From positions 1 through 35,352 of the IMG/VR virus record IMGVR_UViG_3300017593_000537: a DNA stretch of 35,352 bases; one strand, 5' to 3'. Below are positions 1 to 35,352 of this stretch, piece by piece. Both the position numbers and the translations under genes were made by a program. The notes under the pieces are model-generated. The model worked only from the letters and a program-made list of their open reading frames with translations. It had not been told where the DNA came from and made no database searches. Positions within the stretch are counted from its first letter, which is position 1; each line of letters opens with the position of its first letter. This DNA comes from a virus.

Positions 1-170
1 CTCAGGCAAAGTTTGAGTGCGTCAAATGTGGTCATAAAGCCAACGCTGATATTAATGCAGCTCGTAATATTTTATCGGCAGGACATGCCGTTTTGTCTGC
101 GGAGGGAGGATGCAGTAAAGGTCGCCCGTTGAAACAGAAAACTTGCGACGGTCGTGAGAAAGTCGCCTAA
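1..170 (+). CDS. tnpB: TnpB (IS200/IS605 OrfB), C-terminal fragment cut by window edge
   Basis: Reading from base 3 gives an open frame to TAA at 168-170 that enters the window already open, so only the last ~55 residues are seen. It shows the end of the TnpB C-terminal zinc ribbon (a CxxC pair in FECVKCGHKANAD) followed by DINAARNIL, the block that carries the last catalytic Asp of the RuvC-like nuclease. TnpB is the RNA-guided nuclease of IS200/IS605 and IS1341-type elements. The tail after the nuclease block is short and basic. Whether the gene is intact upstream cannot be seen. Family assignment is firm because this motif pair is very characteristic; the exact IS name is not determinable. 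Confidence 0.85.
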   Translation, partial: QAKFECVKCGHKANADINAARNILSAGHAVLSAEGGCSKGRPLKQKTCDGREKVA

Positions 171-228
171 AGGCTAACGCTTTTAGAATCCCCCACTTGA
201 GCTTGGCGAAAGTGGTGGGAGTGTGTCA
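1..228 (+). mobile_element. IS200/IS605-family element, right part
   Basis: The tnpB tail is followed after 19 bp by an imperfect hairpin (CCCCCACTT at 190-198 pairing with AAGTGGTGGG at 210-219, one bulged T) and then GTGTGTCAA at 221-229. This layout of subterminal hairpin plus short single-stranded end is the right end of IS200/IS605 elements. The left end lies outside the window and the exact right boundary (about 228) is inferred. The same segment would form the 3' scaffold of the TnpB guide (omega) RNA, with the guide read from the flank after the end. Confidence 0.7.
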
Positions 229-366
229 AACAGTCTCGTATTAAAGGTGGGGCAATTACGCTATTATCAATATGAATGCTGTCACGCTTGGTTGCATGCG
301 TGGCCCTATCTATAATGCATAATGCATAGAATATTGTCGCTTATTCACTCTAAACTAGGATGGTTT

Positions 367-1035
367 ATGTTAAATCTGCATCATTTAAACAATTCGCGCT
401 CGTTTCGTATTTTATGGTTACTAGAAGAGCTGGAGCTGGACTATCAACTGACCAGTTACCAGCGTACGAAAGCCTACCTTGCTCCTGAAAGCCTCAAGAA
501 AGTTCATCCGCTTGGACACACGCCTGTACTCGAAGTCGATGATCGCGCCTTGGCTGAGTCAGGTTTTATCATTGAGTACCTGCTGAGACACTATGATACC
601 GAGCATCAGTTTAAGCCCTCTGATGACAATGAAGCGGCGTGGGAAGCCTATACGTTTTGGTTGCATTTTGCTGAAGCCTCGGCCATGCCGCCACTGGTCA
701 TGCGTTTGGTGTTTAGTAAAGTGGTTGAAAGATCACCCCTGCTTATCAAACCGATTAGCAAAGGCATTCGTAAACAAGTTGAAGATGGAATGATTAATAA
801 CAACATCACGAATAACCTAAAACTCATGGAGCAGCAGCTACAAGACAATCATTGGTTTGCAGGTGAAGCGTTTAGTGCGGCGGACATACAAATGTATATC
901 GTGGTAGCAGCTTCTAATGCACGAGCAGGAATGGACAAAGTTAGATATGCCAATTTATTAAACTGGCTCAAGCGTTGTCAAGAACGTCCAGCCTTTAAGC
1001 GTGCTGAAGAAAAAGGCGGGACGCCGCAATTTTAA
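367..1035 (+). CDS. glutathione S-transferase family protein
   Basis: A 222-residue cytosolic GST-like protein. The first ~75 residues form the thioredoxin-fold half: NSRSFRILWLLEELELDY near the N-terminus, HPLGHTPVL in the position of the cis-Pro loop, and ESGFIIEYL as the glutathione gamma-glutamyl binding ExS-type block. The rest is the all-helical domain (WFAGEAFSAADIQM). I start at ATG 367 because AGGA sits 7 nt upstream and the GST fold begins at once; a longer in-frame start at 322 adds 15 residues without homology. It stands alone between the IS end and a small membrane-protein gene. Substrate is unknown; members of this family commonly handle electrophiles or peroxides. Confidence 0.85.
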   Translation: MLNLHHLNNSRSFRILWLLEELELDYQLTSYQRTKAYLAPESLKKVHPLGHTPVLEVDDRALAESGFIIEYLLRHYDTEHQFKPSDDNEAAWEAYTFWLHFAEASAMPPLVMRLVFSKVVERSPLLIKPISKGIRKQVEDGMINNNITNNLKLMEQQLQDNHWFAGEAFSAADIQMYIVVAASNARAGMDKVRYANLLNWLKRCQERPAFKRAEEKGGTPQF

Positions 1036-1105
1036 AGATATAATATGCTATGGTGAGCGTTTTTAATTCACATCTAACACAGTAGCGTATAAATAAGGTA
1101 GTGTC

Positions 1106-1354
1106 ATGAGCGACCAAAACAAATTGGCCAAGAATATAACGTCTGACAATGAGAGCAATATTCCTGAGCAAATGATCCATGCGCAGCAGGTCTCCATTAA
1201 ATCGTGGACACAAAAGATATTGGTGGTATTGCTATGTATGGCCAGCTTTTATGGGGGCTGGAAGTCGTACGAGTCCAATATGGTCAATGAGTGTACTGCC
1301 AATGGTGGTCAAATGGTTGACGGCCAAAAAACCATGATGTGCCAATTGTCATAG
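1106..1354 (+). CDS. small single-pass membrane protein, unknown function
   Basis: An 82-residue protein with a polar N-terminus (1-33), one hydrophobic stretch (about 38-55, KILVVLLCMASFYGGW) and a short cysteine-containing tail with two Cys (ECTANGGQ...MMCQL) that could form a disulfide outside the cytoplasm. The ATG at 1106 has AAGGT 7 nt upstream. It lies 70 bp after the GST gene and 32 bp before rnz, so it may be cotranscribed with rnz. I do not recognise the family. The hydrophobic segment, ribosome binding site and tight spacing make it a likely real gene. Confidence 0.65.
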   Translation: MSDQNKLAKNITSDNESNIPEQMIHAQQVSIKSWTQKILVVLLCMASFYGGWKSYESNMVNECTANGGQMVDGQKTMMCQLS

Positions 1355-1386
1355 CCGGTGAATGTTATCAATAAGAGAAGCCATCT

Positions 1387-2490
1387 GTGCTAAAGCTAAC
1401 CTTTTTAGGCACATCAGCAGGTGTGCCAACCAAACAGCGTAACGTGACGGCGTTGGCGATTGAATGCCTGAATCCTTATTTATCTAAGTCGGGTGATGCC
1501 CAGCAACATAAAAAGTCGCGTCCATGGATATTGATTGACTGCGGCGAAGGTACTCAGCATCAGCTTTTGCACACTAAGCTGTCCATGCATCAGTTGAGCG
1601 CCATTTGTATCACCCATGTGCATGGAGATCATTGCTATGGTCTGCCGGGGTTGCTGGCGAGTGCCGCTATGTTAGGGCGCCTTGAGCCGCTTACCCTCAT
1701 TGCACCAAAATTGATTGCCGCGCTGCTTGATGCCATTGTCTTAACTACTGAATTGTATTTGTCATTTGCGATTGATTTCATAGCAATTGAAGAAGTTCTA
1801 GAGACAAAAGCGGGTAAGGTTGATATCGCTTTAGATTCCCAGCATCAGCTGAGTATTGATATTACGCCATTGTCGCATCGTGTGTCATCTTATGGCTTTG
1901 GCATCACTCAAAATATCCATCGGCTCTCGCTTAACACCAACAAGCTTATGGCAGCCGGTATTCCTGCCAGTAGTTTTTGGGGAAGATTGCAGCAAGGCTT
2001 TGACGTGGTGACTGATGATGGTCAGCAACTGCGTTCAGCAGATTATGTCGATAAAGAGGTGCGGCGTACACGTGTCGTGGTGGCGGGCGATAACGATAGA
2101 CCAGACTGTCTTCGTTCTGCGGTGACGGATGCTGATTTATTGATACATGAAGCCACTTATACGACTGACGTCTTAACTAGGATTCAGTCCAAAAATCCAG
2201 ACTTTGATCCGATGCATAGTAGCGCGCAACTGGTGGGTAAGTTTGCTCAAAATGTCGGCCTCAAGCATTTAATTCTGACGCATTTTAGCGCCCGCTACCA
2301 AAGCTTTGACAATCAGAATAGCAGCACCCCAAACATGGGCCATATCCGTGCAGACGCCGAAAGTTTTTATCAAGGCAGTTTGTGGTTGGCAGCAGACTTT
2401 GATCAGTACATGATCAATGGCGCAAATGACTTGGTAGACAGTAAAGAGACGGACCGCGTAGAGTATTTAGGCTCTGCACGCAGTAACTAG
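1387..2490 (+). CDS. rnz: ribonuclease Z (tRNA 3' processing endonuclease)
   Basis: A 367-residue metallo-beta-lactamase-fold protein of the RNase Z family, which removes 3' trailers from tRNA precursors lacking an encoded CCA. It opens with LTFLGTSAGVPTKQRN, typical of the family, then DCGEGTQHQLL and the zinc-binding motif HVHGDH (about residues 77-82). SHRVSSYGFGI near residue 163, AGDNDRPD near 234 and LTHFSARY near 300 supply the remaining metal ligands. The GDNDRP block is a little longer than the usual GDTRP. Start is GTG 1387 with an AAGAGAAG ribosome binding site. The stop lies 7 bp from the convergent stop of the next gene. Confidence 0.92.
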   Translation: MLKLTFLGTSAGVPTKQRNVTALAIECLNPYLSKSGDAQQHKKSRPWILIDCGEGTQHQLLHTKLSMHQLSAICITHVHGDHCYGLPGLLASAAMLGRLEPLTLIAPKLIAALLDAIVLTTELYLSFAIDFIAIEEVLETKAGKVDIALDSQHQLSIDITPLSHRVSSYGFGITQNIHRLSLNTNKLMAAGIPASSFWGRLQQGFDVVTDDGQQLRSADYVDKEVRRTRVVVAGDNDRPDCLRSAVTDADLLIHEATYTTDVLTRIQSKNPDFDPMHSSAQLVGKFAQNVGLKHLILTHFSARYQSFDNQNSSTPNMGHIRADAESFYQGSLWLAADFDQYMINGANDLVDSKETDRVEYLGSARSN

Positions 2491-2497
2491 ACTCGAT

Positions 2498-3457
2498 TTA
2501 GCGTTTATTGTCTGCAATGGACAGTTGGGTTTTACCGCTCCAATAACGACTAAATTGATAAGCAACTCGTCCTGAGCGGCCACCACGTTCGGACGCCCAA
2601 CGTAGCGCATCGGCCCTGATATTATCAGGCAAACTATTACTTTCCAAATGAGTGACTGTATCAGTCTCGGCCAAGATTTTCTGTTGCTCTAAATTCAGAT
2701 AGTGCTGCACAATCTGTAAATAAGTCTGCTGATCCATGGGGTGAAAAGACAGCCATAACCCAAAACGATCAGACAACGACACGGTCTCATCAACGGTCTC
2801 ATAAGGGTTGACCTCATCGGTCTGACCATTATAAATGTTGATGTTGTCCTTCATCAGTTGAGGGAGTAGGTGACGGCGGTTACTGGTCGCATAGACCAAG
2901 AGTTTGTCTTGCTCCGAATCAAGCGCGCCATCCAAAACGCTTTTTAACGTTCTGTAACTCTCGTCCTGACCGTTAAATGCCAAATCATCGCAGTACACTA
3001 TGTAACGACACCCACTGTCAGCGGGTAGCGCCTTAATTGCTGTACGGATCTTATCAAGTACCTGTAGATCGTCCCGCGCAATCTCAATGATGCGCAGTCC
3101 TTCACTATGATAGGCTTGTAGCAATGCTCGAATCAGCGAGGATTTACCCGCGCCGCGTGTGCCTGTCATCAAAACGTGATTGGCGGGATAGCCTTTTAAA
3201 AATTGGCGCGTGTTCTGTACCAGCTTTGATTTTTGCGTGTCAATACCCTGTAAGTCATCTAAACTTAAAAACAGATTGACCGCTAGAGGCTCTAAATGGC
3301 CGTTGTGACCACCGACCCAGCGATAGGCCAGCTGGGTAGGGTCTATCTCAACCGTTGGTGTGACCTGCTCCTGTAAGTATTGACTGAGTAAATCCAATAA
3401 AGGGCTAGGCAGAGCATAATGAGTAGCAAGCTTAGATGCGTTGATTGGTTGGGACAT
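2498..3457 (-). CDS. DUF815 family P-loop ATPase
   Basis: A 319-residue AAA+-type ATPase of the DUF815 family. Walker A is GTRGAGKSS at about residues 99-107 and the Walker B-like strand is RYIVYCDDLAF near 150-160. A sensor-type ATSNRRHLLPQ segment follows, with the usual DUF815 layout: an N-terminal leader with YRWVGG before the nucleotide-binding core and a C-terminal lid (ALRWASERGGRSGRVAYQF). The role of these proteins is not well defined. The gene is transcribed leftward and faces the kinase-like gene across a short divergent promoter region, ending convergently 7 bp from rnz. Confidence 0.87.
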   Translation of the reverse strand: MSQPINASKLATHYALPSPLLDLLSQYLQEQVTPTVEIDPTQLAYRWVGGHNGHLEPLAVNLFLSLDDLQGIDTQKSKLVQNTRQFLKGYPANHVLMTGTRGAGKSSLIRALLQAYHSEGLRIIEIARDDLQVLDKIRTAIKALPADSGCRYIVYCDDLAFNGQDESYRTLKSVLDGALDSEQDKLLVYATSNRRHLLPQLMKDNINIYNGQTDEVNPYETVDETVSLSDRFGLWLSFHPMDQQTYLQIVQHYLNLEQQKILAETDTVTHLESNSLPDNIRADALRWASERGGRSGRVAYQFSRYWSGKTQLSIADNKR

Positions 3458-3555
3458 AATAACTCTAACAGTTCAGGTTGGTTTTGAAGGGCGTAATCGC
3501 AGTTTTGTTAGGACTTCACCATATTACGAAAAACAGTATCGTGAAAAATCATACC

Positions 3556-4548
3556 ATGAAAAATAATGCCAGTAATCCATCTATTATACAAGCGTTGCAA
3601 GCCCACGCTCAGCAGCTACTGCCGACAATGACGCAAGTATTGATAGCGTTGCAATATAGCGAGATAGCGCATCAACGTTTAGCTCAGCAGAACACCGAAA
3701 CGCGACATCCTAACACTCATTATTATCAGGGCTTAACGCGCGCTATATATCCGCAGTTCGGTAATGTGATGATTAAATGGCAGCTAACTTCTCATGACAG
3801 GGGTTTTTCGTTTGATTTAAATCACGAAGTCGCTATCTTAAAAGCCTTAGATGGTTTATCGAAAACCCAATCAAACGCTATGACTATTGCGCCATCGTTC
3901 CTTGCTTATCACAATGTAGAGGTTCAAGCAGGGAAAGAAAATCAGCAGTTAACGGCTCTCGTCATGCCCCACTATCCAAATGGAAATTTGGCAAAGCAGC
4001 TTACTGCTCAACAGTATGGGTCATTAACCACTAAACAAAAGCATCACTTTATTGTCCAGGCGGCTTATCTTATAGCCAATCTACATCACACTGGCTGGCT
4101 ACACAATGATATTAAACCCAGTAATCTCTTGCTCGCTGACATGCCGATAGGCAGCGCTGACAACAGCGGTAGAGTGCCTGATTTATTATTGACCGATTTT
4201 GCCTTAGCTGAGAGGTTGGATAAACCAAGAAAGGTAAGCGCTGCCGGCACACCAGCGTATCTTGCGCCTGAGCGCTGGCATGGACAGGGTGCAACGGTAC
4301 AGAGTGATATCTATGCGTTTGGCATCATGATGGTTGAGATATTAATGGGCGAGCGACCGTTTAAGATACCTACTCACAGTCGTGATTCAATGAGGGATTG
4401 GGCGACCCAGCACTGTCAGCAGCCTGTGCCAAAATTGCCGTCAGAATATAGCCGTTACCAGTTTATCGTAGATGGTGCATTAGCAAAGCGGGTAGAGAGG
4501 CGGTATAAGAGGATGGAGGCGGTACTGGTCGACTTAGCAGGTTTGTGA
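3556..4548 (+). CDS. serine/threonine protein kinase-like protein
   Basis: An eukaryotic-type kinase fold of about 330 residues. Visible motifs are HNDIKPSNLLL (catalytic loop HxDxKPxN), LTDFALAE at the DFG position (the Gly is Ala), GTPAYLAPERW (APE block), and IYAFGIMMVEILMGERPF (subdomain IX-X). The glycine-rich loop is not obvious; the ATP lysine may be the one in VMIKWQL. Start is uncertain: an open frame reaches back to TTG 3478, with GTG 3541 and ATG 3556 as other candidates and no strong ribosome binding site at any. No membrane segment is present. It is divergent from the DUF815 gene. It is the last chromosomal gene before attL and may phosphorylate an unknown partner. Confidence 0.75.
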   Translation: MKNNASNPSIIQALQAHAQQLLPTMTQVLIALQYSEIAHQRLAQQNTETRHPNTHYYQGLTRAIYPQFGNVMIKWQLTSHDRGFSFDLNHEVAILKALDGLSKTQSNAMTIAPSFLAYHNVEVQAGKENQQLTALVMPHYPNGNLAKQLTAQQYGSLTTKQKHHFIVQAAYLIANLHHTGWLHNDIKPSNLLLADMPIGSADNSGRVPDLLLTDFALAERLDKPRKVSAAGTPAYLAPERWHGQGATVQSDIYAFGIMMVEILMGERPFKIPTHSRDSMRDWATQHCQQPVPKLPSEYSRYQFIVDGALAKRVERRYKRMEAVLVDLAGL

Positions 4549-4590
4549 TTACGTTGAAGGGTTCTGAGTGTTAGACTAAAATCCAGACAC

Positions 4591-4617
4591 AAAAAAACCT
4601 GCTAATAAGCAGGTTTT
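4591..4617 (-). terminator. original rho-independent terminator of the tRNA-Leu gene (displaced)
   Basis: AAAACCTGCT-AATA-AGCAGGTTTT forms a 10-bp stem with a 4-nt loop, followed on the minus strand by seven T. It lies about 27 bp beyond the left att core in the direction in which the tRNA is read. Before integration it would have been the tRNA terminator. A similar hairpin with a different loop follows the intact tRNA at 35197-35220. It could also stop rightward transcripts from the kinase gene. Confidence 0.85.
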
Positions 4618-4643
4618 GATATTTGGTCTAAGATGTACTATCC

Positions 4644-4671
4644 GAAAATGGTGGGGCTGGAGAGACTCGAA
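4644..4671. repeat. attL core: 28-bp direct repeat of the tRNA-Leu 3' end
   Basis: The 28 bases starting GAAAATGGTGGGGCTGG and ending AGACTCGAA are identical to 35254-35281. They cover the CCA end, acceptor 3' strand and part of the T arm of tRNA-Leu on the minus strand. Sequence identity stops sharply on both sides. The rest of the tRNA is absent here, so this is the displaced chromosomal copy created by integration. Confidence 0.95.
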
Positions 4672-5153
4672 ACCTCTATGATTATTAACTTCAGAATTTT
4701 TGGGGTGCTAAGTACATGATATTGTTGGTATGTAGTATTGATTTAAGTAGGTAGGGCTATCCCATAGTAATCCCACGTAAGATATAAGCAGATCGTGAGC
4801 GTGTCCAGTGCACCGTCTTATTTGGATGTTTTTAAATTTTTGGGGGTGGTATGCAAACTAGGTAATATAGGTAATCATATTGATTTTATTAGGTTTTTTA
4901 TGTAATTTAGAGGTAATTATTAAGTAATCCAATACACAGCTAAAAGGTATTAATCAAGAAACTATAAAATATATATAAATCATATACTTATACTATATAT
5001 GTAATAATAATTACTTTTGATTACTATATTAAGGTATTTATAAATAATAATAATATCAAATACTTATATCTAATTTATTAAGCTATTACTATGATTACCT
5101 TATATTGCTACCCCTGTGGTATTTTATTACTTGAATCTATAAATGAGGTATAA
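4672..5153. other. gene-free AT-rich region between attL and the integrase terminator
   Basis: No open frame of useful length. It holds one AATCCCACG box at 4769-4777, preceded by TATCCCATA, which matches boxes at the right end of the prophage (35060, 35149, 35169) and fits integrase arm sites. From about 4860 the DNA becomes strongly AT-rich with repeated GTAAT/ATTAC words. GGTAATCAT (4870-4878) and ATGATTACC (5091-5099) are perfect inverted copies 213 bp apart. IHF or excisionase sites are plausible here; none can be proven. Confidence 0.6.
4769..4777 (+). promoter_or_regulatory. putative integrase arm-type site, left end
   Basis: AATCCCACG, 98 bp inside the attL core. The same 9-mer occurs at 35060-35068 and 35149-35157, and inverted at 35169-35177, just inside attR. 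Matching short boxes inside both prophage ends are the usual sign of arm-type integrase binding sites. Confidence 0.5.
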
Positions 5154-5179
5154 AAAAAGCCCTATATTTAGGGCTTTTT
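5154..5179 (-). terminator. rho-independent terminator after the integrase gene
   Basis: AAAAAGCCCTA-TATT-TAGGGCTTTTT is an 11-bp perfect stem with a 4-nt loop, flanked by A and T runs so that it can work in both directions. It lies 10 bp after the integrase stop and insulates the gene from the att region. Confidence 0.85.
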
Positions 5180-5189
5180 GCTGATTGCA

Positions 5190-6353
5190 TTATTGGCTGT
5201 TGTCTAGTGCATTGGCTAAGTTGCGGATGATATGGCGCGTGTCACTGGGGATGAATTTGCCATAGTGTTTGTGGATCATGTCTGTATTTACGTGGCCCAG
5301 TTGGTTGGCTAACCATTCGGCGCTGATAATGCCTGTCGATAGTACTTGGCTTGCATAAGTATGACGACCATTGTTTAAAGCGCGATAGGGTATGTCGCAT
5401 TTATCAAGGTGGCGTTTCCAGCGTTTTTCAAGTTGAGGGTATGTGTAATGGCTACCGGTGCGCGGGTTGTACCAAAGCCACGTTAGATACTGTTCTTCAT
5501 AGGTGTGGTTGTCTCGCTCAAGTACTTTGACTGCGTGTGGGGTTTTATCAGTTAGTAATTGGCGTTGATTGTCCAAGGCATTTGCTACGATCGGTAGTAG
5601 TTCAATTTGCCGTTTACGTCGCCGGTTCTTAGTCGCCTTATGAATGCCTTTCACAAAGCCACGTCTGATATATGCTGTTGCCTGATCAAAATTAATGTCT
5701 TCTACGGCCAGTGGCATGAGCTCATGACTGGATAGACCTGACCATAACATGACCGTCCATAAGTTCCGAAAGGTTGTGTCCGTTTCGGTATTGATGATTA
5801 ATGCGATCTCTTCACGAGTGAATGGCTCGATGTCTTTGGGATCTTTTGCGTTAAGCTTGATGTACTGGCTTGGATCGTTAGGGTTCTTTTGATGGCGTGC
5901 CCAGTAACTCCATATTGATCGCCATAAACCTAATATATCTACAATTGTTTTTGGTGATAGATTGACTCTGAGCACTTTGTATACCCAATATTCGACGTCT
6001 TCAGCACTGATTTTGCTTATTTGCTTATCTTGCCAGTATGGCGTGATGTGGTTGGCCACTTTACTGGTATAGGTCGTCCAAGTCGTTGGGGAGACTGTAC
6101 TTTGCTCGGCATTCTCCCAAACTGGGATATAATAGCCAAAATATGATGCTTGTCGCTTTGGTGATGATGGGAATACGGCATCACGGTTAAATATACCCAT
6201 TTGTATCTGTTGCTCGACCATATCCGCTATTTTTTGGGCGTTAGCCTTGTTTGCTGCGGTTGGTGGCGTGTTTAGTAAGGTTTCGCTGTCTTTTTCACCG
6301 TTTATGTACCAAATAATGCGAATACTGGTTTTGAGTGGTTCAATACTGGCCAC
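5190..6353 (-). CDS. int: tyrosine recombinase / prophage integrase
   Basis: A 387-residue site-specific integrase. Residues 8-60 (IRIIWYINGEKDSETLL...IQMGIFN) match the DUF3596-type arm-binding domain, about 70-150 the core-binding SAM-like domain, and 180-370 the catalytic domain. Catalytic residues seen are Arg330 in GRHTYASQ, His354 in QLGH and the nucleophile Tyr364 in HKHYGKF. The box I position, normally GLRxxEL, reads GLSSHEL (206-212), so the first catalytic Arg appears to be Ser208; the HxxR position is NNGR. GTG start at 6353 with AGGAG 8 nt upstream. It is next to attL and reads towards it. It should catalyse integration at and excision from tRNA-Leu. Confidence 0.92.
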   Translation of the reverse strand: MASIEPLKTSIRIIWYINGEKDSETLLNTPPTAANKANAQKIADMVEQQIQMGIFNRDAVFPSSPKRQASYFGYYIPVWENAEQSTVSPTTWTTYTSKVANHITPYWQDKQISKISAEDVEYWVYKVLRVNLSPKTIVDILGLWRSIWSYWARHQKNPNDPSQYIKLNAKDPKDIEPFTREEIALIINTETDTTFRNLWTVMLWSGLSSHELMPLAVEDINFDQATAYIRRGFVKGIHKATKNRRRKRQIELLPIVANALDNQRQLLTDKTPHAVKVLERDNHTYEEQYLTWLWYNPRTGSHYTYPQLEKRWKRHLDKCDIPYRALNNGRHTYASQVLSTGIISAEWLANQLGHVNTDMIHKHYGKFIPSDTRHIIRNLANALDNSQ

Positions 6354-6434
6354 TTTGGATGCTCCTATGCGTAAAAACGTGTGTAGATAGGTCTTAAAAT
6401 GCTGATATAACTGGCTTTTACACGTATTTGACGC

Positions 6435-6440
6435 TATAAT
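6435..6440 (+). promoter_or_regulatory. -10 box of a candidate rightward small-RNA promoter
   Basis: TATAAT is a perfect sigma-70 -10 hexamer. No good -35 exists at 17 bp (TGGCTT). The surrounding DNA has inverted words (ACGTGT near 6378 and ACACGT at 6419) that could bind a regulator. No protein gene lies downstream on this strand before the strong terminator at 6515-6548. Confidence 0.45.
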
Positions 6441-6446
6441 AAAGGT

Positions 6447-6548
6447 CTGGTTTGGTAACTATTGAGCCACTTAAAAGTTCTTGGTTTGGGGCTTTTGGCT
6501 CAAATGATTTGACGAAACAGCCCTCACAATTGTGAGGGCTGTTTTTTT
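6447..6548 (+). ncRNA. candidate ~100-nt structured small RNA between int and the early operon
   Basis: A TATAAT box at 6435-6440 would start a transcript near 6447, which ends at a perfect intrinsic terminator. In between, TTGAGCC (6462-6468) pairs with GGCTCAA (6497-6503) and AAAAG (6473-6477) with CTTTT (6492-6496), giving a two-part hairpin with a G/U-rich loop. No open frame or ribosome binding site is present. A strong rightward terminator here has no protein gene to serve, which supports a short RNA. The role is unknown; control of int or of the early mRNA is possible. Confidence 0.45.
6515..6548 (+). terminator. strong rightward rho-independent terminator
   Basis: AAACAGCCCTCACAA joins TTGTGAGGGCTGTTT directly, a perfect 30-bp palindrome, followed on the plus strand by seven T. 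On the minus strand only three T follow, so leftward termination of the early operon would be weaker. Confidence 0.85.
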
Positions 6549-6561
6549 GTCCATAGTATAG

Positions 6562-6828
6562 TCATTTGATAAACCTGTCATCAATGATGATTGAGAACGG
6601 GTTGTCTAGATCCAGCTTCATTGTTTTTGCCTTCTTATGCGCCAGTCTGGTCAGTTCGTCTATGCCGTAGGGCTTGTTGTTATGTAAGATAATGCTACCT
6701 TCTGGCATTTTATTTACTGGGGATTTCCTACCCATGCGATCACGGTTCAGATGCTCATTGACCATACTTTCATCAGTTGCTATGCAAACGCTGTCACGGC
6801 AACGATATAAACTTAATGGTAATGGCAT
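6562..6828 (-). CDS. small early-operon protein, unknown function
   Basis: An 88-residue protein; last gene of the leftward early operon. ATG 6828 is chosen because GGAGGTAGTC stands directly before it, an excellent ribosome binding site, and it lies 3 bp after the preceding stop. The longer in-frame start at 6861 would overlap that gene. The sequence is basic in the middle (NRDRMGRKSPVNKMPEG) and ends IIIDDRFIK, with a possible small nucleic-acid-binding character. I do not recognise a family. Confidence 0.6.
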   Translation of the reverse strand: MPLPLSLYRCRDSVCIATDESMVNEHLNRDRMGRKSPVNKMPEGSIILHNNKPYGIDELTRLAHKKAKTMKLDLDNPFSIIIDDRFIK

Positions 6829-6830
6829 GA

Positions 6831-7028
6831 CTACCTCCGTCCCTCTATATTGTTTTGACAATCGATACAGCGGGTGACACCGCCTAAGCGCTGCCGGCGC
6901 TCAGGAATATCTTCGCCACAATCGATACACTCTGCCAGTGAGGGTTTATCAAAGCGTGCAGCCTTGGCTAAGTTGCGTTCTAACTCTTCTTGCGCCTGGT
7001 CGTTGGCGCGGTCAATAATATCGCTCAT
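6831..7028 (-). CDS. TraR/DksA-type C4 zinc-finger protein
   Basis: 65 residues with a short helical N-terminus (IIDRANDQAQEELERNL) and a C4 zinc finger: CIDC at 34-37 and CIDC at 54-57, the signature of the TraR/DksA family. Phage and plasmid TraR-like proteins of this size bind RNA polymerase through the secondary channel and alter promoter choice like DksA with ppGpp. P2-type phages often carry one (P2 orf73-like). It abuts the next upstream gene without a gap (7028/7029). A role in tuning host or phage transcription during early growth is likely. Confidence 0.85.
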   Translation of the reverse strand: MSDIIDRANDQAQEELERNLAKAARFDKPSLAECIDCGEDIPERRQRLGGVTRCIDCQNNIEGRR

Positions 7029-7271
7029 TCAGTTTATTCCTATTTTGATTTCAGTTAATTTTTCGTATTTACGTTCTTGATAGACTTCGACCTTGCAGCG
7101 CATTTCAATCTTGTCTTTGTTGATGCTGTAATGCTTGCCTTGATAGAGATCTCGCTGCTTGTGCGTTGGATGCATTGAGCAGTCAATCATCTGACCGCTC
7201 ACGGTATCAAAGGTCAGCCAATGTAAAGGGCTTTCACGGTTGTAAGGGAATAGGGCACGGACTAGGTTCAT
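7029..7271 (-). CDS. early-operon protein, unknown function
   Basis: An 80-residue protein rich in charged and aromatic residues, starting MNLVRALFPYNRES and ending EKLTEIKIGIN. It overlaps the upstream gene by 4 bp (ATGA) and abuts the TraR-like gene, so it is translated within a tightly coupled operon. No membrane segment or known motif is seen; the mixed strand pattern in its second half (YSINKDKIEMRCKVEVYQ) suggests a small beta-rich fold. Function is not assignable. Confidence 0.65.
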   Translation of the reverse strand: MNLVRALFPYNRESPLHWLTFDTVSGQMIDCSMHPTHKQRDLYQGKHYSINKDKIEMRCKVEVYQERKYEKLTEIKIGIN

Positions 7272-7546
7272 CGACTTGCCTCCGTTTTAATTGCCATATC
7301 AATAACTATGTTTTTTGCATTACCCATCAGCTCAAGGAATATCTCTTCTTGCTCGTCATCAAGATAGCCGGCGTTGTCGATGACTTCTTTTATGGAAAGA
7401 GATAATTCGTGCTCACGTTGGACTGGTGGAATGGTTCGGATAAAGGTTAAAGCCAATAGTTCAAAAGTGGCGTTGTGCTGTAGCTTTGAGGCTTCTTGCT
7501 GCTGCTGATGTTCTATCGCCATTTGCATTAATTTGTTTAAGTCCAT
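7268..7546 (-). CDS. early-operon helical protein, unknown function
   Basis: 92 residues, predicted mostly helical: a Gln-rich N-terminal helix (MAIEHQQQQEASKLQ), then hydrophobic and acidic segments (GYLDDEQEEIFLELMGN). It starts directly after the stop of the upstream gene (TAA ATG) and overlaps the next by 4 bp, which supports coupled translation. No family recognised. Confidence 0.65.
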   Translation of the reverse strand: MDLNKLMQMAIEHQQQQEASKLQHNATFELLALTFIRTIPPVQREHELSLSIKEVIDNAGYLDDEQEEIFLELMGNAKNIVIDMAIKTEASR

Positions 7547-7723
7547 TTATTTGGTTTCCTTATGCGTAAAGTGGCCAACTGGAGCAGGGCACTCTTCATT
7601 GATAATTTCTAGTTCATAACAGTGACCGCATAAATCCGCATGAGGTGCTTCGCTTTGACCAAGCCAAAGCTCGCAGCCACATTCGTTGCAATCACCGTCA
7701 CTACCTTTAAAATCGTATGTCAT
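7547..7723 (-). CDS. small zinc-finger-like protein (58 aa)
   Basis: A 58-residue frame. It has two cysteine pairs, CNECGC and CGHC (about residues 12-17 and 32-35), spaced as in a small zinc ribbon, and an acidic first part. ATG 7723 overlaps the upstream gene's stop (ATGA), and its TAA is joined to the ATG of the next gene. Such tight packing on both sides is the best evidence that it is real. Possible role in nucleic-acid or protein binding; no family assigned. Confidence 0.65.
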   Translation of the reverse strand: MTYDFKGSDGDCNECGCELWLGQSEAPHADLCGHCYELEIINEECPAPVGHFTHKETK

Positions 7724-7935
7724 GTTCTTAATCCTTTTCTCATGTAATAGTGACGCCCGTCTTCTCTTAGAGTTGCTATTTCAATCAGACCTTCTTCGTA
7801 AAGCCGTTTCGCATAAAGTCTTACGGCTGTTAGGTTTAGCCAAGTCTTAGCAACGATTTGTTCAGGGCATAAAGGTTCGTTACTAGCATTGACGACACGC
7901 ATGACACAAAAAAGCTCGTTGATGGCGTTGCTCAT
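7720..7935 (-). CDS. winged-helix-like DNA-binding protein
   Basis: 71 residues from ATG 7935, chosen because AGGAAGTGAT precedes it; the open frame extends back to 8019 but that part overlaps the upstream gene. The order INELFCVMRVV..., EQIVAKTWLNLTAVRLYAKRLYEEGLIEI and ...GRHYYMRKG looks like a MarR/ArsR-like winged helix: helix, recognition-type helix, then a beta-hairpin wing. It is probably a small regulator or a Cox-like early protein. The fold call is by eye only. Confidence 0.6.
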   Translation of the reverse strand: MSNAINELFCVMRVVNASNEPLCPEQIVAKTWLNLTAVRLYAKRLYEEGLIEIATLREDGRHYYMRKGLRT

Positions 7936-7958
7936 ATCACTTCCTTTTTGGTCTGATA

Positions 7959-8234
7959 TTAAAGACTGGCTTTCTCTTGGGATAAGGGGATTAGGTCCAC
8001 AGGTACAGCAAACTCCCATTTATTGCCGTCTTTACAGACAAATATGCCGTTTTCATCTTCTTTAATAATGAGCGTCACTCCTGCAGGACTGTTTACATAG
8101 GTGCACCAGTTAAGAGCAGCTTCATCACTCTCATCTGATATGACACAATGCACTCCGCCACCTTCATATTTCTTAAGCATTGCTCTAGTCAGATCACTGC
8201 CTTTGATCTCGTTTTTTGAAGTTTGTAATGTCAT
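7959..8234 (-). CDS. early-operon protein, unknown function
   Basis: 91 residues. AAAAAGGAAT stands 9 bp before ATG 8234, a good ribosome binding site. The first part is charged and helical (KGSDLTRAMLKKYEGGGV), the second alternates hydrophobic strands (GVTLIIKEDENGIFVCKDGNKWEFAVP), suggesting a small beta fold. It lies 19 bp after the primase gene in the same operon. No family recognised. Confidence 0.65.
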   Translation of the reverse strand: MTLQTSKNEIKGSDLTRAMLKKYEGGGVHCVISDESDEAALNWCTYVNSPAGVTLIIKEDENGIFVCKDGNKWEFAVPVDLIPLSQEKASL

Positions 8235-8253
8235 GATGTTTATTCCTTTTTGA

Positions 8254-11007
8254 TTAAGTGAGACTTAGGTTTTTAGGCATTTCAAACACCCAGCAACGAA
8301 TGCTACGGCCTGTTATTTGAGACGCTACCGTCTTATTTGCTGCCACAAACTTGAACTGTCTAGACTGGCGTAGCGCGTGGTGCATGTCGGATTGTGGCGG
8401 TAGGTCATAGCGGTACTCATTCGCAAGCTGATAAATCTCTGGCATGCTGATTGCCAATAGCTCTGGGTTTTTGCTGTGGTTGATATGCAAGCGGCGGATG
8501 TGATGACCAGCACCTTCGATTGCGTTGGGCGCTGCATTCAATCGTTCGAGTACATCAAAGAATTGGATATTGAGCGGATGCTCGGTATCAAGCGTCTGAT
8601 CGCGTTCGGTTGCCATGTTAAATACTTCCTGCTTAACGGCTCCGTCCAAGCGTTGCAAGTCTGGCAATACCAGTTTCATCGCATCAAACATGGCGAGTAT
8701 CTGCGCGTGGCAATGCGCGACACGGAAAGCTTTGACACCGCTGTCTTTTAACCAGTTTTCGTGCGCTATTTTGGTATCAAAAAATACCTGCAGTATCTTG
8801 TCTTCCATCTTAAGTATATCTACTAAGAAATGACTGACATCTTCGGTCTGTAGCGCCTCGATGCGTCTAGCTGCTGCTTCAGAATCTCGGGTCTGGTTGT
8901 CCAATGCAAAGAATAGGTGGCAGATACGGCTTAGTACTGCTTTGGACGCCACCACGGGCAAATTCTGACTGATGACGATAGTGCCGCGAAACGGTGGCTC
9001 GTAGACTTCGTTGCCGGCTGACTTGACACCGCGTGTACCAATGGTGCCGCCATCATATAGGTTTTTTAGTTCATCCCAATTGAACTGACTATTGCGACCA
9101 GTGCCGGCGCCGTCACGATCAGACTCAATAAAAACGCTAGGCATGTTTGAGGTTTGTGATAGTGAGCGTAGACGACCGGCCTTGGTGGTTTTGTTGGGAT
9201 CAATACCCTCGTAGCCATCACGACCTATCAAGCGCCAAAAAAAGCTAAGTAGGGTTGATTTACCCGTGCCAGGCTCACCAACGATTTCTAGAAAAGGAAA
9301 GGACTTTTGACGGTCGCGTACTTGCTGGGCAAACAAGCTTCCCATGAAGCCGACCAGACTAATAACGCCTTGCACACCCCAGCCAGATATGATGTCTGCT
9401 AACCAGTTGGCTGGATCTTTGGGACGGTCACCGATTCTGATATTTGGACTGGCCGCGAGTGTCTTTAGGCTTTTATTATTTGGCAGGTCAAAATAATCAT
9501 CAGCATTGAGCGGGTAGCTCTGACCGTGACGAATCGCGATATCGTTAAAAATGTAGGTCTGATGGTCTTTGCTATAACCAATAAAGTCGATGGTTTCTAC
9601 CGTCTTGATGCCGTTAATCATGCGTCCTAGCATAATGTCGAGCTGCTTTGAATTGCCTTGATAGATGACGCCAGGTGCGACTGATAATAGGCGCTTTTTG
9701 AATTCACCCGCTGCAGAGAGTTGGCTACCGGTAAAGGTATTTTTGGTGTCCGCTTGTGGTGTGCGAATACGAAAAAAGTACCATGACTCATCGGTGACAA
9801 GGTTTTGCTGATAGTAGAGCGCTTGCGGTTGGCAGTTCATAATCTGAGTGACGGTCATGCAGGACTGCATCAAGTCGTCATGCCATAGCTGTAGCGCTTC
9901 TTTGAGCTCTTCTTCAGTATTGAATAGATCTTCTGTCGGTTCGCTTTCTGCGTCCATTTGCTTGGCTTTATCAAAACTCTCGCTGTCTACTTTTACCCAG
10001 TAGGTGCAACTGTTGAAAAACATGTAAAAGCTAGTGGTGCCATACTGGTTGTACGTCAGTAGCGCCTTGTCCTTTGCTGTCTCAGCAATAAGCAGCTCAC
10101 CATAAAAGCGGTAGCGTTCAAGGTCTGACTTGGTAAGTTTTCCCGCTTTGTGTAGGTCGTTCCAGTCATCACCGTTACTGTATTCGCTCGACTGAGCGGC
10201 GGTGACATCCCAACCGTTTTGACGTGCGGTAGCTACCAACTTGTCAGTGGCTTTGCGTCCGGCATTATCAGGATCTAATGCGATTACTAGCTTGGGTAGG
10301 GGCTTGCCAAGCTCAATCATTCGCGCTTTGATTTGCGCCAATGTATGCGCTGGGAAGTTACCAGCAGTAATATTGCTAACAGCATGTAGACCGTTCTCAG
10401 TCAGTGCCATGGCGTCAAAGATGCCTTCAGTAATCCACAGCTCTTTCACATATGACCAGATGCCATGCTGTAGGTGCAGCTTTGGTGGTAACCAAGCATG
10501 ACCTTTAAATTTAAAGCCTGTTTGCACGCGTGCTTTTTTTATATTCGCGGCGGGTTCTATCAGGCGTTCCCAATACCCTAGAGTTTGCCCTTCGCTTGTG
10601 ATGTTGAAACGGACACTAGGACAAGTAAAATCAGAATAGAAGTCTTTGAATACTTCTTGGGTATAGCTGCCTTGCCATTTGACAATATCAAAGCCACGTC
10701 CAGACTGAAGGTATGCATCAGCCGTGGCATTTGGATTGCTGGGTGTTGGTGGATTTTTCTTCGTCCAATTGGCGAATATATCAGGATAGATATCACGAGT
10801 AGATGCTTGATAATTGCACTTATTAGCGCGACCACACTGGATCGTCCACGGCGCATCTGCACCGGTGAATAACTCTTTTTTATTACATGATGGGCAGCGG
10901 CCATAACGCAAAAACTGACGGTCGCTGGAGAACTTTAGCGCGTAGTCTTGGATAAGACGCGGGATCAGCTCGTCACGCGTCTCGTTACTCATAGTTTGGG
11001 CTGTCAT
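8254..11007 (-). CDS. Toprim-domain primase/helicase (phage replication protein)
   Basis: A 917-residue replication protein. An N-terminal zinc ribbon (C38, C41, C58, C64) leads into a Toprim primase core, with the acidic motif LWITEGIFDAMAL near residue 190 and the metal-binding VIALDPDNAGRKA near 240. A linker follows, then an SF3/DUF927-like ATPase with Walker A GEPGTGKST at about 578-586 and a Walker B-like FIESDRDG. The layout resembles P4 alpha-type primase-helicases and differs from P2 gpA, a rolling-circle nickase; no gpA or gpB homologue is seen. It should prime and unwind phage DNA. It is the largest gene of the leftward early operon, and probably recognises an origin inside the prophage. 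Confidence 0.87.
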   Translation of the reverse strand: MTAQTMSNETRDELIPRLIQDYALKFSSDRQFLRYGRCPSCNKKELFTGADAPWTIQCGRANKCNYQASTRDIYPDIFANWTKKNPPTPSNPNATADAYLQSGRGFDIVKWQGSYTQEVFKDFYSDFTCPSVRFNITSEGQTLGYWERLIEPAANIKKARVQTGFKFKGHAWLPPKLHLQHGIWSYVKELWITEGIFDAMALTENGLHAVSNITAGNFPAHTLAQIKARMIELGKPLPKLVIALDPDNAGRKATDKLVATARQNGWDVTAAQSSEYSNGDDWNDLHKAGKLTKSDLERYRFYGELLIAETAKDKALLTYNQYGTTSFYMFFNSCTYWVKVDSESFDKAKQMDAESEPTEDLFNTEEELKEALQLWHDDLMQSCMTVTQIMNCQPQALYYQQNLVTDESWYFFRIRTPQADTKNTFTGSQLSAAGEFKKRLLSVAPGVIYQGNSKQLDIMLGRMINGIKTVETIDFIGYSKDHQTYIFNDIAIRHGQSYPLNADDYFDLPNNKSLKTLAASPNIRIGDRPKDPANWLADIISGWGVQGVISLVGFMGSLFAQQVRDRQKSFPFLEIVGEPGTGKSTLLSFFWRLIGRDGYEGIDPNKTTKAGRLRSLSQTSNMPSVFIESDRDGAGTGRNSQFNWDELKNLYDGGTIGTRGVKSAGNEVYEPPFRGTIVISQNLPVVASKAVLSRICHLFFALDNQTRDSEAAARRIEALQTEDVSHFLVDILKMEDKILQVFFDTKIAHENWLKDSGVKAFRVAHCHAQILAMFDAMKLVLPDLQRLDGAVKQEVFNMATERDQTLDTEHPLNIQFFDVLERLNAAPNAIEGAGHHIRRLHINHSKNPELLAISMPEIYQLANEYRYDLPPQSDMHHALRQSRQFKFVAANKTVASQITGRSIRCWVFEMPKNLSLT

Positions 11008-11049
11008 AATTGGCTCGTAATCTGGTTTGGTGGTTTGGTTTAAGGGTGG

Positions 11050-11319
11050 TTATTTGTACTTGATACCGCAAAATGGGCAGAAATTAAAAAATATCGGTAA
11101 TTTTTTGGGTGTTTTTCTAGTCGTCATGTCTAATTCCAAAGTTGTACTAAGTCTCATGACTATCTGCCAATCTATCGTTGTCCAACCTAAGTCTTTAAAA
11201 CTAATTTTGGTGATACTATTCTTGTACTCATCACGCTTATTAAGGTTCCTGGTTAAGTCTTTTGGTATATCGACCAAACAGCTGCAGGAATCTCGGGTTT
11301 GTTCGCTTTCTTGACTCAT
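11050..11319 (-). CDS. small protein with C-terminal zinc-knuckle-like motif
   Basis: 89 residues starting MSQESEQTRDSCSCLVDIPKDL and ending FCPFCGIKYK, a CxxC half-site typical of small zinc-binding proteins; a second pair (CSC) lies near the N-terminus. AAGGAAATAAACC precedes ATG 11319. It lies 22 bp after the ogr-like gene and 42 bp before the primase gene in the same operon. No family recognised, but the spacing, ribosome binding site and Cys pairs argue for a real gene. Confidence 0.6.
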   Translation of the reverse strand: MSQESEQTRDSCSCLVDIPKDLTRNLNKRDEYKNSITKISFKDLGWTTIDWQIVMRLSTTLELDMTTRKTPKKLPIFFNFCPFCGIKYK

Positions 11320-11341
11320 GGTTTATTTCCTTATGGTTTGG

Positions 11342-11533
11342 TTAGGCATTAGCGCTGATTGGTTTGTCTTGCTGCTTGTCTGGCTTGACTATCGAGCGGA
11401 TATACTCTTGCTGAGAAACAAAGATATGTCCGCATTCATCGTTTTTGCAGCGGTGTTCTATATCGCGTAAGTAGTCAGTAATGACGCGGGTACGCAGGAT
11501 TAAACAGTTGGAATGACAAGCTGGACAGCGCAT
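11342..11533 (-). CDS. ogr: Ogr/Delta-type late-gene transcription activator
   Basis: 63 residues with the exact zinc signature of the Ogr/Delta family, C-x2-C-x22-C-x4-C (Cys 3, 6, 29, 34). Ogr-type proteins bind upstream of late promoters and contact the RNA polymerase alpha subunit to turn on the capsid, tail and lysis operons. ATG 11533 follows AGAGGTCATAT, a good ribosome binding site. In P2 the gene lies after D near the att site; here it is inside the early operon ahead of the primase gene. Its targets may include the 40-bp elements at 25895 and 31855. Confidence 0.9.
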   Translation of the reverse strand: MRCPACHSNCLILRTRVITDYLRDIEHRCKNDECGHIFVSQQEYIRSIVKPDKQQDKPISANA

Positions 11534-11545
11534 ATATGACCTCTT

Positions 11546-11707
11546 TTAGTGTTTGACGATGAGTTGTAACTCTTTATCTGTTTCAGCGAGTGCTTGTCTC
11601 AGTGCCCAAGCGACAAACTCATCGACGCTTACTCCATGCTCGGCAGCCTTACGCTCAAGTAAGCGCTGCTCTGCAGGGGTTGGGTGGATATAGACATCGT
11701 TAGGCAT
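11546..11707 (-). CDS. ribbon-helix-helix-like small protein (53 aa)
   Basis: A short frame. It reads MPNDVYIHPTPAEQRLLERK, then a helix ending in DEFVAWALRQALAE: a beta strand followed by two helices as in RHH (Arc/CopG) domains. ATG 11707 overlaps the stop of the upstream RHH-like gene by 8 bp, so translation is probably coupled. It is likely a DNA-binding early regulator; target unknown. Confidence 0.6.
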   Translation of the reverse strand: MPNDVYIHPTPAEQRLLERKAAEHGVSVDEFVAWALRQALAETDKELQLIVKH

Positions 11708-11978
11708 GGCTGGTGACTCCTGAGGTACTGACCGGTGCTTGTGTCATCGCCCAAAAGTGACCTAATGGCATCTCGACTGTGTTTTGTGATGGCAGTATCA
11801 TAGCGATAGGTTGTTCATGAAATACCAGGTCATGGATCTTGCTCATGGCAAGCTGTCTGACCAGTGTGGCCATCTCGATACCTGACCGCTCGGAGTGGGC
11901 CAGTAATATCTGATAGTCGTAGTGATCGACACTGATTTTGATCGGGTTATCGCGTAGTTTTTTGGTGTTTGGGTTCAT
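11700..11978 (-). CDS. ribbon-helix-helix-like DNA-binding protein
   Basis: 92 residues. The N-terminal half (NPIKISVDHYDYQILLAH, then RSGIEMATLVRQLAMSKI) fits strand-helix-helix of RHH regulators; the C-terminal half is hydrophobic and Pro-rich with no known motif. AGAAGGAAACC precedes ATG 11978. It is the second gene of the early operon and overlaps the next one by 8 bp. Possibly a Cox/Apl-type regulator or partner of its RHH neighbours. Confidence 0.6.
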   Translation of the reverse strand: MNPNTKKLRDNPIKISVDHYDYQILLAHSERSGIEMATLVRQLAMSKIHDLVFHEQPIAMILPSQNTVEMPLGHFWAMTQAPVSTSGVTSHA

Positions 11979-12004
11979 GGTTTGGTTTCCTTCTGGTTTT
12001 GGTT

Positions 12005-12211
12005 TTAGTGTTGCTTGGACTGCTCTAGCTCTAGACCAGCCTGATAGCGACGGTATGCAACATAGCTCATGGATCGAACTTCATTACCAGCTGTGCTTAC
12101 CAACTCTTCATGTTCATTTGGCGTTAGCCGTAGCTGTATGGGTTTGCGTTTACCATCTTTTAGATGTGGCAGCTCTCCCTTGGGCGTTGCCTGTAATGTT
12201 GTTTCAGTCAT
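12005..12211 (-). CDS. first early gene: ribbon-helix-helix regulator (Cro/Cox position)
   Basis: 68 residues from ATG 12211. The frame reaches back to 12274 but that would run over the promoter; AGGAT precedes the chosen ATG. After a polar leader, KRKPIQLRLTPNEHEELV and a second helix (SMSYVAYRRYQAGLE) make an RHH domain. It is the first gene of the leftward early operon and is divergent from the CI-like repressor, exactly where P2 has cox and lambda has cro. It is therefore a good candidate for the lytic-switch regulator and excisionase control. Confidence 0.7.
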   Translation of the reverse strand: MTETTLQATPKGELPHLKDGKRKPIQLRLTPNEHEELVSTAGNEVRSMSYVAYRRYQAGLELEQSKQH

Positions 12212-12261
12212 TTGGTGGTATCCTATAGCTAATTGAAAGCGTGTTAACGTGGTACGGTTTA

Positions 12262-12317
12262 ATAATACAGTCAAATGAAAGTATTTGCAATCATATTATA
12301 CATTCAAACGAAAATAT
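12262..12317. promoter_or_regulatory. lysogeny switch: early promoter with CI direct-repeat operators
   Basis: On the minus strand TTGCAA (12290-12285), 17 bp, and TATTAT (12267-12262) form a strong early promoter. Two 18-bp direct repeats match at 15 of 18 positions: 12267-12284 lies between the -35 and -10, and 12300-12317 lies just upstream, 33 bp (about three helix turns) away. P2-type C repressors bind direct repeats. A 14-bp copy of the first repeat recurs at 12757-12770. Confidence 0.7.
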
Positions 12318-12329
12318 AAGGGGTGTGCT

Positions 12330-12770
12330 GTGGAGTCAATTGAAGTGGGGAAGCGCTTAGAAGCAGAGCGTCAGCGTTTGGGCCTTATGGCAGTTGAGGT
12401 TTATGAAGAGCCAACTATCAGAATTGCTCAAACAACATATAAAAACTATGAGACAGGCAAGCGTGATATGCCTTCATCATTGCTAATTAAGCTATGGAAT
12501 ATTGGGTTTGATGTGATGTATGTCTTGACTGGTCAGCGTTTAGAGGATATTGCGCTTGATGTAAGATCTCATAAGGATCTGCCGTCATATCATCAGAGAT
12601 TGATTAATCTACCCGATATACTGGATCTAGAAAGCCCTTCAGATAGGCTGTTGGGTGCGATGTATCACGCAGAGGAAGCGTTGGTACAAGCCGGGGCAAA
12701 TGCCAATGAAGACTATGACTATAAGATACTGGCAACATTAGGACTGGGTTTGATCGATACAGTCAAATGA
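12330..12770 (+). CDS. CI-like immunity repressor, XRE-type HTH
   Basis: 146 residues from GTG 12330, preceded by AAGGGG at 6 nt; an upstream TTG at 12285 would place coding over the operator and is less likely. The first ~65 residues are a Cro/CI-type HTH (IEVGKRLEAERQRLGLMAVEVY...IAQTTYKNYETGKRDMP...LLIKLWNIGFDVMYVLTG). The rest is a helical tail without a LexA-type peptidase, as in non-inducible P2-type repressors. It diverges from the early operon and is the only such gene here, so it most likely maintains lysogeny. A 14-bp operator copy overlaps its stop codon. Confidence 0.82.
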   Translation: MESIEVGKRLEAERQRLGLMAVEVYEEPTIRIAQTTYKNYETGKRDMPSSLLIKLWNIGFDVMYVLTGQRLEDIALDVRSHKDLPSYHQRLINLPDILDLESPSDRLLGAMYHAEEALVQAGANANEDYDYKILATLGLGLIDTVK

Positions 12771-12794
12771 GGCAATTGAGTAAATGGTAGGCAC

Positions 12795-12821
12795 AAAAAA
12801 AACCAGTCACTCGGACTGGTT
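12795..12821 (-). terminator. rho-independent terminator of the leftward arc-like operon
   Basis: AACCAGTC-ACTCG-GACTGGTT (12801-12821) is an 8-bp stem followed on the minus strand by eight T. It stands 19 bp beyond the stop of the 234-aa orphan gene and ends the operon before the convergent CI gene. Confidence 0.85.
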
Positions 12822-12839
12822 CCTTATACTATTGAGCTG

Positions 12840-13544
12840 TTAAAACGCATTGTCTGACATATCTTTTTGACTGTGTACCAAGTCCAGTAGGTCGCTGCTG
12901 GTCATGCTGATACGGGCATTCGGGTCTGCTACGTGCAGTGTCTCTGCCATGTCAATGATGATGCCACGCAGTGATTGAATGGTGTCTCTATCAATGGTCT
13001 GCTGTTCATGTAGCTTTAATGCTTTGGTTTTCCAAGCTTTGGCATCTGTCTCCCACTTGCCATGCTTGACTGGTATCTCTGCAAAGGTTACTTGGGATAG
13101 TTCGAGCGCAATCTCGTCTGTCTTAGATTTTTCTAGTGGAATGGTCTTGTTAGTATGACCATACTCTAAACGTATTGCATTAATTCTTTTACCATCTAAC
13201 TCGGAATTAAAAGCAATGGTCGAAGGTTGTAATAGCTTGGGTTCTTCTAAATCGTAGAGAGCGTCAACTATCTCCATATGCGTAATAAGTTTGCCACAGT
13301 GTGACTGTATGAGCTGCTGTACCTGATAGATATCCAGTGTCATCATTGTTGGATGAGTAGGCGTATGGTCGGTTTTGATACTATGCTGACGTTCGCTGAC
13401 AAATAGAGCATTAAAGAAATTGCGTATGATGCTTTCATGGTTTGCGCTAGTATCGCCTTTCATTATGTAGTCACCGCGATTGTCAGCTTTGGTGAGTGTT
13501 TTAGGTTTAGCGGTAGTTTCTTGTGCTGTGTTATACTTTGACAT
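12840..13544 (-). CDS. orphan protein in ant-like position of an immI-like locus
   Basis: 234 residues from ATG 13544, chosen for GGAG 9 nt upstream; ATG 13559 is in frame without a site. The N-terminus is Lys/Thr-rich and disordered (1-45), followed by a mixed alpha/beta part (MMTLDIYQVQQLIQSHCGKLITHMEIVDAL) and a helical C-terminus that looks coiled-coil prone (AWKTKALKLHEQQTIDRD). I do not recognise a family. It is the last gene behind an Arc-like repressor and is closed by a terminator, which matches the place of the antirepressor gene ant in P22 immI. That parallel is positional only. Confidence 0.65.
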   Translation of the reverse strand: MSKYNTAQETTAKPKTLTKADNRGDYIMKGDTSANHESIIRNFFNALFVSERQHSIKTDHTPTHPTMMTLDIYQVQQLIQSHCGKLITHMEIVDALYDLEEPKLLQPSTIAFNSELDGKRINAIRLEYGHTNKTIPLEKSKTDEIALELSQVTFAEIPVKHGKWETDAKAWKTKALKLHEQQTIDRDTIQSLRGIIIDMAETLHVADPNARISMTSSDLLDLVHSQKDMSDNAF

Positions 13545-13752
13545 ACTGATTAACTCCATGAGTTATTTGGTTAAAGGAATTAACTTTAGTTAGGTTGATT
13601 TCTTTGGTGTTAAAGGCAGACCGAGTACTTTGGCGAGTGCGGTCTGCCTTTTTTATGCGCTGACATAATTGCAGGTGACGATATAGCAACTGCTGACTGC
13701 GTAGGTAAGTATTGATCTGCTGGGTGGTGTTAGGTCTATTTAGCTGTGACAC
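13531..13752 (-). CDS. basic small protein coupled to the Arc-like gene
   Basis: 73 residues with a strongly basic centre (RIKKADRTRQSTRSAFN). Start is GTG 13752, which overlaps the end of the Arc-like gene by 17 bp and has GAGGAG 7-8 nt upstream, a strong ribosome binding site. The stop overlaps the next gene by 14 bp. The frame carries a 12-bp perfect inverted repeat, so part of the mRNA would be a hairpin. No family recognised; expression is plausible because of the ribosome binding site and coupling. Confidence 0.5.
   Translation of the reverse strand: MSQLNRPNTTQQINTYLRSQQLLYRHLQLCQRIKKADRTRQSTRSAFNTKEINLTKVNSFNQITHGVNQYVKV
13612..13654 (+). terminator. terminator-like hairpin, rightward, inside a leftward gene
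   Basis: AAAGGCAGACCG (13612-13623) and CGGTCTGCCTTT (13640-13651) form a 12-bp perfect stem with a 16-nt loop, followed on the plus strand by T up to 13654. No rightward gene ends here, so it may stop antisense transcripts or, on the minus strand, act as a structure within the mRNA. Confidence 0.6.
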
Positions 13753-13891
13753 GGGCTTGCTCCTCTTTTATCATTACAATTAATTGTGATGTGACTGAAC
13801 GGCAATTGTCTTTTGCGTGTTGTTTGAGCCAATCCGCTAAATCATCTGGTATACGAACGTTTACTTGCTTATCTTGTCTTGCCATTTTCAT
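13736..13891 (-). CDS. Arc-like ribbon-helix-helix repressor (51 aa)
   Basis: 51 residues. KQVNVRIPDDLADWLKQHAK, then NCRSVTSQLIVMIKEEQ is the classic RHH order: a DNA-contacting beta strand, helix A, the turn with RSV-T/N-S, and helix B. Length and layout match P22 Arc (53 aa). ATG 13891 has CAGGA 5 nt upstream. It is divergent from the Mnt-like gene across four operators and heads a leftward operon with two orphan genes. It likely represses its own promoter and perhaps the divergent one. Confidence 0.8.
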   Translation of the reverse strand: MKMARQDKQVNVRIPDDLADWLKQHAKDNCRSVTSQLIVMIKEEQARVTAK

Positions 13892-13903
13892 GTATTCCTG
13901 TGT

Positions 13904-13990
13904 ATGTTAGCAAAACGCTATGTTAGCGTATTGCTATGTTAGTATAATGCTAGTATTGAAGTCAATAGTTTTTACTAGCATAATGCTAGT
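13904..13990. promoter_or_regulatory. four-operator divergent control region between two RHH genes
   Basis: Three head-to-tail 16-bp repeats, each starting ATGTTAG and ending GCT (13904-13919, 13920-13935, 13936-13951), have the inverted core TTAGC-N4-GCTA or close to it. A fourth, near-perfect palindrome, ACTAGCATAATGCTAGT, lies at 13974-13990. The rightward promoter TTGAAG (13956-13961), 17 bp, CATAAT (13979-13984) has its -10 inside operator four; TATAAT at 13943-13948 is inside operator three. On the minus strand TTGACT is read at 13964-13959. RHH dimers bind such palindromes in tandem. Confidence 0.75.
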
Positions 13991-14012
13991 AATGTTTAGT
14001 TGGGTTATTTCT

Positions 14013-14285
14013 ATGAGTACAATTCAGTTTAATTTGCGAGTTCCTAAAGAGCTAAAAGACAAGATAGATAAGGCTTCAGCAGAAAGCGGACGATCTATTA
14101 ACGCTGAGGCTGTCTATCGTATGGAGCGAAGTTTTATTCAAGAAGAGCTGTCCGTTCCTATGAATGTAATGTTCGATGATGATTGGTTTGATGCTACTGG
14201 ATTAACCAAAGAGGAGTTTGGCAGCTTTGTTAAAATGGCTGTGCATAGTGGTGTTTCTAAATATAAGGTAGATAAGGATGGCTGA
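14013..14285 (+). CDS. Mnt-like ribbon-helix-helix repressor
   Basis: 90 residues from ATG 14013; the open frame starts at 13920 but that part is the operator region. The N-terminal ~45 residues (TIQFNLRVPKELKDKIDKAS, then GRSINAEAVYRMERSF) are an Arc/Mnt-type RHH domain. A C-terminal extension (about 50-90) could serve tetramerisation as in P22 Mnt (83 aa). No strong ribosome binding site is visible. Its stop overlaps the start of the lipoprotein gene by 8 bp, so it probably autoregulates the whole rightward accessory operon and may control the divergent operon. Confidence 0.82.
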   Translation: MSTIQFNLRVPKELKDKIDKASAESGRSINAEAVYRMERSFIQEELSVPMNVMFDDDWFDATGLTKEEFGSFVKMAVHSGVSKYKVDKDG

Positions 14286-14652
14286 TTTGAAAAAAGGATT
14301 TTTGCTTGGATTAGTTGCGCTAGTATTGGTTGGCTGTGGTGACCTTGAACCTCAATCTGAGGTTGTAGCAGACAATGAACGCGCAGTAAGCCGTGACACT
14401 TATGAGGGGGATTGGCCATTCACTGCTGATAGCGGTACGTTGGGCTGCATTGATAAGGCGGCTTATTTTGATGCTGGCAATGAAACTTATGCGCTAAGCG
14501 GCTTTAGTCGTGCTTATTCTGATAGTAAAGGGCTTGGTTGGCTGCCAGTTGACCCTGAGCAGACCTTTTGGTTGGACAATCCTGATATTGCAGGGGCAAA
14601 GATTAGTGTTGGTAATATGACTTCTGATGCCTTAAAGCTTTGTGATAAGTAA
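14278..14652 (+). CDS. lipoprotein with DUF2511-like domain
   Basis: 124 residues. MADLKKGFLLGLVALVLVGC is a signal peptide with lipobox LVGC; Cys20 would be acylated. The mature part reads WPFTADSGTLGC, then ...YALSGFS..., WLDNPDIAGAKISVG and a final ALKLCDK, with Cys pairs likely to form a disulfide; this order matches what I recall of the DUF2511 family, of unknown function. Start overlaps the Mnt-like gene's end. As a phage-encoded envelope lipoprotein expressed from a lysogenic promoter, a superinfection-exclusion or lysogenic-conversion role is plausible but unproven. Confidence 0.72.
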   Translation: MADLKKGFLLGLVALVLVGCGDLEPQSEVVADNERAVSRDTYEGDWPFTADSGTLGCIDKAAYFDAGNETYALSGFSRAYSDSKGLGWLPVDPEQTFWLDNPDIAGAKISVGNMTSDALKLCDK

Positions 14653-14664
14653 AGGGGATAAGCA

Positions 14665-15186
14665 GTGATTTATGTTTTTTGGTTTATCGTCTTTGTTGTG
14701 ATTTTTAATTTATGGCTTAAATATACTAAGAGCGGCAGACGCTACAATGAAAAATTAGAGGCAGACACGGCTGCCCGTAAACAGGTCAAATTAGATAAAA
14801 AACAGGCCAAACTAGACAGAGAACGATTATCTTTACAACCACAACATGATAATTCGCCAACATCGTCAGCTAACACTAATTCTCAGTATAATCGCAGCCG
14901 TTACAGTTATGACGGCTTTGAAGATACGTCAGATGACACAACCATCTATCCGATGACGCATTGCATGACTTATACCAATCGAGATGGCATTTCTAGCACT
15001 CGTGATATTGGAATGGTTCGCGCCTATCGTCGTAGTAAACGTTGGTATATCGATGCGTATTGTTATCAGCGCGGTGAAGTCAGAACTTTTGCTGTTGAGA
15101 ATATATCCAAACTAGAAGACTTCATTGAGGGTAATACTTATACTGCAAATAATATGATTCGTGAACATATCAAGTCTTATGAGTAA
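14665..15186 (+). CDS. membrane-anchored WYL-domain-like protein
   Basis: 173 residues from GTG 14665 (AAAGGGGAT upstream). Residues 3-19 are a membrane anchor (VFWFIVFVVIFNLWL), about 25-58 a highly charged helix, 59-90 a Ser/Asn-rich linker, and about 95-160 a compact domain with YTNRDGISSTRDIGMV, RRSKRWYIDAYC and RTFAVENI. The last blocks match the WYL fold (WYxxAxC...RxFxxxxI). WYL domains are usually ligand sensors of DNA-binding regulators; a membrane-tethered one without an HTH is unusual. It is the last gene of the accessory operon and ends 1 bp from the convergent D gene. Confidence 0.68.
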   Translation: MIYVFWFIVFVVIFNLWLKYTKSGRRYNEKLEADTAARKQVKLDKKQAKLDRERLSLQPQHDNSPTSSANTNSQYNRSRYSYDGFEDTSDDTTIYPMTHCMTYTNRDGISSTRDIGMVRAYRRSKRWYIDAYCYQRGEVRTFAVENISKLEDFIEGNTYTANNMIREHIKSYE

Positions 15187-15187
15187 C

Positions 15188-16198
15188 CTAGATCCCAGCC
15201 TCACACTTAATACCAGTACTATAACCACTGCCTGATAGGTCATGTGTCACTTCTACGACCGTCCATTGATGTTGATCAATATAAGGTCTAAAGCCTCTCA
15301 CTGTCGCAGGGCTATCAGCAATAATATCAGGACGTGCTACTGCTAACGTCAAATCAAAGCTCGCCACTTGGCGGGCTTTTTTATTGGCGCTCGCTTTTGC
15401 CTTGGATACTGCCTCTGATTTACTCTTGGCAGGTTTAGTTAGTACATGAGACTTGTCATTGGGTAGGGCGTCCATCGGTTTGGACTTACCGTCTTTGACG
15501 CTGATATGCTTAGTCTTACCCGATTTATCATCATGATAGCTTGCTGTCGTCTCGTCATAGTCGCTGGTACGATCGGCGCGACTATAACGATGACTGTCGC
15601 CAGACTGACGAGTGATAGTGACTTCTCCCAATGCTGTCCCTGAAGGTGATCTTGCATTGGCAATCGGTTTGATAATCAGCCGTCCCGCCTTAATCGTACA
15701 CATCAAATCATGGTCATCACAAAGCCTGGTTAATAGATTGATATCACTCTCACGGTGCTGATCGATATGATCGATCATTATTGCTGACACTGCATTATCA
15801 ATGGCCAATATCAATTCATGACGTTTGGCCACACTCGACGCTATTTCACCAAGCTTGTGCTGATGGTAGCTGTCACTGCGTTTTACCTTCAATGATGACT
15901 TGAAATCGGCTGACTTGGCGCGGATCTGAAGCTGGTCAGGTGTGCCACTGTGCTCGGCTTGATCAATGGTAAATGTGCCTTTGTCTATCATATCACCAGT
16001 ATCAGGCATCGCGAGCCATAGCCTTATCTCATTACCATTGGTAGGTAAGGGCAGCGCCGCGTCATGATCAGATAGTGTCAGTGATAATTCATCTGCTTCA
16101 GTACCACGCTTGTCTGTCATTGAGAGACTAATCAGACGCTTCTCAACCTGCGCTGTGCGATCAATACCTTCGATTGTGAGCTTGAATAAGTTGGTCAT
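15188..16198 (-). CDS. D: P2 gpD-like tail protein
   Basis: 336 residues of the P2 gpD (late control D / tail hub) family. It starts MTNLFKLTIEGIDRTAQVEKR and includes the typical SLTLSDHDAALPLP and RLCDDHDLMCTIKAGRLIIKP blocks. gpD forms the baseplate hub at the tube end, around the spike gpV. Slightly shorter than P2 D (387). It overlaps gene U by 4 bp (ATGA) and is the last tail gene, convergent with the accessory operon at a distance of 1 bp and without a visible terminator. Confidence 0.92.
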   Translation of the reverse strand: MTNLFKLTIEGIDRTAQVEKRLISLSMTDKRGTEADELSLTLSDHDAALPLPTNGNEIRLWLAMPDTGDMIDKGTFTIDQAEHSGTPDQLQIRAKSADFKSSLKVKRSDSYHQHKLGEIASSVAKRHELILAIDNAVSAIMIDHIDQHRESDINLLTRLCDDHDLMCTIKAGRLIIKPIANARSPSGTALGEVTITRQSGDSHRYSRADRTSDYDETTASYHDDKSGKTKHISVKDGKSKPMDALPNDKSHVLTKPAKSKSEAVSKAKASANKKARQVASFDLTLAVARPDIIADSPATVRGFRPYIDQHQWTVVEVTHDLSGSGYSTGIKCEAGI

Positions 16199-16620
16199 AC
16201 GTCTGCTCGATCTTGATCTAAGATGGCTACTTGCTCACGCTCGCTATCATCTGCCAGCTTGAGTGCTAAGCTAAAGCTAATTTTGCGAGCAGTGCCATCT
16301 GACAATAAGTGTGATTGAGTCTCACTGATGTCAGTGATGTAGCACATGCCATAGTAGTAACCATTGCCATTCATGAGCGCGTAGGTCTTACCAGTGGCGG
16401 CCATATCACGTAATTCATCTAACGACACAATACCGTTGGTGATCTCTGGATATAGTGTGCCTGATAGCGATATGTCGTCGTTATCTTGGCCTATATACTG
16501 CATATGTGGTCTGGTACCGACAGCGTTGCCAGTGCCAAAACGATAACCAGACTTGCGCGATATCTCATCAAATGCCGCGCTGGTGGTCTCAAATACAAAC
16601 AATCCTAAACTGGCTAACAT
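16195..16620 (-). CDS. U: P2 gpU-like tail protein
   Basis: 141 residues. MLASLGLFVFETTSAAFDEI followed by SLSGTLYPEITNG and YALMNGNGYYYGMCYITDI is the pattern of P2 gpU, needed in tail assembly. P2 U is 159 residues. It lies between T and D, overlapping D by 4 bp, as in P2. Confidence 0.92.
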   Translation of the reverse strand: MLASLGLFVFETTSAAFDEISRKSGYRFGTGNAVGTRPHMQYIGQDNDDISLSGTLYPEITNGIVSLDELRDMAATGKTYALMNGNGYYYGMCYITDISETQSHLLSDGTARKISFSLALKLADDSEREQVAILDQDRADV

Positions 16621-16640
16621 AAAATAATCCTTATATGCCC

Positions 16641-19133
16641 TTAATCAATATCAGATAAGCGGCTACTCTGACGTGCCATTTGATTGCGTTGTTCTGCTGC
16701 CAATGCGCGCTGGACTTCACGCGCTACGGCTTGCGGATCGGTTGCGCCATGAATGTTGATAGTGATATTGCCACTACTCATACCGCCCATCATCGCCATA
16801 CTAGACTGGCCACGAGGCGGCAAGATAGATTTGCGGCTGTCGATACTGATAGGTGCATAATCATTGATTTGGCCAGCGATAGATTTAGTGGCACTGACGG
16901 GGATGCCAGCATTGGATAATATGCCACGTCCCAAGCCTTGCATCATATAACCGCCATAGCTGTCAAAGACTCGGCTAGGGCTGTGAATGTCCATTCCTTT
17001 TGAACCCGTAAATGCACCCTTGATACGTCCAACGATATTGCTGATTGAGTTGATCACCGCTTGCGCCCTGCCTAAGATGCCGTTTTTTAGCCCTTCGAGC
17101 ATATTGGCGCCGTACTGCCTGAAGGTCGCACCCAGACCAGCCAAGTAACCCCAGACGGCAGAAAACGCTGCCGTAAAGGCGCTGACTGGACTAAAATTCG
17201 TTATAAAGGATCTAAGCGCCTGAATGCCCATATTGAATATGGCTTTGATACGTTCCCAAAGCGCCGCAAACATCGGCCCTAGGGTGTCCCAGTTCTTATA
17301 AATGGTAAAAGCCAGTACTGCTAATGCTAGGCATAGTGCCAAAATAGGGTTTGCCATGAGCGTGAGCGTCAATGCTCTAACAGCACCACCAATCATACCG
17401 AATGCTTTGGCCAATAGCCCCAACGGTGTCAGTGTCGTCGGTAGTCCCATCGTGATCAGTGATGCACGTAGTAATGCCATAGGGCCTAAAATAGTTAGCA
17501 TGATCGCGCCTAGGCCACCAATAACGACTGCACCAATGGCTAACGTGGCGAACATTGTCCCTAGTACTGACATTAGCTGTGGATGAGCATTGGCGAACGC
17601 GGTCAAACGCTGGGTCATGACCGTGATCGTCTGAATAAATTCACGTAGCGCACCGCCGTTGGCATTAAAAATGGAGGTTCTAAGAGCATCAATGGCCGAC
17701 GTCATCGCTTTGTAGTCACCTGTTGTATTGTCGCCCATCGTTTTTGACAATCCAGCGGCTTCTCCTTGAGCGTTTTGCAAGTCAGTGATTAATGTTTGTA
17801 ACTTGCCATTGCCAGCTTCAGCAACTAAGACAGCTAAAGCACCACCGGCTTCTTCTCCCGCAATGCCTTTGAACAATTCTGATTGTTCTGCATTACCCAA
17901 ATTTTTACTTTTATCGTGAATCTCTTTTAATATATCTGGCATTTGGCGCAAGTTACCATTTGCGTCGGAAGTCTTAATACCTAATCTATCAAGTGCCTCA
18001 ATCGTCGCTTTTGGGCCTGCTGCCATTCTAGACATAATAGCCCGCATAGCTGTACCGGCCATACTCGCTTGGATACCTGCATCGCCCAACTTACCAGCCA
18101 TTGCTGCTGATTGCTCTAATGACACACCTAGTAGTGCGGCGCCTGGTGCGGCATACTTCATGGTTTCGCCAAGCATTTCAATATTTGTGTTTGAACGGGT
18201 AAAAGTACCTGCCAATACATCGCCAAGCTTACTCATCTTAGAGGGGTCGATCTTCATGCCTGAGAGAATATTTGACGCGATATCAGCTGTTCGGTCTAAC
18301 TCCATGCCACCAGCTAAAGCAAGATCAAGCATCCCGGGCATGGCAGCTCTTACAGATTCAGGTGTAAAACCAGCCATCGCTAAGAACGTCTGTCCAGCCG
18401 CGGCATCGGCTGATGTGAACTGAGTAGACGCGCCTAGCTCTTTAGCTTGTGCAACAAGCGCTTGATACTGTGGACTGTTTTTATCCAGACGAGTGACCGC
18501 TTGAACTTTACTCAGGTTCTGTTCCAACTCAATACCGGGCTGAATAAAACGAGCGCCAGCATAGGTTGCTGCTGCACCGCCTACGGCCAGTCCTAGGGCT
18601 TTGTTCCGCATATCACCCATTTGCTGTGATTGACGTTCAAGCTGTCGAACCTCGTTCATCCGCCGCCGCTGCTCTGCCAGCTGCTGATTAGTGCGCTCGA
18701 TATTACGCGCAAGCTCACGCTCATGATCAGATAGATTATTGGTGCTAATACCTGCATCTGATAAACGACCGCGTAGCTGCTGCAGGTGTTGACGCTGACT
18801 ATCAAGGCGAGCATTCAAGCGCTGTGATTCACGTCCTGCAGCCTCAAATTGACGAATCAATGTGGCGCTAGGATTGGCCGTATCGCGCATTTGCTGCTCT
18901 AACTGCTGTAGTCGGGCACGGCTACGGGTAGCAGCCTCTGAGGTTTCGGCTAGCGCTTGTTTTTGTTGTCTGAAGCTGTTGATCAAGCCTTGCTGTGACT
19001 GAAGTTTACGCGCTGCTTGTGCTGTCTCACCAAACTGACGACCTAAGCGATCGGCTTGGCTAGCGATTGAGCGCATGGGTGCAGTCATGCGGTCGATAAG
19101 TTCTATCTGTGCTCGAAAGCTTAGGTCTGCCAT
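16641..19133 (-). CDS. T: tail tape measure protein (P2 gpT-like)
   Basis: 830 residues, close to P2 gpT (815). The N-terminal third is a long coiled coil rich in Gln/Arg (about 15-190). Then comes the TP901-type tape-measure core (VQAVTRLDKNSPQYQALVAQ, later AMAGKLGDAGIQASMAGTAM), several hydrophobic segments (about 510-620, GTMFATLAIGAVVIGGLGAI) and a Gly-rich C-terminus. The protein sets tail length and is ejected on infection; the hydrophobic part may insert in the host membrane. Gene order E'-T-U-D is conserved. Confidence 0.95.
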   Translation of the reverse strand: MADLSFRAQIELIDRMTAPMRSIASQADRLGRQFGETAQAARKLQSQQGLINSFRQQKQALAETSEAATRSRARLQQLEQQMRDTANPSATLIRQFEAAGRESQRLNARLDSQRQHLQQLRGRLSDAGISTNNLSDHERELARNIERTNQQLAEQRRRMNEVRQLERQSQQMGDMRNKALGLAVGGAAATYAGARFIQPGIELEQNLSKVQAVTRLDKNSPQYQALVAQAKELGASTQFTSADAAAGQTFLAMAGFTPESVRAAMPGMLDLALAGGMELDRTADIASNILSGMKIDPSKMSKLGDVLAGTFTRSNTNIEMLGETMKYAAPGAALLGVSLEQSAAMAGKLGDAGIQASMAGTAMRAIMSRMAAGPKATIEALDRLGIKTSDANGNLRQMPDILKEIHDKSKNLGNAEQSELFKGIAGEEAGGALAVLVAEAGNGKLQTLITDLQNAQGEAAGLSKTMGDNTTGDYKAMTSAIDALRTSIFNANGGALREFIQTITVMTQRLTAFANAHPQLMSVLGTMFATLAIGAVVIGGLGAIMLTILGPMALLRASLITMGLPTTLTPLGLLAKAFGMIGGAVRALTLTLMANPILALCLALAVLAFTIYKNWDTLGPMFAALWERIKAIFNMGIQALRSFITNFSPVSAFTAAFSAVWGYLAGLGATFRQYGANMLEGLKNGILGRAQAVINSISNIVGRIKGAFTGSKGMDIHSPSRVFDSYGGYMMQGLGRGILSNAGIPVSATKSIAGQINDYAPISIDSRKSILPPRGQSSMAMMGGMSSGNITINIHGATDPQAVAREVQRALAAEQRNQMARQSSRLSDID

Positions 19134-19212
19134 GTATTTGCGCCCACTTTATTGTTGATATCAATGATGCTGATGTTGTCCTGGTTTCCTCATTCGTGAA
19201 GGAACCAAGTTA

Positions 19213-19664
19213 TCATTCATCAGGGTTATTACGGATACGCGCTCGTTCGCGCCAATCGGCAAGCTCTTCGATCGTCATGTGATACATCGCCTCTGGTGTC
19301 CAGCCGAACACCAAGGCGATGTCTGCCATACAGTCTTCTACGCGGTTGGGATAGCTGCGGTTTCTGCTTGCAACTGATGTTTCGCCTTGGTAAAAAAACT
19401 GGCAATAGTTAACCCCACATCCATCAAATCAGCGGCATCCATGTTTTTGACTTCATGCTCATGGATAACTGGGTTACTGATACGAGGGAGTACTACGGCT
19501 AGGGCATCGACTTTGGCCATTGAAATGTCAATCAGTGATTGGCCACGCAAGTCGCCGCCCATTGGACGACGCAGGGTAAATTCTTTAATCTCTTTTTGCT
19601 TGTCGCCAGTACCGCGAATGATAGGGTAGTCTAGTTCGATAGTTGGCATATCATTATTGTTCAT
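19213..19664 (-). CDS. E': gpE+E' tail assembly chaperone made by -1 frameshift
   Basis: A -1 shift at the seven-T run (19392-19398) after about 91 codons of E continues in the overlapping frame to TGA at 19213-19215, adding 59 residues that start YQGETSVASRNRSYPN. This tail contains MADIALVFGWTPEAMYHMTI and EELADWRERARI, the signature of the P2 GpE family, so the coding potential is certain. The product is about 150 residues (P2 E+E' is 142). Both forms are assembly factors that coat the tape measure. It is a joined reading frame, listed apart from E. Confidence 0.85.
19338..19664 (-). CDS. E: tail assembly protein gpE (unshifted product)
   Basis: 108 residues, P2 gpE-like: MNNNDMPTIELDYPIIRGTG, then EFTLRRPMGGDLRGQSLIDI, typical of phage tail assembly chaperones of the E/gp41 type. 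Without frameshifting, translation passes the T run and ends 17 codons later. Its ratio to E+E' normally matters for tail assembly. Located between FII and T as in P2. Confidence 0.92.
   Translation of the reverse strand: MNNNDMPTIELDYPIIRGTGDKQKEIKEFTLRRPMGGDLRGQSLIDISMAKVDALAVVLPRISNPVIHEHEVKNMDAADLMDVGLTIASFFTKAKHQLQAETAAIPTA
19392..19398 (-). promoter_or_regulatory. -1 ribosomal frameshift site T TTT TTT in gene E
   Basis: In the zero frame the codons are AGT TTT TTT ACC, giving the heptamer T TTT TTT. A -1 slip continues as TAC CAA GGC and opens the conserved E' frame. P2 uses T TTT TTG at the same place. Confidence 0.85.
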
Positions 19665-19746
19665 GGTGTATCCTTAATCAGTAATTTTTAGTCGATGTTT
19701 TAATCAAATAGGTGTCTGGTTTGGCCACTTAATTTGTATGATTAAT

Positions 19747-20274
19747 TTAGAACGTAGTGAATAGTCCCATTGCTTCACGGATCTCTTTTAGGCGGTCTTC
19801 ACCATTGACGATACACTTCATCGCCATGGCATCAATCTCAATGATGTCTTCACCGTCTACGACCAGCCTGTAATACGCCAATGAATACTTGAACGACTCT
19901 TCTGTGTCGTCACCTAGCTTGGCGCTACCAGGGTCGATCTCTTCTAAGCGACCACGGCAATAGATATCGACAGCCGACACACTGCAGTCATCATCACGCT
20001 GATACGCACCTGAATACGACAAGACGACCTTATCAATACCAGCACGCGCAAAGTCGCGGTACAAATCTGCTTCGTGACCACCGCATTTGATGGTCATCTC
20101 CATGGCTTCTTGGCCCAAGTCGACCTTGACCGGCATATCCATACCACCAGCACGATACTCTTCGAGTACGCGAGTCAGTTTGGGCAGCTCAATCTCTGGG
20201 ATCTGACCTTGATAGCGTTTTTGGTTACCAAGGCCTTTGTAAGCCATGAAGTTCTTTAATTTACGAGGTAACAT
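19747..20274 (-). CDS. FII: tail tube protein (P2 gpFII-like)
   Basis: 175 residues (P2 FII is 172). MLPRKLKNFMAYKGLGNQ and KLTRVLEEYRAGGMDMPV are characteristic of the phage major tail tube family. The tube is the inner channel around which the sheath (FI) contracts. It lies 39 bp after the C-terminal half of the sheath gene, so it belongs to the same unit. Confidence 0.95.
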   Translation of the reverse strand: MLPRKLKNFMAYKGLGNQKRYQGQIPEIELPKLTRVLEEYRAGGMDMPVKVDLGQEAMEMTIKCGGHEADLYRDFARAGIDKVVLSYSGAYQRDDDCSVSAVDIYCRGRLEEIDPGSAKLGDDTEESFKYSLAYYRLVVDGEDIIEIDAMAMKCIVNGEDRLKEIREAMGLFTTF

Positions 20275-20313
20275 AGGGGTTCCTTTTTTAGTAATAGGGT
20301 CGTCAGGTGGCTA

Positions 20314-20913
20314 TTAGGCCGCTGCTGCTACCAAGTCGGCAAAGTTGACCAGGTATGTATCTGTGATCGTCTGATTTAGGTTAAGGTTCTCTAAGTTAGG
20401 AACTGGGGTAAAGTCATAATCTAGATACAGCTTGCCTTGCATGAGCAGCGTTTCGCTGTTTAGCTCGGTGTTGTACCAGCATTTTGCACCGATTAAATAG
20501 CCGAAATTGACCATCTCCTGCAGCTTGGCATTGATGGCACGAATGATGTCACGGACAGTCGTTGGCGATAGCGGCTGATCGATGAACTGAAAGCAGCCAT
20601 TGATGATCGTATCGAGCAAAAACTGCGAGGTACGCACGACCGGCTCAAACATATACTCAGGCTTATCAGAGCAGGTATGACTGCCCCAAAAGCGAAAGCC
20701 ATTGTGTTGAATGAGGCTGGTCACGTCATTGGCGTTTAGATAGCCGACTTCAGTATCAGGATCTTCTAGATCCCAGGTACGTGGATATTTGATACCACTA
20801 ACAGTATCAATGGCGACGTTGGACAGCGACTTGACAAAGCTATACTGGTGCGTCTTGTCTAAATGAGCGCGTAATGCTGCGGCCACGGCGATGATTGGGG
20901 TTACTTGGGTCAT
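20314..20913 (-). CDS. FI: tail sheath protein, C-terminal half (split FI)
   Basis: 199 residues that align with the second half of P2 gpFI: SFVKSLSNVAIDTVSGIKYP, then NGFRFWGSHTCSD, SPTTVRDIIRAINAKLQEMV, and KLYLDYDFTPVPNLENLNL. It contains the domain that carries the C-terminal arm linking neighbouring subunits in contractile sheaths. ATG 20913 has AAGGA 6 nt upstream, so it is translated on its own. It starts at MTQVTPIIAVAAALRAHLDK, just where the N-half breaks off, so little or no sheath sequence is lost. Whether the halves assemble into a working sheath is open. Confidence 0.9.
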   Translation of the reverse strand: MTQVTPIIAVAAALRAHLDKTHQYSFVKSLSNVAIDTVSGIKYPRTWDLEDPDTEVGYLNANDVTSLIQHNGFRFWGSHTCSDKPEYMFEPVVRTSQFLLDTIINGCFQFIDQPLSPTTVRDIIRAINAKLQEMVNFGYLIGAKCWYNTELNSETLLMQGKLYLDYDFTPVPNLENLNLNQTITDTYLVNFADLVAAAA

Positions 20914-20944
20914 GGTGCTTCCTTATTTTATTAAAACCTACTTA

Positions 20945-21871
20945 TCAGACTGTGATTCTAGGTAGTATGCGTATGTATGAACCTGCCGTTCCTAAGGAGT
21001 ATGTCGATAAAGACTCTCCCAAAACTCTGACTTTCGTTGCATCCGATAAATCCACATTAAACGTAAAGTCCATATTGTGTGTCGCGGTATTTGTATTTTT
21101 AAAAACAACAGAATTTTCGGTAAATGTCAAAGTACCAAAAGTATAGGCGTTAGTTCCGGATTGATTAGCTTTAGTTAGATTCAATGAATCAGTTCCATAC
21201 CATAATCCCGAGCTACGAGTCTTATCTTTAGCGCTAAGTAATGTAAACAACACGTTATCTAACTCATCGAGTATCTCAAATCTCATAGTATGGCTATCGT
21301 TATCTGACGCAGAATTTCTACCATACACAAGTAACTCCCAATCAATGTCGAACATATCTATGGTTTTTATTTTTTCGCTTGTAGATAGTGGTTGTACATT
21401 ATCGGAATAAACATAGTCAAATAACCCTATATCCTTAGTGTTGCCAAAGTATTCTAACCAAGTAGGAGAAGTTGTGTTAGTAACGTCAAATTTATCTTGG
21501 TATCCGTAAGGGCTTGCGAAAGATATGAGTAGGAAGCCTGTTTCTCTATTGGAAGTAACTATTTCGCTTGCATTGCTGATCGGTGATTCAGCATAACCAT
21601 CGTTATCAACAAACGAAGCTCTGACGGTAATAACTTTGCCCACCTCAGCCGATTTAAGCACATAGGTTTTAATGATGGCACCTGATATTGCTACACTATC
21701 AGCGTACCACTGATAATCCACGTTCGTAGGTACGCCGTTTGCGTCTGTGACAATAGCGGTTAGTATTTCCCCGACTTTAGCTGTGCCAATAATTGTTACA
21801 TTGGCAGGATTGTTCACTGGTGAAGGCGTAACAATCGGCGGGGTTGCTACTTTCCCGCTGGAACGCCCCAT
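20945..21871 (-). CDS. Ig-like / beta-rich ORF inserted in the sheath gene, probable -1 frameshift extension
   Basis: 308 codons between the two sheath halves. After a Pro/Thr/Asn linker (ATPPIVTPSPVNNPAN) comes an Ig-like domain (about 27-105) with GTAKVGEILTAIVTDANGV, YQWYADSVAISGA and VGKVITVRASFVDNDG. A ~200-residue beta-rich part follows, with no family I recognise, perhaps a carbohydrate-binding fold. ATG 21871 lies inside the N-half gene with no ribosome binding site, so the likely entry is the -1 slip at 21850-21856, which adds residues from Val8 on. Ig-like domains are known decorations of phage virions, some added by frameshifting. The stretch looks AT-richer than its neighbours, suggesting a separate origin. 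Confidence 0.75.
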   Translation of the reverse strand: MGRSSGKVATPPIVTPSPVNNPANVTIIGTAKVGEILTAIVTDANGVPTNVDYQWYADSVAISGAIIKTYVLKSAEVGKVITVRASFVDNDGYAESPISNASEIVTSNRETGFLLISFASPYGYQDKFDVTNTTSPTWLEYFGNTKDIGLFDYVYSDNVQPLSTSEKIKTIDMFDIDWELLVYGRNSASDNDSHTMRFEILDELDNVLFTLLSAKDKTRSSGLWYGTDSLNLTKANQSGTNAYTFGTLTFTENSVVFKNTNTATHNMDFTFNVDLSDATKVRVLGESLSTYSLGTAGSYIRILPRITV

Positions 21872-22401
21872 TCGCCTTCAATCAACATCAACTCGCGCGC
21901 GGCGAACGTATCGCGATAAGCGGCAATATCTTCTTTGACCGTAATCAACGCACCGTCTTCAGCTCGCGGTGAGGCATATACAAATGCGCGGCGTTTTTTG
22001 GCGATCTCAATAAGCTTACGTGTCATATCTGGCGTATCAATTTCAGGCGCAATTAAAATCTTAGGCGTAACGCCAAGGCGAGATTGGCAGCTAAGCAATG
22101 TATCAACGGTAGCGATATCGACAGGCTCTGACAGTCGTAATACGACTACGCTTGTGTTTTGGATAGACTTAATTGTCTGCAAGCATTGACTGAGCAAAGT
22201 ATCTTTAGCGCCAGCTTTGGTGACATCATCTGTCGTGATGCCTGTCAGCAATACAGGGGTATCAAGCGGGTATTTAGCATCATCAGCATCAATACTGGTG
22301 CTCACCAGTGCTATCGTGCTCGTGCTGACGGACTTGATGATTGGCGTGATATTACTGGTCTCAGTAGCAGTGACACCGTGATGGTAAGTAGTTAATGCCA
22401 T
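21847..22401 (-). CDS. FI: tail sheath protein, N-terminal half (split FI)
   Basis: 184 residues matching the first half of P2 gpFI: YHHGVTATETSNITPIIKSV, PLDTPVLLTGITTDDVTKAG, GVTPKILIAPEIDTPDM, RAFVYASP and AAYRDTFAARELMLIEGEW. In P2 the frame runs on without a break; here it meets TAG at 21847-21849 right after the heptamer GGGAAAG. It carries the N-terminal arm of the sheath mesh. The gene starts the FI-FII-E-T-U-D block, 38 bp after the fibre gene. Confidence 0.9.
   Translation of the reverse strand: MALTTYHHGVTATETSNITPIIKSVSTSTIALVSTSIDADDAKYPLDTPVLLTGITTDDVTKAGAKDTLLSQCLQTIKSIQNTSVVVLRLSEPVDIATVDTLLSCQSRLGVTPKILIAPEIDTPDMTRKLIEIAKKRRAFVYASPRAEDGALITVKEDIAAYRDTFAARELMLIEGEWGVPAGK
21850..21856 (-). 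promoter_or_regulatory. -1 ribosomal frameshift heptamer G GGA AAG before UAG
   Basis: The zero-frame codons are GCG GGA AAG TAG. The heptamer G GGA AAG is the one used by lambda G-GT and is in the right phase. A -1 slip reads GGG AAA GTA GCA and enters the Ig-like frame. Downstream, GATTGTT and AACAATC (spacing 15 nt) can form a stem starting 13 nt after the heptamer, and GGGG lies 10 nt upstream like a stimulatory Shine-Dalgarno. Confidence 0.7.
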
Positions 22402-22439
22402 GGTCTAGATCCTTGTTTTTGTCTAAAATAAATAGTGTT

Positions 22440-23441
22440 TTAAGCAGTACGTAACCACTTGCCGACCACTTTTGATGGCTGAATGTTATTGTGCGGCTGG
22501 TCGCCACCTGCCTCATCTATGTAACCAGTCTCATAGGTACCCGTGGTATCGACAGCTCTATCAGTTTCCTGTGAATCATCATGAGCAATTTTGGTTCTAG
22601 TGGATATGCCCAACGTATGACCGTGACTTGCCGACTCTTCAATCGTCAGCGTGTGCTCGTTTTCACCAAACTCATTGCCGATAGTTTTATAGTCGCTAGG
22701 ATCGCTTGCTTTTTTAGATAGTCCGACTAGCGTACGACCTTCCGCAAATCGCTCCCATGTACCATAGCCATGATGGGTCGCGACAGCAGACGCGTCTGAA
22801 TGATTGAGGGTTGTCTGGTAAATATCACCAACTTTATATGGCTGTAAATCTAAAAGTCCCGCGATGCCTTCCTCTATCTCGTCTATACGATCTGACAGTA
22901 ATTGAAACTGGGTAGCCATAAGCTCATCCTGTAATTGATTGATAATATCGTGTAGTTCACTCACTAAAGATTTCAAAGCAAAGCGGTCGGTAACCCAATC
23001 GCGAGTAGCGACGATCACATTGCCGTCCATTTCGATAACGACAGTCGCGAGGTTATCCGCAGTAATCGTAAATATAAGCTCCATGTCACCACCAGCGCCT
23101 TCAGTGAGCGTTGGGCGATAGCCGCCATGGAAGTTGCCCACATAGACAAGCTTGCCGCTACTATCTGCAATCCCAACTTCATGTAAGTTAAAGCCACCCA
23201 CATTGGACGGTACAACGGCAGATACTTCAGCCGTCGTGTCATTGACGATCTTGATAGAGGTTACGGCTACTTTTGCTCTTTGATGTACCAGGCTGGTCTC
23301 TGTTAAACGTGAATCAGGTAGATATGGCTGATCATTAGCATCACCTAATACCACATCCGTTAAGGCAAGTTGTGAACCAGCTTGGGCATTGGCAATAAAT
23401 GACTTGCCATAGTCAGTGAGTAATACATAGTAGTTGGCCAT
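22440..23441 (-). CDS. H: tail fibre protein (P2 gpH-like N-terminus, collar-type tip)
   Basis: 333 residues. The N-terminal ~155 are the DUF3751 tail-collar fibre domain that attaches to gpI (YYVLLTDYGKSFIANAQAGS, VGGFNLHEVGIADSSGKLVY). A short coiled coil follows (about 160-190), then a phage tail-collar type tip: YGTWERFAEGRTLVG, ESASHGHTL, and GGDQPHNNIQPS at the end, with His motifs that may bind metal as in T4 gp12. It is half the length of P2 H (669), and no fibre chaperone G follows. It should recognise the host receptor. Confidence 0.87.
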   Translation of the reverse strand: MANYYVLLTDYGKSFIANAQAGSQLALTDVVLGDANDQPYLPDSRLTETSLVHQRAKVAVTSIKIVNDTTAEVSAVVPSNVGGFNLHEVGIADSSGKLVYVGNFHGGYRPTLTEGAGGDMELIFTITADNLATVVIEMDGNVIVATRDWVTDRFALKSLVSELHDIINQLQDELMATQFQLLSDRIDEIEEGIAGLLDLQPYKVGDIYQTTLNHSDASAVATHHGYGTWERFAEGRTLVGLSKKASDPSDYKTIGNEFGENEHTLTIEESASHGHTLGISTRTKIAHDDSQETDRAVDTTGTYETGYIDEAGGDQPHNNIQPSKVVGKWLRTA

Positions 23442-23462
23442 TATTGTTACCTAAATAGTTAC

Positions 23463-23993
23463 CTAAGCGTTTGGAGTTGATAGATAAGTGACATTGCCAG
23501 TCCGACAAGCGCCGGCAACATAAAATTGCGAGCCATTAACCACACTGGCATCAATAGAGAACTGATCACGGGCAGATTTAACGCTGTCCAGCGCGGTATA
23601 GATCTCTTGTTGCTGTTGGACGCTCACGCGACCGCTCGTGATTTTGACTGTAAAGGTATAAGGCGTGCCTTTTGGATATAGCTCATGCCATGCAAGCAAA
23701 CTATGACCTATGCCTAGGTTTTCCATCGCTTGCGTCAGCGTGTCTTTAGTACCGCGCTGCGCGTTAAAAGCTCTTGCGCCTTTCACCACATCACGCTTTT
23801 TAGCTTCTGGCCATTGACCATCCCAATATTCGACGCGGCGTGACCAAGCAAGCCACGGTAAAAAAGCTTCAGGGCAGCTATCAGCATCGATCAGACTGGC
23901 AAAAGTAACAGGTAACGCATCAATACGCTGAGTTTGAGTATCAAGCGCTTGCTCAAGCTTGGTGCTGTTTTTTGGTAGTAGCGCATTAGACAT
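23463..23993 (-). CDS. I: baseplate protein (P2 gpI-like)
   Basis: 176 residues from ATG 23993 (MSNALLPKNSTKLEQAL), chosen because P2 gpI (176) starts alike; an upstream start at 24011 is in frame. LPWLAWSRRVEYWDGQWPEAKKRD is a clear gpI block, linking fibre to baseplate wedge. It overlaps J by 8 bp. Confidence 0.92.
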   Translation of the reverse strand: MSNALLPKNSTKLEQALDTQTQRIDALPVTFASLIDADSCPEAFLPWLAWSRRVEYWDGQWPEAKKRDVVKGARAFNAQRGTKDTLTQAMENLGIGHSLLAWHELYPKGTPYTFTVKITSGRVSVQQQQEIYTALDSVKSARDQFSIDASVVNGSQFYVAGACRTGNVTYLSTPNA

Positions 23994-24876
23994 CACGGTA
24001 CTCCACAGCACTGATTGTCACGTCGACACAGTTAGCATATTTGCCATCTGGCAAACTGATATCAGCAGTAGGTTGTAAAAGACTGACACGTTGGACACCC
24101 GCTTGATGTAATGCGTGATATAAACCAGATAGCGTGACGTCATAACCTAAGTAGCGTACTTGCTCGATATATTTATCAAGCTGTGCACGGGCTGCAGCAA
24201 TGACCACGTCTTTATCTGGGCCCGGATAGAGTGTCAGCTCCGCTTGTAGGCTCCAATCCTCTGGCTGACCAGCCGCAATACGCACGCTATCGGTAAAAGG
24301 CCGGCGCTCATCCGTATCAACGGCCAGTCTTACTTGTTCACGTAGTGCATCGCTAGCGATCGCATCATTATGGCTTTGAACATAGACCGTCACGCGACCA
24401 GGGGAGGCAGTGACGACACTTGCATCACGAACATCACCATCAGCAGACAGTGCCCAAAATAGATAAGCGCCTTTACTACCTGCAGAGGCTCGTTCAGGCT
24501 CTAACTGAACACGGCGACGTAAGGCAGTGTCAGATTCCATGACATCAGGGATCGGCGGGACAGCATTGGGATTGCCAGGCTTAACTAATAGACGTGTCAC
24601 ACCAACGCCAGCGGCCATATGATCAAGAGTGGTGCCAGTGGTATAAGCAAGCAGCATTGATTTGGCTGTTTGGTTGATATGATTGGTCTTAGACATCAGA
24701 CGATAAGCAAACAGCTCAAGGATCTTGGTCAGTGGCTCGCTTTCAAGCGTTAATGCAGCGGCAAGTTGTGGATCTTTGGCTGTCAATTCAGCTTTAAGAT
24801 CGGCAAGCTCTGCTTCAAAATCTAAAGGCGTTAAAATATCAGGGGCAGGTAGGCCAGATAAATCAATACGGCTCAT
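23986..24876 (-). CDS. J: baseplate wedge protein (P2 gpJ-like)
   Basis: 296 residues (P2 J is 302) of the baseplate J family (gp6/gp47-like). MSRIDLSGLPAPDILTPLDF, then FAYRLMSKTNHINQTAKSML, GTTLDHMAAGVGVTRLLV, and the conserved ERASAGSKGAYLFWALSADG with VTVYVQS. It forms baseplate wedges with W. Overlaps W by 4 bp and I by 8 bp. Confidence 0.95.
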   Translation of the reverse strand: MSRIDLSGLPAPDILTPLDFEAELADLKAELTAKDPQLAAALTLESEPLTKILELFAYRLMSKTNHINQTAKSMLLAYTTGTTLDHMAAGVGVTRLLVKPGNPNAVPPIPDVMESDTALRRRVQLEPERASAGSKGAYLFWALSADGDVRDASVVTASPGRVTVYVQSHNDAIASDALREQVRLAVDTDERRPFTDSVRIAAGQPEDWSLQAELTLYPGPDKDVVIAAARAQLDKYIEQVRYLGYDVTLSGLYHALHQAGVQRVSLLQPTADISLPDGKYANCVDVTISAVEYRDV

Positions 24877-25262
24877 AGCGCACCGCCTAATGACAGATAA
24901 GTACGTTCAATCTTCTTGCTAATCACATAACGATATTCAATCATTAAACTGGCCACGCCTTGTGAGGCACTATCGTCAGTCAACAGCTCAATGCGAGTTG
25001 GTGTAACACGAGTTTCCCAGCGCATGAGCGCATGAATGACGGAGGCGCGAAGCTGCATAATAAAATAGGCATTAATAGGTGCGTCAATTAAGAATGGTAG
25101 CAATGAGCCGTAATCACGGCGCATGACACGACTACCGATAGGCGTCATCAATATATCGCGGACGCTTTGTAAGATATGGTTGGTCTGGTCAATACGCTGA
25201 CCAGTACTGCGTGACATGCCTTTGACATTGATCACAGTGACGTTGTTATCTTGATTAAGCAT
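24873..25262 (-). CDS. W: baseplate wedge protein (P2 gpW / T4 gp25-like)
   Basis: 129 residues of the gp25/W family, starting MLNQDNNVTVINVKGMSRST. The block ILMTPIGSRVMRRDYGSLLPFLID is diagnostic for the sheath-initiator/wedge protein at which sheath assembly starts. P2 W is 115. Overlaps V by 8 bp and J by 4 bp. Confidence 0.95.
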   Translation of the reverse strand: MLNQDNNVTVINVKGMSRSTGQRIDQTNHILQSVRDILMTPIGSRVMRRDYGSLLPFLIDAPINAYFIMQLRASVIHALMRWETRVTPTRIELLTDDSASQGVASLMIEYRYVISKKIERTYLSLGGAL

Positions 25263-25881
25263 TAACGCCTCCAGTAGTGTCTGAGCCAGACTTAACGTTT
25301 TTATGACCGTGGTCTAAATACGGTTGGTCATTGATAACTAACTTTCCGTTCTGATTAATCGTTTGACCGTTCAAGGTATAAGACTGGCAACCAATAGAAT
25401 AGGACTCGCAATTAACATCAAAGTTATTACAATCAAAAGAAATATCGCTAGCAGATATTTGCACGCGGTTGGAAATAAGCGTAGTAGTAGAATCATCAGG
25501 TAAAGTAACCCCTAGGTTATGTGTCGCGTGGTTATAGATAAATGTCGCACCATCATCACAATGAATCTCAAACGTATCGGCATTGGCGGATGGCATCGGC
25601 TGATCATCATAATCAAACGATGTCGTTACCAGTCCAGTCGACAGCTCACCAGTCTCACTAATAACTAAGACTTGCTCACCAACACACGGTGGATTCCAAA
25701 TTTTGACCTTACCGATGCGAGCTGCTGAAAACTTTAGCCAGTCGGTCTCTAACCCATCTATCTGCACCCGGCAACGAGCATTAGCATGATCGACGTCTGT
25801 GACAATGCCTCGATTGATAAAACTTTGGAGCCGGCGCTCGTTTTCGATAGGGGATGTATTCATGACGTTATCGTCACTCAT
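25255..25881 (-). CDS. V: baseplate spike protein (P2 gpV-like)
   Basis: 208 residues from ATG 25881 (MSDDNVMNTSPIENERRLQS); by comparison with P2 gpV (MNTL...) ATG 25863 is also possible. The open frame reaches 25947, but that part contains the 40-bp repeat element. The OB-fold block NRGIVTDVDHANARCRVQIDG and CVGEQVLVISETGELSTGLV fit gpV, and the C-terminal ~100 residues are the beta-helix with repeated short strands (SFDCNNFDVNCESYSIGCQS), ending in LDHGHKNVKSG, a metal-binding tip. It punctures the outer membrane. Confidence 0.92.
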   Translation of the reverse strand: MSDDNVMNTSPIENERRLQSFINRGIVTDVDHANARCRVQIDGLETDWLKFSAARIGKVKIWNPPCVGEQVLVISETGELSTGLVTTSFDYDDQPMPSANADTFEIHCDDGATFIYNHATHNLGVTLPDDSTTTLISNRVQISASDISFDCNNFDVNCESYSIGCQSYTLNGQTINQNGKLVINDQPYLDHGHKNVKSGSDTTGGVNA

Positions 25882-25894
25882 TGCGATTTTTGAT

Positions 25895-25934
25895 ACAAAA
25901 CAAAAAAGCGTGGATTGAGTAAATACACGCAAAA
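25895..25934. repeat. 40-bp late-operon element, copy at gene V
   Basis: Identical at 39 of 40 positions to 31855-31894. The core is GCGTG (25908-25912), 13 bp, CACGC (25926-25930), flanked by A-rich DNA. Read on the minus strand it is a short stem followed by six T. It lies between S and V, where P2 has the PV late promoter and the end of the O operon. It may be an Ogr-type activator site, a terminator, or both. Confidence 0.65.
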
Positions 25935-25947
25935 AAGAGCAGGGCAT

Positions 25948-26391
25948 CTAGTCAGCGGTTAATGACTCGCGTAGTACTCGAATAATGATATGTCTGTCAG
26001 CACGAGAGATACCGATCAGCTCGCGTTTGGGGTAGGGGTATTTCTTAGAACTATCAGGACGGACAGTACTGCGTTGGCCCTCGTGATGTATGCGTGCGAT
26101 CTTAGCGGCACTACCTTTAAAACCAATTTGGGCATAGCGACTGGTTGCGTTAAATTTAAGATGACGCGCTTTGGTCAGCTCACGAAACATGGGATTGTTA
26201 GAGGCTTTCAACGGATCTACAAAATCGCCACCATCAGGATCAGTTTGTGCGCGGATACGCTCTCGATTGACCGCTCGCATTTCCATAGCTAGAGTGCGAT
26301 TGACTTTTTTTAACTGCTTATTATCCAGCTGACTCGCTATTGCGGTCGCCCATTCAGGTAATGCAGTGGCTAGTTCAGTTAAGTCACTCAT
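25948..26391 (-). CDS. S: tail completion protein (P2 gpS-like)
   Basis: 147 residues (P2 S is 150): LATALPEWATAIASQLDNKQ, then the basic segment AMEMRAVNRERIRAQTDPDGGDFVDPL, and GFKGSAAKIARIHHEGQ, typical of phage virion morphogenesis/gpS. It finishes the tail-head joining end of the tube. Last gene of the O-type late operon, 2 bp after R. Confidence 0.93.
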   Translation of the reverse strand: MSDLTELATALPEWATAIASQLDNKQLKKVNRTLAMEMRAVNRERIRAQTDPDGGDFVDPLKASNNPMFRELTKARHLKFNATSRYAQIGFKGSAAKIARIHHEGQRSTVRPDSSKKYPYPKRELIGISRADRHIIIRVLRESLTAD

Positions 26392-26393
26392 GG

Positions 26394-26825
26394 CTATAGA
26401 TTAGGATTATGTAAAGGTGTTGGCGGGTGTAGGATTGGACGTGGACAAGTATTAAACACGTAATGCCCACTGTCATCAGTAGATACCTGGACAATCTCTT
26501 CTACTTTAATAGTAAAGACTACCGTGGTTGTGTAGTTGCTCAATATATAGGATTCAAATTCAATCGGTGATGGACCATTTGGGGGGACTGGATCTTGATT
26601 CTCTTGATACCATGCCAAAATAGCGATAATGACTAAATTGGCGTCAATGCTCTCAGGGAACTCATCAACCTCGACTAGCAATTGATAGTGTTGACGGTGG
26701 CTCAATGATTGACCAGTCCATTTCAGTGAGCCCTTTTCCACGCTAATGATTAACCGGTCAGGGTTCTGGGCAAAGAACTCGACTTTATCAGTTAAAAATT
26801 GACGTAGGCTGTCATCAAATATCAT
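26394..26825 (-). CDS. R: tail completion protein (P2 gpR-like)
   Basis: 143 residues of the P2 gpR family, with HRQHYQLLVEVDEFPESIDA and AILAWYQENQDP as landmarks. R and S are needed for completed tails. It overlaps the lysozyme gene by 4 bp (ATGA) and precedes S, as in P2. The C-terminus is Pro-rich. Confidence 0.9.
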   Translation of the reverse strand: MIFDDSLRQFLTDKVEFFAQNPDRLIISVEKGSLKWTGQSLSHRQHYQLLVEVDEFPESIDANLVIIAILAWYQENQDPVPPNGPSPIEFESYILSNYTTTVVFTIKVEEIVQVSTDDSGHYVFNTCPRPILHPPTPLHNPNL

Positions 26826-27448
26826 GCGGCAAGCTCTCTATCCCAGTATTTCTTGCGATCGCGCATTTTAGTATCGTAATTGTTCTTTTTATAATCGCGA
26901 CCATTGTAAACTTCAGCGAATAAAGCCCAATCTCCAGTACGGATAGCATTCAACAAGCGATGATCAGTTTCGATAAATCTGCAGAAGGCATCGAGCTGTT
27001 CGGGTTCACCTTTTGAAAGCTTGAGAACATAATCAACAGCTGACTTGTAGCCAAGTCGTTTCCAATGAAAGCCCATAATTTGGAACGCGCCCCAACTGGC
27101 TGACTCTAAGCCTAGGTCTTTATCGATGCGTCTGGCTTTCTTTAGACGGTCGTGCTCAGCAGTACCGCCACTATAGCCACCAGTACGAGTATTGACCACA
27201 TCGGGGCTAGCACTAACATGATCAAGCGCTTTGTCACGGCCAAGTTTTTCTTCTAGCAATCGATACATAATATGGCGTTCAAACAATATTTTAATACGCC
27301 ATTGATTGTCATCTTTGTCAAATAAAAACCCAGCACCGCGTGACTCTACGTCACTAACAGCACGGATGGCAGATTCATCACAACGTAAGCGGCGAGCAGC
27401 GACTTTATAATCACAGTCAATCAGTGTCATCGGTTGGGTAGTGCTCAT
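26822..27448 (-). CDS. endolysin, DUF3380 N-acetylmuramidase
   Basis: 208 residues. AIRAVSDVESRGAGFL holds the catalytic-type Glu, followed by WRIKILFERHIMYRLLEEK, and ESASWGAFQIMGFHWKRLGY, GDWALFAEVYNGRDYKKNNY, all hallmarks of the DUF3380 N-acetylmuramidase family of phage lysins. It cuts the glycan chain of peptidoglycan. No signal peptide is seen, so release needs a holin; two candidate holins lie directly upstream, overlapping by 4 bp. Confidence 0.92.
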   Translation of the reverse strand: MSTTQPMTLIDCDYKVAARRLRCDESAIRAVSDVESRGAGFLFDKDDNQWRIKILFERHIMYRLLEEKLGRDKALDHVSASPDVVNTRTGGYSGGTAEHDRLKKARRIDKDLGLESASWGAFQIMGFHWKRLGYKSAVDYVLKLSKGEPEQLDAFCRFIETDHRLLNAIRTGDWALFAEVYNGRDYKKNNYDTKMRDRKKYWDRELAA

Positions 27449-27756
27449 ACAAGATTATCCTTTTTTGATTGATTAATAGCGCTAATGAATACGCCATAAC
27501 GCGCCCAAAAGGCTCGTAATTTAAAATAAGTAGTAGCGGTTGCAGCAGCAGCAAGCATACGAAATATTGGTAGGGCCCACACACCGTCCCGACCAGTGGT
27601 TTCATCAAATGCCAAGCCGACACAGCTCAGCGCGAAAAATAAAATAGTGAGCGTAACCAGTGAGCCAAGCTCGCGATGATATTTAATGATTGTCATAGCA
27701 CAAACGATGGCAATGACAATGATAGATAAAGTCGATAACGTCTCAAGAATGATCAT
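27445..27756 (-). CDS. putative holin-like membrane protein 1
   Basis: 103 residues with three hydrophobic segments (about 3-22 LETLSTLSIIVIAIVCAMTI, 31-50 LGSLVTLTILFFALSCVGLA, 62-80) and a charged C-terminus (NQSKKDNLV). Size, topology and position between the second membrane protein and the endolysin gene suggest a holin or antiholin. It overlaps both neighbours (4 and 14 bp). No sequence family recognised with certainty. Confidence 0.7.
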   Translation of the reverse strand: MIILETLSTLSIIVIAIVCAMTIIKYHRELGSLVTLTILFFALSCVGLAFDETTGRDGVWALPIFRMLAAAATATTYFKLRAFWARYGVFISAINQSKKDNLV

Positions 27757-28150
27757 GATTGTCTGCCTCGTTGGCTGGTTTATCTTTGAATAAAAAAGGG
27801 AAAAAGTGACGCAAAGCAGCCATTAGAAGGGGCCGTACATTGTCATTCACAAAGTCATAAAATGTGACGAATAATTCTCGTCCGACCATGCCATAAATGA
27901 TCGCGTAGCCAGTGGCATAGTTGCCACCCGTCAATAGTTTTGCAGTAATATCCGATAGCATCACTGCAAGCAATACACCCGCAGTCGCATTTTGAGATCG
28001 CATCCAAAATGGCTCGGCGCGGATCAACAAGAGACGGATGCAAGCGCCACCAGCAGCGGCCCATATAACAGGCAAAGTAATCAACAACCATTGCAGATGG
28101 TTACTCATAACATCATCGATCGTTAATACCTGAATTTGAGTTACGTCCAT
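27743..28150 (-). CDS. putative holin-like membrane protein 2
   Basis: 135 residues with hydrophobic helices (about 20-45 WLLITLPVIWAAAGGACIRL, 55-75, 80-100) and a polar, His/Asp-rich tail (KPANEADNHDHS). The form resembles phage holin-type proteins of Acinetobacter and Psychrobacter prophages. It overlaps the first holin-like gene by 14 bp and X by 10 bp. It may form the membrane lesion for the endolysin, with the other protein as antiholin or partner. Confidence 0.7.
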   Translation of the reverse strand: MDVTQIQVLTIDDVMSNHLQWLLITLPVIWAAAGGACIRLLLIRAEPFWMRSQNATAGVLLAVMLSDITAKLLTGGNYATGYAIIYGMVGRELFVTFYDFVNDNVRPLLMAALRHFFPFLFKDKPANEADNHDHS

Positions 28151-28347
28151 AATTGAATGACCTGCTTTTGTGTACGTTCGGGCGCGTCTGGCAATTGGAT
28201 ATCAACACCGGTAGGCAATACAAGATCGTAACCAACAAGATGCGGATTGAGATCCATAACTTGTTCAGTAACGCCGCCAGTGAAGCTGAAATAGCGTAAG
28301 CAGATCAAATCTACTGTGTCGCCTTGCAATGTCGATACAACACGCAT
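28141..28347 (-). CDS. X: tail protein X (P2 gpX-like)
   Basis: 68 residues (P2 X is 67), starting MRVVSTLQGDTVDLICLRYF and including VLPTGVDIQLPD, the LysM-like fold of phage tail protein X. It contributes to the tail hub. One-base overlap with L. Confidence 0.93.
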   Translation of the reverse strand: MRVVSTLQGDTVDLICLRYFSFTGGVTEQVMDLNPHLVGYDLVLPTGVDIQLPDAPERTQKQVIQLWT

Positions 28348-28799
28348 CAGATAAGCTCAATGGTTGAATGCGGCTCATCTTTGATATCAGCAATTGCATT
28401 GCGTGCATTGCGATAGCACGTATCGATTTGCGGTGTGAGCTCTTTAGTACGGGCAGTAGCATCTTTGCCTGTGTCATAGTCACGATAGTGTTCAGTCAGT
28501 TGGGCCTTTGCTAAGTTATAGACGGCCTTTTTGAAGCTAAAACACTTGTCTGTATCATTAGTCAGGTCGTAATCTTCTAAAGTAAGAGAGCCGTGCTGGT
28601 GTAGCGCATTGGCCGTCCAAGCTTTTAACTCACGACAGACGCTATTTGCAGAATCAGTCAACGCATATTTCATTCGCGCTGGTGTTACTGTACCGTCGAG
28701 CTTCATTGCATCAGCAAAGTCTTTGACAGAAATATCAGGCATAAATGCAGGAGTAATTACTATGTTATCTACGACTGGATTGACAGCGCTAAAACCCAT
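28347..28799 (-). CDS. L: head completion protein (P2 gpL-like)
   Basis: 150 residues from ATG 28799 (MGFSAVNPVVDNIVITPAFM), with GGAG 6 nt upstream; the open frame back to 28904 lacks a ribosome binding site and homology. The block FADAMKLDGTVTPARMKYALTD fits gpL/terminase-associated head completion protein, which closes the head after DNA packaging. P2 L is 169. Confidence 0.92.
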   Translation of the reverse strand: MGFSAVNPVVDNIVITPAFMPDISVKDFADAMKLDGTVTPARMKYALTDSANSVCRELKAWTANALHQHGSLTLEDYDLTNDTDKCFSFKKAVYNLAKAQLTEHYRDYDTGKDATARTKELTPQIDTCYRNARNAIADIKDEPHSTIELI

Positions 28800-29045
28800 A
28801 ACAACTCCAAGTATTGATAAGAAAAATAAAATAGGGGGATACTGGATAAATCGTCCGGTCATCATCCGAATAGTCGTCGCCTTGGTACGCCTGTTCTCAG
28901 ACACGTATTGTTAAGCCGTCACCTCACCAACTAGCTGATTACTCTTTTAGTATCCATTTGACAGTTAAAAATAGGTTGAGGCGGTGGTCATATCGGTCAT
29001 ATGCAGTATCAACTGAATGCGTCAATGAGCCGCCTCGGCTCGCGG
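28800..29045. other. intergenic region between M and L
   Basis: No gene of its own. GAGGCGG (28978-28984) and CCGCCTC (29030-29036) form a 7-bp inverted repeat around a loop with GGTCATATC repeated twice, a possible structured leader or weak attenuator within the late operon. In P2, M and L nearly touch, so this 246-bp spacer is unusual. Confidence 0.4.
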
Positions 29046-29801
29046 CTACGAGTTGTTGTCGCCTAGTAGTTCAGGCGAATCTGGTTGATTTGGTTGTTCT
29101 AGCTGTTCAGGTTGTGGGGCAACAGGTTCTAATTGAGTCTCGGGCTGTGCATCTTTGAGCTGTTTTTCAAGACGTTTGATAGAGCCTTTTACGCCACTAT
29201 TTTCATCAAACTTCAGCGCATTTTGAAAGTTATCTAATGCAAATACTGGATTGACAGCCTCAGTCAATTCACCGACTTGGCGTGATAGCTTTGCGCGTAC
29301 CTGGTCAGGCATGTCAGCATCAGCGGTAATAGTGGATGCGCGTAGTACTTGAGCGATTTGCTCATCATCAATTTCATTGCTGGTTGCTAATTTTTTAGCA
29401 GTATCAGCAATCTCTTCAGCGACGACAGTAGCGAGTGTACGTTGATGCGCGTCTGGCATTTTCAAATCATGCTTCATCGCGTATTCAGCGATATCAAGCG
29501 CACGGCCAAAGTTGCCAATGTCGATATGCCATAGCATTAAAGTAGTCAAGAGATTGTCTTGATCACCTTTGCCGGCTGTTAAAGTTGCATTGATCCATTC
29601 GTCATAATGACCAACCAATTCGCGCTTCAGCTCAATTTTTGCTTGGATAGATTGCTTAGACTTTAACGCCTGCTTATCTTCACGCAATTTTAATTGCAAC
29701 ATGCGATAGGCTTGATTGGGCCCCGCAGTGATATTAGTTACTTCCTTTTGTGATAGAGCCTTTTGGCGGTGGCGAGCCGCTGGGCTTGTCTTGTCTGTCA
29801 T
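29046..29801 (-). CDS. M: terminase small subunit (P2 gpM-like)
   Basis: 251 residues (P2 M is 247): TSPAARHRQKALSQKEV, NQAYRMLQLKLREDKQALKS, then HYDEWINATLTAGKGDQDNL and LTTLMLWHIDIGNFGRALDI, all typical of the phage small terminase endonuclease gpM. The last ~40 residues are Gln/Pro-rich (PQPEQLEQPNQPDSPELLG), low complexity. It cuts cos sites and loads DNA onto P. Confidence 0.94.
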   Translation of the reverse strand: MTDKTSPAARHRQKALSQKEVTNITAGPNQAYRMLQLKLREDKQALKSKQSIQAKIELKRELVGHYDEWINATLTAGKGDQDNLLTTLMLWHIDIGNFGRALDIAEYAMKHDLKMPDAHQRTLATVVAEEIADTAKKLATSNEIDDEQIAQVLRASTITADADMPDQVRAKLSRQVGELTEAVNPVFALDNFQNALKFDENSGVKGSIKRLEKQLKDAQPETQLEPVAPQPEQLEQPNQPDSPELLGDNNS

Positions 29802-29863
29802 AATTCCCGTCCTAGATTAAGATTTTATCGAACTACATCAATTTACGAATTTGCTAGACTGGT

Positions 29864-30883
29864 TTAAACCAATTCAACATTTTCGATTAGGCAGCCCGCC
29901 TTATAGTTTTCAACCACATACGCTTCATTATCTGATTCATAAAAAGCAACGCGACTATATTCAGGCTCATCTTTATGATGACGGCGACGACTATCTTCTT
30001 GATAGTAGATAGACAAGTTGTCTAATGGAGTAATCAGGATGGCATCAGCCGGGAAGTTCGGAGGAGTAGATTCAATCTGAACGCCACCGACTTTATCTAG
30101 CATTAATAGGCTGTTTACTGCGATGACTTCGCTGGGCGTGTTGTTATCATTGACCATATTAAAGTCACGTGATTGTTTTAAATCACGACCTAAGATAACG
30201 CGCAATCCGCTATCATCGCGCACGATAGGGTCAATCAGCTGATCAACACAATCTTTTACTAGCGCATCAAGGTTTTTGTAGCTAGTTGCAGTCGCACCTA
30301 CTGTCACTTTACCAGTACCAGCTTCAGATTCTGTCATCACTGACTCTGGAGCATTAGAGCGCCATTTTTGTAACCAGCCAATGTTAACGTCCTGCAATAA
30401 AGGATTAACATCAATGTCAGTCTCAACAGCTACTTCAGTACCGTTAAAGCCAATTGTGATACGGTCAAGTGCTTGTTGCTTTAATACAGCATCACGAATT
30501 TTCTCTTGGAATTTGGGATCACGTGCCCAGCTGTCAATTTTGTTGTACTGAATAGCAGTGTCGAAATCTGTGTGTTCACAGACATAAGTGTAAAGAAGAC
30601 CGACTTCACCGACATTCTTTGGTTCACGACGCTTGCCAGATTTGGTATTTGTACGGCTTGCAATACCACCACTAATACCAAGCCCCAATGCCTCACCTTT
30701 TTGGTCAGTTACTGGCGTAATATTAATTTTTTTCAAAAACTCGCTTGATTCTTGAATTCGCTCTTCAACCTTCTGTTGAACTGAAGGGACGACGGTATAT
30801 TGATCAGTTGCATTCGGTACGCCATTTAACTGTGCTTGGTTTTCAAGATAGCCGTTAAATTGCTGACGGGTAGTATTTTTCAT
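29864..30883 (-). CDS. N: major capsid protein (P2 gpN-like)
   Basis: 339 residues (P2 N is 357). MKNTTRQQFNGYLENQAQLN, ISGGIASRTNTKSGKRREP, CEHTDFDTAIQYNKIDSWA and ITPLDNLSIYYQEDSRRR form the usual gpN order. An HK97-type fold, processed at the N-terminus by O in P2. The gene lies 54 bp downstream of O and 62 bp ahead of M. Confidence 0.95.
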   Translation of the reverse strand: MKNTTRQQFNGYLENQAQLNGVPNATDQYTVVPSVQQKVEERIQESSEFLKKINITPVTDQKGEALGLGISGGIASRTNTKSGKRREPKNVGEVGLLYTYVCEHTDFDTAIQYNKIDSWARDPKFQEKIRDAVLKQQALDRITIGFNGTEVAVETDIDVNPLLQDVNIGWLQKWRSNAPESVMTESEAGTGKVTVGATATSYKNLDALVKDCVDQLIDPIVRDDSGLRVILGRDLKQSRDFNMVNDNNTPSEVIAVNSLLMLDKVGGVQIESTPPNFPADAILITPLDNLSIYYQEDSRRRHHKDEPEYSRVAFYESDNEAYVVENYKAGCLIENVELV

Positions 30884-30937
30884 ATTGGGAAAGTCCTAAT
30901 GTATTAATAGTCAGTTATGTATTGCTTTTAGGCGTTA

Positions 30938-31774
30938 TTAGCAGTCAGATTTGACGTAATCAGATGAGCCGGTTGCAGCTGGACGCTGGGTATAATTGTC
31001 TTCAGGCGTATTATCAAGATTGTCTTGCACGCTCTTCAAAGACGTTTCAACTTCGTTTTGCTTTTCAGCAAAATCAGATACCGTCGTGTTTAAATGCCCA
31101 ACAGAGGCGTTGATCGTGTCAATAGAACTTGCCATTGTTTGCAGAACATCTTGGAAGCTTTTGATGGTTGCTGGCAGTTCAGCAAAAGCTTGTGCGGTGG
31201 CTAGCTCTTTGTCTTTATCTGTTTTAGGTGTGACAGGTGCGGCAAACATATCTTTGACGGTTGCAAAGACTGATTTTGGCTCTTCTTTATATTCCCAAGC
31301 GCTTTCGGCAGTGGAAATGTAGGTGTCAGGGTTTTGTTTGCGAGCAGATAAAGGGCTGTCGTCGGGGTTCTGTTGGCAAAACTTCATATAGCTGGTGCCA
31401 AGTGAGGCAGGACTATCGGTACAAGCTAAACCAACCATATAAGCTTCTTTGGTATCAGCAAATTCTGGATAGAACTCAATAGAGAAATAAACCTTTTGCT
31501 TCGACTTGGCGAGCGCGATCAGTTCAGGCGTTGGATCAACTTCTGCCAATAGATATAAATGATCATCAACTTCTTCAGTCGATAGCGATATCACATCGCC
31601 ATAACAGCGAAAGTCAGAGTTTGGGAACATTGCACGGTAATGTTCTAAATTCACCCGTGCACCGTATACTTCTGGATTATAGCCGGCGGCCATTTGAGTA
31701 ATGTGGTCACGAGTGATTTCACGGCCGTCTGTAGTTTGGCCAGCTCGTGCAACTCGAAAAGTCTTGGTAGTCAT
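30938..31774 (-). CDS. O: capsid scaffolding protein / protease (P2 gpO-like)
   Basis: 278 residues from ATG 31774 (MTTKTFRVARAGQTTDGREI), by comparison with P2 O (284); the frame extends to 31972 through the promoter region, which I leave out. The serine protease part includes ARVNLEHYRAMFPNSDFRCY and LACTDSPASLGTSYMKF, and the C-terminal part is a helical scaffold (SIDTINASVGHLNTTVSDFA). It shapes and matures the capsid. No strong ribosome binding site is visible. Confidence 0.92.
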   Translation of the reverse strand: MTTKTFRVARAGQTTDGREITRDHITQMAAGYNPEVYGARVNLEHYRAMFPNSDFRCYGDVISLSTEEVDDHLYLLAEVDPTPELIALAKSKQKVYFSIEFYPEFADTKEAYMVGLACTDSPASLGTSYMKFCQQNPDDSPLSARKQNPDTYISTAESAWEYKEEPKSVFATVKDMFAAPVTPKTDKDKELATAQAFAELPATIKSFQDVLQTMASSIDTINASVGHLNTTVSDFAEKQNEVETSLKSVQDNLDNTPEDNYTQRPAATGSSDYVKSDC

Positions 31775-31854
31775 AGACGGTCCATGATGTAAATAATGAG
31801 AGTTTAGGGGTCGTAATTTCAAAGCTTTACTTTGACCTATTGCGACAGGCAAAA

Positions 31855-31894
31855 ACAAAACAAAAAAGCGTGGATTGAGCAAATACACGCAAAA
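31855..31894. repeat. 40-bp late-operon element, copy at the O/P divergent region
   Basis: Identical at 39 of 40 positions to 25895-25934; the inverted core is GCGTG (31868-31872), 13 bp, CACGC (31886-31890). Its centre is 79 bp before the P start and 103 bp before the O start. An activator placed near -55 would suit either divergent promoter. This is where P2 has its PP and PO late promoters. Confidence 0.65.
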
Positions 31895-31955
31895 CAAGCA
31901 TGATATAGAGAGGCTGATAAACCAAAGTAGCGTCATACCCTTATGAGCTGCGTTA

Positions 31956-33740
31956 ATGTCTGCCCTTATCACCCTACCGACTGGCGAAAATCCAAAAACT
32001 GTTGCCCGTGGTCTCTATTGGCAAGGTTGGAGTATCAGCGCGATTGCAGAAATGGTCAGTACGCCGCGCACGACCGTAGATGGTTGGAAAAAATCAGACG
32101 GTTGGGATGAGGCAAAACCTTTAGATCGAGTAGAGTCCACGCTCGAAGCGCGTATGGTTCAGCTGATTAATAAGGACGATAAGACTGGTAAAGACTTCAA
32201 AGAGATTGATCTGCTTGGTCGTCAAGTAGAGAGAATGGCCAAGATCCATAAATATAAAGAGTCTGGCAAACAGTCTGACCTTAATCCAAATCTATCTAAT
32301 CGTGGTCGCAAGCAGGGCCAAAAGAACCCTTCAAACGTCATTCAGATTGATGACATCGATAAATTCAAAGATTCATTCAGAGATTGCTTATTTGATTATC
32401 AAAAGGTTTGGTATAGCGCAGGTCTGACCAACCGTATCCGTAACCTATTAAAGTCACGCCAAATTGGTGCAACCTGGTACTTTGCGCGTGAAGCTTTTCT
32501 TGATGCCATTGAAACTGGCCGTAATCAAATATTTTTATCAGCATCCAAGGCTCAGGCTCGTGTATTCCGCGAATACATCATTGCATGGGCGATGGAAACT
32601 GCAGGGATAGAACTGACCGGTGATCCGATCACGCTAAACATAGAAGGGCCCGAAAAGGACTACAGCGCGACCTTATATTTCTTAGGCACCAATAGCCGCA
32701 CTGCACAGTCGTATCACGGCAACGTCTACATGGACGAATATTTCTGGATTCATAAGTTTATCGAATTTAGAAAAGTTGCATCAGGTATGGCCATGCACAA
32801 AAAATGGCGTCAAACATACATATCGACACCATCATCCAAGCAACATCAAGCATATAAATTTTGGACTGGTCAACTGTATAACCGTGGCCGTAAGGGCGAT
32901 GACCGGATTGAGATTGATGTCACCCCGCATAATCTGAAGAATGGCAAGTTGTGCGGTGATAAACAATGGCGGCAAGTCGTCAATGTTTATGACGCTATGA
33001 ACGGTGGGTGTGATTTATTTGATATTGATGACTTGCGGATGGAATACAGCGAGGACGAGTTTAATAACTTGCTCATGTGTGAATTTATTGATGACACGTT
33101 GTCCGCTTTCAGTGTCAGCGAACTACAGTCATGCATGGTCGATACGTTAGAGATATGGGATGACTGGAAGCCTTACACGCCAAGGCCACTTGGTAATCAA
33201 CCAGTATGGCTTGGTTATGATCCATCATTGAGCCGTGATAGCGCGGGACTTGTGATATTAGCAGCACCAACCACACCAAACGGCATGATTCGTGGCATTG
33301 AGCGTTTGCAGTTTAAAAACCCAGACTTTGAAGCACAGGCGAACGTCATCAGAGAAATGACAGAAAAGTATAACGTGGAGTATATAGCTATTGATGTGAC
33401 CGGTCTTGGCATTGGTGTCTATCAGTCGGTCATTAAGTTTTATCCGCAAGCTGTCAAGCTGCATTACAGCCCAGAGTTGAAGCAGCAATTTGTCCTAAAG
33501 ACAAAGGACGTTATCAAAAAAGGCCGCTTAACTTTTGATCACGAATGGACAGATGTAGTAGGGGCTTTCACATCAATCCATAAAACAATTACCAATAGCG
33601 AAAGGGCGGTGACTTATAAAGCCGATCGCAATGAAGATACTGGCCATGCTGACTTAGCGTGGGCACTTATGCATGCACTACATAGAGAACCTTTGGCAAT
33701 TGCTCAAGGTTATGACGAATCAGCACTGGAGATATATTAA
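31956..33740 (+). CDS. P: terminase large subunit, ATPase (P2 gpP-like)
   Basis: 594 residues (P2 P is 590). A HTH-like N-terminus (GWSISAIAEMVSTPRTTVDG) recognises DNA, followed by the ATPase centre with the P2-type nucleotide motif LKSRQIGATWYFAREAF, the strand GNVYMDEYFWIH (Walker B type), and C-terminal nuclease-like blocks (VWLGYDPSLSRDSAGLVILA; YIAIDVTGLGIGVYQSVIKF). It drives DNA packaging at the portal. Its stop touches Q. It heads the rightward late operon. Confidence 0.96.
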   Translation: MSALITLPTGENPKTVARGLYWQGWSISAIAEMVSTPRTTVDGWKKSDGWDEAKPLDRVESTLEARMVQLINKDDKTGKDFKEIDLLGRQVERMAKIHKYKESGKQSDLNPNLSNRGRKQGQKNPSNVIQIDDIDKFKDSFRDCLFDYQKVWYSAGLTNRIRNLLKSRQIGATWYFAREAFLDAIETGRNQIFLSASKAQARVFREYIIAWAMETAGIELTGDPITLNIEGPEKDYSATLYFLGTNSRTAQSYHGNVYMDEYFWIHKFIEFRKVASGMAMHKKWRQTYISTPSSKQHQAYKFWTGQLYNRGRKGDDRIEIDVTPHNLKNGKLCGDKQWRQVVNVYDAMNGGCDLFDIDDLRMEYSEDEFNNLLMCEFIDDTLSAFSVSELQSCMVDTLEIWDDWKPYTPRPLGNQPVWLGYDPSLSRDSAGLVILAAPTTPNGMIRGIERLQFKNPDFEAQANVIREMTEKYNVEYIAIDVTGLGIGVYQSVIKFYPQAVKLHYSPELKQQFVLKTKDVIKKGRLTFDHEWTDVVGAFTSIHKTITNSERAVTYKADRNEDTGHADLAWALMHALHREPLAIAQGYDESALEIY

Positions 33741-34753
33741 TGAATGAAACTGAAAACCTTGATGCAGTAGATATGCCTGGTATGGAGGCTTTCACGTTTG
33801 GCGATCCAATACCAGTTATGGAGCAGTGGCAAAGTCTGTACTGGGGTGAGTGTCACAATCATCAACTATGGTATGCGCCGCCGTACGATCCAGATGCTTT
33901 GTCTAAGACAATGAGAGCATCGCCACATCATAGTAGTGCTATCTTTGTTAAGCGCAATATCTTGGCCAGTACTTTTATACCGCATCCTCTACTATCACAT
34001 CGTGATTTCAGTAAGCTTGCATTAGATCATTTGACGTTTGGCAACGCATACGTTGAGCGAGTACAGTCACGATCCAAAAAAACTATGAAGCTAAACGTAC
34101 CATTGGGTAAATACATGCGCGTCGGCGTCAATGGTGACAAATATTATTTTGCCACGCACAGCTGGGCAGAGCCACATGAATATAAAGCAGAAAACATCTG
34201 CCATATAATTGAGCCGGATGTTAATCAAGAAGTGTATGGTGCACCTGAATATTTGTCCGCATTGAATGCAGCCTGGCTTGATGAGTCAGCGACGTTATTC
34301 AGACGTAAGTATTATTTAAATGGTAGTCATGCGGGTTACATCTTATACATCAATGATCCAGCAACAAACAAAGAAGACATTGATGCAATCCGTAAAGCTT
34401 TGAAAGACAGCAAAGGCCCTGGTAACTTTCGTAACCTATTTATGTATTCGCCTAACGGTAAAAAGGATGGAATCCAAATCTTACCGATCAGTGAGGTCAG
34501 TGCCAATGATGACTTCTTTAAAATCAAAGAAGCGAGTCGAATAGATATTGCAGCTGCTCATCGAGTGCCACCTCAACTGATGGGAGCGTCACCAACCAAT
34601 GCTGCGGGCTTTGGTGATCTAATCAAAGCAGCCAGAGTTTTCGCAGTCAATGAGCTTATGCCTTTACAACAGACCATGCTACAAATTAACGATTGGCTAG
34701 GTGAAGAAGTCATACGATTTAAAGACTACGAGCTGCTAAAAGATAATAGCTAG
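33740..34753 (+). CDS. Q: portal protein (P2 gpQ-like)
   Basis: 337 residues (P2 Q is 344). MEAFTFGDPIPVMEQW, SKLALDHLTFGNAYVERVQS, and RIDIAAAHRVPPQLMGASPT match the phage portal family of P2. It forms the dodecameric gate at the capsid vertex. It starts at the last base of P and is followed by a strong terminator 121 bp further. Confidence 0.96.
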   Translation: MNETENLDAVDMPGMEAFTFGDPIPVMEQWQSLYWGECHNHQLWYAPPYDPDALSKTMRASPHHSSAIFVKRNILASTFIPHPLLSHRDFSKLALDHLTFGNAYVERVQSRSKKTMKLNVPLGKYMRVGVNGDKYYFATHSWAEPHEYKAENICHIIEPDVNQEVYGAPEYLSALNAAWLDESATLFRRKYYLNGSHAGYILYINDPATNKEDIDAIRKALKDSKGPGNFRNLFMYSPNGKKDGIQILPISEVSANDDFFKIKEASRIDIAAAHRVPPQLMGASPTNAAGFGDLIKAARVFAVNELMPLQQTMLQINDWLGEEVIRFKDYELLKDNS

Positions 34754-34784
34754 AGCAGCAATACAACTATGATATAATTATTAT

Positions 34785-34901
34785 AGTTTCTTAGGTTGCA
34801 ATTTACTGGGTACTGATGGGGTGAATTCTGGAACAACCATTAGCGCTTAGTAGAAAAGTTTATAACACAAATCATCCGCTCCCAGTCGAGCGGATTTTTT
34901 T
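34785..34901 (+). ncRNA. candidate small RNA after Q, with own promoter and terminator
   Basis: TGATATAAT at 34770-34778 is an extended -10 promoter box, so a transcript would start near 34785 and end at the intrinsic terminator 34874-34901, about 115 nt. GGTTG (34794-34798) can pair with CAACC (34835-34839) around a G-rich segment. There is no open reading frame. It may be a separate lysogenic small RNA or only the 3' end of the PQ message. Confidence 0.4.
34874..34901 (+). terminator. rho-independent terminator of the P-Q late operon
   Basis: ATCCGCTC (34874-34881), a 6-nt loop and GAGCGGAT (34888-34895), followed by T up to 34901. It closes the rightward late operon. Confidence 0.9.
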
Positions 34902-35253
34902 CGTCTACCAAAAATCGCAATCGAAGCCCCGCCTCGCCCACGATAAAAAAATGTGATTTTTGACGACCATGACGATCCTGGTGGTGGCTTTGGCGTAACT
35001 AGGGGCAGGGCAGATAATTAGGTGTTTTAAATGACGAGATATGACGAATATTTATACTCAATCCCACGCTAAAATACTTGGGATGTAGAAGTTAAGGCGC
35101 TGTACGTGAATAAACACAAGGTTTGCGGGTGATAGGTCAGTTCTGTGCAATCCCACGGTCTATCCCATCGTGGGATTAGACTCAAATTGCAGACATAAAA
35201 AAACCTGCTCGAAAGCAGGTCTAGTATAGGTTTGAGAACTTTTATCACTATCT
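34902..35253. other. non-coding right end of the prophage with putative integrase arm sites
   Basis: No gene found. AATCCCACG occurs at 35060-35068 and 35149-35157 and inverted at 35169-35177; the last two frame TATCCCAT as a 9-bp perfect inverted repeat. The same boxes occur near attL (4759-4777). This is the expected layout of integrase arm sites beside attR, together with the phage-borne tRNA terminator at 35197-35220. Confidence 0.6.
35197..35220 (-). terminator. phage-borne rho-independent terminator serving tRNA-Leu
   Basis: ACCTGCT-CGAA-AGCAGGT, followed on the minus strand by seven T. It lies 38 bp beyond the tRNA 3' end, in the same position and with the same stem as the original host terminator at 4591-4617, but with another loop and spacer sequence. 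Confidence 0.88.
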
Positions 35254-35281
35254 GAAAATGGTGGGGCTGGAGAGACTCGAA
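35254..35281. repeat. attR core: 28-bp repeat completing tRNA-Leu
   Basis: Identical to 4644-4671. It contains the CCA, the acceptor 3' strand and the 3' part of the T arm of the tRNA gene, so integration keeps the tRNA functional. Confidence 0.95.
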
Positions 35282-35343
35282 CTCTCACACCTTGCGGCGC
35301 CAGAACCTAAATCTGGTGCGTCTACCAATTCCGCCACAGCCCC
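35259..35343 (-). tRNA. tRNA-Leu (anticodon UAG)
   Basis: 85 nt on the minus strand. The acceptor stem GGGGCTG pairs with CAGCCCC, with discriminator A and encoded CCA. The anticodon arm is CCAGA-TTTAGGT-TCTGG, giving anticodon TAG (reads CUA and other CUN Leu codons). A variable arm of class II type (GGCGCCGCAAGGTGT region) and the T loop TTCGAGT are present. The gene is intact and is the integration site of the prophage. Confidence 0.95.
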
Positions 35344-35352
35344 ATTTTCGTT

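Follow-up and report, generated by a model that had tools for sequence, protein, structure and literature searches.

Gene content of the locus

The window, meaning the whole stretch of DNA that was analysed (IMG/VR virus record IMGVR_UViG_3300017593_000537; 35,352 nt), derives from a P2-type phage of Psychrobacter. PHROG family matches for gpD, tape measure, portal, terminase, primase and integrase identified the backbone as P2-type (Peduoviridae). Between the CI-like gene and gpD lies a module with two divergent repressor genes of the ribbon-helix-helix (RHH) type, each at the head of an operon. The features of this region are listed below.

12330-12770, plus strand: CI-like HTH repressor of the primary switch, 146 aa, whose only matches, to HTH and PHROG repressor families, are weak; transcribed towards the Arc-led operon (convergent)
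12795-12821, minus strand: intrinsic terminator, 8-bp stem and U run (fold -16.2 kcal/mol, z -2.85)
12840-13544, minus strand: 234-aa protein (full ORF 12840-13559 encodes 239 aa; the second ATG gives 234 aa)
13531-13752, minus strand: 73-aa conserved protein (RPNTTQQIN...), a constant partner in the module, also found in prophages with another switch
13736-13891, minus strand: Arc-like RHH protein, 51 aa (Pfam Arc PF03869, 28.9 bits, E 1e-6; recognition strand Q-N-R)
14013-14285, plus strand: Mnt-like RHH protein, 90 aa (Pfam Arc PF03869, 40.2 bits, E 3e-10; recognition strand IQFNLR)
14278-14652, plus strand: lipoprotein with lipobox LVGC, DUF2511 (phrog_2950, E 1e-17); also in L003
14665-15186, plus strand: 173-aa WYL-domain protein with a hydrophobic N-terminus (family match)
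15188-16198, minus strand: gpD tail protein (phrog_52, E 8e-110), the fixed boundary of the cargo site

Divergent RHH genes for proteins of 51 and 90 aa, placed over four operators, had been predicted from the DNA, and the sizes, the strands and the four dyads were all confirmed. Both proteins exceeded the Pfam Arc PF03869 cut-off of 20.4 bits. In PDB searches the 51-aa protein matched Arc and Mnt (E 0.004-0.06) and the 90-aa protein matched P22 Arc (E 7e-6), with which it shares the recognition strand (IQFNLR here, QFNLR in P22 Arc). By tblastn, the 90-aa protein also matched Mnt and Arc genes of the P22 group. When the C-terminal tetramerisation region was tested, the PDB alignment to P22 Mnt stopped near residue 51. 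The pair by itself is unsurprising, since such divergent Arc-family pairs are common in phages: they were present in 54 of the 80 IMG/VR loci matched by the Mnt-like profile (redundant loci included), often with an antirepressor, and also in annotated phages of other types.

The expected layout of the Arc-led operon, with two further genes closed by a terminator, was also found: the 73-aa and 239/234-aa ORFs are followed by a hairpin with a U run. This hairpin was not listed by a pattern scan for terminators. Neither the 73-aa nor the 239-aa ORF gave a match in Pfam, PHROG or NCBIfam. On the other side, the predicted lipoprotein/WYL operon behind the Mnt-like gene was verified by the DUF2511 and WYL assignments.

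The CI-like repressor showed no match to Peptidase_S24, nor to any cleavage domain in Pfam, and with none detected an antirepressor would offer a route to derepression. The small protein encoded opposite CI (12005-12211) is an Arc-like RHH protein as well (phrog_3431, E 6e-10).

Operators and promoters

The gap between the two RHH genes is 121 bases long and holds four 13-bp dyads (13908-13988), which start at 13908, 13924, 13940 and 13976 (spacing 16, 16 and 36). Their number and quality were equalled in none of 400 dinucleotide shuffles. The dyads, taken as predicted operators, and the candidate promoters are as follows.

13908-13920: predicted operator 1, TAGCAAAACGCTA (dyad search, shuffle test)
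13924-13936: predicted operator 2, TAGCGTATTGCTA (dyad search, shuffle test)
13940-13952: predicted operator 3, TAGTATAATGCTA, within the spacer of the leftward promoter candidate
13976-13988: predicted operator 4, TAGCATAATGCTA, over the -10 of the rightward promoter candidate
13936-13965, minus strand: leftward promoter candidate of the Arc-led operon, TTGACT-18-TAACAT (consensus match only)
13956-13984, plus strand: rightward promoter candidate of the Mnt-led operon, TTGAAG-17-CATAAT (consensus match only)

The sigma-70 scan returned 11 promoter matches where 9.3 were expected by chance, and is uninformative alone. The same dyad analysis was applied to related loci (below), giving a set of nine in which operators were assigned by dyad search and by eye; per locus, the dyad count was reached in 0 to 9 of 400 shuffles.

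With the end of the leftward -35 as zero point, the operators of L003, L118, L023, L008, L007 and L037 are centred at 8-10 and 36-39. On the same measure the P22 Arc operator is at 9 and its Mnt operator at 37. These six relatives therefore match P22 in that the promoter spacer contains one operator, with a second some 28 bp from it. The centres in the window (-23, 13, 29 and 45) place one operator alone in the spacer, and operator spacing in the window and in L006 is unlike that of P22. Judged from the sequence, an operator lies in the spacer of the Arc-side promoter in seven of the nine loci, the window included.

Relatives and co-exchange of repressors with operators

A gpD scan yielded few viral contigs, and relatives were then drawn from Psychrobacter genomes and with the Mnt profile. 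The IMG/VR contigs L002 and L003 were reached via the 234-aa protein, and gpD as query brought in prophages from Psychrobacter glaciei (L006), P. nivimaris (L007) and P. pacificensis (L008). A genus-wide scan of 105 genomes contributed L022 as well as L023, the latter from a distant lineage with gpD about 41% identical; L037 and L118 came from the Mnt profile and the antirepressor scan. The set of loci with an RHH pair thus comprises nine: the window, Psychrobacter prophages and IMG/VR contigs. L022 is the sister prophage G060, which is without the module; the module is accordingly accessory. Together with the different genes found at this position in the other P2-type phages examined, this bears out the earlier suggestion that the module is not part of the P2 plan.

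The nine loci fell into five operator classes. TAGC-n5-GCTA operators occur in the window and L006, where the Mnt strand is IQFNLR. L003, L118 and L023 carry AACCACnGTGGTT and a Mnt strand of PQYKLR followed by MS, and L007 and L037 combine TAyCCAnTGGrTA with VQYQLR. The operator is TACCTAGTAGGTA in L002 and CCTCTAGTAGAGG in L008. Two loci were added later, and in both the operator matched the class of its own Mnt strand.

Operator distance followed the identity of Mnt (Mantel r -0.46, p 0.008) and of Arc (r -0.52, p 0.003) but not that of gpD (r 0.19, p 0.87), and so did not follow the backbone; these p-values are rough, as the loci are few and the RHH genes partly clonal. For the window and L007, gpD is 96% identical, whereas Mnt is 40% and Arc 29% identical and the operators differ. 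Conversely, L003 and L023 have the same operator although their gpD proteins are 41% identical. As the operators track Mnt and Arc rather than gpD, the RHH pair and its sites appear to travel as one cassette, exchanged so that phages of the same backbone fall in different classes. This collection supplies nine naturally occurring RHH pairs with matching operators, in five specificity classes and partly on nearly identical backbones; both the recognition of operators by RHH proteins and the way secondary immunity evolves thereby become testable.

The antirepressor of the Arc-led operon and comparison with P22 immI

A Bro-N antirepressor is encoded in the Arc-led operon of four of the nine loci, L003, L008, L037 and L118 (Pfam Bro-N, E 2e-22 to 2e-10), and the L003 protein matched the PHROG anti-repressor Ant (E 1.5e-33). 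The genes for these 283-287-aa proteins are flanked by the small PNTTQQIN gene on one side and the gene for the 234-aa protein on the other. No match between them and the domains of P22 Ant was reported. The gene is absent from the window and from four of the eight other loci with an RHH pair.

The locus had been likened to P22 immI (mnt-arc-ant; AB362338, 14456-15930). The analogy holds for the divergent Arc-family repressors of similar sizes, for the operator in the spacer of the ant-side promoter, for the P22 geometry in six relatives, for the antirepressor in the Arc operon of four of them, and for accessory genes on the mnt side, where those of the window take the position of the P22 exclusion gene sieA. 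It fails for the window in that the antirepressor is missing. Further differences are the P2-type backbone, the additional 73-aa and 234-aa genes, and the use of a Bro-N type antirepressor in the relatives. P22 also has distinct operators for Arc and Mnt, whereas each Psychrobacter locus uses one motif at all its sites. In P22, Mnt made by the prophage silences arc and ant, and Arc limits ant after infection (PMC7549136, PMC11016777).

Antirepression is also known to lift P2-type repressors through P4 E, which derepresses P2 (PMC4752584), and 186 Tum (PMC10612066). These differ in being satellite-borne or LexA-controlled and outside an Arc-led operon, and were set apart by description. In Klebsiella phage ST899-OXA48phi17.1, Pseudomonas phage UFJF_PfDIW6 and Acinetobacter phage TCUAN1, all with other backbones, an Arc-family gene or a divergent pair is flanked on one side by an antirepressor, close to tail genes. 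We know of no comparison of operator classes among these Arc-Mnt-Ant modules. The openly accessible literature yielded no Arc/Mnt module in P2-type phages. Going by that literature, the immI-type module in P2-type phages is new, and so are the swapping of RHH-operator classes while the backbone stays constant and the link to a cargo site beside gpD.

Based on gene order, protein families and operator placement, this locus of a Psychrobacter P2-type phage is probably a secondary regulatory switch of the immI type. While the phage is a prophage, the Mnt-like protein would be produced along with the cargo genes that follow it, bind the shared operators and keep the opposite promoter silent. Upon infection or derepression, the other arm would be expressed, with the Arc-like protein, the 73-aa protein, the antirepressor where present and the 234-aa protein; the Arc-like protein would then limit both promoters, and the antirepressor would lift repression by CI. 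In the window, with the antirepressor gone, two repressors would remain that switch between one arm with the lipoprotein and WYL genes and another with the 73-aa and 234-aa genes.

The cargo site on the gpD side

The arm led by the Mnt-like gene is a cargo site. In L037, too, mnt is followed by a WYL protein, though a different one. In L003 the same lipoprotein as in the window is followed by a GmrSD_N protein (PADLOC NsnA and PD-T4-2), a HEPN protein and a convergent cytosine methylase; G060 carries cargo of the L003 type with neither RHH pair, antirepressor nor 234-aa gene. A DUF6414 protein is common to the cargo of L007 (family match), L008 and L118 (near-identical sequence). Its copies (L007:12730-13578, L008:10714-11562, L118:3140-3988) have a 65-aa partner and sit on differing backbones; PADLOC gave no match for the L007 copy.

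Extra copies of the gpD 3'-end were seen inside the cargo of L007 (12523-12727, 74 residues) and L008 (10519-10703, 58 residues). They lie between gene cassettes, as if cassettes had been stacked by recombination at the gpD end. In Halomonas phage vB_HboP_4908 (L019:8027-9879) this site holds an Eco29kI-type restriction-modification pair, immediately behind gpD.

Defence genes also form part of the variable cargo of P2-type prophages of E. coli, where the hotspot adjoins cos, between gpA and gpQ (PMC9122126). The Psychrobacter site lies between gpD and CI and has a repressor gene at its head; for such cargo, which in some members includes defence genes, this is a position in P2-type phages distinct from the cos-proximal hotspot already known. 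Such prophage-borne cargo would be expected to be expressed in the lysogen, which suits the Mnt side.

The cargo also bears on the main alternative, that the pair is a mere local regulator of the genes behind mnt, unrelated to CI or immunity, with the antirepressor as one more exchangeable gene. Cargo is always present on the Mnt side, and varied; five of the nine loci lack the antirepressor; and in L026, a second P. glaciei prophage, an HTH/RHH pair replaces Arc/Mnt and is followed by cargo of the same kind, here PARIS-like AriA/AriB and SIR2 genes. However, the antirepressor occupies the same position of the Arc-led operon in all four loci that have one, a position shared by P22 and the annotated Klebsiella, Pseudomonas and Acinetobacter phages, and a purely local role was considered rather unlikely. 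The HTH/RHH pair of L026 (3328-4008) resembles that phage's own primary CI pair.

The immI-type switch may be extended, more tentatively, to a swappable second-immunity cassette in Psychrobacter P2-type phages. The RHH pair and operators would change together under selection for heteroimmunity, one arm would deliver an antirepressor directed against CI, and the other would tie the defence-cargo site to the lysogenic state. This wider proposal is plausible, with the balance of judgement still somewhat against it.

The 234-aa protein and the missing antirepressor

The original prediction had placed the 234-aa protein in the role of ant. This is probably wrong, as the antirepressor is a separate gene just upstream in four relatives. 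Relatives of the 234-aa protein were present in eight of the nine loci with an RHH pair, as the last gene of the Arc-led operon and adjoining CI. None was found in phage or plasmid collections, and a PDB search gave no significant match. The Bro-N antirepressors begin with MSQYNTA or MSQYNTT. A similar leader, MSKYNTA, opens the 234-aa protein of the window; counting the window, four of the five loci without an antirepressor have a protein of this type that begins with MSKYNTAQET or MSDYNTT. By eye, the window retains the start of an antirepressor-like frame, linked to the 234-aa frame through about 45 bases that found no match, which points to replacement rather than a clean deletion.

Conservation beside CI and the leader in loci without an antirepressor would suit a reading in which the 234-aa protein is itself the CI antirepressor and the module of the window is complete. 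This is improbable: Pfam, PHROG, NCBIfam and PDB gave no (for PDB, no significant) antirepressor match, and the protein is missing from L023 and from the module-free G060. Since a full antirepressor coexists with it in four loci, the 234-aa protein was set aside as a candidate, and it is probably the antirepressor's neighbour, not its homologue. It is likewise doubtful that the locus is a decaying immI remnant, because, although the antirepressor-like frame is reduced to its first codons, the remaining frames are all open, the operators are well kept and the antirepressor-free form recurs, across different RHH classes, in L002, L006 and L007.

At its C-terminus, the Bro-N antirepressor (L003:9108-9959) has a domain similar to the C-terminal one of the primase that the phage itself encodes (window:8254-11007). 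Both proteins match phrog_18886, and for L022 the resemblance is 42% over 73 residues.

Follow-up and report, generated by a model that had tools for sequence, protein, structure and literature searches.

A P2-like prophage tail sheath gene split around exchangeable cassettes, with a putative -1 frameshift site at the break

The sheath locus

The IMG/VR record IMGVR_UViG_3300017593_000537, analysed here over a stretch of 35,352 nt that we refer to as the window, is a P2-like (Peduoviridae-type) prophage. It carries genes for integrase, portal, terminase, capsid, baseplate, fibre, sheath and tube, and host-type genes are found at its left end. Where a P2-type phage has one FI sheath gene, the window has an N-half and a C-half in separate reading frames, with a third long frame between them (Table 1). 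The gene order baseplate, fibre, sheath, tube is that of P2-type phages, and no second sheath gene was found in the window, which makes the split gene its sole sheath gene.

Table 1 Features of the split sheath locus, in positions of the window.
Feature	Position	Strand	Basis and remarks
Tail-collar fibre gene, gene H position, directly upstream of the N-chain	22440..23441	(-)	PF12571 E 6e-28, PF21939 E 1e-18
Sheath N-chain (bare form, 184 aa)	21847..22401	(-)	TAG at 21847-21849; phrog_23 tail sheath E 6e-22
Slippery heptamer G_GGA_AAG (-1), directly before the N-chain stop	21850..21856	(-)	X_XXY_YYZ phase; N-chain ends GCG GGA AAG TAG
-1 frame extension, 301 codons	20948..21850	(-)	Stop at 20945-20947; Pro/Thr linker, Ig-like domain, then beta-rich domain
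Pair of predicted RNA hairpins 3' of the slip site	21784..21836	(-)	21836-21808 and 21806-21784; z -3.4
Ig-like domain in the extension, approximate limits	21557..21811	(-)	Alignments with relatives; PHROG matches
C-chain Shine-Dalgarno AAGGAAG	20918..20924	(-)	Upstream of the C-chain ATG
Sheath C-chain (199 aa)	20314..20913	(-)	Phage_sheath_1C PF17482 E 1e-12; phrog_23 E 2e-62
Tail tube FII, next gene downstream of the C-chain	19747..20274	(-)	PF04985 E 8e-53

When the halves were compared as profiles with the R2 pyocin sheath, the N-half matched residues 2-182 and the C-half residues 209-382 (E 8e-31), and in these coordinates only a loop of ~26 residues is lost between them. The predicted model of the N-half from a relative matched the pyocin sheath structure 6u5b with a Z of 14.2 and an rmsd of 3.2 over 154 residues. 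Homology to both conserved blocks of a P2-type FI sheath is thus present, while the single polypeptide is not, as there are two open reading frames in the split clade and one in other P2-like relatives.

The frame between the halves, referred to as the Ig ORF (21871..20945 on the (-) strand, 308 codons), is in the -1 frame relative to the N-half, and a -1 slip on the heptamer would enter it and give a predicted product of 184+301 = 485 aa. An in-phase G_GGA_AAG occurs only once in the 9053 codons of long ORFs in the window, where GGA accounts for 11% of the Gly codons. Both in the window (where it is that of the Ig ORF) and in the related locus L002 there is an ATG 8 codons before the N-chain stop, preceded by an AAGG 3 nt upstream, which is a poor spacing. 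A sequence-only reading had described the three open reading frames with their frames, the phase and stop context of the heptamer and a ribosome binding site for the C-half, all of which held in full. Its statement that the halves cover the sheath family with almost no loss held too, and the entry of a -1 slip into the Ig frame held as a sequence feature. Its statement that the Ig ATG has no ribosome binding site held only partly, given the poorly spaced AAGG.

Two further features of the window were noted. At 19392-19398 (-), near the end of gpE, there is a T_TTT_TTT in phase with a -1 ORF beyond it, of the P2 E/E+E' type, making this a second likely -1 site. Between the tail and replication genes, at 13920-15186 on the opposite (+) strand, are genes for an Arc-like DNA-binding protein, a DUF2511 protein and a WYL-domain protein.

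The split is a family trait

Relatives were collected by searches with the C-half, which gave 205 classifiable loci, 61 of them split (some contigs being repeated), 141 intact and 3 cut off. In the 141 intact loci the conserved blocks are spaced by 40-82 nt. Between split halves the insert ranges from none to 3 kb, and the relative frame of the N- and C-halves varies such that all three possibilities are seen, the two being in the same frame in the window. In a tree of 75 C-blocks all 39 de-replicated split rows fall on one side of a single branch (SH-aLRT 94), showing that the split arose once on this tree.

The named hosts of split relatives are exclusively Psychrobacter, Moraxella or Acinetobacter. 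A screen of 349 genomes from the host family revealed 19 with high-scoring split-type N-halves, at 21 places, while other N-half matches were mostly to ORFs of intact length. The high-scoring loci that were retrieved for inspection were all split, whatever their cassette mode. Several Acinetobacter prophages of other lineages have an intact sheath, as does Burkholderia phage FLC10, the sole DNA-level match among phages, which was therefore rejected as a split relative.

It is clear from the dN/dS ratios that purifying selection acts on the N-chain (0.07-0.25), on the C-chain (0.02-0.13) and on the cassettes between them (0.07-0.22). In L022, L034 and L059, and likewise in L251, the halves are adjacent with no insert, which we read as a sign that a bare two-chain sheath is viable. 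We also observed a single-chain sheath of 521 aa from the same host family (L259, 713-2275, reverse complement) that has a beta-rich insert, in frame, in the loop where the split family is broken, which suggests that the loop tolerates added domains; this sheath could possibly serve as a model of the state before the split.

The slippery heptamer and the -1 frame

Long out-of-frame cassettes were found in the -1 frame in 19 of 19 de-replicated loci and never in the +1 frame. All 19 have an in-phase G_GGA_AAG or G_GGG_GAG at the end of the N-chain, compared with 2 of the 16 loci with an in-frame cassette or none (Fisher p=5e-8). The cassette mode has changed at least 10 times over the tree. A tree-corrected sign test of the heptamer against the -1 mode gave 4.2 with and 0 against (p about 0.125); the 5 supported independent pairs are too few for significance to be reachable, and they point in the same direction as the association.

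The nucleotides themselves are conserved. The slip codons GGA AAG do not vary across 13 divergent N-half loci. The codon in front of them (for Ala, Pro, Leu or Met) has G as its third base in every case. A single codon is kept at only 3 of the 33 invariant degenerate N-half residues of these loci, and two of the three are the slip codons, which shows that they are under constraint at the nucleotide level. The X_XXY_YYZ pairing is strictly fulfilled by G_GGA_AAG, which is highly shift-prone in E. coli according to a review (PMC5009743), whereas G_GGG_GAG gives good re-pairing in the P site only. The heptamer is kept in L012, L014 and L046 despite a -1 frame that is open for just 22-29 codons.

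RNA folding downstream of the slip site exceeds the background over the family, with a mean z of -1.9 against -0.3 in the rest of the loci (p=2e-5). Clear hairpins are found in most of the G_GGG_GAG loci and in L008, L046 and L057; several G_GGA_AAG loci, L007, L013 and L027 among them, have a weak structure or none. The hairpin following the heptamer in L046 is a strong one (z -4.5).

Taking these observations together with the split itself, we consider it likely that a programmed -1 frameshift tags the N-chain in many members of the family and, jointly with this, that the N-chain and the separately initiated C-chain make up one sheath protomer. Slippage and its rate are inferred from the sequence, as is the assembly of the two chains, and there are no reporter or protein data for either. 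A comparison of the sizes of -1 and in-frame extensions gave no support for a dosage argument (p=0.16), as only the upper range differs (up to 646 vs 213 aa).

Some in-frame fusions retain the G_GGA_AAG (L006/L053, L065 and L253). In these a -1 slip would meet a stop within 1-7 codons and release a bare chain, i.e. the polarity would be reversed.

Cassettes are replaced as units between the heptamer and the C-chain start

Comparison of the window with L002 gives near identity through GGGAAAG, after which identity drops from 100% to 35% in the first 20-nt block and to 15% in the second, and returns at 90% or more from the ATG of the C-half. L007 and L013 show the reverse pattern, where the N-half has ~60-85% identity and the sequence from the heptamer into the cassette is mostly at 90% or more. 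Since identity breaks at the heptamer and at the C-chain start in these pairs, the two sites bound a replaceable unit, which has passed between phages with its breakpoints exactly there.

The PHROG matches of the cassette in the window (E 3e-7 to 4e-3) include Hoc-like and major-tail Ig families, with no fold support (model pLDDT 37). Its Ig part shares 61-62% identity with those of the L005 and L052 extensions, and its beta-rich part could be assigned to no family. No close relatives of the complete Ig/beta extension were found in viral contigs, the matches to phages were weak Ig matches only, and a sequence search of solved structures with the extension gave no match. An AlphaFold prediction of the N-chain with its in-frame extension from L053 folded only the N-half.

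In the relatives the contents of the cassette vary. The Ig domain is combined with phrog_20912/2889 domains in L005 and L052, and the latter occur without Ig in L057. L016, L037, L043 and L032 have BspA-type leucine-rich repeats (LRR_5), and the cassette of L256 is laminin-G-like. In L002, L003, L007, L013 and L015 the cassette consists of about five repeats of a ~25-aa unit, with a weak tail-fibre PHROG match in L002, and is followed by two genes that match tail-fibre PHROGs (E 9e-45 and 1e-40). The same two fibre genes follow a protein with about four short C-terminal repeats (judged by eye) in Stenotrophomonas phage Paxi and Xanthomonas phage SB1, and the order of the anchor and the two fibre genes is that seen in Schitoviridae and Autographiviridae phages. 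We infer that in loci with the repeat cassette the slipped sheath chain would anchor a transplanted fibre system.

The extension is fused in frame to the N-chain in 13 related loci. L032, L039 and L042 (1686-4549) have two successive N-halves with different in-frame extensions, one of them LRR, and a single C-half; possibly, two kinds of N-chain share one C-chain here. In L017 (3509-4558) the extra domain is joined to the N-terminus of the C-half rather than to the N-half. Separate ORFs also occur between the halves, namely a GDSL hydrolase in L046 and glycosyltransferase-like ORFs in L008 and L253. The one in L253 has no Pfam match and was called by eye from its similarity to L008; together with a GalE-like epimerase it occupies 2173-3692 (-) between the halves, and the displayed domain may be glycosylated in this case.

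Alternative explanations

The main surviving rival for the Ig product is that ribosomes reinitiate close to or at the N-chain stop and make the -1 ORF product as a protein of its own, in which case the split would be real and the fusion would not. In its favour are the ATG and AAGG described above for the window and L002, the ATG in L256 located 3 codons after the N-chain stop, and the next ORF in L017, which begins right after that stop. Against it, most -1 ORFs lack an ATG or GTG with a Shine-Dalgarno-like site near their beginning. The first start is 96 codons in for L052, the first ATG 119 codons in for L005, and L008 has no ATG at all. Reinitiation also leaves the invariance of GGA AAG unexplained, and the in-frame fusions in the 13 related loci speak against it. 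We find this explanation unlikely.

A second rival, which we likewise find unlikely, is that the break is merely a tolerated integration site for morons, where tagging of the N-chain is incidental and the cassettes act elsewhere, e.g. as free enzymes or lysogenic-conversion proteins. The independent ORFs among the inserts (the GDSL hydrolase of L046 and the glycosyltransferase-like and GalE-like ORFs of L253) are as expected from this. In most loci, however, the N-chain is joined to the first ORF of the cassette, in frame or through a -1 slip, and the cassettes look like adhesion parts of virions (Ig, LRR, and the fibre anchor with its two fibre genes).

Prophage decay, where a random insertion and a stop have broken the sheath gene, draws support only from the window being a prophage with host genes at its ends. 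It is practically ruled out by the split being common to the whole clade and conserved across many species, by purifying selection on both halves and the cassettes, by the retained C-chain Shine-Dalgarno in the group of the window and by the constraint on the slip codons. The sequence-only reading had argued against simple decay, which held. It had named as a refutation close relatives with an uninterrupted sheath in which the stretch is a recent random insertion, and the opposite was found, the closest relatives also being split and the cassettes being replaced exactly at the heptamer; the conservation of the heptamer that it asked for was confirmed. Its two-chain sheath with optional decoration is supported on the level of sequence, and for particles and the frameshift product there are no protein data. 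The Ig case from which it started is one example of a family-wide architecture, and Ig one cassette among many.

Finally, the halves might be rejoined to a single chain through an intron, an intein, ribosome bypass or a double frameshift, to which the agreement of the N and C frames in the window could point. This can be set aside with near certainty, as all three relative frames occur across loci, the inserts vary in length from none to 3 kb, no match to an intron family was obtained, and the C-chain starts at an ATG of its own, in most cases with a Shine-Dalgarno.

Relation to known systems

We found no earlier description of a split phage sheath in the open-access literature that was searched, including the relevant passages of PMC9230969, and a description elsewhere is not ruled out. 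Compared with P2 gpFI and the R-type pyocin sheath (PF17482, phrog_23), both halves are homologous and lie in the same gene order beside the FII tube, but these sheaths are one chain, where the split family has two chains with a cassette site in the loop. Among classified genomes of Peduoviridae, Bracchivirus U2F1 (MF417929) has the same split sheath; its annotation gives one sheath and two hypothetical proteins, and the split and the recoding went unrecognised.

A contractile sheath made from two proteins is known from type VI secretion, where TssB/TssC (VipA/VipB) form the sheath (PMC9230969). The split family resembles this in having two gene products that jointly cover one sheath fold, with the assembly inferred. 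TssB/TssC chains were absent from the solved-structure sequence matches of either half and from the listed fold matches, which is weak evidence. As the searches gave no TssB/TssC match for the N-half or the C-half, the likeness is probably convergent, and membership of the split phage sheath in that group is not supported. To our knowledge, neither exchange cassettes nor recoding occur in TssB/TssC.

Ig-like extensions added by frameshifting have been reviewed for capsid and tail-tube proteins of phage T3, Lactobacillus phage A2 and Listeria phages A118, A500 and PSA (PMC5009743). Like the extensions proposed here they are sub-stoichiometric, often Ig-like, and added to a virion protein by -1 or +1 slippage. 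In the split family, by contrast, the target would be one chain of the sheath, and the tags can be exchanged and include domains other than Ig. A study of 155 sheath proteins reported phage sheaths of a single chain that bear additional Ig-like domains (PMC9230969). These type 2/3 sheath proteins share beta-rich or Ig-like domains with the split family, as does L259 with its insert at the same loop, but they are single chains with the domain in frame and on every subunit. The frameshifts of lambda G/GT and P2 E/E+E' make tail assembly proteins. They are relevant here in that G_GGA_AAG is a known efficient -1 site and P2-like phages already recode a tail gene; the product in the split family would differ in being a structural display product.

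Proposed mechanism and its implications

The explanation that we favour for the locus as a whole, and regard as likely, is a two-chain sheath that uses its break for display, with the dose set by frameshifting. The slippage and its rate, the two-chain assembly, the surface exposure and the role in adsorption are all inferred. In this model the break sits in a loop between two conserved sheath blocks and would act as a plug-in site for display cassettes. The majority of ribosomes would terminate after the N-chain to give the bare subunit, and a fraction would slip -1 on G_GGA_AAG and add the cassette, which in the window is the 301-aa Ig-like and beta-rich module. Tagged N-chains would then be sub-stoichiometric and carry a surface domain, and in the relatives the displayed part would be a different adhesin-like domain or the anchor of receptor-binding fibres. 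Such tags may well give the tail additional adsorption to the host surface along its length.

A bolder reading, which in our judgement could equally well be right or wrong, is that the sheath is a modular display platform, permanently two-chain, where adhesin and fibre cassettes standing along the tail are dosed by a conserved slip site, perhaps of either polarity. A slip would add the tag where the cassette is in the -1 frame, and would release the bare chain where it is in frame (L006, L065 and L253).

If the favoured explanation is true, these phages provide a two-chain sheath outside type VI secretion, and with it a second case for asking why contractile sheaths split, as well as a contractile machine with a naturally dosed site for display, for which many cassettes already exist. 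Such prophages are easily overlooked, as in one annotated example where the sheath was named in one half only, next to hypothetical proteins. The finding suggests that some phages bear parts for host recognition along the tail sheath in addition to those at the baseplate.
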